Positions 1-64,000 of a stretch of DNA of 64,000 nt are shown here, one piece after another; within the stretch, counting starts at the first letter, position 1, and every line of letters begins with the position of its first letter. The position numbers and the translations under genes were made by a program. The stretch comes from Dehalococcoidia bacterium (GTDB taxonomy: Bacteria > Chloroflexota > Dehalococcoidia > Bin125): NCBI GenBank assembly GCA_022822855.1, contig JAJDYG010000008.1, positions 1 to 64,000 of the forward strand, given 5' to 3'. The notes under the pieces are model-generated. The model saw only the letters and a list, made by a program, of their open reading frames with translations. It was not told the origin of the DNA and ran no database searches.

Positions 1-170
1 GCCTTGACCATCGTTGTGTCCGGGCGGCCGAGGTGTCGCAGCAGATGCAGCGGCGCGCCGCCCTCGTAGACGTGGTCGAACGCCGTCACCTCGTCCGGCT
101 CCCGCTCGGGCGGGTCGGGCAGTCGATAGCGGGCGATCGTCTGGGCGACGGCTGGTTCATTGCTGGTCAT
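1..170 (-). CDS. Uma2-like protein, N-terminal part only (cut by window edge)
   Basis: An ATG at 170 opens a minus-strand frame with no stop to the window edge (56 codons visible). The visible part holds a proline/acid-rich block RLPDPPEREPDEVTAFDHV, then HLLRHLGRPDTTMV. From memory, N-termini of this style occur in the longer Uma2 (DUF820, PD-(D/E)XK nuclease-fold) proteins of Chloroflexota and relatives. The catalytic half lies outside the window, so the family call is an inference. Two further Uma2 genes lie nearby. Confidence 0.45.
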   Translation of the reverse strand, partial: MTSNEPAVAQTIARYRLPDPPEREPDEVTAFDHVYEGGAPLHLLRHLGRPDTTMVK

Positions 171-238
171 GACGCTCCGGCCTGTCACCGCATGATATCG
201 CCGTGGGCGCTGTCCGGAGCTTGAAGGGGGAAGGTGCC

Positions 239-1396
239 TCAGCGCAGCGGACGGAAGAAGTCCCGGATGTCGCCGACGAGGAGGTCGGGTTCCTCCATGG
301 CGGCGAAGTGGCCTCCCCGGTCGTGGACCGACCACTGGGTGACGTTGTATTCGGCCTCGACCCAGTTGCGGGGCGGGTTGAAGATCTCTTTGGGGAAGAT
401 CGAGAATCCGGCTGGGGTCTTGAGTGGTCCGGGCAGGGCGTTGGCGCGGTCGTGCTGGCGACGCTCGTAGTAGTAGCGGGTGGCGGAATTCATCGTCCGC
501 GTGAACCAATAGATGGAGATGTTGGTCAGCAGCTCGTCCTTGCTGAATCGGGTCTCGATGTCACCGCCGCAGTCCGACCAGGAGCGCCACTTCTCCACGA
601 TCCAGGCGGCCAGGCCGGCGGGCGAGTCGGTCAATCCGTACGAAAGAGTCTGTGGGCGCGTGCCCTGTATCCACTGGTATGCGGCTTCCTTCGCCTGCCA
701 GTCGCGCATCCGGGCGATGATCGCGCGTTCCTCATCGCTCCAGGCCTCTTCTGGGTGATCGGCCGGGACGGGACTGTTGGGCATGTTGATCTGCGCGCCG
801 ATGCAGTGCTCGGGGTCTTCGTAGGCGGTCAGTGCGGAGACTCGGGCGCCGATGTCGCCGCCCTGGGCTCCGTAGCGGTCGTAGCCGAGTTCAGCCATCA
901 GCGCGACCCAGATCCGGGCGGCGCGCATGTGTCCGAAGCCTACGGTCTGGGGAATCTGGGAGAATCCGTAGCCGGGCAGCGAGGGCGCGACGACGGTGAA
1001 TGCGTCGGCGGGATCACCCCCGTGGGCGGCGGGATCGGTAAGCGGACCGAGAATCTTGCTGACCTCGAAGAAGGAGCCTGGCCACCCGTGGGTGAAGACG
1101 ATCGGGAAGGGGTCGGGTCCGACGCCTTGCTGGTGAACGAAGTGGACGGTGTAGTCCTCGACACCGTCGGCAGAGACGCGGGTGGTGAACTGCGGCATGC
1201 GGTTCAGCTCGGCCTGCCGGGCGGGCCAGTCGAAGCCGGTGCGCCAGTACTCGCAGAGTTCCTGGAGGTAAGCGAGGTTGGAGCCGTATTGCCAACCGGA
1301 GTCGGCGACCTCAGAGGGCCAACGAGTCTGAGCGAGGCGGCGTTTGAGGTCCTGGATTTCGGAGTCGGGAATGTCGATCGTGAACGGCTCGGGCAT
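239..1396 (-). CDS. Epoxide hydrolase with EHN domain (alpha/beta hydrolase)
   Basis: Predicted soluble epoxide hydrolase of 385 aa that opens epoxides to diols. The N-terminus (PFTIDIPDSEIQDLKRRL, then RWP) is the epoxide-hydrolase N-terminal domain, followed by an alpha/beta-hydrolase core. The core shows the oxyanion motif HGWPGS, the nucleophile Asp in GGDIGA and the catalytic His in GGHFAAME near the C-terminus. I chose the ATG at 1396 because the family begins right at this domain; the frame is open further upstream but those residues look like non-coding DNA. The gene stands alone on the minus strand. The substrate is unknown; xenobiotic or lipid epoxides are plausible. Confidence 0.88.
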   Translation of the reverse strand: MPEPFTIDIPDSEIQDLKRRLAQTRWPSEVADSGWQYGSNLAYLQELCEYWRTGFDWPARQAELNRMPQFTTRVSADGVEDYTVHFVHQQGVGPDPFPIVFTHGWPGSFFEVSKILGPLTDPAAHGGDPADAFTVVAPSLPGYGFSQIPQTVGFGHMRAARIWVALMAELGYDRYGAQGGDIGARVSALTAYEDPEHCIGAQINMPNSPVPADHPEEAWSDEERAIIARMRDWQAKEAAYQWIQGTRPQTLSYGLTDSPAGLAAWIVEKWRSWSDCGGDIETRFSKDELLTNISIYWFTRTMNSATRYYYERRQHDRANALPGPLKTPAGFSIFPKEIFNPPRNWVEAEYNVTQWSVHDRGGHFAAMEEPDLLVGDIRDFFRPLR

Positions 1397-1559
1397 GCTC
1401 TGTTCCAATCTGCTCGGGGAGGCTGTCGCAGATGGGGCTCGCGGGCAGTATCGCGTGAACGAGTCCTGCCGGGGCACATCGTCAATGTCGCCCTCGGGCC
1501 GAGGAGAGAGTCGTCGGGCTCAGGATGTCCGGGTGCGGTAATCGTTGGAAGGTCGAGGT

Positions 1560-2120
1560 TCAAGCCTCGAACAGGGGACCCACGGCGCAGGCGAAGCCGG
1601 GCAGGACATCCATACCATCGAGTTCATCGTCCACGCGATGCAGGGCGACCCCCTGTTCGGCGTGATGCGCTTCGACGGTTCGCTCATCGGGGAAGGCGAC
1701 CCAGACGAGTCGGACGCCCTGGCGCAGCCACATCTCGGCCTTGTCGTTGAGCTGGTCGCGACTGTCGCGGGGAGACTTCACCTCGACGACCAGCTCGGGA
1801 ATGACCTCGGCATAGCCCTGAATCCGCTGGTCAAGCGGGAGTCGCTGCGCGGAGAAGAACGCGAGGTCTGGGGCGCGTACAGTGTCGGGATCGCGCTCGA
1901 TCTTGATCCCGGGGTCTCCGACGGCGACTCGGCCGAGTCGCCTCTGCTCAACGAATGGACCAAGTCGAGTCACAAACTTGGCTGCGATCTGCGCGTGGTC
2001 GACTCCGGGCGGCATGGTCTCGCATAGTACCCCTCGGATCAGTTCGCCGTAGAACCCATCGTTGGACAATTGCAACAGGTCGTCGGCGGTCAGCAGCCTT
2101 GGGGGAGTATCGGTGGTCAT
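1560..2120 (-). CDS. Uma2 family (DUF820) putative endonuclease
   Basis: A 186-aa protein of the Uma2 family, which has a restriction-endonuclease-like fold. Visible family marks are the LTADDLL start, RAPDLAFFS, ELVVEVKSPRDSRDQLNDK with the acidic/Lys pair expected in the PD-(D/E)XK core, and GVRLVWVAFP. Biological role is not established for the family. I prefer ATG 2120, which has GGAAAG 9 bases upstream; an in-frame GTG at 2126 is the alternative. It lies between the epoxide hydrolase and the NIL-domain gene, with no obvious operon partner. Confidence 0.85.
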   Translation of the reverse strand: MTTDTPPRLLTADDLLQLSNDGFYGELIRGVLCETMPPGVDHAQIAAKFVTRLGPFVEQRRLGRVAVGDPGIKIERDPDTVRAPDLAFFSAQRLPLDQRIQGYAEVIPELVVEVKSPRDSRDQLNDKAEMWLRQGVRLVWVAFPDERTVEAHHAEQGVALHRVDDELDGMDVLPGFACAVGPLFEA

Positions 2121-2199
2121 CTCCACTTGCTTTCCGACTGCGTCGGGAGTGGCGCGGTCGCGTCCACGGTAGTGGAATCAATCTGCACGGCGACAAGAC

Positions 2200-2442
2200 C
2201 TAGCTTTCGACGACGTCGCCGGCGACGGGGTCGATGCGGACGCCCTTGGCCTCGACCCAGGCGAGCGCGCGGTCGATCTCGTCGTGGTCGCCGTCGAGTT
2301 CGAGCACGACCCAGCCGAAGTCGTGCTCAACATCGGCCATGCGGATGTTGGTGACCACGTCGAACTCGTGCCCAACGAGGTAGATCACCGGTTCCTTGAC
2401 GGCGTCGCCCTCGAAGGTGAAGCGGACTCGTCGGGTCGCCAT
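2200..2442 (-). CDS. NIL domain protein, partner of threonine synthase
   Basis: An 80-aa protein that is essentially one NIL domain, a small ferredoxin-like ligand-binding fold also found at the C-terminus of methionine ABC ATPases. The sequence starts RRVRFTFEGDAVKEPVIY and contains ADVEHDFGWVVLELDGD, the typical second strand and turn. The ATG at 2442 sits 2 bases after the thrC stop, so it is the second gene of a thrC-NIL operon. That pairing suggests an amino-acid sensing or sulfur-related accessory role, which is inference. Confidence 0.8.
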   Translation of the reverse strand: MATRRVRFTFEGDAVKEPVIYLVGHEFDVVTNIRMADVEHDFGWVVLELDGDHDEIDRALAWVEAKGVRIDPVAGDVVES

Positions 2443-2444
2443 GG

Positions 2445-3695
2445 CTAGTCTCCTACGCCGACGGCTTGCGGGGCCTCGGCAAAGGCATCCTCGAATGACT
2501 GCAGGGTACCTTCGACCGGGATCGGCTGCGTCACGTGCTCGACCACGGCATCGGCGGTCTTCAGCCCGCCGCCGGTGATGAAGGCGACGGTTGTCTCGTC
2601 GGGGTCGATCTGTCCGGTCTCGATCGCCTGCCTGAGTCCGGCGATGGTGACGCCGCCGGCGGTCTCGGCGAAGACGCCCTCGCACTCGGCCAGCATCTGG
2701 ATGCCCTCGACCACCTCAGGATCGGTGACCGCCGTTGAGCCGCCGTCGGTGCGCTTCATCGTCTTGAGGGCGTAGTAGCCGTCGGCGGGGTTGCCGATGG
2801 CGAGCGACTTGGCGATCGTGTCGGGCTTGACGGGGCGGATGTTGGTCGTCTCGTTGCGCCAGGCGGTGGTGATTGGCGAACAGCCCTCGGCCTGCGCTCC
2901 GATCATGCGGACCGGCGTTTCCTCGATCAGGCCGTAGCGCTGGAACTCCTGGAAGCCCTTGTGGATCTTGGTAAACAGCGAGCCCGAGGCCATCGGCGCG
3001 ACGACCTGACGCGGGGCGCGCCAGCCGAGTTGCTCGGCGACTTCATAGGCGAGCGTGCGCGAACCCTCCGCGTAGTAGGGACGCACATTGATGTTGACGA
3101 AGGCCCAATGCCGGTTGTCGGCGAGCTCTGAGCAGAGGCGGTTGACATCGTCGTAGGAGCCGTTGACCGACACAATCGTTGGGTTGTAGATGGCCGAGCC
3201 GAGGACTTTCCCGGCCTCGAGGTCGTGGGGGATGAAGACGATCGCGTCCATGCCCGCCCGCGCCGCGTGCGCCGAGACGGAGTTGGCCAGATTGCCGGTC
3301 GAGGCGCAGGCCAGCGTCTTGAAGCCGAGCTGGCGGGCTCGCGACGACGCCACCGCGACGACGCGATCCTTGAACGACCAGGACGGGTTGCAGGTGTCGT
3401 TCTTGATCCAGAGTTCGCGCATGCCCAGCCGCTCGGCCAGCCGCTCGGCCTTGAGCAGCGGCGTCCAACCGACGTTGAGATCGACGATGAAGTCTTCGTC
3501 TACGGGGAGGAAGTCGATGTAACGCCAGATCGAGCGCGGACCGGCCTCGATCCGCTCGCGGGTAACTCTCGATTGGATGCCGTCATGGTCGTAGGCGACT
3601 TCCAGCGGGCCGAAGCAGAAGTCGCAGACATGCAGGGGCTCGAGCGGGAACTCGCGGCCACACTCACGACAGGCGAGGCAGGTGGCATAGGTCAT
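2445..3695 (-). CDS. thrC: Threonine synthase
   Basis: PLP enzyme of 416 aa converting O-phosphohomoserine to threonine in the cytoplasm. An N-terminal zinc-ribbon-like region has Cys at about 6, 9, 12, 24 and 27 (CLACRECG and VCDFCFG), common in long archaeal/Chloroflexota-type ThrC. The PLP lysine is about K109 in SWSFKDRVV. The later motif GGGLKTADAV near residue 380 fits the fold-type II family. The ATG at 3695 begins directly at the zinc ribbon. The gene is followed 2 bases later by the NIL-domain gene. No attenuator was recognised in the 187-base upstream gap. Confidence 0.93.
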   Translation of the reverse strand: MTYATCLACRECGREFPLEPLHVCDFCFGPLEVAYDHDGIQSRVTRERIEAGPRSIWRYIDFLPVDEDFIVDLNVGWTPLLKAERLAERLGMRELWIKNDTCNPSWSFKDRVVAVASSRARQLGFKTLACASTGNLANSVSAHAARAGMDAIVFIPHDLEAGKVLGSAIYNPTIVSVNGSYDDVNRLCSELADNRHWAFVNINVRPYYAEGSRTLAYEVAEQLGWRAPRQVVAPMASGSLFTKIHKGFQEFQRYGLIEETPVRMIGAQAEGCSPITTAWRNETTNIRPVKPDTIAKSLAIGNPADGYYALKTMKRTDGGSTAVTDPEVVEGIQMLAECEGVFAETAGGVTIAGLRQAIETGQIDPDETTVAFITGGGLKTADAVVEHVTQPIPVEGTLQSFEDAFAEAPQAVGVGD

Positions 3696-3882
3696 GGTCG
3701 GGTGGGTCTTTCGCTAGCAGGGGACAGTCGGCGGAGCGGGAACGTGTCGGTCCTCCCCCGCCGCGCCCCGGTCATGAGGTGCTAGCGAGGCAGGACCTCG
3801 GGCATCGCCATGCGGCCCAGCATCAACACGTCAGCGGTCGGTCGCGCGGTCATTGCTGAAAATCGTACAACAGCGGACACGG

Positions 3883-4542
3883 TCATTCCCAGACTTGAGA
3901 CATATCGATAACAAGCCCACTACAAACATCTTCGCCGGATAGCTCGGCTGGGTCTTCGAGTTCTTCGACCTCGCCGTTCGCCCGATAGATCCAGACCTTT
4001 CGCGCGAACGGATCGATCAGCCATCCCAGCCGCACGCCGCCATCGATCCATTCGACCATCTTCCCCTGTTGTTGGTCGAGCGACTGTCTGGGCGAGCGGA
4101 TTTCCCAGATCAGGTCTGGTACCACCTCGTAGACATCCGGGTAGGGCGGAACCGCGTCCGGCGGTATGCGCTCGTCGGAGACCCAGGAACCGTCTGGGAA
4201 CTTGCGGAATCCCGCCGGCAGGTCATAGCCGGCTGCGCTGTCGAAGCCTTCGCCGCCTCCACCGGCATCCATCCAGTCAAGGATCTGGCGTCCCAACCTG
4301 AGCGTGAACCTCGAGCCCGACCAAGAGACCATGCAGCACCGCAGCTTTCTGTTCGGCGTCAGCTCGATGCGGACGTGTCGGTTGGCCTCGCGCGTCTCCT
4401 CCCACCAATCCTCCGTGACCTCAAAGCCCTCGGGCAACGCGATCAACAGCTGACCCCCGACATCGTCGGGAATCGCGGGCGCCCACTCATAGACCGCCGT
4501 CGCTTCATTGAAGCTGGTCATGTCACATCCGTGCCGGGTCAT
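3883..4542 (-). CDS. Uma2 family (DUF820) putative endonuclease
   Basis: A 219-aa Uma2-type protein with a longer N-terminal part than the one at 1560. Family marks in the C-terminal half are YPDVYEVVPDLIWEIRSPRQ, then KMVEWIDGGVRLGWLIDP. The usual E-V-K/R-S-P segment is here E-I-R-S-P. The start is uncertain: ATG at 4542 follows the upstream gene's stop by 7 bases, and ATG 4521 is also possible; neither has a strong Shine-Dalgarno. It probably shares a transcript with the molybdopterin gene upstream. Confidence 0.8.
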   Translation of the reverse strand: MTRHGCDMTSFNEATAVYEWAPAIPDDVGGQLLIALPEGFEVTEDWWEETREANRHVRIELTPNRKLRCCMVSWSGSRFTLRLGRQILDWMDAGGGGEGFDSAAGYDLPAGFRKFPDGSWVSDERIPPDAVPPYPDVYEVVPDLIWEIRSPRQSLDQQQGKMVEWIDGGVRLGWLIDPFARKVWIYRANGEVEELEDPAELSGEDVCSGLVIDMSQVWE

Positions 4543-4549
4543 GCCGGGC

Positions 4550-5170
4550 TCAGCCGTAGCGCTCCTCGCGCCAGGGATCGCCGTGCATGTGGTAACCGTA
4601 CATTTCCCAGAATCCCGGCGCGTCGCGGTTCATGAACTCCAGACCGCCCACCCACTTGGCCGACTTCCAGAAGTAGAGCGACGGAATCACGGCGCGAACC
4701 GGCCCGCCGTGCATTGGCTCGAGCGGCTTGCCGTCGTGCGCGATCGCGAGCATGGCGTGGTCGTCTGCGCGAGTGTCGGCCATTGGCACATTTGCCGTGT
4801 AGCCGCCGTAGCAATGGAACATCACGTGCGTCGCCGAGTCTTTCACGCCCAGCGCCGCAAAGAGGTCCGAGAACAACACACCGTCCCAGGTGTTGTCGTA
4901 GCGCGACCAGTGAGTCACGCAGTGGATGTCGTTCTTCTTCTCCGAAACGCCGACCGCCGCGAACTGCTCGTAGGAGAGAATCCGCTCCTGCTCAACCTCG
5001 CCCCAGACCTGAAGGTTCCAGTCCTTCAACTCCACGATCGGCGTTCCGCCGTAGGTCAGCACCGGCCATTCGCGGATCAGCCGCTGACCCGGCGGCAACC
5101 GATCGTGCCCGGTTTCCTTCCGCCGACGCTGCAACTCCGAAAACGGCACTCCGGCCAGAATCTCGCTCAC
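4550..5170 (-). CDS. Small sulfite-oxidase-like molybdopterin protein
   Basis: A 206-aa protein of the oxidoreductase molybdopterin-binding (sulfite oxidase/YedY-like) family. It has only the Moco domain: no heme domain, no C-terminal dimerisation domain and no Tat signal, so it should be cytoplasmic. The Mo-ligating cysteine is about C84 in DIHCVTHWS. Other family marks are HCYGGYTANVP, EPMHGGPVRAVIPSLYFWKSAKW and the C-terminal GFWEMYGYHMHGDPW. The substrate is unknown. Nitrate reductase at 33-35 kb is the only other Moco enzyme in the window. Confidence 0.85.
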   Translation of the reverse strand: MSEILAGVPFSELQRRRKETGHDRLPPGQRLIREWPVLTYGGTPIVELKDWNLQVWGEVEQERILSYEQFAAVGVSEKKNDIHCVTHWSRYDNTWDGVLFSDLFAALGVKDSATHVMFHCYGGYTANVPMADTRADDHAMLAIAHDGKPLEPMHGGPVRAVIPSLYFWKSAKWVGGLEFMNRDAPGFWEMYGYHMHGDPWREERYG

Positions 5171-5241
5171 AAGCCTGCTCCTCCAGAACGCTCACGTCGG
5201 CGCACAACACGACCAGATTATCCGAATCCCTAGGCTCCGCG

Positions 5242-5247
5242 TGTAAT
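5242..5247 (+). promoter_or_regulatory. Putative -10 box for leaderless lspA mRNA
   Basis: TGTAAT lies 8 bases before the lspA ATG at 5256. With initiation 6-8 bases after a -10 box, the transcript would start at or just before the ATG. No Shine-Dalgarno is present. No convincing -35 was seen. Confidence 0.4.
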
Positions 5248-5255
5248 CTCGATGT

Positions 5256-5837
5256 ATGGCCGATTCGCTTCCCGATCCTCAGGGATCTTCTTTCCCCTCT
5301 CCCTCCGCACAGCGGGGGGAGATGCCGCAGGCAGAGGGGGGCGCGCCGCCGGCGTCGACGTCACCCGTTCGTCGACGCCACCGCCGATTCATCGCACTCG
5401 CGATCCTGATCGTCATCTTCGATCAGATCACCAAGGTCATCCTGCGCCAGACGCTGGAACTCGGCGACCGCGAGTGGCTGGCCGAGTTCTTCGCCTTCTC
5501 CCACATCGCCAACGACGGCGGCGCTTTCGGCATCTTCGGCGGCCAGAACACCGTGCTCGCGGTCTCGGCTGTCGTAGCCATCGGCGTGGTCGCGATCTAC
5601 TACTTCTTCCCGCCCATGGACCATTGGCTGATCCGCAGCGGGCTCGCCCTGATTCTCGGCGGCGCGATCGGCAATCTGCTCGACCGGATCTACCAGGGAC
5701 ACGTGACCGACTTCATCGATTTCATCCACTTCCCCGCCTTCAACGTGGCCGACGCGGCGATCAACGTCGGCGTCGCTGCGATCGTGATCGCGCTGCTGTT
5801 CAGCGATCTGCTCAAACGTAACCCTCGATCTCCATGA
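5256..5837 (+). CDS. lspA: Lipoprotein signal peptidase (signal peptidase II)
   Basis: Inner-membrane aspartyl protease that removes signal peptides from diacylglyceryl-prolipoproteins. Four membrane segments fit residues about 45-190. Signature motifs are ANDGGAFGIFGG, GNLLDRIYQGHVTDFIDF (catalytic Asp in VTDF) and PAFNVADAAIN (second Asp). At 193 aa it is longer than the usual 150-170 aa because of a ~43-residue hydrophilic N-terminus. Residues about 12-29 of that extension are encoded by a GC-rich repeat also found at 43190-43241. No later in-frame ATG except M23 precedes the first membrane segment. Many lipoproteins in the window would be its substrates. Confidence 0.92.
   Translation: MADSLPDPQGSSFPSPSAQRGEMPQAEGGAPPASTSPVRRRHRRFIALAILIVIFDQITKVILRQTLELGDREWLAEFFAFSHIANDGGAFGIFGGQNTVLAVSAVVAIGVVAIYYFFPPMDHWLIRSGLALILGGAIGNLLDRIYQGHVTDFIDFIHFPAFNVADAAINVGVAAIVIALLFSDLLKRNPRSP
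5292..5341 (+). repeat. REP-like GC-rich repeat inside the lspA coding region
   Basis: The 50-base segment matches the reverse complement of 43190-43241 in about 29 of 30 bases over its right part (AGCGGGGGGAGATGCCG, one changed base, AGGCAGAGGGGGG). Its core at 5299-5321 can fold as CTCCCTCCGC / GCGGGGGGAG with a 3-base loop. It is read in frame as part of the N-terminal extension of lspA. Confidence 0.7.
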
Positions 5838-5840
5838 GCG

Positions 5841-5866
5841 ACCATGCCTGACGACCATGCCTGACG
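5841..5866 (+). repeat. 13-base tandem duplication at the rluD start
   Basis: ACCATGCCTGACG occurs twice in tandem (5841-5853 and 5854-5866). Each copy carries an ATG. The first ATG (5844) runs into TGA after six codons because of the 13-base offset. Only the second (5857) opens the long rluD frame. Confidence 0.85.
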
Positions 5867-6903
5867 ATCTAATCCCCGCGATGGAGTTGATGGCCGACCG
5901 AGATGGTGAACGGCTCGACCAGTTCCTCGGCCGACGCCTCGACGGCGCATCGCGCAGTCAGGCCCGACACCTGATCGACGACGGACTGGTGCGGATCGAC
6001 GGTTCACTTGAGCGCCAGGCCTACAAGCTTCGTTTCGGCGAGTTGGTCGCGATCTATCCGCGCGAGGCTGGTCCGGTCGAGGATGCCGCGGAGATTGAGC
6101 TCAGCGTCGTCTACGAGGACGACCACCTCGCGGTGATCGACAAACAGGCCAATCTCACCGTTCATCCGGCGCCGGGCGAATCGCAGCCGACCCTGATTGC
6201 TGCGGTACTCAACCGCTGGCCGGAGGTCTCGACGATCGCCGAAGAGGACTCCGAAGCCGATCCGCTCCGGCCGGGGCTCGTCCACCGGCTCGATCGGGAT
6301 ACGACCGGGTTGCTGATGATTGCCAGGAACGCCGCGGCGCTTCGCTCACTTCGAGACCAACTACGCGAGCGAACAATGGACAAGCGCTACCTGGCGGTCA
6401 CCGTCGGCGCGCCCGACCCGCCGGCCGGCCTGATCGACGCGCCGATCGGCCGCGATCCCGCCGATCCGCGGCGCATGGCCATCCTCGACCGCGCCCGACC
6501 GTCCCAGACCGGCTACGAAACCGTCGAGCGGTTCAGCGACGCCTCGCTGCTCGAATGCAAGCTGATCACCGGACGCACTCACCAGATCCGGGTTCATCTC
6601 TCGGCGATCGGCCATCCGATCGCGGGCGACGCGATGTACGGCATGCCGACGCCGTTGATCGGGCGCCAGGCGCTCCACGCCCGGATGTTGACGATCCGCC
6701 ACCCGGCGACGGACGAATCACTCACCCTCGAAGCGGAGCCGCCGGCCGATTTCCGCAGCCTGCTCAGCCACCTGCGCGAAGGTGAACTGCTGCTCGGAGA
6801 CCAGCCGCCGCCCAGGGCCCAGCGAGGCTCGGCTGATACCGTGAACCGGCGCGCCCGCTCTTCGAGCCGAAGTCGCCGGCGGCGCAGCCAGCGGATTCGC
6901 TAG
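5857..6903 (+). CDS. rluD: RluD/RluA family 23S rRNA pseudouridine synthase
   Basis: A 348-aa enzyme isomerising uridine to pseudouridine in rRNA. An S4 RNA-binding domain covers about residues 15-65 (LDQFLGRRLDGASRSQARHLI). The catalytic domain follows, with the catalytic Asp about D146 in LVHRLDRDTTGLL and the family motif TGRTHQIRVHLSAIGHPIAGD. It follows lspA by 19 bases, the common lspA-rluD pairing. The last ~35 residues form an unusual Arg/Ser-rich basic tail absent from typical RluD. Assignment to RluD rather than RluA/C rests on the neighbour and S4 domain. Confidence 0.9.
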   Translation: MPDDLIPAMELMADRDGERLDQFLGRRLDGASRSQARHLIDDGLVRIDGSLERQAYKLRFGELVAIYPREAGPVEDAAEIELSVVYEDDHLAVIDKQANLTVHPAPGESQPTLIAAVLNRWPEVSTIAEEDSEADPLRPGLVHRLDRDTTGLLMIARNAAALRSLRDQLRERTMDKRYLAVTVGAPDPPAGLIDAPIGRDPADPRRMAILDRARPSQTGYETVERFSDASLLECKLITGRTHQIRVHLSAIGHPIAGDAMYGMPTPLIGRQALHARMLTIRHPATDESLTLEAEPPADFRSLLSHLREGELLLGDQPPPRAQRGSADTVNRRARSSSRSRRRRSQRIR

Positions 6904-7382
6904 CGTCTCATGCGCGACGTTCAACATGGTGGCTGCACCCTTTGGGCCCGCAATCGAGTACAGTCAGAACATATGCGCACTGTGAATCGCGAACCGATCG
7001 TCATGCCCCAGCCGGCAACCCCCTCCCCATCACTCATGCGCCGCTCAAGGCCGGCCGTGCTCGGCCCGACCCGGTGCATAAGCCGTCCGAATCCGAACAA
7101 AATCGAACAAGTCCGAACAGATCCGAACAGATCTGGAGGTCCGGCCGGCCCGATCAACGCCGGAAGAACCCGAAAAAACCTGAAAAAACCTGAAAGCTCC
7201 GGACACCTGATTTCTCCGAGGACACCGACATTTCGACGGACGAAAACCGCCAAAACCGCGCCAAAATTGACAAAAACTATCCACCCGGATTTCACGATCC
7301 CCTGTAAAACACTGGGTATCCGCCCGATCAGGCCCGCCGCAGAAAAAAATCCCGCCACACTGTCCACTTTGGAGCCCCGGCC
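6904..7382 (+). repeat. Long A/C-rich intergenic element A upstream of gltX
   Basis: A 479-base gap. TACAGT (6959-6964) is followed by CAGAACAT and an ATG at 6973, with a second in-frame ATG at 7003. From about 7080 the + strand is A/C-rich and G-poor, with a ~10-base degenerate repeat (ATCGAACAAG, TCCGAACAGA, TCCGAACAGA), then CCTGAAAAAA twice and AAACCGCC-type units to ~7280. The frame from 6973 stays open to a TGA at 7393-7395, overlapping the second Met codon of gltX. Similar elements lie at 18293, 29731, 37172 (minus) and 41699. Function unknown. Confidence 0.45.
6959..6964 (+). promoter_or_regulatory. Putative -10 box (TACAGT) of element A
   Basis: TACAGT followed by N2-AGAACATAYG is shared almost exactly with 18330-18346 (15 of 17 bases). 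The spacing to the ATG at 6973 is 8 bases, as for lspA and gcvT. It is the best promoter candidate for gltX, with a ~400-base leader. Confidence 0.4.
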
Positions 7383-8852
7383 ATGCCAAACATGAATGTC
7401 CGCGTTCGCTACGGTCCCTCTCCGACCGGCGAGCCGCACGTCGGCAACATTCGCACCGCCCTCTTCGACTGGTTGCTCGCCCGACGCTTCGGCGGGCAAT
7501 TCATCGTCCGGATCGAGGATACCGACCAGTCCCGCGCAGTCGAAGGCACCGAGCAACTGATCCTCGACGCGCTCACCTGGCTCGGACTCGACTGGGACGA
7601 GGGTCCGGACATCGGCGGTCCGTTCGCTCCCTACCGGCAGTCGGAGCGGCTGCCGATGTACGCCGAAGCGGCCCAACGTTTGGTTGAGGAGGCCAGCGCG
7701 TATCGCTGCAACTGCAGCTCCGAACGCCTCGACGCGCTGCGCAAGTCCCAGCAGAAGGCCAAGCAGCCGCCCGGCTACGACCGCCGCTGCCGCGACCTCG
7801 ATGTCTCGGCCCAGGAACCGCACGTCGTCCGCCTGGCGATGCCCAGCGAGGGCGACACGATCGTCAACGACTACCTGCGCGGCGAGGTCTCGTTCCAGAA
7901 CTCGCTGCTCGACGACCACGTGCTGCTCAAGCGGGACGGTTTCCCCACCTACCACCTGGCCTCGGTCGTCGACGACCACCACATGCAGATCACCCACGTC
8001 ATTCGCGGAGAAGAGTGGCTCTCCTCGGCTCCGCGACACGTCCAGACCTACGCCGCTCTGGGCTGGGACGAGCCCGCCTGGGTCCACATCCCGATCATCC
8101 GCGGACCGGACGGGGCCAAACTCTCCAAGCGCCACGGCGCCACCTCGGTCCGCCAGTACGCCGACGAGGGTTTTCTGCCCGAGGCGCTGCTCAACTTCCT
8201 CGCGCTGCTCGGCTGGTCCAAAGACGAGACCACCACGATCATGTCCCGCGACGAAATCACCGAGGCCTTCAGCCTCGACGGGCTCGGCCTCGCCTCGGCC
8301 ATGTTCGACATCGAGCGTCTGCGAGAAATGAACGCCCGCTACATCCGCGACCTCGACCCGTCGGACTTCCTCCGCCGCGGACGACCGCACCTGGAAACGC
8401 GAGTGGGATCCTCTGTCAGCGATGGGGCGCTGGAGCGGCTGCTGCCGATCGCCCCGGCGATCCAGGAACGGGTCAAGCTGATGCCCGAGTTCGCCGACTA
8501 CACCGACTTCTTCTTCACCGAAGGCCCGCTCGAATACGACAACAGCGAACTGATGGGCCGCGCCTACAGGAACAAGCCCTGGGCCGCGCTGGAGTCAGTG
8601 GAGGCCTCGCTCAAGACGCTGCGCAGCATCGACGAAACTGAGTGGACCACGCCCGGTCTCGAGGCGGCGCTGCGCGAGCTGGCCTCCGAGCGCGGAGAGA
8701 AGCCCGGTGCGGTATTCACGCCGATCCGCGTCGCCGCGACCGGCAAGCGAATCGCGCCGCCGCTCTTTGAAACACTGGAAACACTCGGCCAGGCGCTGAC
8801 GGTCGAACGGCTCAATGCCGCCGCCGAGCGGCTGGCCAGACCCGACGACTAG
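7383..8852 (+). CDS. gltX: Glutamyl-tRNA synthetase
   Basis: Class I aminoacyl-tRNA synthetase of 489 aa charging tRNA-Glu, and perhaps tRNA-Gln in a GatCAB-dependent route. The HIGH-type motif is PSPTGEPHVGN (residues about 12-22) and the KMSKS-type motif is AKLSKRHGATS. The Rossmann core and the C-terminal anticodon-binding helices span a normal family length. ATG 7383 has GGAG 8 bases upstream; ATG 7392 is an alternative. tRNA-Gln and tRNA-Glu genes follow 21 bases after the stop, a suggestive functional pairing. A long A/C-rich leader precedes it. Confidence 0.95.
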   Translation: MPNMNVRVRYGPSPTGEPHVGNIRTALFDWLLARRFGGQFIVRIEDTDQSRAVEGTEQLILDALTWLGLDWDEGPDIGGPFAPYRQSERLPMYAEAAQRLVEEASAYRCNCSSERLDALRKSQQKAKQPPGYDRRCRDLDVSAQEPHVVRLAMPSEGDTIVNDYLRGEVSFQNSLLDDHVLLKRDGFPTYHLASVVDDHHMQITHVIRGEEWLSSAPRHVQTYAALGWDEPAWVHIPIIRGPDGAKLSKRHGATSVRQYADEGFLPEALLNFLALLGWSKDETTTIMSRDEITEAFSLDGLGLASAMFDIERLREMNARYIRDLDPSDFLRRGRPHLETRVGSSVSDGALERLLPIAPAIQERVKLMPEFADYTDFFFTEGPLEYDNSELMGRAYRNKPWAALESVEASLKTLRSIDETEWTTPGLEAALRELASERGEKPGAVFTPIRVAATGKRIAPPLFETLETLGQALTVERLNAAAERLARPDD

Positions 8853-8873
8853 AGTGATAAGCTGAGGCTCCGT

Positions 8874-8947
8874 TGGGGATTGGTCTAGTGGTAGGACGAC
8901 TGACTCTGGATCAGTTAGCGGGGGTTCGAATCCTCCATCCCCAGCCA
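8874..8947 (+). tRNA. tRNA-Gln (CUG)
   Basis: A 74-base cloverleaf. Acceptor TGGGGAT pairs with ATCCCCA. The anticodon arm is ACTGA-CTCTGGA-TCAGT with anticodon CTG. The T arm has GGTTCGAATCC. Discriminator G and an encoded CCA end at 8947. Confidence 0.95.
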
Positions 8948-8974
8948 AACAAAGTCGTCGGTCGCATCCAGCGT

Positions 8975-9051
8975 GGGGCATTCGTCTAGCGGCCAAGGAC
9001 ACCGCCCTCTCAAGGCGGAGATCAGGGGTTCGAATCCCCTATGCCCTACCA
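8975..9051 (+). tRNA. tRNA-Glu (CUC)
   Basis: A 77-base cloverleaf. Acceptor GGGGCAT pairs with ATGCCCT (one G-U). The anticodon arm is CCGCC-CTCTCAA-GGCGG with anticodon CTC. The T arm contains GGGGTTCGAATCCCC. Encoded CCA ends at 9051. It lies 27 bases after tRNA-Gln and is probably co-transcribed. Confidence 0.95.
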
Positions 9052-9389
9052 CCCTCATTCCACTATTGACCTCCCAATCGACCAGCCGATGACGGTTCCT
9101 GCCGGTCGCGGTCGTCGACCTTGAACCCAACCACGTTCCGCCGACTCCGGTAGCCGGAGACGGTCGGCTTGCCGCTGACGAGCGGGCCACCTCTGTGGCC
9201 GTTTGGGCTGCCTCGTAGAGACGACCCTGGGCGCGTCACGTCGGCAATGGCGATTGTCAACGCAGACCCGTGTTGCCGATGTTGTGACCTCGATTTGAGA
9301 GTACTAGCCTCACCGCGTCCGGGTTCGAGCAGTTTGGCGACCGCGTCCAGTCACCGACCGCCGCAACGGACGGAAGGAGACGGCGCCCA
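9052..9389. other. Intergenic gap with one hairpin, no gene seen
   Basis: 338 bases between tRNA-Glu and the binding-lipoprotein gene. A stem at 9141-9167 (CCGACTCCGG-TAG-CCGGAGACGGTCGG, with a small bulge) could terminate or process the tRNA transcript, though it lacks a T-tract. No convincing ORF. The promoter of the following cluster should lie here; no strong -35/-10 pair was identified. Confidence 0.4.
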
Positions 9390-10496
9390 ATGCCAAGACT
9401 ACGAAGCTCCCATCTGGCCTATCTGTTTGTTTCACTCTTCATCGCCATCGGAGGGGTTCTTGCCGCCTGCGGCGGCGATGACGAGCCGGACGGTCCGGCC
9501 GATGATGTCAAGATCGTGCTCCAGTGGGTCGTCCAGGCCCAGTTCGCCGGCTACTACGCCGCGTTGGAGAACGGCTTCTACGAAGACGAGAACCTCAACG
9601 TCGAGATTCAGCCCGGCGGTCCCGACATTCTGCCGGTCCAGCTCGTCGCGGCGGGGGCGGCCGACCTCGCGGTTCAGCCGTTCGCCGTCTTGCTCTCCGC
9701 TCGTGACCAGGGCATCGACGTTGTCGCCGTGGCTCAGGTCTTCGAGCGCTCCGGCTACCGGCTTGTCTCATGGGCCGACGACAACATCACGTCGCCCGAA
9801 CAATGGGGAGGCAAGAAGATCGGCGTCTGGGCAGGCCACGAGATGGTCTCCGCGACGATCAACAAGTATGGGTTGTCTGAGGGCTCCGGCGCCGATCAGG
9901 TCGAGTTGATCGGTCAGGGATTCGACATGCAGCTCCTGCTCACCAGGCAAGTCGACATGGCCTCGGCGATGGTTTACAACGAGTTCGCCCAGCTCATCGA
10001 GGCTGGCAACCCGGTCAGCGACTTCCGCGTGGTCGACTTCCAGGATCACGAGACCAACACACTCGAGGACGCGCTGCTGGCTCGGGGCGAGTGGCTTGAG
10101 GACGAGGACAATCAGGACATCGTTACTCGCTTCTTGCGTGCATCGGCCAAGGGCTGGGCGCTCTGCGCCGACGATCCGGAGGAATGCGTCGAAATTGTGC
10201 TCAAGTACGGTCCGGCGCTGCCTCGCGCCCACCAGACCTGGATGATGAACGAGATCAACAAGCTGATGTGGCCCTCGACCAAGGGCTGGGGCGTGATCGA
10301 CCGAACATCGGCTTCGCGTACCGCTGACCTCATGCTCCAGTACGACGTGATCTCAGAAGCCGCCGACCTCGATGCGGCCTACACGAATGAGTACGTGGAG
10401 GCCGCGCTTGAGGACTTCTCGGACGACGAACGGTTCCGCAACGACTATGACCCGCTGGAGCTCGATGTCGAAGACCTCTTGCCTGACGACGGCTAG
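9390..10496 (+). CDS. ABC transporter substrate-binding lipoprotein, NMT1/THI5 type
   Basis: A 368-aa exported lipoprotein. The signal peptide (residues 1-26) ends in lipobox VLAAC, so Cys about 27 is lipidated after LspA cleavage. The mature part starts with KIVLQWVVQAQFAGYYAA and NGFYEDENLNVEI, typical of the NMT1/THI5-like family that binds pyrimidine-type ligands and precursors. It begins the cluster with a ureidopropionase, dihydropyrimidinase and the ABC permease/ATPase set at 15.8-18.3 kb. It is therefore likely the ligand-binding part of a cyclic-ureide/pyrimidine importer. AAGGAGA lies 10 bases before the ATG. Confidence 0.88.
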   Translation: MPRLRSSHLAYLFVSLFIAIGGVLAACGGDDEPDGPADDVKIVLQWVVQAQFAGYYAALENGFYEDENLNVEIQPGGPDILPVQLVAAGAADLAVQPFAVLLSARDQGIDVVAVAQVFERSGYRLVSWADDNITSPEQWGGKKIGVWAGHEMVSATINKYGLSEGSGADQVELIGQGFDMQLLLTRQVDMASAMVYNEFAQLIEAGNPVSDFRVVDFQDHETNTLEDALLARGEWLEDEDNQDIVTRFLRASAKGWALCADDPEECVEIVLKYGPALPRAHQTWMMNEINKLMWPSTKGWGVIDRTSASRTADLMLQYDVISEAADLDAAYTNEYVEAALEDFSDDERFRNDYDPLELDVEDLLPDDG

Positions 10497-10560
10497 ACCC
10501 TGGATGCGGTCGGCGGAACCAAACACCGACCACGCCCGACCAAGAGAGAAGCGGTGAAGC

Positions 10561-11394
10561 ATGTCCCGCATCGTCCGTGCAGCGCTGATCCAGACCGAGG
10601 GTCTGACTCCGGTCGAGAAGATGGTTGAGCATCAGATCAAGCTGATCCGCGAAGCCGCCGAGCAAGGCGCGCAGGTCACCTGTCTGCAGGAGCTCGCGAC
10701 CGGCCCATACTTCTGCCAGGAAGAGGACAAGCGCTGGTACGGCCTGGCCGAGCCCGTGCCGGACGGCCCCACGGTGCAGCGCATGCAGGAGGTCGCCGAG
10801 GAGACCGGGATGGTGCTGATCGTGCCGGTCTACGAGATCGAGTCCCCCGGTTTCCTCTACAACTGCGCCGCCGTGATCGACTCCGACGGCAGCTACCTGG
10901 GCAAGTACCGCAAAACGCACATCCCCCACTCCGACAACTTCCTCGAGAAGTACTACTTCCGACCCGGCAACCTCGGCTATCCCACCTTCGACACCAGCGT
11001 GGGCAAGATCGGCGTCTACATCTGCTACGACCGCCACTTCCCCGAGGGCGCCAGGGCGCTGGGACTGAACGGCGCCGAGATCGTCTTCATTCCATCGGCC
11101 ACAGCGGGCCATTCCCGAGTCCTATGGGACGTCGAGCAACGTTTTCACGCGATCGCCAACGGCTACTTCGTTGGCACGATCAACCGGGTCGGCACGGCGC
11201 TAAAGCCCGACGTCCACTTCTACGGACACAGCTACTTCTGCAACCCGAGTGGAGAAGTCCTGGCCCAGGCCGACGACCAGGAGGCAGTGATCGTCGCCGA
11301 CCTCGATCTGGACCAACTCGCCGAGGCCAGAGCCGAGTGGCCGTTCTACCGCGATCGCCGACCGGACATGTACGAACCGTTGACCAAGCCCTAA
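10561..11394 (+). CDS. Carbon-nitrogen hydrolase, beta-ureidopropionase-like
   Basis: A 277-aa nitrilase-superfamily amidase. The Glu-Lys-Cys triad is visible: about E44 in LQELATGPYF, K118 in KYRKTHIP and C155 in YICYDRHFPE. Length and motifs fit N-carbamoyl-beta-alanine or N-carbamoyl-amino-acid amidohydrolases, which release CO2 and ammonia. Sitting between the binding lipoprotein and dihydropyrimidinase, it should act on the ring-opened ureide. N-carbamoylputrescine amidase is a close relative that motifs alone cannot exclude. Confidence 0.88.
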   Translation: MSRIVRAALIQTEGLTPVEKMVEHQIKLIREAAEQGAQVTCLQELATGPYFCQEEDKRWYGLAEPVPDGPTVQRMQEVAEETGMVLIVPVYEIESPGFLYNCAAVIDSDGSYLGKYRKTHIPHSDNFLEKYYFRPGNLGYPTFDTSVGKIGVYICYDRHFPEGARALGLNGAEIVFIPSATAGHSRVLWDVEQRFHAIANGYFVGTINRVGTALKPDVHFYGHSYFCNPSGEVLAQADDQEAVIVADLDLDQLAEARAEWPFYRDRRPDMYEPLTKP

Positions 11395-11421
11395 GCCGGC
11401 AACGAGTGAAGGAAGTATGAG

Positions 11422-12858
11422 ATGGCATCTGTCCTGATCACCGGCGGGACCGTCACGACCGCCAGCGAGCAATACGTCGCCGATGTCTTCCTGGACGACG
11501 GCGTGATTGTGCAGATCGGCGCCAACCTCCAGGTCGCCGCCGACACCGTGGTGCCTGCCGACGGTCAGTACGTCATCCCCGGCGGGATCGATGTCCACAC
11601 CCACCTCGGAGAAACCGTCTTCCGCACGATCACCGCCGATAGCTGGGAATCCGGAACCGTTGCCGCCGCCTTCGGCGGCACCACGACGGTCGTCGACTTC
11701 GCCCGCCAGGAGCGGGAAGGCATGTCGCCAATCGAGGCGATTGAACACCGACGCCGGCAAGCCGAGTCGCAGGCGGTCATCGACTACGGCTTCCACCTGA
11801 TGGCGACCAACCTGTCGTCGCAGGAGTATCTCGAGGAACTCGCGGCGCTGCCCGGCGAAGGGGTGAGCAGCTTCAAGCTCTTGATGGCCTATCCCGGCAC
11901 CATGATGGTTGACGACCTGACCATCTTCCGCGCCATGCAGGTCGCCGCCGACACCAACGCGATCGTAACGCTGCACGCGGAAAACGGCCACGTGATCCAG
12001 CAGATCACCGATCAGTTCGCCGCCGAGGGCAAGGTGCAGGAACACATGCACATGCACGCCCACCCGCATCTCGTTGAGGGTGAAGCGACGCATCGCGGAA
12101 TCGCGATGGCCGAGATGGCCGGTTCGGCCGTCTACATCGTGCATCTCTCCAGCCGCACCGCGCTGACCGAGGTCGAAGCGGCCAAAGCGCGAGGACAAGC
12201 GGTCTTCGCCGAGACCTGCCCGCAATACCTGTTCGCCGCCTACGAGGATTACGAAAACGCCGGCTTCGAGGCGGCCAAGTACATCTGCTCTCCGCCGATC
12301 CGCGAGCGCGCCAATCAGGATGAACTCTGGCGCGGGATCGAGACCGGGGCGCTCTCCGTGATCGCCACCGACCACTGCACCTTCCGCATGCAGGACGATC
12401 TGGCCGAGCTGCCGCCGCAGAAGCCAATGGGCAAGGGCGACTTCCGCTACATCCCCAACGGCGTGCCCGGCGTCGAGAACCGGATGCATCTGATGTACGA
12501 AGGCGGCGTCATCGGCGGACACTTCGACATGATGCGCTTCGTCGACCTCAACTGCACCATGCCGGCCAAGCTCTTCGGCCTCTATCCGAGAAAAGGCGTC
12601 ATCGGAGTCGGTGCCGACGCCGACATCGTGGTCTGGGACCCCAATGCCGACTACACGATCGAGGCCGCCACGCATCACATGCGCGTCGACTACAACCTCT
12701 ACGAAGGCATGAAGGTCAGCGGACGTCCGAGCACCGTGATCTCGCGAGGCGAAATCATCGTTGCCGGCGAGAAGTTCCTCGGAGCACTGGGCCGCGGACA
12801 ATACCTTCGCCGCTCAAGGCCGTACGTCCTTGACCACCCAGCAAGTGCGACGGCCTGA
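11422..12858 (+). CDS. hydA: Dihydropyrimidinase / hydantoinase
   Basis: A 478-aa cyclic amidohydrolase that opens dihydropyrimidine or hydantoin rings. The binuclear metal site is complete: H59 and H61 in GGIDVHTHLG, carboxylated K152 in SSFKLLMAYPG, H185 in LHAENG, H241 in IVHLSS and D317 in ATDHC. Length matches the family. The ATG at 11422 has GGAAG upstream. It works before the amidase at 10561. Chain opening gives N-carbamoyl-beta-alanine (from dihydrouracil) or N-carbamoyl amino acids (from hydantoins). No dihydropyrimidine dehydrogenase gene is nearby. Confidence 0.93.
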   Translation: MASVLITGGTVTTASEQYVADVFLDDGVIVQIGANLQVAADTVVPADGQYVIPGGIDVHTHLGETVFRTITADSWESGTVAAAFGGTTTVVDFARQEREGMSPIEAIEHRRRQAESQAVIDYGFHLMATNLSSQEYLEELAALPGEGVSSFKLLMAYPGTMMVDDLTIFRAMQVAADTNAIVTLHAENGHVIQQITDQFAAEGKVQEHMHMHAHPHLVEGEATHRGIAMAEMAGSAVYIVHLSSRTALTEVEAAKARGQAVFAETCPQYLFAAYEDYENAGFEAAKYICSPPIRERANQDELWRGIETGALSVIATDHCTFRMQDDLAELPPQKPMGKGDFRYIPNGVPGVENRMHLMYEGGVIGGHFDMMRFVDLNCTMPAKLFGLYPRKGVIGVGADADIVVWDPNADYTIEAATHHMRVDYNLYEGMKVSGRPSTVISRGEIIVAGEKFLGALGRGQYLRRSRPYVLDHPASATA

Positions 12859-12859
12859 C

Positions 12860-14203
12860 ATGAGCACCGATCAAGCCATCTCTGGAGCCGGCGCACAGGA
12901 AATCCTCGACCTCTGCCGCGAGTACACGCTCTACGAGTGGGGCACGCAGGAGCAAGTCAACCCCATCCCCTTCGCCCGCGCCAAGGGAAACTATCTCTGG
13001 GACGCCGACGGCAAGCGCTACCTCGACTTCAACTCGCAGGCGATGTGCGTCAACATTGGCCACGCCGACGACCGGGTCATCAGGGCGATCAACGAGCAGG
13101 TCTCGGAGTTGCCCTATGTGGTGCCTGCCCACGCCACCGAAGCCCGCGGACGGCTCGGCAAAGAGCTGGCCCGAATCTCGCCGGACGGACTCAACAAGTC
13201 CTACATCACGCTGGCCGGGGCCGACGCGAATGAGGCCGCTGTGCGGATTGCGCGGCTCTACACCGGGCGCTACAAGATTCTGACTCGCTACCGCTCCTAT
13301 CACGGCAGCAGCCAGGGGGTGATGTACGCCTCCGGCGATTTCCGCCGCATGCCCTCCGAGGAGGGCATGACCGGCGTCGTCCGCATCCTCGATCCATACC
13401 TCTACCGCAGCCCGCTGGCGGTCAACGAGGAAGACTTCGTCCCCGCTTACATGCAGTACCTCGACGACGTCATCCAGCGCGAAGGGCCAGAGACCATCGC
13501 AGCCTTCCTGCTCGAACCGATCACGGGCACCAACGGGATCATCGTCCCGCCCGAGGGCTGGTACCAGGGAATCCGCGAGCTCTGCGACCGCTACGGGATC
13601 CTGCTCATCGACGATGAAGTGATGGCCGGATTCGGACGCACCGGCAAGATGTTCGCGATCGAACACGAGGGCGTGGTCCCCGACATGATGACCATGGCCA
13701 AGGGACTGACCAGCGCGATCGTGCCGCTCGGCGCAGTGATGGTCAACGATCGGATCGCCGAGCACTTCGAGCACAATCCGCTCGGCCACGGCATCACCTA
13801 CGGCAGCCACACCGTGGGCTGCGCGGCCGCCCTGGCGACCCTCGCCGTCTACGAGGAAGACAACCTGATCGAGAACGCCGTCCGCATGGGCGAGATCATC
13901 CAGTCCGAGTACGCCGCCATGACCGAGCGCCATCCGTCGATCGGCGAGGCGCGCGGGCGCGGGCTGTTCACCGTGATCGAGCTGACCGCCGATCGCGCGA
14001 CCAAGGCGCCGCTGATGTCGGTCGACCCCGACCTGACCCACCGCGTCGATCAGTTTTTCCGCGACGAAGGCATGTTCGTCAATGTGCGCGGCGATTTCAT
14101 CTTTGGCAACCCGCCGCTCTCGATCACCGAGGAGGAGCTGCGTTGGGCGCTCTCGGTCGTCGACCGCGCCCTCGATATCACCGACGAAGCCGTTCGCCAG
14201 TAG
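12860..14203 (+). CDS. Class III aminotransferase (beta-alanine or GSA-aminomutase-like)
   Basis: A 447-aa PLP enzyme of fold type I. Motifs are GAAD-type AGADANEAAVRIAR, SYHGSSQG, LLIDDEVMAGFGRTG (Asp contacting the PLP nitrogen) and the Schiff-base lysine in MAKGLTSA. The ATG at 12860 follows the hydA stop by one base. In this cluster it would take the amino group from beta-alanine or a related omega-amino acid, giving malonate semialdehyde. Similarity to glutamate-1-semialdehyde aminomutases cannot be excluded by eye. Confidence 0.88.
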   Translation: MSTDQAISGAGAQEILDLCREYTLYEWGTQEQVNPIPFARAKGNYLWDADGKRYLDFNSQAMCVNIGHADDRVIRAINEQVSELPYVVPAHATEARGRLGKELARISPDGLNKSYITLAGADANEAAVRIARLYTGRYKILTRYRSYHGSSQGVMYASGDFRRMPSEEGMTGVVRILDPYLYRSPLAVNEEDFVPAYMQYLDDVIQREGPETIAAFLLEPITGTNGIIVPPEGWYQGIRELCDRYGILLIDDEVMAGFGRTGKMFAIEHEGVVPDMMTMAKGLTSAIVPLGAVMVNDRIAEHFEHNPLGHGITYGSHTVGCAAALATLAVYEEDNLIENAVRMGEIIQSEYAAMTERHPSIGEARGRGLFTVIELTADRATKAPLMSVDPDLTHRVDQFFRDEGMFVNVRGDFIFGNPPLSITEEELRWALSVVDRALDITDEAVRQ

Positions 14204-14256
14204 GGCAGTCGGCGCAGCGGGAATAGTGTTTGGCACAGAGAGGACGGTCTTTTCAC

Positions 14257-14661
14257 GTGACTGACTACAAGAGCGGCGACCGCTACCAGCAAGGCGTCGA
14301 GCTGATGAACAGCATCGCCATGAATCCCGAGGGCATGGACGCGATCGCCGACGCCAACGGGGCTGTCGGCCCCGATGTCGCCCGGATGCTGGGCGAGTTC
14401 TGTTTCGGCGACGTCTGGACGCACGGCCCGCTCGACCTGCGCACCAAGCGAGTCATCACGCTGGCCACCATCTCCGCCCTGGGACGCGAGCGGCAACTCC
14501 GCGGACACATCGCCGGAGCGCTGGCCCAGGGCTTCACCCGCGAGGAGATTCAGAGCATCTTCGTCCATCAATTCGCCTACGGCGGCTTCCCCATGGGGCT
14601 CTCGGGGCTGCAGGTCGCTGCCGAGGTCTTCGCCTCGCTCGATACCGAGGACGACGACTAA
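14257..14661 (+). CDS. Carboxymuconolactone decarboxylase-like (AhpD fold) protein
   Basis: A 134-aa all-helical protein. The core RTKRVITLATISALGRERQLRGHIAGAL then GFTREEI matches the carboxymuconolactone decarboxylase family. There is no CxxC, so it is of the CMD rather than the AhpD redox type. I chose GTG 14257 (VTDYKSGDRYQQG); TTG 14230 is an alternative, with AGAGAGGA lying 12 bases before the GTG. It sits inside the ureide cluster between the aminotransferase and LLM genes; its reaction there is unknown. Confidence 0.8.
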   Translation: MTDYKSGDRYQQGVELMNSIAMNPEGMDAIADANGAVGPDVARMLGEFCFGDVWTHGPLDLRTKRVITLATISALGRERQLRGHIAGALAQGFTREEIQSIFVHQFAYGGFPMGLSGLQVAAEVFASLDTEDDD

Positions 14662-14717
14662 CCAAGCTGTAGCTAACTGGGGCGGACTCGGTCGCTGAAC
14701 GGGATGGAGCAGCAAAG

Positions 14718-15725
14718 ATGAAACTCGGACTGATGTCGGGCATCGACCATCCTCGCGATATCGTCCCGCAAGCTCAATGGGCGGAGGAACAGGGCTTCGA
14801 GACGGTCTGGACCGGTGAAGGTCGCCTGACCCGCAACTCGGTCGTCCATCTGACGCTGGCCGCCGCCAACACCAAGCGGATCACGGTTGGCAGCGGCATC
14901 TTCCCCTTCCGCACCCGCAGCGTGGGTTTGCTCGGGATGACCGCGCGAACGTTGGACGACCTCGCTCCGGGCCGGTTCAAACTTGGACTCGGCGCCTGGT
15001 GGGAGCCGCTGGCCAGCCGCAACGGTTTGCACACGGCCAAACCGCGAACGGCGATGAAGGAGATCATCCTCGCACTCAAGGACCTGCTCGACGGCAAATC
15101 GGTCACCTATCAGGGCGAATACGTCGACGTTGAGGACATCAAGTTCGACACGCCCGAGGACGACGACAATCCCTCCTATCCGGTGCCGATTTACATCGGC
15201 GCGGTCCGGCTGCGGATGATGGAGCTGGTCGGCGAGGTCGCCGACGGCGCGCTGATGGACTTCCTCGTACCGCCCGAGTACACCGCTCTCTCCGTCGAGC
15301 ACATCAAGATCGGCGCTGACCGCGTTGGACGCTCGATGGATGAGATCGACTGTCCGCAACTGCTGGGCGTGGCGATCGACGACGACAACCCTCAGGCCGC
15401 GGTCGACGCCTGCAAGAAGTTCCTCACCCAGTACATCGGTCAGCAGCCGCACATCACCGAGACCTGCGGAGCGACCGAGGAGCAGATTGCCGGGATCAAA
15501 AGCGTGATGGGTTGGCCGGCGACACAGGAACAGATCGAAGCGGCGATGCAGTTCGTCCCCGACGAGTTGGTCCGCGACGTCTGCTGCTGCGGCACCACCG
15601 CCGAGACGATCGAGCGGATCGAAGCGTTCGTCGCAGCCGGCTGCACCGAGCCGGTCCTGACCCCGCTTGGCAACTACCAGGACACCGTCGAGAAGATCGC
15701 TCGCGCGGTTCGCCAAGACGGCTGA
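14718..15725 (+). CDS. LLM-class (F420- or FMN-dependent) oxidoreductase
   Basis: A 335-aa TIM-barrel flavin/deazaflavin oxidoreductase of the luciferase-like superfamily. Evidence: the start MKLGLMSGIDHPRD, TRITVGSG-like strand (KRITVGSGIF), the conserved LAPGRFKLGLGAWW and the C-terminal EKIARAV. Starts like this resemble methylene-H4MPT reductase-like F420 enzymes. It is co-directional with the ureide genes. RutA, which opens uracil oxidatively, is in the same superfamily, so a role on the ring is possible but unproven. Odd feature: a triple Cys (VCCCG) near residue 293. Confidence 0.85.
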   Translation: MKLGLMSGIDHPRDIVPQAQWAEEQGFETVWTGEGRLTRNSVVHLTLAAANTKRITVGSGIFPFRTRSVGLLGMTARTLDDLAPGRFKLGLGAWWEPLASRNGLHTAKPRTAMKEIILALKDLLDGKSVTYQGEYVDVEDIKFDTPEDDDNPSYPVPIYIGAVRLRMMELVGEVADGALMDFLVPPEYTALSVEHIKIGADRVGRSMDEIDCPQLLGVAIDDDNPQAAVDACKKFLTQYIGQQPHITETCGATEEQIAGIKSVMGWPATQEQIEAAMQFVPDELVRDVCCCGTTAETIERIEAFVAAGCTEPVLTPLGNYQDTVEKIARAVRQDG

Positions 15726-15759
15726 GCCGAGCGCGCGCCGAAAGTGAGTTCGCCGATCG

Positions 15760-16635
15760 ATGAGCGCCAGCGCGAGCCCGGAGGTTGCTCCTCAGATCAC
15801 CGCGCGTGATCGGTTCCTGACCGAGGAACGCGCGGAGCGTCTTCGCTCGGCCTCCGCCCGGGTCACGCTGATCCTCATTCTGGTCACTCTGTTCCTCGGC
15901 GGCTGGGAGTTGCTCAAGTGGGCGACCGAGGCCCCCCGCACGACCCTGCCCCACTTCCACGAGGTCGTCGACTACCTGTTCAGCATCAACTCGCAGGGCG
16001 ACAAGGTCTGGCTGGCGATCGGCCGCAATCTTCGCCTGACCTTCATCGAGGCGCTCAGCGGTCTCTCCGTCGCGATCGTCGCCGGATTCGCCGCCGGCAC
16101 GCTGATGGCGCTCAGCCGCTGGACCGGCCGCGGCATCATGCCCTTCGTGATCGGCGCGCAGACCGTGCCGATCGTCGCCATCGCGCCAGCCCTCGTGATC
16201 TGGCTGGGCACCGGCTGGGAGACCAAGGCGTTGATCGCCGGCTTCCTCGCGTTCTTCCCGATCGCAGTCACCAGCGCCCGGGGCATCGGCGATGTCTCCC
16301 AGGACAGCCTCGATCTGATGGCCTCCTACGGAGCCTCCCGCACCGAAGTCTTCTTCAAGCTGCGCGTGCCCAGCGCCCTGCCCTACATCTTCACCGGCCT
16401 TGAGGTCGCCGCCGCGTTCAGCGTGATCGGCGCAATCGTCGCCGAGCTGCCGGTCGGCTCGCAGGACGGAATCGGCGTCGTGATTCTCACCTCGCAGCAG
16501 TACTTCAGCCTCCAGCCCGAGTCGTTGTTCGCCGCCATCGGCGGGGCATGTCTGCTCGGAGGAGCGATGGTCGCGATGGTCCGCATCATCCAGATCGTCG
16601 TGTTGCGCGGCCACCGAGCCCAGGAACTGAGTTAG
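15760..16635 (+). CDS. ABC transporter permease (SsuC/ThiX-like)
   Basis: A 291-aa inner-membrane permease with about six helices. The BPD_transp_1 EAA-type loop is visible around LMASYGASRTEVFFKLRVPSALPYI. It belongs to the NitT/TauT family, whose ligands are delivered by NMT1-like binding proteins, matching the lipoprotein at 9390. It is followed 11 bases later by the ATPase gene. With the second permease at 17474 it likely forms a heterodimeric channel. Confidence 0.9.
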   Translation: MSASASPEVAPQITARDRFLTEERAERLRSASARVTLILILVTLFLGGWELLKWATEAPRTTLPHFHEVVDYLFSINSQGDKVWLAIGRNLRLTFIEALSGLSVAIVAGFAAGTLMALSRWTGRGIMPFVIGAQTVPIVAIAPALVIWLGTGWETKALIAGFLAFFPIAVTSARGIGDVSQDSLDLMASYGASRTEVFFKLRVPSALPYIFTGLEVAAAFSVIGAIVAELPVGSQDGIGVVILTSQQYFSLQPESLFAAIGGACLLGGAMVAMVRIIQIVVLRGHRAQELS

Positions 16636-16646
16636 GGAGGCAGTCC

Positions 16647-17473
<827 letters not shown>

Positions 17474-17477
<4 letters not shown>

Positions 17478-18292
17478 CGACTGCGGAACCGACCCTCGAA
17501 GCCGGCGCCGATCAGCCGCGCCCGTGGAGCCGCCATGCCGGGGTGGTGATTCCGCCGTTCCTCGTCTTCGTTGCCGCCATCGGCCTGTGGGAGTTGATCG
17601 TCGAGGTGTTCGAGATCCAGCGCTTCCTGCTGCCTCGCCCCAGCGAAATCGCCAGCATGTTCGTCGACGACTTCGGCCGACTAATCCGCCAGGGGCGCAA
17701 CACGCTCGGCGTCGCTGGACGCGGTCTGCTACTCGGCGGCGGCATCGGCATCGCGCTGGCCGCGATCACCTTCCGCACGCGGTGGATGGCCGAAGGGATT
17801 GGCGTCTACGCGGCCGTGCTCAAGGCCGTGCCTGTGATCTCACTTGCTCCCCTGACTGTGGTCTGGTTCGGGATCGAGGCCGGGTCGAAGATTGCCACCG
17901 TGAGCATCGCAACCGCGCCGATCTTGTTTACCTACACGCTGGTCGGGCTGCGCAGCGCCGACGCCAACGCGCAGGAACTGATGCGCTCATACGCCGCCGG
18001 ACACTTCCGCACCTTCTGGAGCCTGCATCTGCCCTACGCGCTGCCATTCCTGTTCTCGGGTATGAAGATCGCGGTCACGATCGCTATGATCGTCGCGATC
18101 ATCTCCGAGTACTTCGGCGGCAGTTTCGAGAACCTGGGCGGATACATCCGCAATGAGGCCAACAATGTTCACACCGTCGAGGTCTGGACCGCCATCGTGA
18201 TGGCCTGCCTGCTCGGGATCAGCCAGTACATGATCGTGGCCGGCGTCGATCGCTACGTCCTCCGCTGGCACCCCTCCAAGCGCGGAAACTGA
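17474..18292 (+). CDS. ABC transporter permease (second subunit)
   Basis: A 272-aa inner-membrane permease starting at GTG 17474, overlapping the ATPase stop (GTGA). The EAA-type loop is LMRSYAAGHFRTFWSLHLPYALPF. It is a paralogue of the 15760 permease. Having two distinct permeases in one operon is typical of the HMP/pyrimidine-type branch of this family. It closes the ureide cluster. Confidence 0.9.
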
Positions 18293-18608
18293 ACCGACTG
18301 CACTGATCCTCGCCGACCCCGAGGTTGGCTACAGTGAGAACATACGACCGGCTGTGTTGAAAGTGTCCGCTCATGCTCGGACGACATCCCGCTCCCAATC
18401 GAGACGGTCCTGCCTATGGCCGAATTGTCCAAGCCGAAGGCCCAGGAAATCGAGCCAAATCTGAACACCTGGATGCCCCATCCTCAGCCCAGAGCACCAA
18501 GTCCGCACCAAACCCCCATTTCTTTCGCGCCCCGCCCCACCGGACAGTAACCTGCCCGCGGCCGCGTCCTCGCAAGCTGAGAGCGAGGTCATCGAGTGTG
18601 TGGTGCCG
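18293..18608 (+). repeat. A/C-rich intergenic element B
   Basis: A 316-base gap. TACAGT (18330-18335) plus GAGAACATACG matches element A in 15 of 17 positions. An ATG 25 bases later (18373) opens a 79-codon frame that ends in TGA at 18610-18612, overlapping the ATG of the next gene (ATGA). The + strand is C/A-rich and holds AAATCTGAACACCTGG, resembling units in elements C and D. Coding status of the frame is uncertain; composition is low-complexity (Pro, Arg, Ser, Ala). Confidence 0.4.
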
Positions 18609-19670
18609 ATGAACCGACAGGCACTCCGCCGTGTTGTGGCCTGGTTGACTGCCCGCGTGGCCGGGAGGCTCCTCTCGTTCCTGCCGCAGGAGGCCACGCT
18701 GCGTCTATTGGACCGGACCATCGCCCGACGCCAGAATCGCGACGCCCTCGCTGACCGGCCGGACGGGATTCACGTCCTGCTCTGCGGAGCCGGCGGCCCG
18801 CTGACAGACGTCAAACGATCAGGTCCCTGCCTGGCCGTCCAGGCGGGAGCTCACCTCTTTGTTATCGACGCCGGAACCAACGGCGCACGCAATCTGGGTC
18901 GCTTCGCAGTCAATCCCGGCCGCGTCGAGGCGGTCTTCCTCACTCACGCGCACTCGGATCACATTGACGGTCTGGGCGAACTGGGTATGTTGCGTTGGAC
19001 CGGCGGCGGCCACGACCATCCCCTGCCCGTGCATGGACCACCGGTCGTCAGTGAGGTTGTGGCCGGATTCAACCAGGCCTACGCGGCAGACTCCGGCTAC
19101 CGCGTGGCCCACCACGGGGAGGACATCGTCCCGCCGAGCGGCAGCGGCCTCGAGGCCGTCCCCTTCCCGCTGCCGGACGACCGCAGGCTCCATACCGTGA
19201 TCGAGACCGAGGACGGCGTTCGAGTCGGCGCCTTCTCCGTCGACCACTCACCAGTCTGCGAGGCCGTCGGCTATCGCATCGACTATCGGGGACGCTCCAT
19301 CGTCGTGAGCGGCGACACGACCTACTCCGCCAACCTGGTCGAACATGCACGCGGAGCCGACCTGCTCGTACACGATGCACTCGCAAGCAGGCTGACCGAG
19401 CGAATGGCCGCTGCGGTGGAGCTGGCCGGCAACAGCCGCTTGGCCAGGGTGCTGCGCGACGTGCCCTCGTACCACGCCGCGCCGGTGCAGGCGGCCCAGG
19501 CTGCGGCCGACTCGGGAGCGAAGCAGATGCTGCTCTACCACGTCGTCCCGCCCCTGCCGACATCCGCGCTGGAGCGAGTCTTCCTCAGCGGCATCGCTGA
19601 TGTCTACGACGGCAAGGTCACGCTGGGTGAAGACGGCACGCTCATTTCGTTGCCGCTGGAATCAAGCTGA
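18609..19670 (+). CDS. MBL-fold metallohydrolase, RNase Z-like
   Basis: A 353-aa metallo-beta-lactamase-fold hydrolase. Metal ligands are in THAHSDHIDG, then VDHSPV, SGDTTYS and a final LYHVVPP His. The order and the SGDT motif match the RNase Z/arylsulfatase-like branch. A short hydrophobic/basic N-terminus (RVVAWLTARVAGRLLSFL) may be a membrane or export segment. ATG 18609 overlaps the stop of the frame in element B; GTG 18600 is an alternative start. The substrate is unknown. Confidence 0.85.
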   Translation: MNRQALRRVVAWLTARVAGRLLSFLPQEATLRLLDRTIARRQNRDALADRPDGIHVLLCGAGGPLTDVKRSGPCLAVQAGAHLFVIDAGTNGARNLGRFAVNPGRVEAVFLTHAHSDHIDGLGELGMLRWTGGGHDHPLPVHGPPVVSEVVAGFNQAYAADSGYRVAHHGEDIVPPSGSGLEAVPFPLPDDRRLHTVIETEDGVRVGAFSVDHSPVCEAVGYRIDYRGRSIVVSGDTTYSANLVEHARGADLLVHDALASRLTERMAAAVELAGNSRLARVLRDVPSYHAAPVQAAQAAADSGAKQMLLYHVVPPLPTSALERVFLSGIADVYDGKVTLGEDGTLISLPLESS

Positions 19671-19688
19671 GCTCGCGGAGAGGAGTCG

Positions 19689-20915
19689 CTACTCGCTCGC
19701 GATCTCAGAGCGGATTTCCTGCAGGAAGGTAGCCAGATCGGCGATTGCCTCGGGCAGACGGGGGCCAAAGCCAAGCAGGTAGAGGTCCGGCATCGAGATA
19801 ATGTGTCGGTTCTGGCCGGCCTTGGTCTCAGCCATGCCGGGAATCTCCAACAGGCCCTCGATCCCGTCAACGACCGCCAGCCCGCGATCCATGACCAGGT
19901 ACACGTCGGGATCCGACGCCACCAGCGCCTCCGGCGTCAACGGCTGCCAGCCCACGATCCCCGCCTCCGTGGCGGCGTCGATCGCCCCGGCGGCTTCAAT
20001 GATCACCTGGGACTTGTTGCCCTCGCCCGAGACAAGCTGCAGTCCCCCGCGACGGATGTAGACCAGCAACACGCGCAGCGGATCGTCCGTGACCGCGGCG
20101 GCCGTGACCGCTTCCATCCGACGCCCAACATCAAGCGCCAACGCCGCCGCTCGCTGGGGAATGCCAAGAGCGTCGCCGACCATGCGAATCTTGATCTGAG
20201 GAGCATCGAGACTATTGAAGTCATCGACGATCAACACCTCGACACCGGCTTGCCCAAGCTGCTCCAGCACGCCCGGCGGTCCGGCCATCGGCGTACCGAT
20301 CACGATCGTCGGCTCAAAAGCGAGGATCGCCTCGGCGTTGAGGCCGCCGGCGAATCCCAGGTTGGGCAGCTCCTCGACCTCCCGTGGGTAGATGGAACTC
20401 GTGTCGCGAGCCACCAGATAGTCCTGAACACCAAGGGCGTACACGATCTCGGTGATGTCGCCGAACAGCGAGATCAAGCGCGTCCCCTCGGGCACAGACT
20501 CCTCGTCGGACGCCTGCTCAACCTGCTGTCCCTGGGCCGACGCCTGCTGCCCGCCCTGATCTTGAGCAGGCTCGCTCTGTTGTTCCGTCTGATCTGGTGC
20601 GTCTGACTGAGCCTGAGACTGCTGCGTCGCCGCGGCTGCCGTCTGCTGTTGCACCTGCGCTTCCCGCTGCTCCGCGGACAGGCGCTGCTGTTCTTGCTCG
20701 GGTCGTTCCTGAACCTGCTGCTCCTGGGGCGTGGCGCTGTCTCCCTGCCGCTCGGCATCGGCTGCGTCCTGCTGCTGGAGCTGCTGAGCGACATCCGGCT
20801 GAGCGGACGACTGATCCCGTTCATCGGCGCTGCAACCCAACCCCGAAATCAACACGACCGCTACCAGCGCGCCCAGCAATCCCCAACGCCAGATTCGATG
20901 CCTCACTGCTCGCAT
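19689..20915 (-). CDS. Heme/cobalamin-type ABC binding lipoprotein with Gln-rich linker
   Basis: A 408-aa exported lipoprotein. The signal peptide ends in lipobox ISGLGC (Cys about 28). A ~110-residue hydrophilic linker very rich in Gln, Glu, Ala and Ser follows. The C-terminal binding domain begins about residue 142 (GTRLISLFGDITEIVYALG), typical of the BtuF/HmuT/FhuD class III family. No permease or ATPase is adjacent; a FecCD-type permease at 52276-53379 could be its partner. The linker is shared in style with the two Dpp binding proteins and may space the domain from the membrane. Confidence 0.85.
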   Translation of the reverse strand: MRAVRHRIWRWGLLGALVAVVLISGLGCSADERDQSSAQPDVAQQLQQQDAADAERQGDSATPQEQQVQERPEQEQQRLSAEQREAQVQQQTAAAATQQSQAQSDAPDQTEQQSEPAQDQGGQQASAQGQQVEQASDEESVPEGTRLISLFGDITEIVYALGVQDYLVARDTSSIYPREVEELPNLGFAGGLNAEAILAFEPTIVIGTPMAGPPGVLEQLGQAGVEVLIVDDFNSLDAPQIKIRMVGDALGIPQRAAALALDVGRRMEAVTAAAVTDDPLRVLLVYIRRGGLQLVSGEGNKSQVIIEAAGAIDAATEAGIVGWQPLTPEALVASDPDVYLVMDRGLAVVDGIEGLLEIPGMAETKAGQNRHIISMPDLYLLGFGPRLPEAIADLATFLQEIRSEIASE

Positions 20916-21056
20916 CCACGTTGTCCTTCGCGATCAATCTCTCAACGAATCGGAGCACCTACCGGTGTATCACTAAATCCGGCAACACCGAAGACGCCGG
21001 ACCAGGCCAGCGCCTACAACACCCGGCCTCGCTCCCGCTCTATCGCCAGTGGGAAG

Positions 21057-21464
21057 CTAGTGCGAAGGCGATCCGAGGAAGCTGGAGCGGAACTTGACGC
21101 CCCAGTGACCGTCCTGGTTGGTGATGATCCAGAAGGTGTTGAACTTGTGATAAACGGTGCCGTCGGCGTGGGTGCGGTGGTTGATCAGAGCGACATGCGC
21201 CTTGTCCGGACCCGACTGGATGACCTCCATCGAAGCCGTCGTGGTGTGATGCCAACCCTCGGCCTCGAGTTGCGCTTGCCCCTGCCTGCTAATCTCGGCG
21301 AACTCTTCTGGAGTATCGATTTGCCTGAAGACGCCGCTCCAGAGGCGCACATGCGGATAGTTCAGCGCTGCCGCCAGGCATTCATGGTCCTGGGCGTTGA
21401 ACGCATCCTGAAACGCGTCGACCGCCGCTCTCGCGTGCTCCGCAACGTCAGAAACGTCAGACAT
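21057..21464 (-). CDS. SnoaL-like / NTF2-fold small protein
   Basis: A 135-aa protein of the NTF2-like superfamily. The pattern AAVDAFQDAFNAQDHECLAA at the start, then HTTTASMEVIQSGPDKAHVA and a closing WGVKFRSSF, is typical of SnoaL-like polyketide-cyclase/nuclear-transport-factor-2 proteins. Such proteins bind or isomerise small hydrophobic molecules; the exact role is unknown. It stands alone on the minus strand. Confidence 0.78.
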   Translation of the reverse strand: MSDVSDVAEHARAAVDAFQDAFNAQDHECLAAALNYPHVRLWSGVFRQIDTPEEFAEISRQGQAQLEAEGWHHTTTASMEVIQSGPDKAHVALINHRTHADGTVYHKFNTFWIITNQDGHWGVKFRSSFLGSPSH

Positions 21465-21641
21465 GTGGGTCCCTTCCGAGGAGTCTGGGCGCTCAGGTTA
21501 GTTGGCCTCGACAAGGCCTAAGGCTGGTACTCCAATGAACCGTCGATTGAGTGCCGCCGTGCCGGCGCTTGGCGCCGCAACGGTAGTCTGCTGTTGAGCG
21601 ACTGCAAATGAACGACTGCGATTGAACGAGGAGATGATCAC

Positions 21642-22616
21642 ATGGCCATACCCGCTCTCGACATTGAGGCCCACCTGGATGCTGAGCACCTGGCCGTACT
21701 CGAGGCGATGCCGGTACGGCTGAATCTGGACGACATTCCGGCCACACGCGCGGGGATGGCGGAACTGCGCGCCGCCTTGCTGGCTGCTCCGTTGCCTGAG
21801 AGCCTCGCCGTAGAGGATCACATGGCACCGGGCCCGGACGGCGCCCCGGATGTGATGGTCCGCACCTATCGCCCTGCCTCGCTGCCTGCCAACGCTCCAG
21901 CGCTGTACTGGATTCACGGCGGCGGCATGGTTCTCGGCAACGTTGAGATGAACGACCCCTACTGCGCCGGCATCGCCGACGAACTGAATGTGATGGTTGC
22001 GTCGGTCGAGTATCGGCTGGCGCCGGAGCATCCGTTTCCCGCGCCAATCGAGGACTGCTATGCCGGCCTGCGCTGGTTCGCTGCATCTGCTGACGAACTG
22101 GGAGTAGACCGGAATCGGATCGCGATTGGCGGCGGCAGTGCCGGCGGGGGATTGGCCGCTGGGTTGGCGCTAGTCGCCCGCGACCGCGGCGAAGTCAACG
22201 TGTGCTTCCAGATGCTGGTCTACCCGATGTTGGACGACCGCAACATGACCCGCAGCAGTCACGCGATCGTCGACCCCCGGGTCTGGAACCGAGCCTCCAA
22301 CCTGATTGGTTGGGACGCGTACCTCTCCGGAAACGCCGGTGGCGAGGACGTGTCCTCGTATGCAGCGCCTGCGCGCGCGACTGACCTCGCGGGCCTGCCG
22401 CCGGCTTACATCAACGTGGGCACGCTTGACCTCTTCCTCGACGAGGACATCGCCTACGCGCAGGCGTTGCTGGCCGCCAACGTGCCGACAGAGTTGCGCG
22501 TCTACCCGGGCGCCTTCCACGGTTCGCCGAGCATGGCGCCGGACGCCGAGATCTCCAGGCGTTGGACCAGCGACGAACTGTCGGCGCTCGACCGCGCCCT
22601 GAACGGACCGCGCTAA
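21642..22616 (+). CDS. Alpha/beta hydrolase, hormone-sensitive-lipase family esterase
   Basis: A 324-aa esterase. The HSL-family oxyanion motif HGGGMVLGN and the nucleophile elbow GGGSAGGGLAA are present. Asp and His of the triad fit TLDLFLDED and GAFHGSP in the C-terminal part. The ATG has GAGGAG 9 bases upstream. It precedes an LLM oxidoreductase by 50 bases in the same direction, suggesting shared catabolic use. Short-chain esters are the probable substrates. Confidence 0.9.
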   Translation: MAIPALDIEAHLDAEHLAVLEAMPVRLNLDDIPATRAGMAELRAALLAAPLPESLAVEDHMAPGPDGAPDVMVRTYRPASLPANAPALYWIHGGGMVLGNVEMNDPYCAGIADELNVMVASVEYRLAPEHPFPAPIEDCYAGLRWFAASADELGVDRNRIAIGGGSAGGGLAAGLALVARDRGEVNVCFQMLVYPMLDDRNMTRSSHAIVDPRVWNRASNLIGWDAYLSGNAGGEDVSSYAAPARATDLAGLPPAYINVGTLDLFLDEDIAYAQALLAANVPTELRVYPGAFHGSPSMAPDAEISRRWTSDELSALDRALNGPR

Positions 22617-22666
22617 CCTGCCTTGGCAGAACCAGTCGCCGGAACGCCGAATCGGAAGCGGGCCTG

Positions 22667-23704
22667 ATGGATTGCGGAACCTTCCTCCTGCTGCAGTCGC
22701 CGGGGGCGCAGGACCATGCCGAGGTGTTCGCGCGAGCCACTGAGATGGCCCAGGCCGCGGACCGGCTGGGCTTCGACAGCATCTGGTGCGCGGAGCATCA
22801 CTTCTCGACCTACGGCTACCTGTCGCGACCGCTGATGTTCGCCCAACACCTCGCGGCTCACACCGAGCGGATCCGCGTCGGATCAGCGGTCGTAGTGCTG
22901 CCATTGCATCATCCACTGGTCGTCGCCGAGGAGATCGCCACGGCCGACGTGCTGAGCGGCGGACGTCTCGATGTCGGGCTGGGACGCGGGTACCAGCGCT
23001 ACGAGTTCGACCGGCTGGGCCACACGCTCGATGAGAGCCGGGAACGATTCGACGAATCGGTCGACATCCTGCTCAAGGCGTTTGCCGGAGAGCCGTTCGC
23101 CCACGAGGGCAAGTACTACTGCTTCGACGAGACCAGCATTTTCCCGATGCCCCTCCAACAGCCGCATCCACCGATCTGGGTGGTCGGACAGAGTCATGAG
23201 TCGATTGCGGCCATCGCCGAGCGCGGGTTCAACCTGGTCTCAGGCGGCTTCGGCATCCCGATCGAGCGGCTGGCCGAGTTCCGGCAGACCTTTGAAGGGG
23301 CCATCCCGGATGCCGAGCAACGGGAGTCCGTCCGCGTGAGCACTCAGCGGCCGGTCTATGTGACGCACGACGAGTCGGAGTTGCCCGCAATCGTCGAGCA
23401 GGCGCGATGGAACATGCGCGTGACCCTGAGCCTGAGGCAAGGCCTGGCGCGCGTCGACCACGGTCAAGCGGTCGCCATCCCGCTGGACACGGAGCCGACA
23501 GCAGAGGAACTGCTCGACCGCTACTTCGTCATGGGAACGCCCGACACCTGCATCGCCAAGATCGAGCAGCTCCGCGAGGTCATGGGCACCGACCATTTCA
23601 ACGCCAACTTCTGGTTCGGCGATCTGTCCCAGGAACAGGTACTGGGATCGATGGAGCTCTTCGCTCAGGAGGTCTTGCCGGTGATGAAGTCGGGGAAGTT
23701 CTAG
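22667..23704 (+). CDS. LLM-class flavin-dependent monooxygenase
   Basis: A 345-aa luciferase-like monooxygenase. Typical blocks are RLGFDSIWCAEHHFS, RIRVGSAVVVLPLHHPL, LSGGRLDVGLGRGYQRYEF and the C-terminal MGTPDTCIAKIEQLRE. The ATG at 22667 has GGAAGC about 8 bases upstream; the frame is open further upstream without support. The stop overlaps by 3 bases that of the convergent SDR gene. Substrate unknown. Confidence 0.9.
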   Translation: MDCGTFLLLQSPGAQDHAEVFARATEMAQAADRLGFDSIWCAEHHFSTYGYLSRPLMFAQHLAAHTERIRVGSAVVVLPLHHPLVVAEEIATADVLSGGRLDVGLGRGYQRYEFDRLGHTLDESRERFDESVDILLKAFAGEPFAHEGKYYCFDETSIFPMPLQQPHPPIWVVGQSHESIAAIAERGFNLVSGGFGIPIERLAEFRQTFEGAIPDAEQRESVRVSTQRPVYVTHDESELPAIVEQARWNMRVTLSLRQGLARVDHGQAVAIPLDTEPTAEELLDRYFVMGTPDTCIAKIEQLREVMGTDHFNANFWFGDLSQEQVLGSMELFAQEVLPVMKSGKF

Positions 23705-24486
23705 GCTCCGCCGGTCACGTCGATCGTCACGCCCGTGACGAAGTCCGCGTGTGATGACGCGAGGAAACAGACCACGTTGGCCTGATCGATCGGTTCGGCG
23801 AGCCGACCCAGCGGGGTTCCGGTGACGGCGCGCTCGCGCAACTCTGCCGGACGACCTTCCCAGTGACGGCGGATCCGCTCGGTCAGCGTCGCCGAGGGCG
23901 CAATCGCGTTCACGTTGATCCCTGAGGGTCCAACCTCCAGCGCGAGCTTGGTCGTGAAGGCGATGATTCCGCCTTTGGCCGCTGCGTAGGCCGAGGAGCT
24001 GCTGGCGCTCTTGCCTCGGCCGGCGATCGAGGCGAAGTTGACGATCTTGCCGCCGCCCTGCCTGGTCATGTGAGGAATCACGGCGTGGCAGAAGAGGAAC
24101 GTACCGCTCAGGTTGAAGTCCAGCACCTGCTGCCACTCCTCCATCGTCAGCTCGTCCGCTGTCGCCGCAGAGTTGGCGATGATCGTCGAGCCTCCGACGC
24201 CATTGATCAGGATGTCGATGCGGCCGTAGCGGTCGATCACGTCGGCGACGACCGCGTCCACTTCGGCCTGTTCGAGCGCGTCGGCGCAGTAAATGGAGTG
24301 CTCGCCCTCACTCATCGCGTTGAGCGACTGTAGGAGGCCCTCGAGTGCTTCCTGGTTGATGTCGACGGCGACGACGTTCCCGCCCTCGGCGGCGATGATT
24401 ACGGCGCTGGCGCGGCAGATGCCGGCCCCCGCGCCGGAGATCAGCGCGACCTTGCCTCGGAATCGCGCGAACGTGGCATCGGTCAT
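23701..24486 (-). CDS. Short-chain dehydrogenase/reductase
   Basis: A 261-aa NAD(P)-dependent oxidoreductase of the classical SDR family. The cofactor motif is GAGAGICRASA, with a Cys where Gly is usual. Catalytic Ser is in NFASIAGRG and Tyr/Lys in SAYAAAKGG. The C-terminus is typical (FVTGVTIDVTGGA). I chose ATG 24486 (MTDATFARFRGK), with GAGAGGAGCACGAG before it. It lies 19 bases after the enoyl-CoA hydratase stop, so the two form an operon, perhaps oxidising a hydroxyacyl intermediate. Confidence 0.88.
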   Translation of the reverse strand: MTDATFARFRGKVALISGAGAGICRASAVIIAAEGGNVVAVDINQEALEGLLQSLNAMSEGEHSIYCADALEQAEVDAVVADVIDRYGRIDILINGVGGSTIIANSAATADELTMEEWQQVLDFNLSGTFLFCHAVIPHMTRQGGGKIVNFASIAGRGKSASSSSAYAAAKGGIIAFTTKLALEVGPSGINVNAIAPSATLTERIRRHWEGRPAELRERAVTGTPLGRLAEPIDQANVVCFLASSHADFVTGVTIDVTGGA

Positions 24487-24505
24487 CTCGTGCTCCTCTC
24501 CGGGC

Positions 24506-25363
24506 TCAGCGGCCCTCAAATTCGGGGCGGCGGCGTTCGCGCAGAGCAGCGCGCGCCTCATCGGCATCGGCCGACGTCGCGAGGATCGGCGATGCGTTCG
24601 AGGTCAACACGGCCGTCGTCTCGAGCGTGCTGTCCATCGCCGCCCGAATCACACGCTTGTTGATCCAGGAGACCATTGGCGGGTTGCGCATGATCCGGTC
24701 GCAGAGGGCCCGGACCTCCGACTCCAGGTCTTCCGAGGGGACGAGCCGGTTGAGGACGCCCCACTCCGCGGCAGTTGGACCGTCGAGATGTCCGGTGAAG
24801 GCGAACTCAAGCGCGCGACCCAGCCCGGCCAGGCGAGTCAGGTAGTAGGCCCCGCCATTTTCGATGATCTGCCCGACCTGTTGGTACGCGATGAAGCGCG
24901 TCTGCTCGCAGCCGTAGCGGATATCGCATTGCAGCGCCATGTCCATACCGAATCCGGCCGCCACACCGTTGATCATCGCGACCGTCGGCTTGCGGATGTA
25001 GGAGATGTCCTTCATCAGCTTGGTAATGCCGTAGTAGAAGCGCTGCCTCGTCGCGTCCAGACCCTCGGCCTCGTAAGGCGCGTTGCCGAGGTAGTTGTCG
25101 TCCGGCTCGAACTCGCCCAGATCCGACCCGCGGACATCGACGCCGGCGCAGAACCCGCGTCCGACACCGGTCAGCACGATGACCTTGACATCCGGATCGT
25201 CGTCGCCGGCGCGCATGTACTCGCCGACCTTGGCCAGCGTGCTCGTGCGCTCGGTACTGCCGACGGCGGCGTTCAACTTCTCGGGCCGATTGAACTTGAT
25301 CCAGAGAATCCCGTTGTCTTCCTTCTCGTAGAGCAGGTACGGGACGAGATCGAGTTGCTCCAT
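24506..25363 (-). CDS. Enoyl-CoA hydratase/isomerase family protein
   Basis: A 285-aa crotonase-fold protein. Marks are WIKFNRPEKLNA, GVGRGFCAGVDV, MINGVAAGFGMDMALQCD and GGAYYLTRLAG. The family hydrates or isomerises acyl-CoA esters; a longer insertion after FCAGVDV (GEFEPDDNYL and on) sets it apart from FadB-type enzymes. It is followed by an SDR in the same operon. The exact substrate is not inferable from the sequence. Confidence 0.88.
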   Translation of the reverse strand: MEQLDLVPYLLYEKEDNGILWIKFNRPEKLNAAVGSTERTSTLAKVGEYMRAGDDDPDVKVIVLTGVGRGFCAGVDVRGSDLGEFEPDDNYLGNAPYEAEGLDATRQRFYYGITKLMKDISYIRKPTVAMINGVAAGFGMDMALQCDIRYGCEQTRFIAYQQVGQIIENGGAYYLTRLAGLGRALEFAFTGHLDGPTAAEWGVLNRLVPSEDLESEVRALCDRIMRNPPMVSWINKRVIRAAMDSTLETTAVLTSNASPILATSADADEARAALRERRRPEFEGR

Positions 25364-25418
25364 ATGACTGCCTTTCGGGCGCCGGATATCGGGACTTCGT
25401 CAAATCCGACGGCCCAAC

Positions 25419-26108
25419 CTATCCCTCGAGGATCAGGCGGGTGAGCTCGTCCGGCGTGCTCAGCATTGGATAGTGCCCGGTATCGAGTTCATGCCAACGG
25501 GCGCCGAGTTTCTCCGCGCAGCGACGTTGGTGAGCTTCGCCCGGATTCGGCGCCTGTCGGCACCAGATCACGGCAGCGTCCCACGATTGATCCCAGAACG
25601 AATCGAGTTCGACCGGCCTGTTGAACACGGCGGCCGGATGTTGCCCGAAGCGCTCGGCGGCCCACTGCGCCAAGCCCGGTTCCATACTGGCGCTGAGCGT
25701 TTCCAGCATCGAGCCCTGAGCAGGCCCGGTCGCGACCTCAGACGCATCGATCGCCGCGCCCGAGACGATGTCGCGGATGGTCTCGCCGCTCAACAGTGCG
25801 AGCGCGTCGGCGAAAACGATGCGCTGAACCCGGTCCCGCGCGAGTTCGGCGACTCTGGTCAGGACCATCCCGCCGGATGACGTACCGACCAGCACGACAT
25901 CGTTGAGGTCCTCGTAGCGCATCAGCTCGACAATCTCGTCGGCATGGGTCTCGGTCGTGATGCCGGGCCGGACCTGCGCCGAGCGCTCGGCGCAGCCGTC
26001 GAGCGAGGGCGTATACACGACATGTCCGGCGGCCCGCAGTTGCGCCGCGACCGGAGACCATATCCAGCCACCTTGATACGCCCCGTGGATCAATACGAAC
26101 GTCGCCAT
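25419..26108 (-). CDS. Alpha/beta hydrolase (MES/HNL-like esterase)
   Basis: A 229-aa alpha/beta hydrolase. The start ATFVLIHGAYQGGWIW is the oxyanion region, VGTSSGG is the nucleophile elbow, and DTGHYPMLS carries the catalytic His. Short length and motifs resemble plant-type salicylate methylesterase / hydroxynitrile lyase-like proteins. ATG 26108 was chosen because the fold begins there. It may be co-transcribed with the downstream enoyl-CoA hydratase and SDR genes. Confidence 0.85.
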   Translation of the reverse strand: MATFVLIHGAYQGGWIWSPVAAQLRAAGHVVYTPSLDGCAERSAQVRPGITTETHADEIVELMRYEDLNDVVLVGTSSGGMVLTRVAELARDRVQRIVFADALALLSGETIRDIVSGAAIDASEVATGPAQGSMLETLSASMEPGLAQWAAERFGQHPAAVFNRPVELDSFWDQSWDAAVIWCRQAPNPGEAHQRRCAEKLGARWHELDTGHYPMLSTPDELTRLILEG

Positions 26109-26169
26109 GCGAAGCCTCCTCACTTCCTGCTGAGGCTAAGGCACGCCCGGCGACGGCGGAGGTGGCGCG

Positions 26170-26904
26170 CTAGGCCGCGGTCAGCGATCGGTCGGCGCAC
26201 CAGAGGAGGCCGTTGCGCACGAGCCGGCCGAAGGCGGGATGCTCCCAGGTGCGAGGATCGTGGCCGAGCTGCATGCAGAACACTCGAGAGTCGCGGTACG
26301 TTTTTGTCCAGGCCAGCGTCCGCATCGAGTTCTCGTTTTCGGTCGTCAAGAGCACGTCACAGTCGCCGCCGCAGTCGGCGATCGCGTAGGTCTCGTCCTG
26401 GATTGAGAAGTCCGAGATCCCGACTGCGGCCGGATGATCCTGATTGACCTGCACTTCGTACGTGCTTTCCCAGGTGTCATCGACCTCGATCCGCCGGTCG
26501 GGCATGCCGATCACATCCGACCAGAGGCCGCCGACTCCCCAGTTGAGCAACGCATGGTGCATGACGAAGATCGGCATCCCCGAGTCAAGCATCCGCTCCA
26601 GGCTCTCCACCGTCTTCTTGTCCGGCTCGTCTCGCAGCATCGTGTAGAACAGCGTCACGTCGTAACTGTCGCGCATGTCCTGATCGTCCGACGGCGGCTC
26701 GGTGATCCCGTGGTCGCCGCGAATGTCGGGCCGGCTGATCCGCAGGCCGTTCTCCATGAACGAGTCGTTGCCGGCCCCGAACAGCCACTGATCAAAGTGG
26801 TGGACGTAGGCGTCGATACCCTCCAGGCCATTGAAAAAGTCGATAAACGGCCGGACGTGGAAAAAGTGGCCGCCGGTCAACACCGCGACTGAGAGGTTGG
26901 TCAT
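26170..26904 (-). CDS. ThuA-domain protein (glutamine-amidotransferase-like fold)
   Basis: A 244-aa ThuA-like protein (trehalose-utilisation family). Typical segments are VAVLTGGHFFHVRPF, YDVTLFYTM, PIFVMHHALLNW and the C-terminal VFCMQLGHDPRTWEHPAFGRLVRNGLLWC. The family is linked to sugar/keto-sugar handling, but its reaction is poorly known. The ATG at 26904 has AAAGG 8 bases before it. It is transcribed divergently from the tartrate-dehydrogenase-like gene with a 123-base spacer. Confidence 0.85.
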   Translation of the reverse strand: MTNLSVAVLTGGHFFHVRPFIDFFNGLEGIDAYVHHFDQWLFGAGNDSFMENGLRISRPDIRGDHGITEPPSDDQDMRDSYDVTLFYTMLRDEPDKKTVESLERMLDSGMPIFVMHHALLNWGVGGLWSDVIGMPDRRIEVDDTWESTYEVQVNQDHPAAVGISDFSIQDETYAIADCGGDCDVLLTTENENSMRTLAWTKTYRDSRVFCMQLGHDPRTWEHPAFGRLVRNGLLWCADRSLTAA

Positions 26905-27027
26905 GGCAGAGCCTTTCGATTGCATCTCTGCCGCTGACCTTAGCGATTCTGGCTTGCGCACCGTTGCTCGACAGGTTCGCGCTAGCTTGCTCAAGATGGG
27001 GAAGACGTGAGCAAAGGACCGCTGACC

Positions 27028-28116
27028 ATGAGCTCGAAGCGAATCGCGGTGATTCCCGGGGACGGTATCGGCAAGGAAGTCGTGCCCGAAGGCATCCGAG
27101 TGCTCGAGGAGGCTGCAACGAGGTTTGAGATCGACCTCGCATTCGACTACTACGACTTCGCCTCCTGGGACTACTACGAGCGGCACGGGCAGATGCTGCC
27201 GGACGACTGGCAGGACCAGATCGGCGGACACGACGCGATCTTCTTCGGCGCGGTCGGCTGGCCCGAGAAGATTCCCGACCACATCTCACTCTGGGGATCG
27301 CTGCTGCAGTTCCGGCGCGAATTCGACCAGTACATCAACCTGCGGCCGGCGCGGCTGATGCCGGGCATCGTCGCGCCGGTCGTCAGGCGCGACGGCAGCC
27401 CGCGAGAGCCCGGCGAGATCGACATGTACATCGTGCGCGAGAACACCGAGGGTGAGTATTCGAGCATCGGCGGCCGGATCTTCTCCGGCACCGAGCGCGA
27501 GATGGTGATGCAGGAGACGGTGATGACCCGCATCGGCGTCGATCGAGTGCTGAAGTACGCGTTCGACCTGGCGCAATCGCGTCCGAAGCGACACCTGACC
27601 AGCGCGACGAAGTCGAACGGGATCGCGATCACGATGCCGTTCTGGGACGAACGGGTCGAGGAGATGTCCGTCAGCTATCCCGAGGTCGAGGTCGACAAGT
27701 TCCACATCGACATCTTGACCGCCCACTTCGTCCAACGGCCCGACTTCTTCGATGTCGTGGTCGCGAGCAACCTGTTCGGCGACATCCTCAGCGACCTGGG
27801 TCCGGCCTGCACCGGCACGATCGGGATCGCACCAAGCGCCAATCTCAATCCCGAGGGCGCATTTCCCTCGCTGTTCGAGCCGGTCCACGGTTCTGCGCCA
27901 GACATCGCCGGACAGGGCATCGCCAATCCGATCGGGCAGATCTGGTGCGGGGCGATGATGCTCGATTTCCTCGGCCACCGACACGCCCACGACGCGATTC
28001 TCGACGCCATCGAGACCGTCCTGGAGCCGGGCAGCGGCGCCCCGCGCACGCCCGACATCGGCGGCACGGCTGCGACCGTCGACCTCGGCGCAGCGGTCGC
28101 CGAGGCTCTCCGCTGA
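27028..28116 (+). CDS. ttuC: Tartrate / D-malate dehydrogenase (decarboxylating)
   Basis: A 362-aa member of the isocitrate/isopropylmalate dehydrogenase family. The start is RIAVIPGDGIGKEVVPEG. The tartrate-dehydrogenase branch marks SWDYYERHGQMLPDDW and HISLWGSLLQFRREFDQY are clear, as are IVRENTEGEYSSIGG and EPVHGSAPDIAGQGIANPIG. It oxidises tartrate, D-malate or similar beta-hydroxyacids with NAD. ATG 27028 has AAAGGA 9 bases upstream; GTG 27007 is an in-frame alternative with GGGGAAG before it. Confidence 0.88.
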   Translation: MSSKRIAVIPGDGIGKEVVPEGIRVLEEAATRFEIDLAFDYYDFASWDYYERHGQMLPDDWQDQIGGHDAIFFGAVGWPEKIPDHISLWGSLLQFRREFDQYINLRPARLMPGIVAPVVRRDGSPREPGEIDMYIVRENTEGEYSSIGGRIFSGTEREMVMQETVMTRIGVDRVLKYAFDLAQSRPKRHLTSATKSNGIAITMPFWDERVEEMSVSYPEVEVDKFHIDILTAHFVQRPDFFDVVVASNLFGDILSDLGPACTGTIGIAPSANLNPEGAFPSLFEPVHGSAPDIAGQGIANPIGQIWCGAMMLDFLGHRHAHDAILDAIETVLEPGSGAPRTPDIGGTAATVDLGAAVAEALR

Positions 28117-28131
28117 GGCGGTGGCGACCTC

Positions 28132-28866
28132 ATGGTTGATCGTCAATTCGCTGAGCCGATGCTCGCGGAGCTGTACGACGCGTTCGCCCGGGAGACCGGC
28201 GACTTCGAGTTCTACCTGCCGCTGCTGATGTCCGCGAGCAGCGTGCTCGACGTGGGCTGCGGTACCGGCGAGTTGCTGCGTCTGGCGCGAGAGGCGGGGC
28301 ACGGCGGAAGGCTCTGCGGACTCGATCCAGCCCCGGCGATGCTCGAGCAGGCGCGTCGCAAACGGACCGACGTCGAGTGGATTCTGGGCGACATCAGCTC
28401 GGTCGAATGGCGCGCTGACTTCGAACTCGTCGTCATGACCAGTCACGCGTTCCAGGTGCTCGTCGACGACGATGAGTTGCGAGACTCGCTGGCTGCGATC
28501 CGTTCGGCGCTCTCCACCGACGGGCGATTCGTCTTCGAGACGCGGAATCCACTCGCCCGGGCGTGGGAACGCTGGATCCCCGAACATGCCGTCGAGACGA
28601 TCCATCATGGCGAACCAGTCCGAATGGCGCACCAGGTGGAGGCGCCGGTCAGCGGGGAGCTCGTCTCGTTCACGACGACCTTCACGAGTCCGAAGTGGGA
28701 TCGGCCCGAATCCAGCCGAAGCACGCTGCGATTCCTCGGCGTCGACGAGTTGTCATCGTTTCTGTCGGCTGCTGGACTGGTAATCGAAGCACAGTTCGGC
28801 GACTGGGACGGACAGCCGTTGACAGGCGGCAGCCCCGAGATCATCACGGTCGCTCGCCGAGCCTGA
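28132..28866 (+). CDS. Class I SAM-dependent methyltransferase
   Basis: A 244-aa methyltransferase with motif I VLDVGCGTGELLRLA, the acidic ribose-binding residue in LCGLDPAPAML, and FELVVMTSHAFQVL as the post-motif strand. It begins 15 bases after the dehydrogenase stop, so it is probably in the same operon. The acceptor substrate is unknown; UbiE/Coq5-like and small-molecule types are both possible. Confidence 0.85.
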   Translation: MVDRQFAEPMLAELYDAFARETGDFEFYLPLLMSASSVLDVGCGTGELLRLAREAGHGGRLCGLDPAPAMLEQARRKRTDVEWILGDISSVEWRADFELVVMTSHAFQVLVDDDELRDSLAAIRSALSTDGRFVFETRNPLARAWERWIPEHAVETIHHGEPVRMAHQVEAPVSGELVSFTTTFTSPKWDRPESSRSTLRFLGVDELSSFLSAAGLVIEAQFGDWDGQPLTGGSPEIITVARRA

Positions 28867-28947
28867 ACGCAGCATTGAAATCGCAGGGCGTCAAATCTAC
28901 GCTCTCGGCACACTCGCACGACACAGCAGGAACAGGGATCCGTCCTC

Positions 28948-29730
28948 ATGGAACTTCAGGACATGAACGCCGTCGTGACCGGGGCGGGACGCGGGATCGG
29001 TCGTGCGATCGCGCTGGCTCTCGCCGGCGCTGGGGCCAGGGTGGCTGTGGCAGATATCGATTCGGAGATTGCCGACGATACGAGCGCGGCGATCCAGGAG
29101 ATGGACCGAGAGAGCATCTCGATTCGCGCCGATATGGGCAGCCTCACCGAGATTGACCGGATGATCGAAGAGGCCAGGGACGCCTTCGGGCGGATCGACG
29201 TGATTGTCAACAACGCCGGCGTGACCCGTTTCCTGGACGTGATGGAGGTCGAGGAGGCGGATTGGGACCGGATCCACCGGGTCAACGCGAAGGGTGTGTT
29301 CTTCTGCATGCAGCGCGCTGCGCGGGAAATGATCGACCAGGGCGGCGGCGGCCGGATCATCAACATCGCCTCGATCGCCGGCAAGGGTTACGCGGGGACG
29401 TCGAACGCGGCCTACGCGGCCAGCAAGGGCGCCGTCATCTCCATGACGATGATCGCCGCTCACCAGCTCGGCAAACACAACATCAACGTCAACGCCATCT
29501 GTCCCGGCGTGACCATGACCGACCTGTCAATCACCAATATGCGGCAGCGCGCCGAGAGGACGGGCGTGAGCATCGCCGATCTGGAGCAGTCCCGCGCCTC
29601 GCGGATTCCGATCGGGCGGGCCAACGATCCGGAGGACATCGCCGAGATGGCGGGATTCCTGGCCAGTCCGGGTGCGCGAAACATCACTGGCCAGGCGTTC
29701 AACGTCGACGGCGGCCTGGTGATGCATTAG
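28948..29730 (+). CDS. Short-chain dehydrogenase/reductase
   Basis: A 260-aa classical SDR with cofactor motif TGAGRGIGRAIA, NNAGVT, catalytic Ser in INIASIAGKG and Tyr/Lys in AAYAASKGA, and C-terminal ITGQAFNVDGG. It lies 81 bases downstream of the methyltransferase on the same strand. Likely an alcohol/sugar-alcohol dehydrogenase; substrate unknown. Confidence 0.9.
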   Translation: MELQDMNAVVTGAGRGIGRAIALALAGAGARVAVADIDSEIADDTSAAIQEMDRESISIRADMGSLTEIDRMIEEARDAFGRIDVIVNNAGVTRFLDVMEVEEADWDRIHRVNAKGVFFCMQRAAREMIDQGGGGRIINIASIAGKGYAGTSNAAYAASKGAVISMTMIAAHQLGKHNINVNAICPGVTMTDLSITNMRQRAERTGVSIADLEQSRASRIPIGRANDPEDIAEMAGFLASPGARNITGQAFNVDGGLVMH

Positions 29731-30306
29731 GGGGCTCGTGCGGCTAAGACCTGCTGACATCGGAGCGCGTCAGAGCCATCCGCCCGCGTCGCGTCCGTCG
29801 TCCCCGATACATCGCGGCCGCACTAAAGAACGTGCGTGCGAATACAATGGACGACAGCCGACACTGGATACCGGCTCAGGAGCGAATCATGAATCCCACC
29901 GACCGACCTGACATCACCTATCGATACCTGCCCGGACACCGACGATTCCCACCCTCATCTGACCTCAACCGGACAAAATCTGACCGGATCTGACCAAATC
30001 TGACATCGCCTGACATCACGAAGCGAGAATGCGCAGCCCACAGCGCCGGATGCGCAACATCGGCTGGACTTCGCGGCAAGTCTTCCCGCTCCGGCCCGGT
30101 TCGCCGCCTGATTGAGAGTCGGCGCAGGAGATAGAAGTGGATATGCGAACAGCCTGAGCGCCCGTACTCGCCCGGCGCGTTCCCAGCCCCCGACTCGTTC
30201 GGCGGCCGCTCCCTCCCTCGCGACCTGACGGCGCCAGATAGCGACCCGGGGATTGAGCGGATCCGCGAGTAAGTCGGAGACTGGACTCGCGTCTCTGCCT
30301 GGCGAG
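29731..30306 (+). repeat. Intergenic element C between convergent genes
   Basis: A 576-base gap between two convergent genes. It contains TACAAT (29843-29848), AGGAG before an ATG at 29889, a 34-codon frame, and then an A/C-rich repeat (29956-30020) of near-10-base units: ACAAAATCTGACC, GGATCTGACC, AAATCTGACA, TCGCCTGACA. The right part (30060-30306) is ordinary GC-rich sequence with GATATGCGAACAG at 30141; I see no gene there. Confidence 0.4.
29889..29993 (+). CDS. Possible 34-aa peptide in element C
   Basis: ATG 29889 is preceded by AGGAG at 7 bases and by TACAAT 41 bases upstream. The peptide starts MNPTDRPDITYRYLPG. The block DRPDITYRYL matches DKPGITQKYL in the peptide at 41875 in six of ten residues plus two Lys/Arg exchanges. 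The last third runs into the A/C-rich repeat. No known family recognised. It could instead be homologous non-coding DNA. Confidence 0.3.
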   Translation: MNPTDRPDITYRYLPGHRRFPPSSDLNRTKSDRI

Positions 30307-31764
30307 TCAGGCTCCGTTCGCCGACTCCTGCACGAGGGTCTCGGCCGCCGCGTCCTCGACGATCGTTCCCTTGAAGAAGTTCGGATTGTTGTGGGCGTAC
30401 AGACGGATCTGGTTGGTGTAGGCGAAGTCGCGGAAGTCCTCGGGGCTGATCACGCCGTTCTCGACTGGCTCGTACGCCTCGGCGACCGCCTCCGACATGT
30501 CGGGCACGTCCCAGTGACCGAGGTCGGTGCTCATGAAGGCGCGAATCTTGGCCCCGAACGGGTTGACCTTGTCGTCGAAGGCCCAAGCCGTGATCGGGTC
30601 GTCGGCCTCGCAACCGAAGTAGAACGAGGGCACGAAGCGGTCGTAGAAGTCCTCCGCCCGCTCGATGTTCATCTCGCTGAAGTTGTCGCGCAGACGCTCC
30701 TCGACATCGGGCGCGGTCATGCCCAGGGTGCGGGGCAGATCGTCCAGCTTGCCCTCGGTCAGCTCGCCGCCGTAGCGGCTGAACAGGTCCTGAGCGAGTT
30801 CGATATCGAGGTTGGCCGGATCGAGGTTGTGGAGCTGGTTCGGTCCGCGTTTCTCCCAGCGCGCGATGATGTCGGCGTAGATCCGCGCCCCGTGAGCGAC
30901 GCCGCCCTCGAGCAGCGCGACACGCAGTTCCGGGAAGCGGGTCGTGACGCCGCCCATCAGCAGCGACTTGCACAGCACCTCGCCCGCCGCTGCGAAATGC
31001 CCGATGTGGTTGTACATGTAGTTCGAGATCGAGGCGCGATCAATGAAACCCATCCCCGACGAGTGCGAGGCAACGGCAAAGCCAAGGTCGAGGCAGCGCT
31101 GCCAGAACGGGTCGTAGTCGTACTCGCTGTCGATCGCGAACGAGTCCAGCCAGGTCACCTGGTTCGCGAGCTCGGGGTACTTCTCGGCCACCGCCGGGAC
31201 CGGTCGCCGGACGAACGCGGGCATCTGCGCCACCTTGAGGCCCAGCGAGTGCGCGTGCTCCAGTTCGGCGATGCCTTCTTCGGGAGTATGCAGCGGGATC
31301 ACAGCCGCGACCGTCATCCGGTCCGAGTACCCGCCGTATTGTTCGGCCGTGAAGTTGTTGAAGGCGCGGCAGACGGCTTGACGCACTTCATCGTCCTGCA
31401 TGTGCGGGAAACCGAGGCCGATCGTTGGGTAGAGCACGACGAAATCCATGCCGACTTCGTCCATGCGCTCGTGCAGCAGGCTGGGCATCATCGCCGTGGC
31501 GCGGTCCAGCGTGTTCTCGGTCGGCAGCGCCCACCAGGGTGGGACGGTCACCCGCTCGGCCCGGCGTTCATCCCAGCTCATCGCCGCCCAGCGACGGCTG
31601 ACGCTGGAGTCGCGGTAGCGCTTGACGATCTCGGAGCCGCCCACGTCCTTGAGGTAATCGAAGAAGGTCGGCATGAATTCGACGATGTGCGAGTCGCCAT
31701 CGATGATCGGATGGTCGAGTTGGCCGCGGATGGCGGATGAGGGCGATTCGGTGGCGGTGGTCAT
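30307..31764 (-). CDS. Amidohydrolase 2 family metal-dependent hydrolase
   Basis: A 485-aa protein of the amidohydrolase_2 (PF04909-type, ACMSD-like) family. The start HPIIDGDSHIVEF carries the metal-binding D-x-H. ALLEGGVAHGARIYADIIARW, GCEADDPITAW and the catalytic-type Asp in STDLGHWDVPD follow. ATG 31764 has GGAG upstream. These enzymes are decarboxylases or hydrolases of small carboxylates. It is monocistronic here. Confidence 0.85.
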   Translation of the reverse strand: MTTATESPSSAIRGQLDHPIIDGDSHIVEFMPTFFDYLKDVGGSEIVKRYRDSSVSRRWAAMSWDERRAERVTVPPWWALPTENTLDRATAMMPSLLHERMDEVGMDFVVLYPTIGLGFPHMQDDEVRQAVCRAFNNFTAEQYGGYSDRMTVAAVIPLHTPEEGIAELEHAHSLGLKVAQMPAFVRRPVPAVAEKYPELANQVTWLDSFAIDSEYDYDPFWQRCLDLGFAVASHSSGMGFIDRASISNYMYNHIGHFAAAGEVLCKSLLMGGVTTRFPELRVALLEGGVAHGARIYADIIARWEKRGPNQLHNLDPANLDIELAQDLFSRYGGELTEGKLDDLPRTLGMTAPDVEERLRDNFSEMNIERAEDFYDRFVPSFYFGCEADDPITAWAFDDKVNPFGAKIRAFMSTDLGHWDVPDMSEAVAEAYEPVENGVISPEDFRDFAYTNQIRLYAHNNPNFFKGTIVEDAAAETLVQESANGA

Positions 31765-31845
31765 GTTCTGCTCTCCAGTCGGGATCGATGTCCCGACGAG
31801 GATAGGGATCCAACCGCCGCAACGTGAAATGGCGCACGCCCGTAG

Positions 31846-33192
31846 CTAGTCCAGAAGGGCGACCGGTCCGCCGGAACCCTCCAGGGCCTCTCGCATCCGT
31901 CGCCGCTCGATGGCCTCGACCCGCTTGGGGAAGCGGACGAACAGTGCCAGAGGCGCGATCGCGATCACGATGATGCCGAAGTAGAGCAAGGCGTCCTGCA
32001 TCGCGATGCCCTCAGCACGGAGCAGGAACCCGGCGGCCACCGCTCCGGCGTTGCCGCCCGCTCCAACAATCCCGGCCACAGCGCCCAGGGCCTTCTTGTT
32101 GATGAACGGGACCACGCCGAAGGTCGCGCCCTCGGACATCTGCACGCAGACGCTGAACACGATCAGCATCGGGATCGCGAGCAGCAGGACGTCCATCCGC
32201 GAGAAGGCGATCAGCGCGAGTCCTTCGAGCAGCAGGACCGCTCCCATGAAGAGAGTGCGGCCGCGCAGTCCGGAGCGAATGCCGAACTTGTCGGAGAGGA
32301 TGCCGCCCGTGGTTCGGGCGAAGATGTTCATCAGGCCGAAGAGGGAAGCGATCACGCCGGCGAGCACGATGTCGAGCCCGAAGCGGTCTTGGAAGTAGAG
32401 CGAGGCCATGCCGTTGATCGTCAGCTCGATGCCAAAGCAGGCGCCGTAGATCACGAACAGCATCCAGACGCGCGGGTCTCGTGAGGCCTTGGCAAATGCG
32501 CCCGGTTGGTTCTGCCGTGTGACTTTGCCCTGCGCCCGTAACTCCCTGAAGTCGCCTTCGGGCGCGTCCTGGGTAAACCGGTAGTAGACGATGCCCATCA
32601 GGAAGAGAGCGACGCCGGGAATCACCATGGCGACTCGCCAGCCGAGCGCGTCGTTGGCGACGAAAAAGAGGACGCCGGTCATCACTAGCGGCATGACGAG
32701 CTGCGTCACGCCGCCGCCGAGGTTGCCCCAGCCGGCAGTCGTTGCATTGGCCGTGCCGACCACATTGGGCGCGAACATCACCGACGTGTGGTACTGCGTG
32801 ATCACGAACGACGCACCGATTACGCCGATCAGCAGCCGGAAGATGACAAAGGTCTCGAAGTTCTGCGAGAGGCCGATCAGCATGACGGGAAGGGAGCCGA
32901 GGATCAGCAGTCCTGTGTACGTGCGTCGCGGTCCAACCCGGTCGAGGATCCAACCGATGGCGACGCGGGCGAAGATCGTGATGAAGACCGAAGCGATCAG
33001 CGATGTGAAGACCTGGGACTTGGTCAGGTCGAGGTCGTCGCGTACCTCGCCCAACAGAGGTGCGATTCCGAACCAGCCGAAGAAGCAGAGAAAGAACGCC
33101 AACCAGGTGAGATGGAAGGTGCGCATGTGCGGCGACGCGAAGCTCTTCAGGTTGATCGAGGTCGCTTTGCCGCCCAACTCATTCTGGTTCAA
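31846..33192 (-). CDS. narK: Nitrate/nitrite MFS transporter (NarK family)
   Basis: A 448-aa membrane protein with about 12 helices. Nitrate/nitrite porter marks are WLAFFLCFFGWFGIAPL in helix 1, ARVAIGWILDRVGPRRTY and the NNP-type Gly-rich TAGWGNLGGGV in helix 5. The start codon is TTG 33192 with GGAGGT 5 bases upstream. It is the last gene of the nirA-nasA-narK operon and imports nitrate for assimilation. It is separated from nasA by 175 bases, so it may also have its own promoter. Confidence 0.93.
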   Translation of the reverse strand: MNQNELGGKATSINLKSFASPHMRTFHLTWLAFFLCFFGWFGIAPLLGEVRDDLDLTKSQVFTSLIASVFITIFARVAIGWILDRVGPRRTYTGLLILGSLPVMLIGLSQNFETFVIFRLLIGVIGASFVITQYHTSVMFAPNVVGTANATTAGWGNLGGGVTQLVMPLVMTGVLFFVANDALGWRVAMVIPGVALFLMGIVYYRFTQDAPEGDFRELRAQGKVTRQNQPGAFAKASRDPRVWMLFVIYGACFGIELTINGMASLYFQDRFGLDIVLAGVIASLFGLMNIFARTTGGILSDKFGIRSGLRGRTLFMGAVLLLEGLALIAFSRMDVLLLAIPMLIVFSVCVQMSEGATFGVVPFINKKALGAVAGIVGAGGNAGAVAAGFLLRAEGIAMQDALLYFGIIVIAIAPLALFVRFPKRVEAIERRRMREALEGSGGPVALLD

Positions 33193-33367
33193 GCCGCACC
33201 TCCAACGTCGTCTGCTCAGGCCAACACCAACGACGCTACGCAGAACCAGTTACACGCTGATTGCGCCATGTTTCAGCGGAATGACACAGACGTTGCCACC
33301 AGGTGTCGCCGCGCGTTTCAGTGGGCTTGGTGTCAACTGGGCGACGCGAGACGGAACTTCGTTCGGG

Positions 33368-35518
33368 TCAGTCAGCGCCGATCGGCTCGACTCGGACCGC
33401 GGCGAACTTCAACTCAGGCTGCTTCGATCGGGGATCGACCGCTTCGCTGGCCGAAGAGTTCGAAGATCCGTCGTCGGACCACAACGATCCCCAGTGGAAC
33501 GGGGCGAAGACCGAGCCGGCCCTGATCGACTCACTGACCCGCGCAGTCGACTCGAAGGCCCCTCTTCGGGAGACGATCCGCACGCGGTCGCGATCTCCGA
33601 TTCCGAGGCCGATCGCGTCGGACGGATTGATTTCCAGGAACGGCTGCTTCTCCGACTTGAGCAGCTTGGCCGATCGGCCCGTGCGTGTCATCGTGTGCCA
33701 TTGATCCTTGACGCGACCGGTGATCAGCGCATAGGGATACTCGTCGGTGACGGAATCGGCGGGCGGCGTCCATTGCGGCACGTGCATCCGCGCCCGGCCG
33801 TCGTCGGTGTGGAAGCGGCCATCCTCGAACAGGCGGCGGCCGTCCTGCGGCGGACCTGACCGCGCGGTCGACGGGTACGGCCACTGGATACCGGCGCGGT
33901 GCTGCGCCAGCAATGGATAGGAGATTCCGGTGATATCCATGTCGCGGCCGCGAGACAGGTCGCGGTACTCGTAGAAGATCTCCTCCAGCCCGTCGTATTG
34001 GAACGCATCGCCGTAGCCCAGCGCCTGAGCCATTCGACAGATGATCTGCCAGTCGGGCAGCGCCTCCCCGGGAGGCCGCGAGACCTGTTCGAGCAGGCAA
34101 ATGCGGCGCTCGGAGTTGGTCATCGTCCCGCCACGCTCCGACCACTGCGCGGCCGGCAACAGGACATCGGCCAACTGACCCGTCTCCGTCGGGTAGTAGG
34201 CATCCTGGACGATCACGGTCTCGGCGCGTGCGAATGCCGCCCGGACTCGTTCGCTGTTGGGCAGCGACGCCACCGGGTTGGTCGCAGCCACCCAGACCAC
34301 CTTGATCCCGCCCCGCTCCAGCCGCTCGATCATCTCGATCGCGGTCACGCCCGGACGGTCGGAGATTGAGCCTGGCGGAATCCCCCAGGCGCGCTCGACC
34401 TCTGCCCGGTGCACGGGGTTCGCGACGAGCCGATGTCCCGGCAGGGTCGTGGCGAGGCCGCCCTGCTCTCGACCGCCCATGGCATTGGGTTGGCCGGTGA
34501 GCGACATGGGCCCGGCGCCCGGCTTGCCGATATTGCCCGTCGCGAGCGAAAGGTTGATCAGGGCGAGGTTCTTATCGACTCCCGAGCTCGACTGGTTGGC
34601 GCCCATCGTCCAGAAGGTCAGCATCGGTCCGTTGTTGGCGATCGTCCGCGCGGCCTCGAGAATGTCGACGGCGTCCAGCCCCGTCACCTCGACCGCTCGC
34701 TCCGCCGACCGGCCCTGCAACGACTCGGCGACCTGGTCCCAGCCGGTCGTGTGCTCCGCCAGATATGCCTCGTCCAGCCCACCGGCCAGGCGAATCTCGA
34801 AGAGCAGGGATTGCAGGAGGGCGACGTCCGTTCCGGGCCGGAGAGCAAGATGCAGGTCGGCGATCTCCGTCGTCCGCGTTGCCCGAGGATCGACGACGAT
34901 CACCTTGACCCGGTCATTCGCGGCCCGTTTTCTGGCGCGAATTCGCTCGAACAGGATCGGGTGGCAGGCCTCCATGTTGGCCCCGACAATCAGGAACGTG
35001 TTGGCCTGCTCGATGTCGGCGTAACTGGCAGGCGGCGCGTCGGCGCCGAAGGTCATGTTGTACGCCGTCACGGCCGAGGCCATGCAGAGCCTCGAGTTGG
35101 TGTCCTGGTTGTTCGTGCCGATGTACCCCTTGGCCAGCTTGCCGAACAGGTAGTAATCCTCGGTCACGAGCTGTCCCGAGCCGTACATCATCACGCTGTC
35201 CGGGCCGTGCTCATCGACGGCCCGCCGGATCGCTCCCGCCGCTCGATCAATCGCCTCCTCCCAAGACGATCTGCGAATCACGCCCCCTTTCGAGTCCCGG
35301 ACATGCGGATACAGCAGCCTCGCCTCCTCGACGAAGATGTCGGGCAGCAGCGCCCCCTTGGCGCACAACTTGCCCCGATTGACCGGATGATCCTCGTCGC
35401 CGCGCACAGCCGACACGACCCCATTGCGCGTCTGCACCTTTACCCCGCAGCCGACGCCGCAGTAACAGCAGATCGAGCGCTTCCAGCCGTCGCGACGAAG
35501 CAGGGAGCGTCGAGCCAT
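33368..35518 (-). CDS. nasA: Assimilatory nitrate reductase, catalytic subunit
   Basis: A 716-aa molybdopterin (bis-MGD) oxidoreductase reducing nitrate to nitrite. The N-terminal [4Fe-4S] site is C17-x2-C20-x3-C24...C52 (CCYCGVGCGVKV and GKLCAKG). Moco-binding marks are NQDTNSRLCMAS and TFWTMGANQSSSGVDKN. The C-terminal molydopterin dinucleotide domain has LITGRVKDQWHTMTRTG. Length and lack of a C-terminal FeS or flavin extension fit the ferredoxin-dependent NarB type. It has no Tat signal. It starts 7 bases after nirA. Confidence 0.93.
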   Translation of the reverse strand: MARRSLLRRDGWKRSICCYCGVGCGVKVQTRNGVVSAVRGDEDHPVNRGKLCAKGALLPDIFVEEARLLYPHVRDSKGGVIRRSSWEEAIDRAAGAIRRAVDEHGPDSVMMYGSGQLVTEDYYLFGKLAKGYIGTNNQDTNSRLCMASAVTAYNMTFGADAPPASYADIEQANTFLIVGANMEACHPILFERIRARKRAANDRVKVIVVDPRATRTTEIADLHLALRPGTDVALLQSLLFEIRLAGGLDEAYLAEHTTGWDQVAESLQGRSAERAVEVTGLDAVDILEAARTIANNGPMLTFWTMGANQSSSGVDKNLALINLSLATGNIGKPGAGPMSLTGQPNAMGGREQGGLATTLPGHRLVANPVHRAEVERAWGIPPGSISDRPGVTAIEMIERLERGGIKVVWVAATNPVASLPNSERVRAAFARAETVIVQDAYYPTETGQLADVLLPAAQWSERGGTMTNSERRICLLEQVSRPPGEALPDWQIICRMAQALGYGDAFQYDGLEEIFYEYRDLSRGRDMDITGISYPLLAQHRAGIQWPYPSTARSGPPQDGRRLFEDGRFHTDDGRARMHVPQWTPPADSVTDEYPYALITGRVKDQWHTMTRTGRSAKLLKSEKQPFLEINPSDAIGLGIGDRDRVRIVSRRGAFESTARVSESIRAGSVFAPFHWGSLWSDDGSSNSSASEAVDPRSKQPELKFAAVRVEPIGAD

Positions 35519-35525
35519 CCCGGAC

Positions 35526-37064
35526 TCAGTCCGTCGGCGCGAGCGCGCGAGGCTCGATTAGCGCTCCGGCCCCGCGCACGGCCCGAATCTGTTCCGCCAC
35601 CGCCTCGGCGAGCTCGACCGTCCGCACCGCCGGCGCGGCCACTTCGCCGAGCACCGGATCGTCGCCCAATCTGCCTCCCGAGAAGACGTCGGCCACATCG
35701 ACAATCTCGCCATCGATTCGCTTGCGGCCGCCGAGCAGCCCAATCTCGCCCGCCCGGTGCTGTCCGCAGGCGTGTGGACAGGCCGACATCTGGATCCGCA
35801 CCGGTTCCGCGTCCGGCACCACCTCGTACCGCTCTTCCAGAGCGGCCGCCAGCTTGATCGCCTCGCCCTTGCTGTCGATCAGCGCGAACGCGCAGAAGTC
35901 GTTGCCGGTGCAACTGACCATCGCGCGGATGAACGCGGAAGGCGTCGGCGAGTAGCTCGAGAGCAGCGGTTGCGCGAGCAGCTCGTCGAGCCGGTCGGCG
36001 GGCACATCGGGGATCAGGATGTTCTGCTGCACCGTCAAGCGCAGGTCGGCGCTGCCGTAGCGCCTGGCCAGGCGACCGAACTCGATCAGATCGTCGCCCG
36101 CGATCCGTCCCACCGGCACCAGGCAGCCGACCGTTCTCAGCTCCGGATGCCGCTGCCTCGTGACCCCGATGTGATCGCCGCCGTGCCGAGAGGTCAGCGA
36201 ATCGCCGGCCCGAGTCAGCGTGCGGCCGTACTGCCGCTCGACCGCCTCGCGGAATCGCTCGATGCCCCACGCCCGCAGCAGCCACTTCAGCCTCGACTCC
36301 TTGCGCTTCTCTCGCAGACCGTGGTCGCGGTAGACCTCGAGAATCGCAACGGCCAGCTCGACCGCTTCGTCCACGCCGACGAAGGCGTCCAGCGGCTGCG
36401 CGTACTCCGGCGACATCCCGCCGAGGGCTCCGCCGACCAGCACGTTGAAGCCGATTTCGCCTTCGCGCTGAGCCGGCGCGAAGGACAGGTCGTGGACCTG
36501 CGCGTGAGCGCAGTCTTCGCGGCAGCCGGTGACTGACAGATTGAACTTGCGCGGCAGGTTCGAGAATCGCTTGCCGCCGATGATCGCCCGCTGCATCCGC
36601 TGGGCCAGCTCGCGCGTGTCGATCAGCTCGTCCTCGGTCAGACCCGACAGCGGGCAACTCACCACGTTGCGGATGTTGTCCATCCCCGATTGCTGCGTCG
36701 TCAGCCCGGCCGCCGACAGTCGCTGCAACACCCAGGGCGCGTCGGCGATGGTGATCCAGCGGAGCTGGATGTTCATCCGCGACGTGATGTCGGCCTGCCC
36801 GCGTCCGACCTGGTTCGAGATCTCGCCGATCGCCTCAATCTGTTCCGACGACAGCACGCCGCCGGGGATCCGCATGCGCAGCATGAAGTGTCCCGGCGTG
36901 CGCTTGCGATGGAACAGCCCGTACCACTTCAACCGCTCGAAGTCCTCCGCCGGAATCTGCGGATCTTCCCCCGCCGCCGCCAGCGCCGCATAGCGATGCA
37001 GGTCGGGCAGCACGTCGAGGCCGTCCCTGGCAGCCTTCAGCACCTCGATCTTGTTGACGACCAT
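35526..37064 (-). CDS. nirA: Ferredoxin-nitrite reductase (siroheme, [4Fe-4S])
   Basis: A 512-aa nitrite/sulfite reductase family protein. The siroheme-FeS ligands are C-x5-C in SCTGNDFC and C-x3-C in ACPHACGQ. Substrate-side motifs are RNVVSCPLSGL and TGCREDCAHAQVHDL. It reduces nitrite to ammonium in the cytoplasm. Position beside nasA and narK favours NirA over sulfite reductase. The ATG at 37064 has AGGAG 8 bases before it. Its leader (37065-37171) is duplicated at 37582-37699. Confidence 0.92.
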   Translation of the reverse strand: MVVNKIEVLKAARDGLDVLPDLHRYAALAAAGEDPQIPAEDFERLKWYGLFHRKRTPGHFMLRMRIPGGVLSSEQIEAIGEISNQVGRGQADITSRMNIQLRWITIADAPWVLQRLSAAGLTTQQSGMDNIRNVVSCPLSGLTEDELIDTRELAQRMQRAIIGGKRFSNLPRKFNLSVTGCREDCAHAQVHDLSFAPAQREGEIGFNVLVGGALGGMSPEYAQPLDAFVGVDEAVELAVAILEVYRDHGLREKRKESRLKWLLRAWGIERFREAVERQYGRTLTRAGDSLTSRHGGDHIGVTRQRHPELRTVGCLVPVGRIAGDDLIEFGRLARRYGSADLRLTVQQNILIPDVPADRLDELLAQPLLSSYSPTPSAFIRAMVSCTGNDFCAFALIDSKGEAIKLAAALEERYEVVPDAEPVRIQMSACPHACGQHRAGEIGLLGGRKRIDGEIVDVADVFSGGRLGDDPVLGEVAAPAVRTVELAEAVAEQIRAVRGAGALIEPRALAPTD

Positions 37065-37171
37065 GGCCCCGCTCCTGTCTCAGCCACCCTATGAGCGGCC
37101 GATTGCAGGCAGGTTGCCTTCAATGAACAGCATATGAACGCTGCCGCATGTTGTAGCGAGCTTTGCTGGCC
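37058..37171 (-). repeat. nirA leader, copy 1 of a ~115-base direct repeat
   Basis: Covers the nirA start codon, its AGGAG and about 107 bases upstream. It is nearly identical to 37575-37699, with few substitutions and one 10-base insertion in copy 2 (GATGTAGCAG-like). It contains GAACAGCATATGAACG, two GAAC half-sites 11 bases apart, a possible operator. Confidence 0.85.
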
Positions 37172-37377
37172 GGTTGGCCGGGTTGGGGACGCTGCCCCGG
37201 CCGGGGGCGTTCAGGAGCGGTCAGCTCTGGTTAGGTTTGGTTAGCTTTGGTCAGGGTGTTATGTCGCGCGGTTTCTCGAATGTCCCGTGTTTTGCTGGGT
37301 TTCGTGACTCGCGGTCAGTGGTCAGGCGGAAAATTTTCTGTGGGCCGTCTGCGTGGAAAAAACCGGGGTCTCCGGCA
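37172..37377 (-). repeat. A/C-rich element E in the nirA upstream region
   Basis: Read on the minus strand this gap is A/C-rich with CTGACCAAAGCTAACC, AAACCTAACCAGAGCTGACC and CTGACCACTGACC units. It holds ACCCAGCAAAACACG (37286-37300), identical over 15 bases to 42004-42018 in element D. It lies between the methylase fragment's stop and the first nirA leader copy, so it would be transcribed toward nirA. Confidence 0.4.
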
Positions 37378-37581
37378 TCAGTCGCTCTGTTGTTCTTGTT
37401 CGATGGTACCGGGTTGTCGGAGAGCTTGCTGTACGCCGTCGAGGAGCTGCTCGATCGCCAGGATCTGGACCTTCGGATAGCGATTGCCCGGCAGATTCTC
37501 CGGCTCGTGGAAGCCCGCTCCGATCGCTTTCTGCCCCATCGGCTCGGTCGGTTCTTCGAGCGTGATGAAGATGCCGACCAT
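37378..37581 (-). pseudogene. DNA methyltransferase C-terminal fragment fused to a nirA-type start
   Basis: A 67-aa frame starting at ATG 37581, whose GGGAG and leader are copy 2 of the nirA leader. The protein MVGIFITLEEPTEPM, AIGAGFHEPENLPGNRYPKV and QILAIEQLLDGV matches, from memory, the C-terminal tail of site-specific adenine/cytosine-N4 DNA methyltransferases (G-x-x-I-T-L-E-x-P-T-x-x-M ... Y-P-R/K-x-Q-I-L-T-I). The SAM-binding and catalytic parts are absent, so it cannot be an active methylase. It may still be translated. Confidence 0.6.
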
Positions 37582-37699
37582 GGCCCCGCTCCCGTCTCAG
37601 CCACCCCATGAGCGGCCGATTGCAGGCAGGTTGCCTTCAATAGACAGCATATGAACGCTGCCGCGTGATGTAGCAGGATGTAGCAAGCTTTGCCGGCGG
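37575..37699 (-). repeat. nirA-type leader, copy 2 of the direct repeat
   Basis: Second copy of the repeat at 37058-37171, 517 bases away. It keeps the GGGAG site and ATG but drives the methylase fragment. GAACAG of copy 1 is TAGACAG here; CATATGAACG is kept. It ends 10 bases before the stop of the Dpp-type permease gene. Confidence 0.85.
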
Positions 37700-37708
37700 A
37701 CAAACGAG

Positions 37709-38602
37709 TCAGCGGAGATTGCGCAGCCGAGGATCAAGCGCATCGCGCAGCCAGTCGCCCATCAGGTTGCCCGTGAGCGAGATGATCAACAGAGTCAGCC
37801 CAGGCAACCAGATCGGCCACCAGGCGACGTTCATCGTGTCGCGGCCCTCGGTGATCATCCGACCCCACGATGACGTTCCGGGCGGCACGCCGACGCTGAG
37901 GAAGCTCAGCGCGGCCTCGGCCAGGACCACCAACGCGACCTCCAGGGTCATGACAATCACGATGGTGTTGAGCACGTTGGGCAAGAGGTGCTTGCGCATG
38001 ATCCACGCGGGGGCGGCCCCTACCGCTCGCGAGGCAGTGACGAAATCACGCTCGCGTAGCGAGAGCACATCGGCCCGCACCAGTCGGGAATAGGAGGGCC
38101 AGGTCCAGAACAGCAGGATGACGATCACGTTGGTCAAACTGGGACCGACCAGGCTGGCCATGAGCACGGCAAAGAGGATCGCCGGCAGCGCCAGCTGTAG
38201 ATCGACCACCCGCATCAGGATCTGACCGGTCATTCCGCCGACCCAGCCTGAGACGAGGCCGATCAGTGTGCCAAACAGGGCGGCGCCCGGGACGACGATC
38301 CCGACGACGATCAAGGACACTCGCGCTCCGTGCAGCAATCGGCTGTAGATGTCGCGGCCGAGTTCGTCGGTGCCCAGAGGATGAGCCCAGGTGCCGCCGT
38401 CAAAGACCGGAGGCGACAGGCGCGCGGCCAGGTCGATGAACTCGGGATCGTGCGTCTGCAACAACTCTGCGAACACGCCCGCAATCAGGACGACCAGTGC
38501 GATCAGGGCCGGAATGGACAGACCGATGTATCGCCGCCAGCGAATCCGTCGACGCCGCATCCCCGGCTGGAACTCGACCGCGTCCGCGGTGCCGGCTGCC
38601 AT
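37709..38602 (-). CDS. Dipeptide/oligopeptide-type ABC permease (DppC family)
   Basis: A 297-aa inner-membrane permease. The N-terminal OppC/DppC-type segment has PPVFDGGTWAHPLGTDELGRD and YSRLLHGARVSL. The EAA loop is ASRAVGAAPAWIMRKHLLPNV, and EAALSFLSVGVPPGTSSWG is a DppC hallmark. It overlaps dppB by one base (TGATG). It is the last gene of the operon 41698-37709. No ATPase genes are present, so the system must borrow ATPases encoded elsewhere. Confidence 0.92.
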   Translation of the reverse strand: MAAGTADAVEFQPGMRRRRIRWRRYIGLSIPALIALVVLIAGVFAELLQTHDPEFIDLAARLSPPVFDGGTWAHPLGTDELGRDIYSRLLHGARVSLIVVGIVVPGAALFGTLIGLVSGWVGGMTGQILMRVVDLQLALPAILFAVLMASLVGPSLTNVIVILLFWTWPSYSRLVRADVLSLRERDFVTASRAVGAAPAWIMRKHLLPNVLNTIVIVMTLEVALVVLAEAALSFLSVGVPPGTSSWGRMITEGRDTMNVAWWPIWLPGLTLLIISLTGNLMGDWLRDALDPRLRNLR

Positions 38603-39540
38603 CAGGCCGCCCCAGCCCGAATCCGCGGGTCGATGAAGCGGTACGAGACGTCCACGAAGAGATTGACCAGCGCGATCGATGCGGCCAGCACGATGATTGA
38701 GGCCTGCACCATGGGGAAGTCGTTCTTGAGGATCGAGTCAATAATCAATCGTCCGACGCCTGGCCAGGCGAAGACCATCTCGATGATCACCGTGCCGCCG
38801 ATCAGGCGACCAAGCGAGAGACCGAGCATCGTCACGACTGGCAGCAGCGCATGCCGCATACCGTGGCGCCAGATCACGGTCCGCTCGCTGAGACCCTTGG
38901 CCCTCGCCGTGCGGACGAAATCGGTGTCCATTACTTCGATCATCCCGGAGCGGGTCAACCGCATGATCGCGACCAGCTCGAACAGACCCAGAGCGATTGC
39001 GGGCAGGATCAGCGAGCGAAAGCCCTCCTTCGCGCCGCCGGTCGGGAACCAGCCGAGCTGCACGGAGAAGAAGAAAATCATCATCAGCCCGAGCCAGAAG
39101 CTCGGCGTCGCCTGGCCGATCACGGCGACGAAACGCGCCAGCCAATCGACGGTGGTTCCCCGCCTGAGCGCGGCGATGATGCCCAGAGGCACCGCCAGTG
39201 CGAGCGCAAAGACCACGCCCGCGACGCCCAGCTTGACGGTGTTGAGGGCTCGATCACCGATTGAGTCCAGCGTCGATGTGCCGCCGCCGCGCCACGAGGT
39301 GCCGAAGTCGCCCTGCAAGAGGTCGAGCAGGAAGTTGCCGTACTGCACGTGGAGAGCGTCGTTGAGGCCCAGCAGCTCGCGGAATCGCTCTTTATCCTCC
39401 GTTGTCGTCGTCAACGGCGGCAGCATGGTCTCTTCGGGATTGCCGACGGTGCGCGAGACGAAGAAGACGATGGTCACGACCAACAGCGTGACGAAGATCG
39501 CCTGTACCAGCCGGATGATGAGGTAGTTCCAGAACTGCAT
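38602..39540 (-). CDS. Dipeptide/oligopeptide-type ABC permease (DppB family)
   Basis: A 312-aa permease with six helices. Marks are DFGTSWRGG, the cytoplasmic EAA-type FVRTARAKGLSERTVIWRHGMRHALLP and VFAWPGVGRLIIDSI. It forms the channel with the DppC-type protein encoded downstream. A paralogous pair is at 50379-52232. Confidence 0.92.
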   Translation of the reverse strand: MQFWNYLIIRLVQAIFVTLLVVTIVFFVSRTVGNPEETMLPPLTTTTEDKERFRELLGLNDALHVQYGNFLLDLLQGDFGTSWRGGGTSTLDSIGDRALNTVKLGVAGVVFALALAVPLGIIAALRRGTTVDWLARFVAVIGQATPSFWLGLMMIFFFSVQLGWFPTGGAKEGFRSLILPAIALGLFELVAIMRLTRSGMIEVMDTDFVRTARAKGLSERTVIWRHGMRHALLPVVTMLGLSLGRLIGGTVIIEMVFAWPGVGRLIIDSILKNDFPMVQASIIVLAASIALVNLFVDVSYRFIDPRIRAGAA

Positions 39541-39590
39541 CGCTCAATCAGCCGCCCCAGAACTCGTCATTGCCGCGCTGCGCAGCAGCC

Positions 39591-39704
39591 TGCCTCGCAC
39601 TCGATGCGGGGCAATCTCGCCGTGTGCTGAACCGGCATCCGTGCTCGAATCGGCGAGATACCCACAGCCTGCCCCGCACTTGATGCGGGGGCAAGCGTGG
39701 GTAT
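39591..39704. repeat. Compound palindromic (REP-like) element between binding protein and permease genes
   Basis: Three nested stems. 39591-39613 TGCCTCGCACTCGATGCGGGGCA; 39617-39657 closed by CTCGCCG/CGGCGAG; 39658-39704 ATACCCAC...GTGGGTAT enclosing GCCCCGCA-CTTGA-TGCGGGGGC. The CCCCGCA-TCAAG-TGCGGGG core recurs in shorter form at 42107-42125. It lies between the upstream binding-protein gene and the permease genes and could protect the 3' end of the binding-protein mRNA. Confidence 0.75.
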
Positions 39705-39724
39705 GACGAATCGAATCACACGCC

Positions 39725-41698
39725 TCAGGTCTTGATCCGCTGGATCGCGAAGGTCATCAGGAAGTTCAGATTTCCGACCCGACCTCCCTTCGGGTAGTTG
39801 ATATCGGCTCTGGTGACCACCGTGTCGGGCGGCTCGACGATGAAGATGAAGGTGGCCTGGCGCGTGTGTTCGAGCAGCAGCTCGGAGATGAGCTCCAGCC
39901 GGCGATCGGGGTCCTGCTCCACCCGCTGTGCGAGGTAGAGCTCCTGCAGGCGCGGATCCTGGGGCGGGGAGATGGTGAAGAAGCCATCGGCGCTGCCGCA
40001 GCATTCCCACATCGATCCGATGTCGGGGACGGCATTGGCGTAGAACCAGTACAGGCCCCAGGGGGCCGCATCCCTGCCCGAGGAGTACTGCGGTGTGAAG
40101 TACTCAGAGCCCAGCGTCGGCACCGGCGTGACGCGAATGCCAATCTGAGCGAGGTCCTGGGACGCCACCAGCACTAGATCGGCGACCACATCGCCGCCCC
40201 AGTCCGGCGTGTAGTAGAGCGGCACATCGATCCCGTCCTCATAGCCTGCCTCGGCCATGAGCTGCTTCGCCTTTTCGATGTTGTAGTCGAATTCCACCTC
40301 CGCTTTCTGTTCCGGGTTGGGATAGCCTGGCACGCCGCTGTAGACGAGCATCGACATTTCGCCCACGCCAAGGAACAGGTTGTCGATGATCGCGCGGCGG
40401 TTGATCGCATGGTTGGCGGCCTGGCGGACGCGGATATCGAGGAAGGGATTGGGATCGCCGTCGGGCGTGGTCTGCTGCCAGAGGTTGGGGTAGATGTTGT
40501 GCACCGACCAGCCGGCGCCGGGCTGATACTGCACGGTGTAGTTGGGATCGTCGATGTAGGGCTTGGCCGCCTGGACGCCGACGCCCTCGGAGATCACGTC
40601 GATCTCTCCGGCTTCGAGGCCGGCCAGGCGCGACTGCAGCTCAGGCCGAACCAGGCCGATCAACCGCTTGTGGTGCGGCACGTGCGTCACCCGCAGCGGG
40701 TGATCGATCGGGTTGTAGTGATCCTCGAAGCGCTCGAAGATGAAGTTCTCGTCGTCGGTGTGGCTGACAAACCGATACGGGCCCGTGCCCATTGGCTCCT
40801 GGTCCAGCGCGAGATCGCCGCGGCTTTCGGTGTCCGCCTGAGAGTGGATCGTCACCTCGCCGGACCCGTCCATGTTGACGGTCAGGAAGCCCGCATCGGG
40901 CGCCGGCAGCTCGATCGCCCAGGTGCGATCGTCCGGCGCTTCATTGCGCACCCAGTTCAGCGCGCTTCGGGCCGGGTAGGCCGGCACCCAGCCGCCGGAG
41001 TGATCGGTCGTTTCGCCGCCCTGATGGTAGTCGGCCAGGCCGCCCATCCGGTCGTAGCTGAAGACCATGTCCCCGGCGACCAAGGTCGAGCCATCGTGGA
41101 ACTTGGCCGGGATGATGTCGAGTCGCAGGGTGACGGGATCGATCCATTCCGGCGTCGCCAGGCCGGCGGCCATTGAGTTGTCACGCGGATCGCGATCGAG
41201 CGGACCGCTGTAGACGGCGCCGTGGCTGATGTAGTTCTGCGCGCTGCCGGTTCGGTGATGGTCCAGCCCGCCGGAGTCGGAGGGCACGGCGATCACCACC
41301 TCGGAGTCGAGGTCGACCTGGTCGAGAGGAAGCGGCATGGACCATTCCGCTTCAGTCTCTCCGGCTCCTTCGGCAATCTCTTCGGCCACCTCTTCCTGTT
41401 GTGTGGCGGCCTGCGCCTGTTGATCGGCCCGTTGCTGCTGCATGGCCTGTTGCTGGCCTTGCTGCTGCATGGCCTGCTGCTGATCTTGCTGCTGGGCCTG
41501 CTGCTGCATGGCCTGTTGCTGCTGCTGATCCTGCTGCTGCGCCTGCGCGACGGACTGCTGAGCGTCGTCATCGTCGTCGCCGCAACCGACCAGGGCGAGA
41601 CCAGTTGCGCCGACGCCCGCACGGGCCGAGGCTCGCAGAAGCGTCCGCCTGCTGAGCTGTCGACGTCTCATTCGCTGCCAATAGTTCCGGTCGCTCAT
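39725..41698 (-). CDS. Dpp-type ABC substrate-binding lipoprotein, Tat signal and Gln-rich linker
   Basis: A 657-aa protein. The N-terminus has a Tat motif (LSRRTLLRASARAG) and a lipobox LALVGC, then DDDDD. A linker of roughly 60 residues is mostly Gln with Met and Ala. The SBP_bac_5 (peptide/nickel-binding) domain begins about residue 130 (DSEVVIAVPSDSGGLDHH) and continues with RLDIIPAKFHDGSTL, VRQAANHAINRRAII and GYPNPEQKAEVEFDY. GGAAGG precedes the ATG by 7 bases. First gene of the Dpp operon; a paralogue is at 48373. The natural ligand is unknown. Confidence 0.9.
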   Translation of the reverse strand: MSDRNYWQRMRRRQLSRRTLLRASARAGVGATGLALVGCGDDDDDAQQSVAQAQQQDQQQQQAMQQQAQQQDQQQAMQQQGQQQAMQQQRADQQAQAATQQEEVAEEIAEGAGETEAEWSMPLPLDQVDLDSEVVIAVPSDSGGLDHHRTGSAQNYISHGAVYSGPLDRDPRDNSMAAGLATPEWIDPVTLRLDIIPAKFHDGSTLVAGDMVFSYDRMGGLADYHQGGETTDHSGGWVPAYPARSALNWVRNEAPDDRTWAIELPAPDAGFLTVNMDGSGEVTIHSQADTESRGDLALDQEPMGTGPYRFVSHTDDENFIFERFEDHYNPIDHPLRVTHVPHHKRLIGLVRPELQSRLAGLEAGEIDVISEGVGVQAAKPYIDDPNYTVQYQPGAGWSVHNIYPNLWQQTTPDGDPNPFLDIRVRQAANHAINRRAIIDNLFLGVGEMSMLVYSGVPGYPNPEQKAEVEFDYNIEKAKQLMAEAGYEDGIDVPLYYTPDWGGDVVADLVLVASQDLAQIGIRVTPVPTLGSEYFTPQYSSGRDAAPWGLYWFYANAVPDIGSMWECCGSADGFFTISPPQDPRLQELYLAQRVEQDPDRRLELISELLLEHTRQATFIFIVEPPDTVVTRADINYPKGGRVGNLNFLMTFAIQRIKT

Positions 41699-42169
41699 TG
41701 CAACACCTTCCTACAATCGCCGTCCTGTGCTATGCGGACTGGCTACTGCGGAAGTATGCCTAGTCGGATTTCCCTTTGCAACTCTGGTCAGCGGCCCGTT
41801 CCCTGCCTTCCTGAACCGTGGCAAATCCGCTATCACAAGAACATATGAACAGACGCATCCAGAAGACGACCGCCATGCCCCGCAACCAACCCACTTCAAA
41901 CCTGGACAAACCTGGAATCACCCAGAAATACCTGCTTAGACCCCTAACAAATCTGGACTGATCCAGACAAATCTGGAGAAATCCGATTGCCTGGACGACC
42001 AACACCCAGCAAAACACGCCAGATTCGCCGCGAAAGGCTGAAAGGCTCTCCAGAGCCCCGAAATCGATTGTTCTCGGCGAAGGTAGGGAGGCGGAAGGCG
42101 AGCTGGTCCCCGATCAAGTCGGGGAACGGGGAGGCGGGCGAGTCGGGTGACAAGGGTTCCCGCGCCGAC
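41699..42169 (+). repeat. A/C-rich intergenic element D
   Basis: A 471-base gap between two minus-strand genes. TATCAC (41831-41836), then AAGAACAT and ATG 41845, mirror element A, including the same 30-base distance to a second ATG followed by CCC. After about 41880 the + strand is A/C-rich with ACAAATCTGG, CAGACAAATCTGG and CACCCAGCAAAACACG. The end holds the stem TCCCCGA-TCAAG-TCGGGGA (42107-42125). Confidence 0.45.
41845..41961 (+). CDS. Possible 38-aa (or 28-aa) peptide in element D
   Basis: ATG 41845 lies 8 bases after TATCAC (leaderless style); ATG 41875 is in frame. The shorter form starts MPRNQPTSNLDKPGITQKYL. DKPGITQKYL resembles DRPDITYRYL of the peptide at 29889. It stops at TGA 41959. 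No Shine-Dalgarno and no known family. Could be non-coding homologous sequence. Confidence 0.25.
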   Translation: MNRRIQKTTAMPRNQPTSNLDKPGITQKYLLRPLTNLD

Positions 42170-42179
42170 TCACCCGACT
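42141..42179 (-). terminator. Perfect 10-bp inverted repeat over the epimerase stop codon
   Basis: AGTCGGGTGA (42141-42150) and TCACCCGACT (42170-42179) form a perfect 10-bp stem with a 19-base loop. The stop codon of the epimerase gene (42170-42172) is inside the stem. No T-tract follows, so intrinsic termination is uncertain; mRNA 3'-end protection is the other reading. Confidence 0.45.
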
Positions 42180-43108
42180 GGCGGCAGGCCTTCCTCGCGG
42201 CGGACCTCGTTGATCGTCTCGAGCACCCGCTGATCGAAGGGGGCGTACTTGACCTCGAACTCTTCGACCAACCGTGAGTTGTCCATCAGGTAGAGGCCCG
42301 AGGCGTCGTGGCCGCCCTCGTCGGCGTCGAAGGTGATCTCGGCGTCGGGCAGGAACTGCCGCACCGCGTCCGCGAGGTCGCGCATGCTCGTGGCGTGGCC
42401 GCCCGAGTTGTAGATCGAGTGCGCGGTCGTCTCGGCCAGCGTCACGCGAACGAAGACCTCGGCGATGTCCTCGACGTGCAGCGGCAGCGTCATCGTGTCG
42501 GCGTGGGGCAAGCTGACCGCCTCCTCGCGCGCCGGCAGCACCTGGCACTGGACGTGGTTCATCGACCCGCGAACCTTGTCCGGACCGGTAATGTTGGCCG
42601 GCCGGATGCCGGTGATGGCCATGTCGTAGGCGCGGTTGTACCACTCGGCCTGGTGCTCGTTGAAGCGCTTGGAGACGGAGTAGATGCCGGTGCCGAGGCA
42701 GAGGTCGTCCTCGGTGACCATCTTGTCGCCGTGCAGCCGCTGCGGTCCATAGACGGCGAGCGAGCTGGCGTAGACGACGCGGCGGATGTCGAGCAAGCGG
42801 GCGGCCTCGAAGCAGTTGTCCATGCCGAGGATGTTGATCTTGACCTGCGGATGGGGGTCGGCCTCGGACGCGCCGAGCACGTAGGCGAGGTTGAGCACGC
42901 GGTCGGGTTTGGCGGCGACGAGGGCCTCGACGACGTCGCCCATGACGGTGATATCGCCGTGGATGATCTCGACCTTGTCGCGCAGGGGGTCGAGGACTGG
43001 GGCGTTGGGGTTGATGTCCATGCAGTGAACTTCGTGTCCATGCTCGACCAGCCGCCGCATCACTCGCGGGCCGATGAATCCGCTGCCGCCGAGGACTGAG
43101 ATTCGCAT
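42170..43108 (-). CDS. NAD-dependent epimerase/dehydratase (extended SDR)
   Basis: A 312-aa extended SDR. The Rossmann motif is RISVLGGSGFIGPRVM. Catalytic Tyr/Lys are in GIYSVSKRFNEH (Y-x3-K), Ser in VVYASSLAVYGP. It probably modifies a nucleotide sugar or related compound. ATG 43108 starts exactly at the Rossmann strand, with AGG 8 bases before it. It stands alone. Confidence 0.88.
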   Translation of the reverse strand: MRISVLGGSGFIGPRVMRRLVEHGHEVHCMDINPNAPVLDPLRDKVEIIHGDITVMGDVVEALVAAKPDRVLNLAYVLGASEADPHPQVKINILGMDNCFEAARLLDIRRVVYASSLAVYGPQRLHGDKMVTEDDLCLGTGIYSVSKRFNEHQAEWYNRAYDMAITGIRPANITGPDKVRGSMNHVQCQVLPAREEAVSLPHADTMTLPLHVEDIAEVFVRVTLAETTAHSIYNSGGHATSMRDLADAVRQFLPDAEITFDADEGGHDASGLYLMDNSRLVEEFEVKYAPFDQRVLETINEVRREEGLPPVG

Positions 43109-43189
43109 CGTGGACCTGCTTTCCGCTGTCTCGTCGCGTTTTGGCGGCAAGGTAGCAGTCGGTGGGGAGGTGGCGGGGATGCGCATGGG

Positions 43190-43241
43190 ACCCCCCTCTG
43201 CCTTCGGCATCTCCCCCCGCTGGCGCGGGGGGAGAAAGGGG
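43190..43241. repeat. REP-like GC-rich repeat with a perfect hairpin
   Basis: The segment includes CTCCCCCCGC-TGGC-GCGGGGGGAG (43211-43234), a perfect 10-bp stem. Its reverse complement matches the repeat inside lspA (5292-5341). It lies in the divergent spacer between the epimerase and carboxyltransferase genes. Confidence 0.8.
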
Positions 43242-43317
43242 AACGGGATGGAGCCTGACTCCCCTGTGAGAATTCCCTCGTAGTCTGTCGGGGGATTGTG
43301 TACTGAGGGAGATACCT

Positions 43318-44877
43318 ATGAGCTGGCAGCAGGAAATCGATGAACTGGCGCGTCGGCATGCGCTGAAGGAGCAGATGGGCGGGGATTACGGGGTTACGCG
43401 ACAGCACTCGCAGGGGAAACTGACGGTGCGCGAGCGGATTGCGCTGCTGGCTGACCCGGGCAGCTTCGACGAGCTAGGCAAGCTGCAGGGTCGGGGGACG
43501 TACGACGAGCGGGGCGAGCTGGTGTCGTTCACGCCGGTCAGCAGCGTGCGCGGACTGGCGAAGGTGAACGGTCGGCGGGTGTTCGTGCGCGGACAGGACT
43601 TCACCGTGCGGGGCGGGTCGGCGCGGACCGATGACGGCGGGGTCGACATCGGACACGGTCATCCAGGTCCGGCCGAGCTGCAGCTGCCGCTGGTCAATCT
43701 GATCGACGGCGCGGGCGGCAGCGTGACCGAGTTTTCCGACCTGGGACGCACCTACATTCCCGACGGCGGGCAGTTCGAGGACTACTGCAAGATCCTCAGC
43801 GTGTCTCCGGTGGTCTCGGCGGTGCTCGGACCGGCCGCCGGCGGGCTCGCGCCGGTCCCTCCGCTGAGCCATTTCAGCGTGATCGCCAAAGGCACCGGAC
43901 AGGTGTTTCCCGGCGGACCGCCGGTGGTCAAGGCGGCGTTGGGTCTCGAGATCGACAAGGAAGATCTGGGCGGTCACGCGATCCACACACGGATCAGCGG
44001 CGTGGTCGACAACGTCGCCGAGGACGAGGCGGCGGCGATCGAACAGGTCAAGCAGTTCCTGAGCTACCTGCCCGACAACGTCTGGGAGATGCCGCCGCGC
44101 GGCGACACGTCGGACGATCCCAACCGCCGCGACGAACGCCTGCTCTCGCTGATCCCGCGCAACAAGCGCCGGCCGTACGACGTGCGGGTGATCCTCGAGG
44201 GCGTGCTGGACGAAGGCTCGTTCTTCGAGATCGCGCCGGACTATGGCACGTCTCGGATCGTCGGACTGGGCCGGGCGCACGGCTATCCGGTCGGCGTGAT
44301 GACCAATAACCCCTATCAGCGCGGCGGATCGATGGACGTCGCCGCGGCGGAGAAGTCGACGCGGCTGGTGCAGCTCTGCGATACGTTCCACATTCCGATG
44401 GTGGTGCTGATGGACGACCCGGGGTTCCTGGTTGGTCCCATGTCGGAGGAACAGGGCATCGAACGCGCCGGCTCACGGCTGGTACACGCGATCATCCACA
44501 GCAAGATGCCCTGGATTTCGTTCATCTGCCGGCAGTCGTTCGGACTGGCGGGGAGTTTGCAGTACCGTCCCGGTCCGCACCTCTATCGACGCTTCGCCTG
44601 GGTCTCGGGACACTGGGGCTCGATGCACATCGAGGGCGGCACCTCAGCAGCCTTCCGCCGCGTGATTGAATCATCTCCCGATCCGGAGGCGAAGCGCCTG
44701 GAACTGGAGGAGACCTTCCAACGGATCTCCTCGCCCTTCCGCACAGCCGAAGCCAGCGGACTCGACCTGATCGACCCGCGCGACACGCGCAGGTTCCTCT
44801 GCGACTTCGTCGACCTGGCCCAGGGAGTGATCAAGACGCAACTCGGTCCAGGCTCCGGACCCACCTGGCGGCCGTAA
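43318..44877 (+). CDS. Acyl-CoA carboxylase, carboxyltransferase (beta) subunit
   Basis: A 519-aa carboxyltransferase (crotonase-fold doublet) like the propionyl-/methylcrotonyl-CoA carboxylase beta subunit. Marks: RHALKEQMGG and KLTVRERIALLADPGSFDE at the start, SVRGLAKVNGRRVFV, then VLMDDPGFLVGP and SLQYRPGPHLYRRFAW in the second half. It transfers CO2 from carboxybiotin to an acyl-CoA. No biotin carboxylase or BCCP is nearby. GAGGGAG precedes the ATG by about 8 bases. The substrate acyl-CoA is not determined. Confidence 0.9.
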   Translation: MSWQQEIDELARRHALKEQMGGDYGVTRQHSQGKLTVRERIALLADPGSFDELGKLQGRGTYDERGELVSFTPVSSVRGLAKVNGRRVFVRGQDFTVRGGSARTDDGGVDIGHGHPGPAELQLPLVNLIDGAGGSVTEFSDLGRTYIPDGGQFEDYCKILSVSPVVSAVLGPAAGGLAPVPPLSHFSVIAKGTGQVFPGGPPVVKAALGLEIDKEDLGGHAIHTRISGVVDNVAEDEAAAIEQVKQFLSYLPDNVWEMPPRGDTSDDPNRRDERLLSLIPRNKRRPYDVRVILEGVLDEGSFFEIAPDYGTSRIVGLGRAHGYPVGVMTNNPYQRGGSMDVAAAEKSTRLVQLCDTFHIPMVVLMDDPGFLVGPMSEEQGIERAGSRLVHAIIHSKMPWISFICRQSFGLAGSLQYRPGPHLYRRFAWVSGHWGSMHIEGGTSAAFRRVIESSPDPEAKRLELEETFQRISSPFRTAEASGLDLIDPRDTRRFLCDFVDLAQGVIKTQLGPGSGPTWRP

Positions 44878-44885
44878 CCCGGCGA

Positions 44886-45401
44886 TCAACTCTCTCCGCC
44901 GCGTGTCCGGTCCAGCCTTCGTTGGATGAACCACGAAAAGTAGCCGTCGTACTTGCGCTGGAGTGCGGGCTGCTTCCAGTCGTGGCCGGTGATGGTGCCT
45001 CGGCAGGCTTCGACGCCGCAATCGCAGGCCATTTCGTAGGGTTCGTCGTCGGTCATGGCGTAGTCGATGGTCAGTTCTTCGCCTGCGCCGATGTCTCGCA
45101 TGGCGACGAAAACGATCTGCCCCTGCAGGCCCAGATTGGGCTCGCAGGAGTGATTGAGATGCATCATGCCGCGCTCGCGCTGGTGGGACGTGATGGGGCC
45201 GATGTGTAGCTCTTCGGTGATCTGGATCTCGGCTGGTCCTAGCTCGAGCGAGACTTGGTCCCGCTGAGCCCTGGTCATGACGTAGCCACCCTTGACCACG
45301 ACGATCTCTCCGCGGGCGATGTCCTGGCGGGCGAACAGACCTCGGCCGTGGATGGCGCTGACACGCTTCTCAACCTTCGCCGAGAAGTATGTCTGGTCCA
45401 T
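44886..45401 (-). CDS. SET-domain protein (putative protein-lysine methyltransferase)
   Basis: A 171-aa protein that is almost entirely a SET domain. It shows SAIHGRGLFARQDIARGE, the pseudoknot pair LNHSCEPNLGL and GEELTIDYAM, and a post-SET-like zinc cluster CDCGVEACRG. All key SAM/Lys-channel elements (N-H-S-C and Y of TIDYA) are present. Bacterial SET proteins are uncommon and usually thought to be acquired from eukaryotes. The target is unknown. It is convergent with the carboxyltransferase gene. Confidence 0.85.
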   Translation of the reverse strand: MDQTYFSAKVEKRVSAIHGRGLFARQDIARGEIVVVKGGYVMTRAQRDQVSLELGPAEIQITEELHIGPITSHQRERGMMHLNHSCEPNLGLQGQIVFVAMRDIGAGEELTIDYAMTDDEPYEMACDCGVEACRGTITGHDWKQPALQRKYDGYFSWFIQRRLDRTRGGES

Positions 45402-45445
45402 GACAGGCTCCAGCGGACTCCTTCAGTGGAGTCTCGAGTAGCCCT

Positions 45446-45451
45446 TAGTAT
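45446..45451 (+). promoter_or_regulatory. Putative -10 box for a leaderless hyi-like mRNA
   Basis: TAGTAT lies 6 bases before ATG 45458, and no Shine-Dalgarno precedes the start. This matches the -10-to-ATG spacing seen for lspA and gcvT. Confidence 0.4.
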
Positions 45452-45457
45452 GCCGCC

Positions 45458-46243
45458 ATGCCCGACCTCGCCGCGAGCGTGTCCTGGATGTTCAATGAAG
45501 TCGAGTTGCCCGAGCGCTTTGCGCTCGCGGCGTCGGCCGGCTTCCGCGCGGTCGAAATCCAGTCCCCGCACTCGGAGTCGGTGGAACGGCTGGCTGAGAA
45601 GGTCCGCGCGGCCGGCGTGCAGGTTGCGCTGATCAACATGCCGGTCGCCGTCGGTGCCGTACCTGGAGAAGAGCAAGCCTTCCGTGAGGGACTGGCGAAG
45701 GCACTGTCGTATGCAGAGGCGCTTGAGTGCGGACGGATTCACTGTCTCGCGGGCCGCACGGATGATCCCGCGGCCGAAGCGACGTTCATCGGAAACGTCG
45801 GCTGGGCCGCCGACGAAGCTGCTGCTCAGGGTGTGCAGATCATGCTCGAGCCGCTCAACACGGTCGACAACCCGGGCTACTTCCTCACCGGCAGTATGCA
45901 GGCTCGGCGAATCATTGAGCAGGTCGGGCGTAAGAATGTGCGGATGCAGTACGACATCTATCACATGCAAATCATGGAAGGCCGTCTGGCGGACAGCATC
46001 GCCGCGCACCTCGATCTGATCGGGCACATTCAGATCAGCGGTGTCCCAGGCCGCTATGAGCCGGACGAGCAGCAGGAGATCAACTATCCGTATCTGCTCT
46101 CGACGCTCGACGACATGGGCTACGACGGTTGGGTCGGCTGCGAATACCGGCCACGCGCCGGAACCCTCGCCGGACTGAGCTGGGCGCGGCCCTACGGCAT
46201 CACCAACGAGGTCAGGCGGGAACCTGAAGGGACTGAACAATGA
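45458..46243 (+). CDS. hyi: Hydroxypyruvate isomerase-like TIM-barrel sugar isomerase
   Basis: A 261-aa xylose-isomerase-like TIM barrel. Typical Hyi/OtnI motifs are [57 protein letters not shown] and [22 protein letters not shown]. It interconverts hydroxypyruvate/tartronate semialdehyde or 2-oxo-tetronate with its isomer. The next SDR gene overlaps by 4 bases and could reduce the product. Confidence 0.87.
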
Positions 46244-47004
46244 CAGACGCGACAACTCAGCGGATCGCGGTGATCACCGGGGCAGGCTCGGGCGTGGGCC
46301 GAGCCTCGGCGCTGGGATTGCTGCGACATGGCTGGACGGTCGTGCTCAATGGCAGACGGATTGAGCGTCTCGAAGAGACGCAGGCGATGGCCGGTGACGA
46401 CGCCGCTCGGACGCTGACGGTTGCCGCCGATGTCAGCAATGCCGAGGGCGTCGCCGCGCTCTTCGCGCGGGTGCGTGAGACCTACGGACGCCTGGACATG
46501 CTGTTCAACAACGCTGGCGGCGGCTCGCCGCCGGTGCTGCTCGAGGACCTGTCGCTGGAACAGTGGCAGCGGGTCGTCGATCTGAACCTGACCGGCGCGT
46601 TCCTCTGCACACAGGAGGCGTTCCGGATCATGAAAGATCAGGATCCCCGCGGTGGACGGATCATCAACAACGGCTCGATTTCAGCCGACCGGCCGCGACC
46701 CAATTCTGCGCCCTACACATCGACCAAACATGCGCTCACCGGCCTGACCAAGTCAATCGCGCTCGACGGCCGCAAGTACGACATCGCCGGTGGACAGATC
46801 GACATCGGTAACGCGCTGACCGAGATGACGGGCGGGATGGGACGCGGAGTGCCGCAGCCGAGCGGCGAGCGAATGGCGGAGCCGACGTTCGACGTGGAGC
46901 ACGTCGCCGACGCGATCGTCTACATGGCCAATCTGCCGCTCGACGCCAACGTGCCGTTCATCACGGTCATGGCGACCAAGATGCCGCTGTACGGTCGGGG
47001 TTAG
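46240..47004 (+). CDS. Short-chain dehydrogenase/reductase
   Basis: A 254-aa SDR with [25 protein letters not shown], catalytic Ser in [10 protein letters not shown] and Tyr/Lys in [12 protein letters not shown]. The ATG overlaps the hyi-like stop (ATGA), so the two are translationally coupled. It likely acts on the isomerase's product or substrate (tartronate-semialdehyde-type chemistry), by inference only. It overlaps by 4 bases the convergent MDR gene. Confidence 0.88.
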
Positions 47005-48131
47005 TCCAGATCCTTGTTGGGATTGATCAAGTACTTCTCGCCCGTTGCTCGCCGGTTGTAGACGGCGATGTTGTCGAGGTCCAGCGCCTCGGCCAGCGAG
47101 ATCTCTCTGGCGTACTCGCTCGCGAACGTTGTCGTGACCTCGTCGGCGACGCGCTGGCGCAGACGTTCGGTCGCCTCCGGACCGATTCGCTCAAGGAACG
47201 GCGTGAGCAGCCAGCCGCCCAGACCCCAGGCGAGGCCGTAGGTTCGGTGCAGCACGGTCGGCGAGGTGTCGAGTCCGCCGTAGATGTACACCTGCTTGTG
47301 AATGTTCGATCCGTAGCGATTGAATCCGGGATCTTTGGCCTTGGCCGCCGTCTCCATGCAGTTAAGCAGTTGATTCGCCAACGGCCCACCGCCGGTCGCG
47401 TCGAACGCCAGCGTCGCGCCGGAGTCCATCAGCGCCTGGGTCAGATCCTCTTCAAAGGATGCGGAGCTGGTGTCGCACACGTACGTCGCACCGATTCCGC
47501 GTAACAACTCGACGTGTTCCGGACGCCTCACCACATTGACCAGTTCGATGCCTTCGTCGTTGCAGACCTTCTGCAACATCTGGCCCAGGTTCGAGGCGGC
47601 GGCAGTGTGGACGAGGGCGGTGTGGCCCTCCAGCCGCATGGTTTCGACCATGCCTAGCACGGTCAGGGGATTGACAAAGCAGGAGGCGCCTTCCGTGGGC
47701 GTCGTCCCTTCGTGCAGCACCAGGCACTGGGAGACATCCATCAGGCGGTACTGGGAGTACATCTCCCGCGCGATCGCGGCCACCGTCTTGCCTCTCAGCG
47801 CCTGCGCGGCATCGCTTGAGCCGGCCTCAACCACGACGCCGGCACCCTCGTTGCCGGCCGCCATTGACTCGCCGAAGCGATCGGCCTGCGACGCGACCAG
47901 CTGTTCCGGAATCGGCGCTGTGACCAGCGGAAACTCGGCCGTGCCCGAGGCGGTGGCCTGGCTCATGTCGGCGGGGCCGAGCAGCAGACCCAGATCCGAG
48001 GGGTTGATCGGAGAGGCTTCAACGCGCACGACGACCTCGTCGGGGCCGGGCGCGGGAATCTCGATATCAGCGAGCGACAGCTCCAGGTGACCCTCGCTGC
48101 TGACCAATGAGCGAATCTGTCGTGACTTCAA
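47001..48131 (-). CDS. Zinc-type/quinone-type medium-chain dehydrogenase (MDR)
   Basis: A 376-aa MDR-superfamily oxidoreductase. The N-terminal GroES-like domain has [20 protein letters not shown], then [12 protein letters not shown]. The nucleotide-binding part has [15 protein letters not shown] (a variant of the GxGxxG loop) and FDATGGG. The catalytic Zn ligands of ADH are not evident, so a quinone-oxidoreductase/trans-enoyl-reductase-like activity is more likely. The start is probably TTG 48131 with AAGG about 8 bases before it; no ATG fits. Confidence 0.8.
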
Positions 48132-48372
48132 TCTGACACCTTGCCTCTCAGGAGCGTGCCTCTCGGGAGCGCGGAGCACCGAGCGGTTTTCGCAGGTCAG
48201 CGTATCTGAGGAGCATTTCCGCAGGGTGGCCCCGACTTCCAACTGTCGAGCTCTCACGGTGTTATCCGTGATCCGCCATCAGGTGCCTCCTTCGAGCGGC
48301 GCTCACGCTCGAGCTGAATTCGCTATGTTTCGTGGGGACGGAAGGTTCCCCGAAGCGAAAGGAGAGACACCG

Positions 48373-50298
48373 ATGACACGACACTGGACACAACTCAGAC
48401 GCTCGCGCTTGAGCAGACGATCGCTGCTACGAGCATCGGCCAAGGCAGGCGTCGGCGCGGCAGGCCTGGCCCTGGTCGGCTGCGGCGGCGACGACGATGA
48501 CGACCAGCAGCAGGCGGTCGCCCAGGTCCAGCAGGAGCAGGACCAGCCGCAGCAGCAGGCCATGCAGCAGCAACAGCAGCAACAGGCGATGCAGCAGCAG
48601 GCTCAACAGCAAGCGATGCAGGAGCAGCAGGAACAACAGGCCGAGCAACAGGCTCAGCAAGTCCAACAGCAAGAGCAGGCCCAGCAGGAAGAACTGGACC
48701 GCTCAACGGCAGAGGAGGAAGCCGAGGTCAGCGAGGTCGATCTCGACGCGGAAATCATCGTCGGCTACGGCTCGTTCCCGCCGACGCTCGACATCACCAC
48801 CGCCGGCGGCGGGGGTGGTCAGGGGGCGAGCAACAACCTGCACTTCGCGGCGCTGGCGGCTTACAACTCGGGCCGCGTGATCCAGGCGGAGGGTGGATTC
48901 GGCGACTGGGAGTTTACCGACGACCTGTCCAGCTTCATCTGGCGGATCAAACCGGGCGTCACGTTCCATAACGGCGAACCGCTGAATGCGGAGTCGTTGC
49001 AGTTCTACTACGAGCGGATTCTTGGCCGGGCTGAGTACAACCCCGACTTCGAGTCGTCGCTGCGGGCCCGCGCCGGCTGGATGGGCGACATCTCCATCGT
49101 CGACGAGCAAACGGTCTCGATTGCGATGGACACCCCGTTTGTCGACGCGCCCGAGCAATCGGGCGGGATCAACTTCGGTCTGCTGCCCAAGCAGTACATC
49201 ATCGACAACGGCGACGACCACTTCGCCAACAACCCGATTGGTTGTGGGGCATATCAGTTCATGTCCTGGATCCCCGACCAGGAGATTCGCAGCCAGCGCT
49301 TCGAGAACTTCGCATTTGATCACGACGCGCCGTTCCAGTGGAAGGCCGGCTGGGCCAAGTACATCACGGGGCGTTACTTCCCCGAGGAACAAGCGCGCGC
49401 GGCGGCCCTGGAGGCCGGCGAAGTCGACATTGCCTACCGGATCAGCCCCGACGTAGCTGGCCAGTTTGAGGACCGCGACGACTTCAAGGTGATTGCGCTG
49501 CCGGACGTGCGTGTGATGGCGCTGGAGCTGCCGGTCAACCAGTCACTCGACCCGATCACCGGGGAAGAGAACCCGTGGCGCGATGTGCGGGTGCGGCAGG
49601 CGGCCAACTATGCGATTGACGCCGACGCGATCATCGAGAACCTGCTGACCGGCACCGAAGAACGCGCCTATTCGCCCTTCCCGGCCGGCTACGACCCGCC
49701 GATCGGCAATCTGCCGGGTCAATACAACTACGACCCGGACAAGGCTCGGGCGCTGCTCGAGGAGGCGGGCCAGGTGGGCTTTGCCTTCACCATTACGCTG
49801 CCGACCGGTCTCTGGACGGCCGACCGGATCTGGATGCCGGCGGTCCAGCAGATGCTCAACGATGTCGGTTTCCAGGTCGAGGTCGACTACGCGGACTTTG
49901 GGAACGCGCTGTCGCTGATCCGCAACAATGAGGTGCCAAATCCGTTCGTCTTCAACCAGGCGGGCGTGTCCAGCGGCGCGCCATTGGGTCCGGCGTTCGC
50001 GTACCGGCTGGTGACGACGGTCGGCTCTCCGTACTCACACGCGCAGGAAAGCGACGATTTCCTACCCGAGTTCGTCGAATTCCAGGCCTTGATCGAGGAA
50101 GCCAACGCCGAGTTCGATCAGCAGCGGGCGAATGATCTGTACTACCAGGCCTCGGTGATCTCGTACGAGAACGCCTTCCAGGTGCCGCTGTTTGGTCTGC
50201 CGCACCTGTACGCCGTGAAGCCGGAGATTCTCTACAACGAGTACTACGGCACCTCGACCGGTCTGAATGCGATCTACGCGCAGAAGCTGAAGACCTAG
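48373..50298 (+). CDS. Dpp-type ABC substrate-binding lipoprotein (second copy), Tat signal and Gln-rich linker
   Basis: A 641-aa paralogue of the protein at 39725. Tat motif LSRRSLLRASAKAG, lipobox LALVGC, then GGDDDDD. About 70 residues of Gln-rich linker follow (CAG/CAA runs at 48505-48700). The SBP_bac_5 domain begins about residue 130 (DAEIIVGYGSFPPTLDITT) with FIWRIKPGVTFHNGEPL and VRQAANYAIDADAIIENLL. AGGAGA precedes the ATG by 7-8 bases. Permease genes follow after a strong hairpin. Confidence 0.9.
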   Translation: MTRHWTQLRRSRLSRRSLLRASAKAGVGAAGLALVGCGGDDDDDQQQAVAQVQQEQDQPQQQAMQQQQQQQAMQQQAQQQAMQEQQEQQAEQQAQQVQQQEQAQQEELDRSTAEEEAEVSEVDLDAEIIVGYGSFPPTLDITTAGGGGGQGASNNLHFAALAAYNSGRVIQAEGGFGDWEFTDDLSSFIWRIKPGVTFHNGEPLNAESLQFYYERILGRAEYNPDFESSLRARAGWMGDISIVDEQTVSIAMDTPFVDAPEQSGGINFGLLPKQYIIDNGDDHFANNPIGCGAYQFMSWIPDQEIRSQRFENFAFDHDAPFQWKAGWAKYITGRYFPEEQARAAALEAGEVDIAYRISPDVAGQFEDRDDFKVIALPDVRVMALELPVNQSLDPITGEENPWRDVRVRQAANYAIDADAIIENLLTGTEERAYSPFPAGYDPPIGNLPGQYNYDPDKARALLEEAGQVGFAFTITLPTGLWTADRIWMPAVQQMLNDVGFQVEVDYADFGNALSLIRNNEVPNPFVFNQAGVSSGAPLGPAFAYRLVTTVGSPYSHAQESDDFLPEFVEFQALIEEANAEFDQQRANDLYYQASVISYENAFQVPLFGLPHLYAVKPEILYNEYYGTSTGLNAIYAQKLKT

Positions 50299-50329
50299 CA
50301 GGAGTTCAACAGCACCGTCGGATGATCAC

Positions 50330-50356
50330 CCGCTCCCCCCAAAACGGGGGGAGCGG
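50330..50356 (+). other. Perfect 11-bp hairpin between binding-protein and permease genes
   Basis: CCGCTCCCCCC and GGGGGGAGCGG pair with loop AAAAC. No T-tract follows. It lies 31 bases after the binding-protein stop and before the dppB Shine-Dalgarno. It could raise the level of the binding-protein mRNA relative to the permeases by blocking 3' exonucleases or by partial termination. Confidence 0.7.
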
Positions 50357-50378
50357 TTTCGAAGGAGCCTGATCGACG

Positions 50379-51314
50379 ATGCGCAGCGAACTCGGGGCGA
50401 CCGCCGTTGGACGGCTGCTGCGCTCGATCGCGGTCGTCGTCGGCGTGGTCTCGATTGTTTTTTTCCTGAGCCGAGGCGCCGGGGACCCGGTGTCGCGGCT
50501 TGCGCCGATCGACGCCACTCAACAGGAGATTGAGGAGGCGAAGGAGCGTTACGGACTCAACGATCCGCTGATCGAACAGTACGGGCGTTTCCTCTGGGAC
50601 ATCGTGCGGTTGGAGTTCGGGCAGTCGTTCCGGGCGACGCGACCGGCGACTGATGTTGTCGGCGAGCGGCTGGTGGCCACGATCCAGCTCGGCGCGGCCG
50701 GCCTGTTCGTCGCCTTCGCGATCGGCATTCCGCTCGGGATCGTGGCTGCGGTGCGTCGCGGCGGCGTGACCGATATTCTCAGCAGGCTCGGAGCGTTGTT
50801 CGGTCAGGCCGTGCCCAATTTCTGGCTGGGCCTGATGCTGATCCTGTTCATCGCGCTGTACATCGACTGGATACCGACCGGCGGCCGGACGACGCCGCAG
50901 AGCATCATCCTGCCCGCGATCACTCTGGGATCCTTCCCGGCGGCCGCGGTGATGCGCTTCACGCGTTCGGCGATGCTCGACACGCTGCAGCAGGACTACA
51001 TCCGCACCGCCCGCGCCAAAGGTCTGACCGAGCGCGCCGTGCTGTTCAAGCATGCGTTGCGAAACTCGATGCTCGCCGTGATCACACTGCTCGGGCTGCA
51101 GGTCGGCAACATCCTCTCCGGCGCGATCATTGTCGAGACCGTCTTCGCCTGGCCGGGTCTCGGGCAGTTGATCATCCAGTCGATCGTCGCGACCGATTAC
51201 CCGGTCGTGCAGGCCTCGGTGCTGCTCACTTCGGTCTGGATCGTGTTCATCAACCTGGTCGTCGATGTGTCATACACCTTTATCGATCCGCGGATTCGGA
51301 CGGGAGCGATCTGA
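50379..51314 (+). CDS. Dipeptide/oligopeptide-type ABC permease (DppB family)
   Basis: A 311-aa permease. Marks: EFGQSFRATRPATDVV, the EAA-type YIRTARAKGLTERAVLFKHALRNSML and VFAWPGLGQLIIQSIV. It is paralogous to the gene at 38602. It is the second gene of the cassette 48373-52232 and is followed by the DppC gene after 3 bases. Confidence 0.92.
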   Translation: MRSELGATAVGRLLRSIAVVVGVVSIVFFLSRGAGDPVSRLAPIDATQQEIEEAKERYGLNDPLIEQYGRFLWDIVRLEFGQSFRATRPATDVVGERLVATIQLGAAGLFVAFAIGIPLGIVAAVRRGGVTDILSRLGALFGQAVPNFWLGLMLILFIALYIDWIPTGGRTTPQSIILPAITLGSFPAAAVMRFTRSAMLDTLQQDYIRTARAKGLTERAVLFKHALRNSMLAVITLLGLQVGNILSGAIIVETVFAWPGLGQLIIQSIVATDYPVVQASVLLTSVWIVFINLVVDVSYTFIDPRIRTGAI

Positions 51315-51317
51315 GCC

Positions 51318-52232
51318 GTGGCAGCACGTCAGTCAAGCCGGGCGCCGCTGGAGCAGGTTGAGGATCCCTTTGCGGGACAGCGCCGCAACTGGCGGATCCG
51401 CTCGCCGAAGACTCTGGCGGTGACGCTCTCGATTCTGGTGATCTTCGTGGTGCTCGGCGTCTTTGGCTCGCAGATCGCACCCGAAGACCCGTTCAAGCTC
51501 AATCTGGTGGGGCGCTTGCAGCCGCCCTTCTTCGAAGCGGAAGGCAGCTTCGATCATCCGCTGGGCACCGACGATCTCGGCCGCGACACGCTCAGCCGCC
51601 TGATCTATGGGGCCAGAATCTCGCTGCTGGCGATCGCCATGGTGATTCCCCTCGCGACCCTGATCGGATCGGTGCTGGGTCTCCTGGCGGGCTGGTTCGG
51701 AGGTTGGACGAGCCGGGGGATCATGGCTCTGGTCGATCTGCAGCTTGCGATGCCCGCGATCCTGATCGCGGTGTTCCTGCGCGCTATCTGGGAGCCCAGC
51801 TTGAGCAACGTCGTCATCGTCCTGGTCTTCGCCCTCTGGGCCACCTTTGCGCGGTTGGTGCGCGGCGAGACGCTCGGGCTGAAAGAGCGCGAGTTCATCA
51901 TTGCCGCGCGGACGATCGGCGCAAATGATTTGAGGATCATGGTGCGTCATGTCCTGCCGAGTCTGGTCAACTCGATTGTCATCCTGGCCACGCTCAACGT
52001 TGCCACGGTCGTGATCGCCGAGGCGGGACTGAGCTTCCTTGGCGTCGGCATCGCTCAGGACTCGATCTCCTGGGGCATCATGATTTCGCAAGGACGCGGA
52101 GTCATCGCGACCGCCTGGTGGCTGGTCACGGTGCCGGGTATCGCGATCATCATCGTCTCGCTCGTCGTCAACGTGTTCGGCGACTGGCTGCGCGACTTCC
52201 TCGATCCTCAGCTCAGGAACGTACAGAGCTGA
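51318..52232 (+). CDS. Dipeptide/oligopeptide-type ABC permease (DppC family)
   Basis: A 304-aa permease starting at GTG 51318, 3 bases after dppB. Marks: GTDDLGRDTLSRLIYGARIS, the loop AARTIGANDLRIMVRHVLPS and EAGLSFLGVGIAQDSISWG. No ATPase genes follow, as in the 37.7-41.7 kb cassette, so both cassettes may share ATPases encoded elsewhere. Confidence 0.92.
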   Translation: MAARQSSRAPLEQVEDPFAGQRRNWRIRSPKTLAVTLSILVIFVVLGVFGSQIAPEDPFKLNLVGRLQPPFFEAEGSFDHPLGTDDLGRDTLSRLIYGARISLLAIAMVIPLATLIGSVLGLLAGWFGGWTSRGIMALVDLQLAMPAILIAVFLRAIWEPSLSNVVIVLVFALWATFARLVRGETLGLKEREFIIAARTIGANDLRIMVRHVLPSLVNSIVILATLNVATVVIAEAGLSFLGVGIAQDSISWGIMISQGRGVIATAWWLVTVPGIAIIIVSLVVNVFGDWLRDFLDPQLRNVQS

Positions 52233-52275
52233 CGTCGGCATATCGATCGAACCGCCGATCGCGAGTCGACCAAGC

Positions 52276-53379
52276 CTACATATTCATCGCCAGGCTGCGG
52301 CGCGACCGATCGATCAGGAACAGGAAGACGGGCGTGCCGATGATCGCGGTGAGCACGCCCAGCGGCAACTCGGCCGGCGAGACGATCGTCCGCGCTCCCA
52401 GGTCGGCGCCGAGCACGAGGATCGCTCCGGCCATCGCGCTGGCCGGCATCAACCGACGATGATCGGGACCGACCATCAGGCGGACGATGTGCGGAGCGAT
52501 CAAGCCGATAAATCCGACCACGCCGGCAACTGCCACTCCCGCTCCCGTCGCCATCGCAGCGGCGGTCACGATCATGAGTTGGGTTCTCTGCACTCGAACG
52601 CCCAGATGTCTGGCTTCCGAGTCGCCCAGGGTGAGCAGATTCAATGCGCCCGACTGCCGGACAAGCACAACGATCGCGAACAGGATCAGCGGTCCAGCCG
52701 AGTAGACGTACTCCCAGAGCGAGCCGGCGAGACTGCCCAGCAGCCAGAAAACGATGTCGCGCAGTTGCTCGTCGTCGGAGAACGACAGGATGAAGGTGAT
52801 CGCTGAGCCCAGCAACGCGTTGACCGCGATTCCGACCAGCAACATGGTCGCCATCTGCGCACGGCCGCCGCGCCGGGCGAACCCGTAGATCAGAAAGGTC
52901 AGGGTCAGACCGCCGATGAACGCCGCCAGCGGCAGCGCGAACAGACCCCAGGTGGAGACTCCAATCACCACCGACACAGCGATCGCAAATGCCGCGCCGC
53001 TGGAGACTCCGATCAGGCCGGGATCGGCGAGCGGATTGCGGAACAGTCCCTGCAACGCCGCCCCCGAGACCCCGAGACCCGCGCCGACCAATGCGGCCAT
53101 CAGCATCCGCGGAACGCGGATCACCCAGACGACCGCCTCCTCACGCGCCGTGTATTCGATCCCCAGTCCGATGCCGATCTTGTCGAACAGCAGACCAACG
53201 ATCCGTTCCAGTTCGACGTCAAAGGCCCCGAGCGCGAGGTTGACCAGGATCAATGCAATCAGACCCGCGGACAGCGACCCCCAGATGATCGGCTCAAGCA
53301 GCCGCGGCAGCGTCGACTCAACGCTGCCCGCCAGTTCCGGGCGACGCTCTCTGAGCTGCGCGAGTGGTCGGTTGGCCAT
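52276..53379 (-). CDS. FecCD/BtuC-type ABC permease (heme, cobalamin or siderophore)
   Basis: A 367-aa membrane protein with about ten helices. The FecCD hallmark RNPLADPGLIGVSSGAA is present, as are ALLGSAITFILSF and GFIGLIAPHIVRLMVGPDHR. It belongs to type II importers for heme, B12 or ferric siderophores. It is unlinked here to an ATPase; the class III binding lipoprotein at 19689 is a plausible partner. Extra N-terminal ~35 residues precede helix 1. Confidence 0.9.
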   Translation of the reverse strand: MANRPLAQLRERRPELAGSVESTLPRLLEPIIWGSLSAGLIALILVNLALGAFDVELERIVGLLFDKIGIGLGIEYTAREEAVVWVIRVPRMLMAALVGAGLGVSGAALQGLFRNPLADPGLIGVSSGAAFAIAVSVVIGVSTWGLFALPLAAFIGGLTLTFLIYGFARRGGRAQMATMLLVGIAVNALLGSAITFILSFSDDEQLRDIVFWLLGSLAGSLWEYVYSAGPLILFAIVVLVRQSGALNLLTLGDSEARHLGVRVQRTQLMIVTAAAMATGAGVAVAGVVGFIGLIAPHIVRLMVGPDHRRLMPASAMAGAILVLGADLGARTIVSPAELPLGVLTAIIGTPVFLFLIDRSRRSLAMNM

Positions 53380-53457
53380 GTCGTTGCGTCAGGGACCCGT
53401 TCAGTTCCACATCCTGAACCCTGAACAGAGCGTACGCCGTCGCTCAGATTCTCTGGC

Positions 53458-54972
53458 CTACGCGCCCTCGCGGTTGGGATCCTGCCAGACAAGGACCGGG
53501 CGGCGAGCCGCCGTGGTCTCATCGAGCCGGCCGATCGGCGCGGTCCACGGAGCGCCGCGCAGGGCGTCGGGATCGCTGGCCGCCTCTTCGGCGATCGCAA
53601 TGAGCGCCTCCGCCAGAGCCTCGATCGCCTCGGGCGGCTCGGTCTCCGTCGGTTCGATCATCAACGCTTCCGGCACAATCAGCGGGAAATAGACCGTCGG
53701 CGGGTGGAACCCGTGGTCAATCAGACGCTTCGCAATGTCGTACGTCCGAACATCGTGCTCCCGCCGCTGGTGCGATCCTGAGAACACCACCTCATGCAAA
53801 ACCGGTCGGTCGTATGGCAGGTCGTAGTGGCCGTGCAGCAACTCCCGCAGATAGTTGGCGTTGAGCACGGCCTGTCCGGAGACTGCCCGTAATCCGTCCA
53901 ATCCGAGCGCTCGCAGATAGGCATATGCGCGAAGCAAGACTCCGACGTTGCCGTGGAACTGCTGCATCCGGCCGATGCTGCGCTCGGGGGTGACGAGTCT
54001 CACGGTGCCGTCGCCACTCTCCTGCAGCACGGGCGCGGGCAGGTACGGCGCCAGCTCCTCGCTGCAACACACTGGTCCCGAGCCCGGGCCGCCTCCGCCG
54101 TGCGGGGTACTGAAGCTCTTGTGCAGATTGAGATGGGCGACATCGAAGCCCAGGTCCCCGTACCGAACCCGTCCCATAATCGCATTCAGGTTGGCCCCGT
54201 CGGCATAGAGGTACGCGCCAGCCTCGTGGATCAGGTCTGCGACCTCTTCAATGCCGTTCTCCCACAGGCCGAGCGTGTTCGGCACAGTGACCATCACCCC
54301 TGCGACCGTTTCGTCCAGTTCGCGTTCGATCGTCGCGCGATCCAACGATCCGTCCTCGGCCGTTGGAAGATGAGTGACCGTGTACCCGGCCATCGCCGCG
54401 GTCGCCGGATTCGTACCGTGCGCGGAGTCGGGCACCAGGATTCGGCGGCGCGAATCCAACTCCCCCCGATCCTCAAGCGCTGCCGTAATCATCAGCACGC
54501 CCGCGAGTTCTCCCTGCGCGCCGGCAGCCGGAGCGAGACTGACGTGCGGTAGACCCGTCACCTCGGCGAGGCCCCGCCGCAACTCCAGCAACGTGCGCAG
54601 CGTGCCTTGTACGTCTTCCTCGCGAGCCTGCGGATGAGCATCGGTGAATCCCGGCAATCCCGTGATCAGGTCGTTGACCTTGGGGTTGTATTTCATCGTG
54701 CAGGAACCGAGCGGGTAGGTGCCGGAGTCGATCCCGTAGTTTCGCGCGGAGAGCGCCGTGTAGTAGCGCACCAACTCGCCCTGACTCAGCTCGGGCAGAC
54801 GCAGGGACTCCCTGAGCAGTTGAGAGTCCGGCAGCGGCGTCTGCTCACCGGTCCAGTTCGGCACATCGACGGCGCGTCGTCCCGGCTCCCCTCGGTCGAA
54901 ACTCAGGCGAGCGCCAACATCTTCACGACGAGGCCCACGACCTGACTCATGACCAGACCCCGGCGCTGTCAT
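53458..54972 (-). CDS. gcvPB: Glycine dehydrogenase (decarboxylating) subunit 2
   Basis: A 504-aa PLP subunit of glycine decarboxylase P-protein. The PLP-binding lysine is in LNLHKSFSTPHGGGGPGSG. Other marks: YPLGSCTMKYNPK and PDSAHGTNPATAAMAGY. It starts with an ATG overlapping the gcvPA stop by 4 bases. With GcvPA it decarboxylates glycine and passes the aminomethyl group to GcvH. The split P-protein is typical of Firmicutes, Thermotogae, archaea and Chloroflexota. Confidence 0.95.
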   Translation of the reverse strand: MTAPGSGHESGRGPRREDVGARLSFDRGEPGRRAVDVPNWTGEQTPLPDSQLLRESLRLPELSQGELVRYYTALSARNYGIDSGTYPLGSCTMKYNPKVNDLITGLPGFTDAHPQAREEDVQGTLRTLLELRRGLAEVTGLPHVSLAPAAGAQGELAGVLMITAALEDRGELDSRRRILVPDSAHGTNPATAAMAGYTVTHLPTAEDGSLDRATIERELDETVAGVMVTVPNTLGLWENGIEEVADLIHEAGAYLYADGANLNAIMGRVRYGDLGFDVAHLNLHKSFSTPHGGGGPGSGPVCCSEELAPYLPAPVLQESGDGTVRLVTPERSIGRMQQFHGNVGVLLRAYAYLRALGLDGLRAVSGQAVLNANYLRELLHGHYDLPYDRPVLHEVVFSGSHQRREHDVRTYDIAKRLIDHGFHPPTVYFPLIVPEALMIEPTETEPPEAIEALAEALIAIAEEAASDPDALRGAPWTAPIGRLDETTAARRPVLVWQDPNREGA

Positions 54973-56342
54973 TCCTCATCTCCGTCATCTCCGATCGCGG
55001 TCAAGGCCTCGACCAACGTGTCGACATGCGCGTCGGGCGTGGCTTCGGTGACGCAAAAGAGCAGCGCTTCGCCAGTCTCGGGCTCCGACCGGTCGGAGAC
55101 GTCAAATCCCGCCGTGATACTCCGTGCTGCCAGCCGACTGGCCAGCTCGGCCGCAGGCAGGGGACCGCGAACCAGGAACTCCTGGAACCACGGCCCTCGC
55201 TCGGGAACTTCGTAGCCGTCAAGTGCGGCGATTCTCTTCGCTGCGTCGTGCGCGCGCTGGTAGCAGAGCTGGGCAGACTCGCGGAGTCCGCTAGGTCCGA
55301 GCGCCTGGACGGCAATCGTGAAGCCCAGCGCGATCAGCGCCTGCGCCGTCGAGACATTCGAGGTCGCCCGTTCACGCCTGATGAACTGCTCCCTGGCCTG
55401 AAGCGTGAGCACGTAGCCCGTGCGCGGTTCGCGAGCGTCGTCCGGAGATTGCAGTTCCTTCGTCCGTCCGACGATCCGGCCGGGCATCTGTCGCAGATAC
55501 GGCGAGCGAGCTGCGAACAATCCCAGCGACGGTCCGCCGAACGCGGGCGCTCCGGCCAGATCGCGACCCTCGCCGGTCACAATGTCGGCTCCGGCATCGC
55601 CGGGAGGCCTCAGCAGACCTAGCGCGAACGGGTCGGCCGCGGCGACCAACAACGCTCCCTGATCGTGGGCGGCATCGGCGAGCGGTTCGAGATCCTGAAT
55701 CGCACCCAGAAAATCCGGCTGCTGCACCACGAGGCAGGCGTGTTCGTCACTCAGAGCGTCGACCGATGTCAGGATGTCGACCCTGAGACCGGCGCCGCGC
55801 GCGTAGGTCTTGACCACATCGACTGTTCCGGGGTGGATGGGCTCGAACAGCGCGAGCGCCCGGCGTTTCGTATGGCGCACGGCCAGCAGGCAGGCCTCGG
55901 CGGTCGCGCTGGCCACGTCATACAGACCGACATTTGCGACGTCCATCCCGGTCAGTTCGCAGACGACCGACTGAAACTCGAAGCCCGACTGCAAGGTACC
56001 CTGGCTGATTTCCGGCTGATACGGCGTGTAGGCCGTCGAGAACTCGGATCGGCTCACCAGGTGCGAGACGATCGAGGGAACGGAGCGGCGATACGCGCCT
56101 GCGCCGAGAAAGCTCGGCCGCGTGGTCGCGGCATTCTCGGCCGCGCGCTCCGCAAGCAGGGCGATCAGTTCGGGTTCCGCCAGGGCAGGCGGCAGGTCGA
56201 TCGCGGGATCACGGAAGGCGGCGGGCAAATCGGCGAACAAGGAATCCAGATCGGCGACGCCGATGCGCTCCAGCATGCGCGCTCGGTCTGCCTCGGTGGC
56301 CGGAATGTACGGATGCGGCGACCCGGAGAGCGACGCACTCAC
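54969..56342 (-). CDS. gcvPA: Glycine dehydrogenase (decarboxylating) subunit 1
   Basis: A 457-aa partner of GcvPB, with the same fold but no PLP lysine. Marks: SFLGAGAYRRSVPSIVSHL, AYTPYQPEISQGTLQ and ANVGLYDVASATAEA. GTG 56342 follows the gcvH stop by 2 bases, with GGAGGAG from the gcvH end serving as Shine-Dalgarno. Confidence 0.95.
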   Translation of the reverse strand: MSASLSGSPHPYIPATEADRARMLERIGVADLDSLFADLPAAFRDPAIDLPPALAEPELIALLAERAAENAATTRPSFLGAGAYRRSVPSIVSHLVSRSEFSTAYTPYQPEISQGTLQSGFEFQSVVCELTGMDVANVGLYDVASATAEACLLAVRHTKRRALALFEPIHPGTVDVVKTYARGAGLRVDILTSVDALSDEHACLVVQQPDFLGAIQDLEPLADAAHDQGALLVAAADPFALGLLRPPGDAGADIVTGEGRDLAGAPAFGGPSLGLFAARSPYLRQMPGRIVGRTKELQSPDDAREPRTGYVLTLQAREQFIRRERATSNVSTAQALIALGFTIAVQALGPSGLRESAQLCYQRAHDAAKRIAALDGYEVPERGPWFQEFLVRGPLPAAELASRLAARSITAGFDVSDRSEPETGEALLFCVTEATPDAHVDTLVEALTAIGDDGDEE

Positions 56343-56344
56343 CG

Positions 56345-56743
56345 CTACTCCTCCGGAATCAACGCCTGATAGGCGTCGGCGTCAAGCAGTTGATCCAGAT
56401 CGGAGGCGTCGGCCAGGCGGACACGGACGATCCAGCCCTCGTCATAGGGGGACTCGTTGACCAACTCGGGGCGCTCTTCGAGTTCGGCATTGACGCCGAT
56501 CAACTCTCCGCCGACCGGCGCGAAGAGCTCGGCCACGGTCTTGGCCGACTCGATCTCCCCGAACGGCTCGCCGACGGTCAGCGCGGTCCCTTCCGGAGGC
56601 AGCTCCAGGTAGACGACATCGCCCAACTGCTCCTGGGCAAACTCGGTAATGCCGATCGTCACCTCGTCCGGGCTGTCGTCGTCACGTTTCAGCCACTCAT
56701 GGTCGTTGGTGTAGAGCAGGTGGTCCGGTGCTTCGTAGGCCAT
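56345..56743 (-). CDS. gcvH: Glycine cleavage system H protein
   Basis: A 132-aa lipoyl carrier protein. The lipoylated lysine is about K68 in GEIESAKTVAEL. NDHEWLKRD and GITEFAQEQLGDVVYLELP are typical. ATG 56743 is 2 bases after the gcvT stop with AAGGGA before it; TTG 56749 is less likely. Carries the aminomethyl group between P and T proteins. Confidence 0.95.
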   Translation of the reverse strand: MAYEAPDHLLYTNDHEWLKRDDDSPDEVTIGITEFAQEQLGDVVYLELPPEGTALTVGEPFGEIESAKTVAELFAPVGGELIGVNAELEERPELVNESPYDEGWIVRVRLADASDLDQLLDADAYQALIPEE

Positions 56744-56745
56744 CG

Positions 56746-57852
56746 TCAATCCCTTGGCTTTCTATAGAACGGCCGGCGCACGACTTCAACGGGCAGCGCC
56801 CGACCCCGCACATCGACCTCGAGCTCGGTACCAATCTTCGCCAACGCCGCGGGCAGATACGCCATACCGATTCCCCGACGCAAGCTTGGACTGTGGCCGC
56901 CGCTGGTCAAGTGGCCCACCGCCTCCGCTGCGCTGCGCTCGCGAACCTCATAGCCGGCCCTGATCACGCCTCGACCCTGCGCCGCCAGGTGCGCCAGCCG
57001 TCGGGGCCGCGGCTGGTCCTTCAGCTCCGCGAGCGCCTCGCGGCCGGTGAACGGTGCGCCGTCATCCAGGCTGACGGCAAAGCCCAGGCCCGCCTCGTAC
57101 GGATGCGTGCTTGGATCGATGTCGTTGCCGTGCAATGGCAGCGCCGCCTCCAGCCGAAGCGTGTCTCGTGCGCCAAGTCCCACCGGCGTCGCTCCGGCCG
57201 CGACCAACGCGTCCCACAGAGCATGCGCCTGTTCAGCCGAGACGATGCATTCTCCGCCGTCCTCGCCCGTGTATCCGGTGCGAGCGAAGAGGACCGACTC
57301 GCCCCTCCACGTGACCTCGAGGCAGTCTCGCGGGTTCAACGCCGGAATTGCTTCACCCAGCACATCACCCAGCAGCCGGATCGCCTTCGGCCCCTGAATC
57401 GCCAGCATCACCGTGTCCGCTGTTACCTCGGACGCCGCCTCGCCCGCGACGGACCGCAGGCGCTCGAAGTCCGATTCAGCATTGGAAGCGTTGTGAATCA
57501 CCAGCCAGCGGTCGCCGGGTAGGTGATAGATGAAGACATCGTCCTCGATCCCGCCCGCTTCGTTGCAGTAGAGCGAATAGTGCGCTTGCCCTTCTGCCAA
57601 TGCAGTCACGTCGAAGGTGGTCACCGAGCGCAACTGCTCGGCCGCCTGTGGACCCTCAATCCAGGCCCGCGCCAGGTGCGAGACATCGAAGACCCCCACC
57701 CCGTCGCGGACGGCGTGATGCTCGGCCACGATGCCCGTGTACTGCAGCGGCATCTCCCAGCCGGCGAAGGGCGCGAAGCGCGCGCCCAGGGCCAGATGCC
57801 TGTCTCGCAGCGTCAGGAGAATCAGACCGCCGGGGTTGTTGTGGTCGCTCAT
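56746..57852 (-). CDS. gcvT: Aminomethyltransferase (glycine cleavage T protein)
   Basis: A 368-aa folate-dependent transferase making methylene-THF and ammonia from the H-bound aminomethyl group. Marks: FAPFAGWEMPLQYTGIVAEH, GVFDVSHLARAWIEG, ARTGYTGEDGGECIV and the GIGMAYLP C-terminal barrel. ATG 57852 was chosen: it is 7 bases after a TACAGT box and the family starts near there. First gene of the gcvT-H-PA-PB operon. No glycine riboswitch was seen upstream. Confidence 0.95.
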   Translation of the reverse strand: MSDHNNPGGLILLTLRDRHLALGARFAPFAGWEMPLQYTGIVAEHHAVRDGVGVFDVSHLARAWIEGPQAAEQLRSVTTFDVTALAEGQAHYSLYCNEAGGIEDDVFIYHLPGDRWLVIHNASNAESDFERLRSVAGEAASEVTADTVMLAIQGPKAIRLLGDVLGEAIPALNPRDCLEVTWRGESVLFARTGYTGEDGGECIVSAEQAHALWDALVAAGATPVGLGARDTLRLEAALPLHGNDIDPSTHPYEAGLGFAVSLDDGAPFTGREALAELKDQPRPRRLAHLAAQGRGVIRAGYEVRERSAAEAVGHLTSGGHSPSLRRGIGMAYLPAALAKIGTELEVDVRGRALPVEVVRRPFYRKPRD

Positions 57853-57859
57853 CCACCAC

Positions 57860-57865
57860 ACTGTA
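57860..57865 (-). promoter_or_regulatory. Putative -10 box for leaderless gcv operon mRNA
   Basis: On the minus strand TACAGT is followed by GTGGTGG and then the gcvT ATG (7 bases). The same hexamer heads elements A and B. No Shine-Dalgarno lies before the ATG apart from GTGG. Confidence 0.45.
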
Positions 57866-57972
57866 CCCAGTGCTATTGAGTGCGTCTTGCTTTCGTATTC
57901 AACACCTCTATGGATGATTGGCAAGATATGTACGCGGCCGACTGCGTGTTCAGCCGTTACCAATCGATCGGT

Positions 57973-58764
57973 CTACTGCAACACCATGCCTCCATCGACC
58001 ATCAGCGACTGTCCGGTGATGTAGTCGGAATCGGTTGACGCCAGGAACGCCGCAGGACCGGCAATGTCCTCGGGAGACGCGGTTCGGCCCAACAGGATCC
58101 GCTCCGAGAATCGCTCCATGCCTTCTCCCGGTCGTTCGGTGATGCCGAAGCGCATGAAGTCCTCCTCCAGCCCGTCCCACAGTTCGGTCACGACAATGCC
58201 AGGACAGATCGCATTCACGGTGATCCCATGCGTCGCGAACGCTCGCGCCCCTGCTTGCGTCAGCGCGACCACGGAGAACTTCGTCGCCGAGTAGTGAGGT
58301 TGGATCTCATATCCCTCCTTGCCGGCAATCGAGGCCGTATTGATCATCTTGCCGCCGCGACCCTGCTCGATCATGATCCGTCCCGCCTCCTGCATGCAGA
58401 TCAACACTCCGAGACCATTGACCTGCATGAGACGATCCCAGTGCTCCTCCTCGACCTCCATGAACGGGCGAATCTCGGCAATCCCCGCATTGTTGAAGAT
58501 CACATCCAGCCCGCCTGATCCGTCGACGATCGCCTCCAGGGTGGTTCGCACGGCAGCGCGGTCCGACACGTTGCACTCGTATGCCTCTGCCTCACCCCCA
58601 TCGGCGATGATTTGAGCAGCCACCCGCCAAGCGCCCTCGTCGTCCAGATCAACGACGGCGACGCGCGCTCCGTCGGCGGCGAGGCGAACGGCGATGGCTC
58701 GGCCGATCCCGCTAGCTGCGCCGGTCACGACGCACGACCTTCCCATCAACCTGCCAGCCGTCAT
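57973..58764 (-). CDS. Short-chain dehydrogenase/reductase
   Basis: A 263-aa SDR with TGAASGIGRAIAV, NNAGIAEIRPFME, Ser in INTASIAGKEGY, Tyr/Lys in PHYSATKFSVVAL and C-terminal ITGQSLMVDGG. ATG 58764 has GGGAG 7 bases upstream; ATG 58770 is in frame too. It is divergent from the SDR at 58888 with a 123-base spacer. Confidence 0.88.
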   Translation of the reverse strand: MTAGRLMGRSCVVTGAASGIGRAIAVRLAADGARVAVVDLDDEGAWRVAAQIIADGGEAEAYECNVSDRAAVRTTLEAIVDGSGGLDVIFNNAGIAEIRPFMEVEEEHWDRLMQVNGLGVLICMQEAGRIMIEQGRGGKMINTASIAGKEGYEIQPHYSATKFSVVALTQAGARAFATHGITVNAICPGIVVTELWDGLEEDFMRFGITERPGEGMERFSERILLGRTASPEDIAGPAAFLASTDSDYITGQSLMVDGGMVLQ

Positions 58765-58887
58765 GACCATGCTCCCTTCCGCGCAGTCGGTCCGGATGAT
58801 GACGATGCTAGTCCTGCCGTCACCGCCGTCACGGCCGTCCAAGGGCGCTCGAGAGCCATCGCTACCCTGCCAGCGAGGGAGAGCATC

Positions 58888-59703
58888 ATGGGTCAACGCT
58901 TGCAGGACAAGGTCGCGGTCATCACCGGAGGCACGAGCGGCATCGGCGCTGCGACGGCCGAGCTGTTCATCTCCGAAGGCGCAAAGGTCATCCTGACCGG
59001 CCGATCTCAGGAGAAGGGTTCGGCGCTGGCAGAACGGCTCGGTCCCAATGCCGTGTACCACGAGGCCGATGTCATGCGCGAGGAAGACATCAAAGCCTCG
59101 ATCGATCTCGCGGTCGGTCGCTTCGGATCGCTCGACATCCTCTTCAACAATGCCGGGGGACCGACCCGCGGCGCGTTCGAGACGATTTCCGGCGAGGACA
59201 TCGACTACGGCGTCCATCTCCTGTTGCGCAGCGTGATGCTCGGCATCCGCTACGCGATCGCACCGATGAAGGCCGCCGGCGGCGGCTCAATCATCAACAA
59301 CTCCAGCATTGCCGCGATCCGCTACCGCCAAGGCGACCCGCTCTATTCGGCGCTGAAGGCAGCCCTCACGCACTACTGCAAGCTCGCCGGCGTCGAACTG
59401 GGACGCCACGGCATTCGCGTCAACGTGATCTCGCCGGGCGCGATCGCCACCCCGATCTTCTACGGCGGTTCGGCCCGGGCCAACACGCTCTCCGACGAGG
59501 AGAACGAGAGAAAGATGACCAAGCTCACCTACAACCTGTCGCGAGCCACCCCGATGACCCGTGCCGGGCTCTCCGAGGACATCGCCGAGGCGGCGCTCTA
59601 TCTGGCCAGCGACGCCGGACGGTTCGTCAACTCGCACGATCTCGTCGTCGACGGCGGCCGCACGTCGATGTTCAACGAGTGGCACGACGACGACCGTCCC
59701 TAG
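58888..59703 (+). CDS. Short-chain dehydrogenase/reductase
   Basis: A 271-aa SDR with TGGTSGIGAATAE, FNNAGGPTRGAF, Ser in NNSSIAAIRY, Tyr/Lys in PLYSALKAALTH and C-terminal NSHDLVVDGGRT. GAGGGAG precedes the ATG by about 7 bases. It overlaps by 4 bases the convergent amidohydrolase gene. Confidence 0.88.
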   Translation: MGQRLQDKVAVITGGTSGIGAATAELFISEGAKVILTGRSQEKGSALAERLGPNAVYHEADVMREEDIKASIDLAVGRFGSLDILFNNAGGPTRGAFETISGEDIDYGVHLLLRSVMLGIRYAIAPMKAAGGGSIINNSSIAAIRYRQGDPLYSALKAALTHYCKLAGVELGRHGIRVNVISPGAIATPIFYGGSARANTLSDEENERKMTKLTYNLSRATPMTRAGLSEDIAEAALYLASDAGRFVNSHDLVVDGGRTSMFNEWHDDDRP

Positions 59704-60560
59704 CTTCCAGCGCCGGATCCGCCCGGCGTCCAGCCGTAGATCTGTTGCAGAGAGCCGCCCATCAGGGTCGCGCGCTCGTCGTCTGAGAGCGTGGCCGTCT
59801 GGCGGAAGGCTTCGACGCCCTGCTCAAACGTGAGCAGGTTGGTGGCGCGCGTCCAGTCGGTGCCCCAGAGGCAGCGCTCGAGCGTGTAGGCCTCGAAGAT
59901 GCGATGCAGCGGCGGCCAGATGTCGGGGTAGGGGAACGGCTCGTGCGAAAGCGTGCAGGCGCCGGAAATCTTGATCGCGACGTTGTCGTACTGGGCGAGG
60001 GCGATGACGTTGTCGACCTCGGCCCACGGTTCGTCGGGGGCGGGCGGCTGGAAGGGCTGCTGCAGTCCGACGTGGTCGATCACGAGCTGCGTGTCGGGAT
60101 GCCGCCGCGCCAGCTCGGACAGGATCTGTAGCTGCCCCCAGCAGAGAACGTTGATCGGGATCCCGCCTCGAGCGCCGGCTTCGAGCACATGCGCGAGACC
60201 GGGATGATCGGCTTCGACGCCCTCGAAGGCCAGCACGATGCGCGCGCCGACGACGCCGGGCCGCGCGGCCCAGGCCTCGACCTCGGCCGCGACCGTGTCG
60301 GAGTTGGGGTCGAACGGCGCGATCAGGCCGAAGCGATCGGGATACTGTTCGGCGACGCCCTCGCAGTAGCTGGAGTCGTAGCCGTAGATCGTGAAGGGCG
60401 AAATCAAGAGCGCACCGTCAACGCCGACGGCGTCCATCGCCGCGACCATCTCCTCGCCGGTGACCGTGGCCGGACCGGCCAGCACGGACCGGTAGTTCGA
60501 TTCATCGTTACGGTCGTAGGCGTGTACCTGGCAGTCGATCACAGGTGTGTCGTTGGGCAT
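59700..60560 (-). CDS. Amidohydrolase 2 family hydrolase
   Basis: A 286-aa amidohydrolase_2 protein. The start PVIDCQVHAYD has a variant D-x-Q-V-H metal site, LVIDHVGLQQPF supplies the middle His and LWGTDWTRATNL the catalytic Asp. It resembles TIM-barrel lactonases (PDC/4-sulfomuconolactone type) and ACMSD-like decarboxylases. Substrate unknown. Confidence 0.85.
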   Translation of the reverse strand: MPNDTPVIDCQVHAYDRNDESNYRSVLAGPATVTGEEMVAAMDAVGVDGALLISPFTIYGYDSSYCEGVAEQYPDRFGLIAPFDPNSDTVAAEVEAWAARPGVVGARIVLAFEGVEADHPGLAHVLEAGARGGIPINVLCWGQLQILSELARRHPDTQLVIDHVGLQQPFQPPAPDEPWAEVDNVIALAQYDNVAIKISGACTLSHEPFPYPDIWPPLHRIFEAYTLERCLWGTDWTRATNLLTFEQGVEAFRQTATLSDDERATLMGGSLQQIYGWTPGGSGAGS

Positions 60561-60614
60561 GGCGCTTCCCTCTCCCCTCGTATCGGTGGGTTGGTTGGGA
60601 TTCTAGGAGAGCTG

Positions 60615-61343
60615 CTAGCGACGAGCGGCGGCCGCCTTCGCGCGCGCCTTCTCAGCCCGTCGAGCGGCCATCTGAGCCCGGCGGGCGAGCGTTCGCTCGA
60701 TGTAGGGAACCACCTCCGGTGTCTTGCAGCCGGTCTTCCCATGGTCGACCTGGACCGGACCGATCCGCCGAGCCGCCCCTAGCACGGAAGCTCGCAGATC
60801 TTCATTGCGCAGACCGATCGCGATCAGCGCTCCGTTCATCTCGTGCCGGACTCGATTGGGCCTGTCGTCGATCTCGGTGTGGATCTGGGCGACGAGCTCG
60901 TTGAGCTCCTCGTCCGCCCACAGATTCGGCTGCTCGGCCGTGCAGGCCACGATGAACCAACCCATCGCGGCCGGCCATTCTCCCGGGTCGTCGCGCAAGG
61001 CGTCGCTGACCGTTCGCGCCACCGGCGACTTCGCGATCAGCCCGCCCAGCCCCTCCGCCAGGATGTAGTTGTCGACGTCGCCCAGCCACTCATGCGCCAG
61101 ACTCTCGGTCATCGCTGACGGATCCGCGATGCGCGTCGCGAGGACTCGAGCATCGTGGTTGCCGCTCCGCCAGAGCTCAATCGCCAGCGCCTGATCCAGC
61201 CTCAGCGGCTTGCCAATCCGGCCGAGCTCCTTGTAGCTCACGCCGAACATCGGCACTGCCGCGCCGTGCCGCGTGTAGACCTTGCGGTTCTGCGCCGTAC
61301 CGACCGCCTCCAATTCCGCCATCACATCCTGCAGCGTCGCCAT
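60615..61343 (-). CDS. DNA alkylation repair protein (AlkD-like HEAT repeats)
   Basis: A 242-aa all-helical protein of the DNA alkylation repair enzyme family (PF08713 type). Marks: FGVSYKELGRIGKPLRLDQALAIELWRSG, HDARVLATRIADP and NGALIAIGLRNEDL. AlkD-like proteins excise N3/N7-alkylpurines; catalytic residues were not checked in detail. The C-terminal ~25 residues are a Lys/Arg/Ala-rich tail. Confidence 0.82.
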   Translation of the reverse strand: MATLQDVMAELEAVGTAQNRKVYTRHGAAVPMFGVSYKELGRIGKPLRLDQALAIELWRSGNHDARVLATRIADPSAMTESLAHEWLGDVDNYILAEGLGGLIAKSPVARTVSDALRDDPGEWPAAMGWFIVACTAEQPNLWADEELNELVAQIHTEIDDRPNRVRHEMNGALIAIGLRNEDLRASVLGAARRIGPVQVDHGKTGCKTPEVVPYIERTLARRAQMAARRAEKARAKAAAARR

Positions 61344-61443
61344 GGTTCCCGGCTTCCTCTCATGTCCCCTCGAGCGAGCAGATTCTACGCCTTCGCAGGG
61401 ACGGGTCGTGATAGCGTTCGGTTCCGAACCAGGAGGCATCGCC

Positions 61444-62304
61444 ATGACGTCCCAGCCAGACACTTCGAACTGGAAGAAGACGCCCGACGGCATTGCGATC
61501 CCGCCGCCGTCGCCCGACGACGTCCTCTACGAAGCCGCCGACGGCGTGGCCAGGATCACGCTCAATCGGCCACTGGTCCTCAACGCGATCAACCGAAACG
61601 TCACGCGCCTGTTGGACGCCGCCTTCGACCAGGCCAAGGCCGACGACGACGTCCGCGCCGTCATCCTGACCGGAGCGGGCCGAGCCTTCTCGGCGGGCGG
61701 AGATCTCTGGGCCTCGCTCTATACGGACGACGCTCCCGCGCCCGACTCACTCGACGTGCAGATGCGGATCTGGTCGTTTCCCAAGCCGGTGATCGCCTCG
61801 GTGCGCGGACACGCTGTCGGTCAGGGCTGCGAACTGGCCGGCGTCTGTGACTTCACGGTCGCCTCCGAGAACGCCCGCCTCGGCGAAATCCAGATCCGCC
61901 ACGGCTTCGGCGTCCCGGTGCTGATCACACCGTTTCTAACGACCCAGAAACTCGCCAAGGAAGTCCTCCTGCTGGGCGAGGTGATCACAGCCGAGGACGC
62001 GCACCGGATGGGCCTTGTCAACCGCGTCGTACCCGACGATCAGCTCGACGAAGCCGCCGACGAGATGGCCCGCAAGCTGGCCGCCTTGCCGCCCACGGTG
62101 GTCAGGATGAACAAGCGGCTCGTCAACATGGTCTACGAGCAGATGGGCCTGATCGACGCCGTCCGCTACCGCGACAACGAAACCTTGCGAGAGTTGCTCG
62201 AGGCCGAAGACTCAGTCGGAGCCGGGCGCCAGCGAATCCGTGAAGAACAGGGCTGGGCCGCCTTCAAGCGCGAGCGCGACCAGGGCTACGAGGAGTCGGA
62301 GTAG
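61444..62304 (+). CDS. Enoyl-CoA hydratase/isomerase family protein
   Basis: A 286-aa crotonase-fold protein with ARITLNRPLVLNAIN, GAGRAFSAGGDL, VRGHAVGQGCELAGVCDF and LGEIQIRHGFG. The ATG at 61444 has AGGAGG 8 bases upstream, a strong ribosome site. It is divergent from the AlkD-like gene with a 100-base spacer. The substrate acyl-CoA is unknown. Confidence 0.9.
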   Translation: MTSQPDTSNWKKTPDGIAIPPPSPDDVLYEAADGVARITLNRPLVLNAINRNVTRLLDAAFDQAKADDDVRAVILTGAGRAFSAGGDLWASLYTDDAPAPDSLDVQMRIWSFPKPVIASVRGHAVGQGCELAGVCDFTVASENARLGEIQIRHGFGVPVLITPFLTTQKLAKEVLLLGEVITAEDAHRMGLVNRVVPDDQLDEAADEMARKLAALPPTVVRMNKRLVNMVYEQMGLIDAVRYRDNETLRELLEAEDSVGAGRQRIREEQGWAAFKRERDQGYEESE

Positions 62305-62323
62305 GCCCAGTCAGTCGGTCAAG

Positions 62324-62701
62324 TCAGTCGGTGACGTACGTGTGAGTGATTACTTCCCACACGTGGCCGTTCTCGCAGTCGAAATAGAAACCGCGGCCCT
62401 GGTGACGGTGATTGATCTGGCCATCCGTCCTTGACCCGGGTCCGCTGCCGAAGCTGATGCCCTCGTCTCTGACCCGCTGCAGGATGGCGTCGAACTCTTC
62501 GTCCGAAGCCAGAAAGGCGTAATGGTTGGAACCTGGATTGTCCGAGTTGTCGAAGTCCAGGGTCAGCGTGTCGTTGACCTTGACCGGAGCGAAGTGTCCC
62601 CAGGCGCCGTCGTATGTCAGGCCAAACATCCGGGCGATGAACCGCGCCGACCGTTCCTTGTCATACGCCGGAACGATGGTGTGATCGAGCTGCAGCGGCA
62701 T
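62324..62701 (-). CDS. VOC (glyoxalase/dioxygenase-fold) protein
   Basis: A 125-aa vicinal-oxygen-chelate protein. LQLDHTIVPAYDKERSARFI, NHYAFLASDEEFDAIL and GFYFDCENGHVWEVITH give the two beta-alpha-beta-beta-beta modules and putative His/Glu metal ligands. GAGGGAGGGG precedes the ATG. Could be a glyoxalase, a dioxygenase or a resistance protein; not determinable by eye. Confidence 0.82.
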   Translation of the reverse strand: MPLQLDHTIVPAYDKERSARFIARMFGLTYDGAWGHFAPVKVNDTLTLDFDNSDNPGSNHYAFLASDEEFDAILQRVRDEGISFGSGPGSRTDGQINHRHQGRGFYFDCENGHVWEVITHTYVTD

Positions 62702-62777
62702 GGCCCCTCCCTCACAGCGCAACGGTCTCTGCTGACGTCAACGGTATCGATTTCACCGAGCAGTTGGAGCAAGCCGG

Positions 62778-63044
62778 TTATCGATCGCTTCGGGTCACTC
62801 GGCCCGGGCGCCAGTCCATCTTCATGTAGACATCTCCCCGCTCCAACTCGGACAGCATCTGCAGGAGCCGCCGCTCCTTCGTCTCCGGTCTTTTGGCGCG
62901 GGCAATCCAGGCGAGATAGTCGTTGCGCTGATACGGCGGTCGCGCCTCGTAGGCGGCCACCAGGCCTCCCCCCTCCAGCGCCTGCTCGACGAAAGCGGGC
63001 ATCGGCTGAATCGGTCGGGACAGACGGGATTCCGGCTCGGGCAT
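62778..63044 (-). CDS. YdeI/OmpD-associated family small protein
   Basis: An 88-aa protein matching the C-terminal conserved part of the YdeI/OmpD-associated family: FVEQALEGGGLVAAYEARPP and DYLAWIARAKRPETKERRL, then ELERGDVYM. Function is not established. ATG 63044 has GGAG 8 bases upstream. It lies 18 bases after the MetE-like gene and is probably in its operon. Confidence 0.75.
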   Translation of the reverse strand: MPEPESRLSRPIQPMPAFVEQALEGGGLVAAYEARPPYQRNDYLAWIARAKRPETKERRLLQMLSELERGDVYMKMDWRPGRVTRSDR

Positions 63045-63062
63045 GCTCAATGCTCCGCTCCG

Positions 63063-64000
63063 TCAGGCGGGAACTTCGACGCTTGCGTGCACGTCGAGCA
63101 GGGCGGGAATCGTCTCGGCCGAACGCCTGCCGAAGCCGCACTCGGTCGCCACGCCAAACATGGGAACCGCCCGCCGCGCAGCGGCGATGCGCTCCTCGGT
63201 TCCAGCGACGCCGTCGGTCAGGTGCACGAGTCCGAGATAGAGCTCGGTCTCGGACTGTAGCTGCAACCCGGTCAGCGGCGCGAAGAAGGCGTCGTCGTTG
63301 CGATCCCGCGGAACTGGCATGTGTATCCAGTCGACCGATCGTTCAACGCCGGCGCAAACGCCATTGGCAACGGCGACCAGCTTCGTCGTGTCGACCGGCT
63401 CGATGAAGTGCTGATGCTCGACGTCCCCGTAGCAGAGGTGATATCCCACCTCGACGCCTGTCGGGACACGATTGCCCAGCCGTACCAGGCGATCCACGAT
63501 TTCCGTATCGGCGTCGACCAGGAACGACGGCAATAGCCCTTCGAGAATGGCAAACTCCACTGCCGTGTCCCACTGAATCGCCAGCTGGTCGGCGGGGATC
63601 ACATCCAGCAGCCCGTCCAACTCCTCGAGTAGCTGGCGCTCATATGCGTGTTCGACCGCCTCCTGGTCACGAGGCACGAACCGAACGTGGATCACCGCAA
63701 GCGGCGTCGGCAGGCAGACCTGGAATCTGACCTGCTCTCCGATCAGTCCCTCTTGTTTCAATCGAGAGAACACCTGGTACGACTCGACCGCAGCAGCGCG
63801 ATAACCGAGTTCGGGAAACTGGATGCCCGCAGCGTCTGACCCCGAGCGCAGCTGCAGCCGGGCGCCAAACGGTCCGGCCGGCTCATCCGCCGATTCAAAC
63901 TCAGGAACCTCCAGCAGCAACGGAAACTGCCACTGAATCCAGTTGGTCCGGATGCCCGTCTCGCCGTCGGGCACCCGCCGTAGCCGGTTTCCCACTCTCG
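63063..64000 (-). CDS. MetE-like (UROD/MetE superfamily) protein, cut by window edge
   Basis: At least 312 codons open to the right edge, so the start is outside. Features: RLRRVPDGETGIRTNW, a TIM-barrel-like succession, then LYLGLVHLTDGVAGTEERI and FGVATECGFGRR near the C-terminus. The last motif (ECGFG-type with a Cys after Glu) resembles the zinc-binding end of cobalamin-independent methionine synthase-like proteins. The substrate is unknown; it lacks the full MetE length. Confidence 0.45.
   Translation of the reverse strand, partial: RVGNRLRRVPDGETGIRTNWIQWQFPLLLEVPEFESADEPAGPFGARLQLRSGSDAAGIQFPELGYRAAAVESYQVFSRLKQEGLIGEQVRFQVCLPTPLAVIHVRFVPRDQEAVEHAYERQLLEELDGLLDVIPADQLAIQWDTAVEFAILEGLLPSFLVDADTEIVDRLVRLGNRVPTGVEVGYHLCYGDVEHQHFIEPVDTTKLVAVANGVCAGVERSVDWIHMPVPRDRNDDAFFAPLTGLQLQSETELYLGLVHLTDGVAGTEERIAAARRAVPMFGVATECGFGRRSAETIPALLDVHASVEVPA

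Follow-up and report, generated by a model that had tools for sequence, protein, structure and literature searches.

The window, by which we mean the whole 64,000-nucleotide stretch of Dehalococcoidia DNA that was analysed, carries on its reverse strand an intact nirA gene (35526–37064) encoding a 512-aa protein of the ferredoxin-nitrite reductase type. The protein matches NIR_SIR and PRK09566, the latter at 533 bits, which is under the 594-bit cut-off of that model. A molybdopterin nitrate-reductase-type gene lies downstream of nirA. On the upstream side is an ABC-transporter permease gene (37709–38602, reverse strand), whose stop codon bounds the ancestral intergenic region of nirA on the side away from that gene. 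Further along the same strand, a solute-binding lipoprotein gene (39725–41698) encodes a long Gln/Ala/Met-rich tract just past the lipobox region, and this tract is specified by a degenerate tandem array at 41415–41546.

The leader of nirA is present twice between nirA and the permease gene. The ungapped cores of this direct repeat, at 37055–37157 and 37572–37674, are 517 nt apart and 93% identical over 103 nt; with a 10-nt indel allowed, the homology extends to about 37177 and about 37703, so that the repeat runs from codon 3 of nirA nearly to the permease stop codon (37709). This agrees with the earlier note, which had described a segment of ~115 bases occurring twice at that spacing. Copy A (37055–37177) is contiguous with the intact nirA and copy B (37572–37703) with the 3' end of the permease gene, both read on the reverse strand. 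When the entire 2.87-Mb genome was searched, the second copy was recovered at E = 8e-39 and no other significant match was found, which places the repeat far beyond chance. Copy B also matches the single leader of a sister species (locus L054 in genome G001) over 131 nt, ungapped; the 10-nt unit is found in copy B and L054 and is missing from copy A and from the leaders at L053, L055, L056 and L058. An Rfam search of 36900–37800 returned no match, and RNA folding gave both leaders a similar fold of modest stability, with no clear riboswitch in either.

Relatives without the intervening sequence were available for comparison. In three sister species (L054 in G001, L055 in G012 and L058 in G010), one leader and then nirA come after the same two permease genes in synteny, with the permease gene directly adjoining the leader and nothing in between. 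A fourth locus (L053 in G005) has the same gene order, with an assembly gap separating the permease gene from the leader. Set against this empty site, the polarity in the window, with copy B joined to the permease gene and copy A to nirA, is as expected for a sequence inserted into a duplicated target.

Between the two leaders, the ATG of copy B (37581) opens a 67-aa open reading frame (37378–37581, reverse strand), as previously noted. It runs in frame into a remnant of a methyltransferase-Mrr fusion gene and ends at what appears to be the native stop codon. The source family is represented elsewhere in the same genome by an intact gene on contig C26, whose 542-aa product has an N6_N4 methyltransferase domain (PF01555, residues 26–351) and, according to Pfam, an Mrr_cat / NA-iREase1-like domain at residues about 410–509. 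Window positions 37428–37578 are 91% identical to C26:80217–80367 over 151 nt, and positions 37258–37437 match C26:79711–79891 at 73%; at the protein level, the frame aligns with residues 447–514. The earlier note had likened the fragment to the C-terminus of a DNA methyltransferase, and had allowed that it might lack any methylase similarity. The fragment does come from a gene of that family; the part that survives is the Mrr-like end and not the methylase catalytic domain.

More precisely, the remnant corresponds to residues about 462–508 of a C26-type protein plus the C-terminal tail. Because it begins near residue 462, past what appears to be the nuclease motif (a D...QVK stretch), it has neither the methyltransferase domain nor that putative motif. 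On its own, the 67-aa frame has zero matches among Pfam and NCBIfam families, whereas the full C26 paralogue does match. After 47 aligned codons the frame is short of about 25 codons relative to the copy in G001 and then rejoins the tail in frame, both ending in QEQ-SD-stop. At the other end, the tetranucleotide GTCG (37575–37578, reverse strand) occurs both in the nirA start (ATGGTCG) and in the methylase-gene sequence (GTCGGC, taken from G001), and is possibly a microhomology at the join between leader B and the remnant.

Downstream, the remnant is trailed by a terminator-like hairpin (GCCGG-AGACC-CCGG followed by T6; 37356–37376, reverse strand; fold z-score −0.95) and by a copy of an intergenic repeat that is dispersed in the genus (37228–37398, reverse strand) and is also found downstream of the intact C26 gene. 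A similar hairpin, in the same arrangement with the intergenic repeat, occurs at G001:C12. This dispersed repeat is about 110–170 bp long with a core near TGTGTTTTGCTGGGTTTCGTGATCGG, and several of its copies stop at an identical base; besides the one in the window, copies were seen at G002:C5:46121, G010:C14:135573, G005:C21:41425, G005:C14:120406 and G012:C2:421301. Near the methylase-Mrr gene on C26, there are also three head-to-tail units of about 667 bp that are 79–94% alike (L004, 2082–3671 in G000:C26).

The two leaders have not evolved alike. They differ at five columns within a conserved stretch of 93 nt, one of these columns being the junction. At every one of them, copy A agrees with all five close relatives and thus retains the ancestral base, and copy B is derived. 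Leader A contains a conserved, PHO-box-like element with 11-bp phasing, GTTCAT-N5-GTTCAT (37123–37139, reverse strand), and a −10-like TAGGGT (37086–37091, reverse strand), of which the TANNNT pattern is found in most relatives, being retained in eight. In copy B, two changes turn the second half-site of the box into GTCTAT (37640–37656, reverse strand), and another turns the −10-like element into TGGGGT (37603–37608, reverse strand), removing the conserved A. The Shine-Dalgarno region is still present in copy B. Compared with the C26 gene, five residues of the 67-aa frame that are conserved in intact relatives have been replaced; replacement and synonymous codons stand at 5:5 for the fragment against C26, and at 2:9 for the intact C26 gene against its relative L121, a difference based on few changes (Fisher P = 0.18). 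Because the box and −10 changes are confined to copy B and the fragment has accumulated these replacements, copy B has probably ceased to work as a promoter of the nirA type, and the frame that it would feed is probably a pseudogene. The suggestion that the fragment would inherit nitrate-type regulation is not supported, and we infer that copy B is transcriptionally dead.

The element kept in leader A has few other sites. In 15 genomes of the genus, GTTCAY-N5-GTTCAY occurs 13 times, and eight of these occurrences are at nirA, in eight genomes. The genome of the window has two, the one at nirA and another at G000:C15:16001–16017 (L178), upstream of a gene that, from its translation, appears to be PhoX-like. 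The conserved nirA box suggests regulation of nitrite assimilation in this lineage by an OmpR-family (PhoP- or GlnR-like) protein; binding by a GlnR-like or other OmpR-family regulator is as plausible as binding by PhoP.

Flanking repeats were also sought around other members of the methyltransferase-Mrr family. G034 is a distant relative, placed in another family of the same class. An intact methyltransferase-Mrr gene there (1695–3350 in L125) is bracketed by 49-nt repeats that are 90% identical and have only these two copies in that genome. From the gene downstream, the repeat includes the Shine-Dalgarno sequence, the ATG and 12 codons. The downstream copy forms the beginning of this small gene (MIRFLYRLASVL...), with its Shine-Dalgarno sequence and ATG in place. 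In the upstream copy, the same beginning is cut after the 12 codons and reads into a stop overlapping the start codon of the methylase gene. In the phage contigs L229 and L230 (IMG/VR), direct repeats of 208 nt at 88% identity (1995–2202 and 4730–4936 in L229) surround a family member together with a 238-aa gene of unassigned function. Overall, long flanking repeats at this score were found at 4 of 92 family loci and at 0 of 84 control segments, a difference that is not significant (P = 0.07); about 88 of the 92 loci scanned gave no such repeat, and two of the four positives are doubtful, L222 being intergenic and L212 a terminator-like repeat. The L212 repeat was rejected as a target duplication since it looks like a repeated terminator, and flanking repeats at L164, L046, L175 and L041 were set aside as weak or as low-complexity or coding matches. 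Plasmid records contained distant family members only.

Genome G001 has two methylase-Mrr pseudogenes, at about 7.2–8.0 kb in both L119 (G001:C12) and L120 (G001:C14). They share one internal deletion (junction GATGGCCTAG) and have unrelated flanks, their homology running from 3 nt before the start codon to about the stop; synteny links L119 to the intact C26 locus in the genome of the window. It seems that a defective methylase-Mrr copy was itself copied to a second place in G001.

We favour, with moderate confidence, a history in which a restriction-modification (RM) type gene inserted before nirA with a long target duplication and subsequently decayed. A fusion gene of the N6/N4 DNA methyltransferase-Mrr_cat-like kind, with its terminator and 3' flank, would have inserted at the nirA start and duplicated a target of roughly 120 nt, comprising most of the permease-nirA intergenic region and the first nirA codons. 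Because the target was duplicated, nirA would have been left with a full leader, copy A. Deletion would then have removed the N-terminal ~460 residues encoded by the inserted gene and an internal stretch close to the C terminus, leaving the leader-B ATG joined to the stub. The earlier note had proposed, as one of two readings, a unit bounded by direct repeats that was inserted or partly deleted; the empty site in relatives and the origin of the fragment in a methyltransferase gene bear out that reading. The intact family members bracketed by repeats in G034 and in the phage contigs count as independent cases in favour of the history outlined here, and so does the published record of RM systems inserting with long target duplications. 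We further infer how the steps followed one another, and that it was the insertion which created the repeat. The locus would thus probably be a fossil of a known insertion type, not a working switch. Four observations temper this history: the insert is too decayed to display its original ends; most family loci have no long flanking repeat, their excess over the controls not being significant; the difference in replacement ratio is based on few changes; and the distribution of the 10-nt unit would also fit an origin of A and B in different lineages.

The last of these hints at the main rival, homology-assisted illegitimate recombination, in which nirA with leader A and a stub of the methylase gene would have come in together from another strain, using homology downstream and the GTCG microhomology to join the resident leader B, such that the two leaders have different ancestry. 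Gene distances for the nitrate genes and permeases are mosaic across the genus; in the window, the permease gene is nearest to L054 (92.7%), and nirA is about equally far (81–82%) from all close relatives. But the window nirA is no closer to any relative without the 10-nt unit, so that no donor is visible for a foreign nirA, and the unit itself, being a tandem duplicate, can drop out through slippage. The finding of the same gene family between leader duplicates in G034 would also be left unexplained. We consider this recombination possible but rather unlikely. Still less probable, in our judgement, is a tandem duplication of the leader, or of the leader with nirA, as an unrelated earlier event, with all or part of the methylase gene falling between the copies later. 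The final structure would be identical, and the order of events cannot be read from this locus because the original ends of the inserted gene are gone. However, two events at one place would be needed, no relative examined has a tandem leader or a second nirA, and repeats surround intact family members in G034 and L229/L230.

We find it very improbable that the second leader and its frame are functional, either as a nitrate-responsive small protein or as a second nirA promoter. The fusion is in frame up to the apparent native stop codon and the Shine-Dalgarno region of copy B is kept; set against this are the box half-site and −10 A lost in copy B only, the five replacements where intact genes are conserved, the terminator-like hairpin after the frame and the absence of all catalytic parts. 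An assembly artefact, which had been raised as a way in which the repeat might be explained, is the least probable of all: the genome is metagenome-assembled, in 42 contigs, but several substitutions and an indel separate the two copies and speak against duplication during assembly, synteny with relatives holds on both flanks, and the unit includes sequence of true paralogous origin.

The insertion followed by decay that we favour would contribute a fossil case from Chloroflexota, located beside a gene of nitrogen assimilation, to a type of mobility that has been deduced for restriction genes largely by comparing a few bacterial genomes. The pairing of a constrained leader A with a released duplicate B also makes a compact natural comparison, indicating which bases matter in the nirA promoter. 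The locus itself is a decayed case of a known rearrangement, and the part worth pursuing is the wider pattern in the methyltransferase-Mrr family. As a speculation that we hold to be doubtful, members of this family may move as nearly gene-sized units that land preferentially at gene starts and duplicate the leader, leaving the target intact and giving the newcomer a ready-made promoter and start, as in the window and G034; the G001 pseudogenes would indicate that internally deleted copies can be copied too. Should other members turn out to be arranged as in G034, this family would offer a defined set of genes in which to test how insertion with long target duplication works.

Several known systems can be compared with the features described here. 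The PHO box of Streptomyces consists of 11-nt direct repeat units with GTTCACC (PMC6988585). The leader-A box, GTTCAT-N5-GTTCAT, shares the 11-bp phasing and a GTTCAC-like core, is kept at nirA in the genus, and has its second site in the window genome upstream of the putative PhoX-like gene; the resemblance is one of sequence, and the putative regulator in this phylum may equally be GlnR or another OmpR-family protein. Relative to the intact PF01555 methyltransferase-Mrr fusion on C26, the remnant retains 91% DNA identity to the C-terminal part and is without the methyltransferase domain and the nuclease-motif region. Insertion of an IS element or transposon was considered and rejected, the unit having no transposase ORF and no terminal inverted repeat and the duplication exceeding 100 nt. 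Some RM systems, in contrast, insert with long and variable target duplications on the order of 100 bp (PMC3874152; PMC3031569), a kind of insertion known from the work of Kobayashi's group (Nobusato et al., 2000; Furuta et al., 2010, according to the accounts in PMC3874152 and PMC3031569). The window differs from these in having no intact mobile RM gene: only residues ~462–508 and the tail remain, about 150 bp of coding sequence, so that the locus can only be a decayed former member of the class. In other respects the two are alike, in that long direct repeats of the target bracket the insert, relatives without the insert (L054, L055 and L058) have the target once, the inserted sequence derives from a restriction/modification gene (the methyltransferase-Mrr fusion), no transposase or terminal inverted repeats are seen, and the repeat length is of the reported order of 100 bp.
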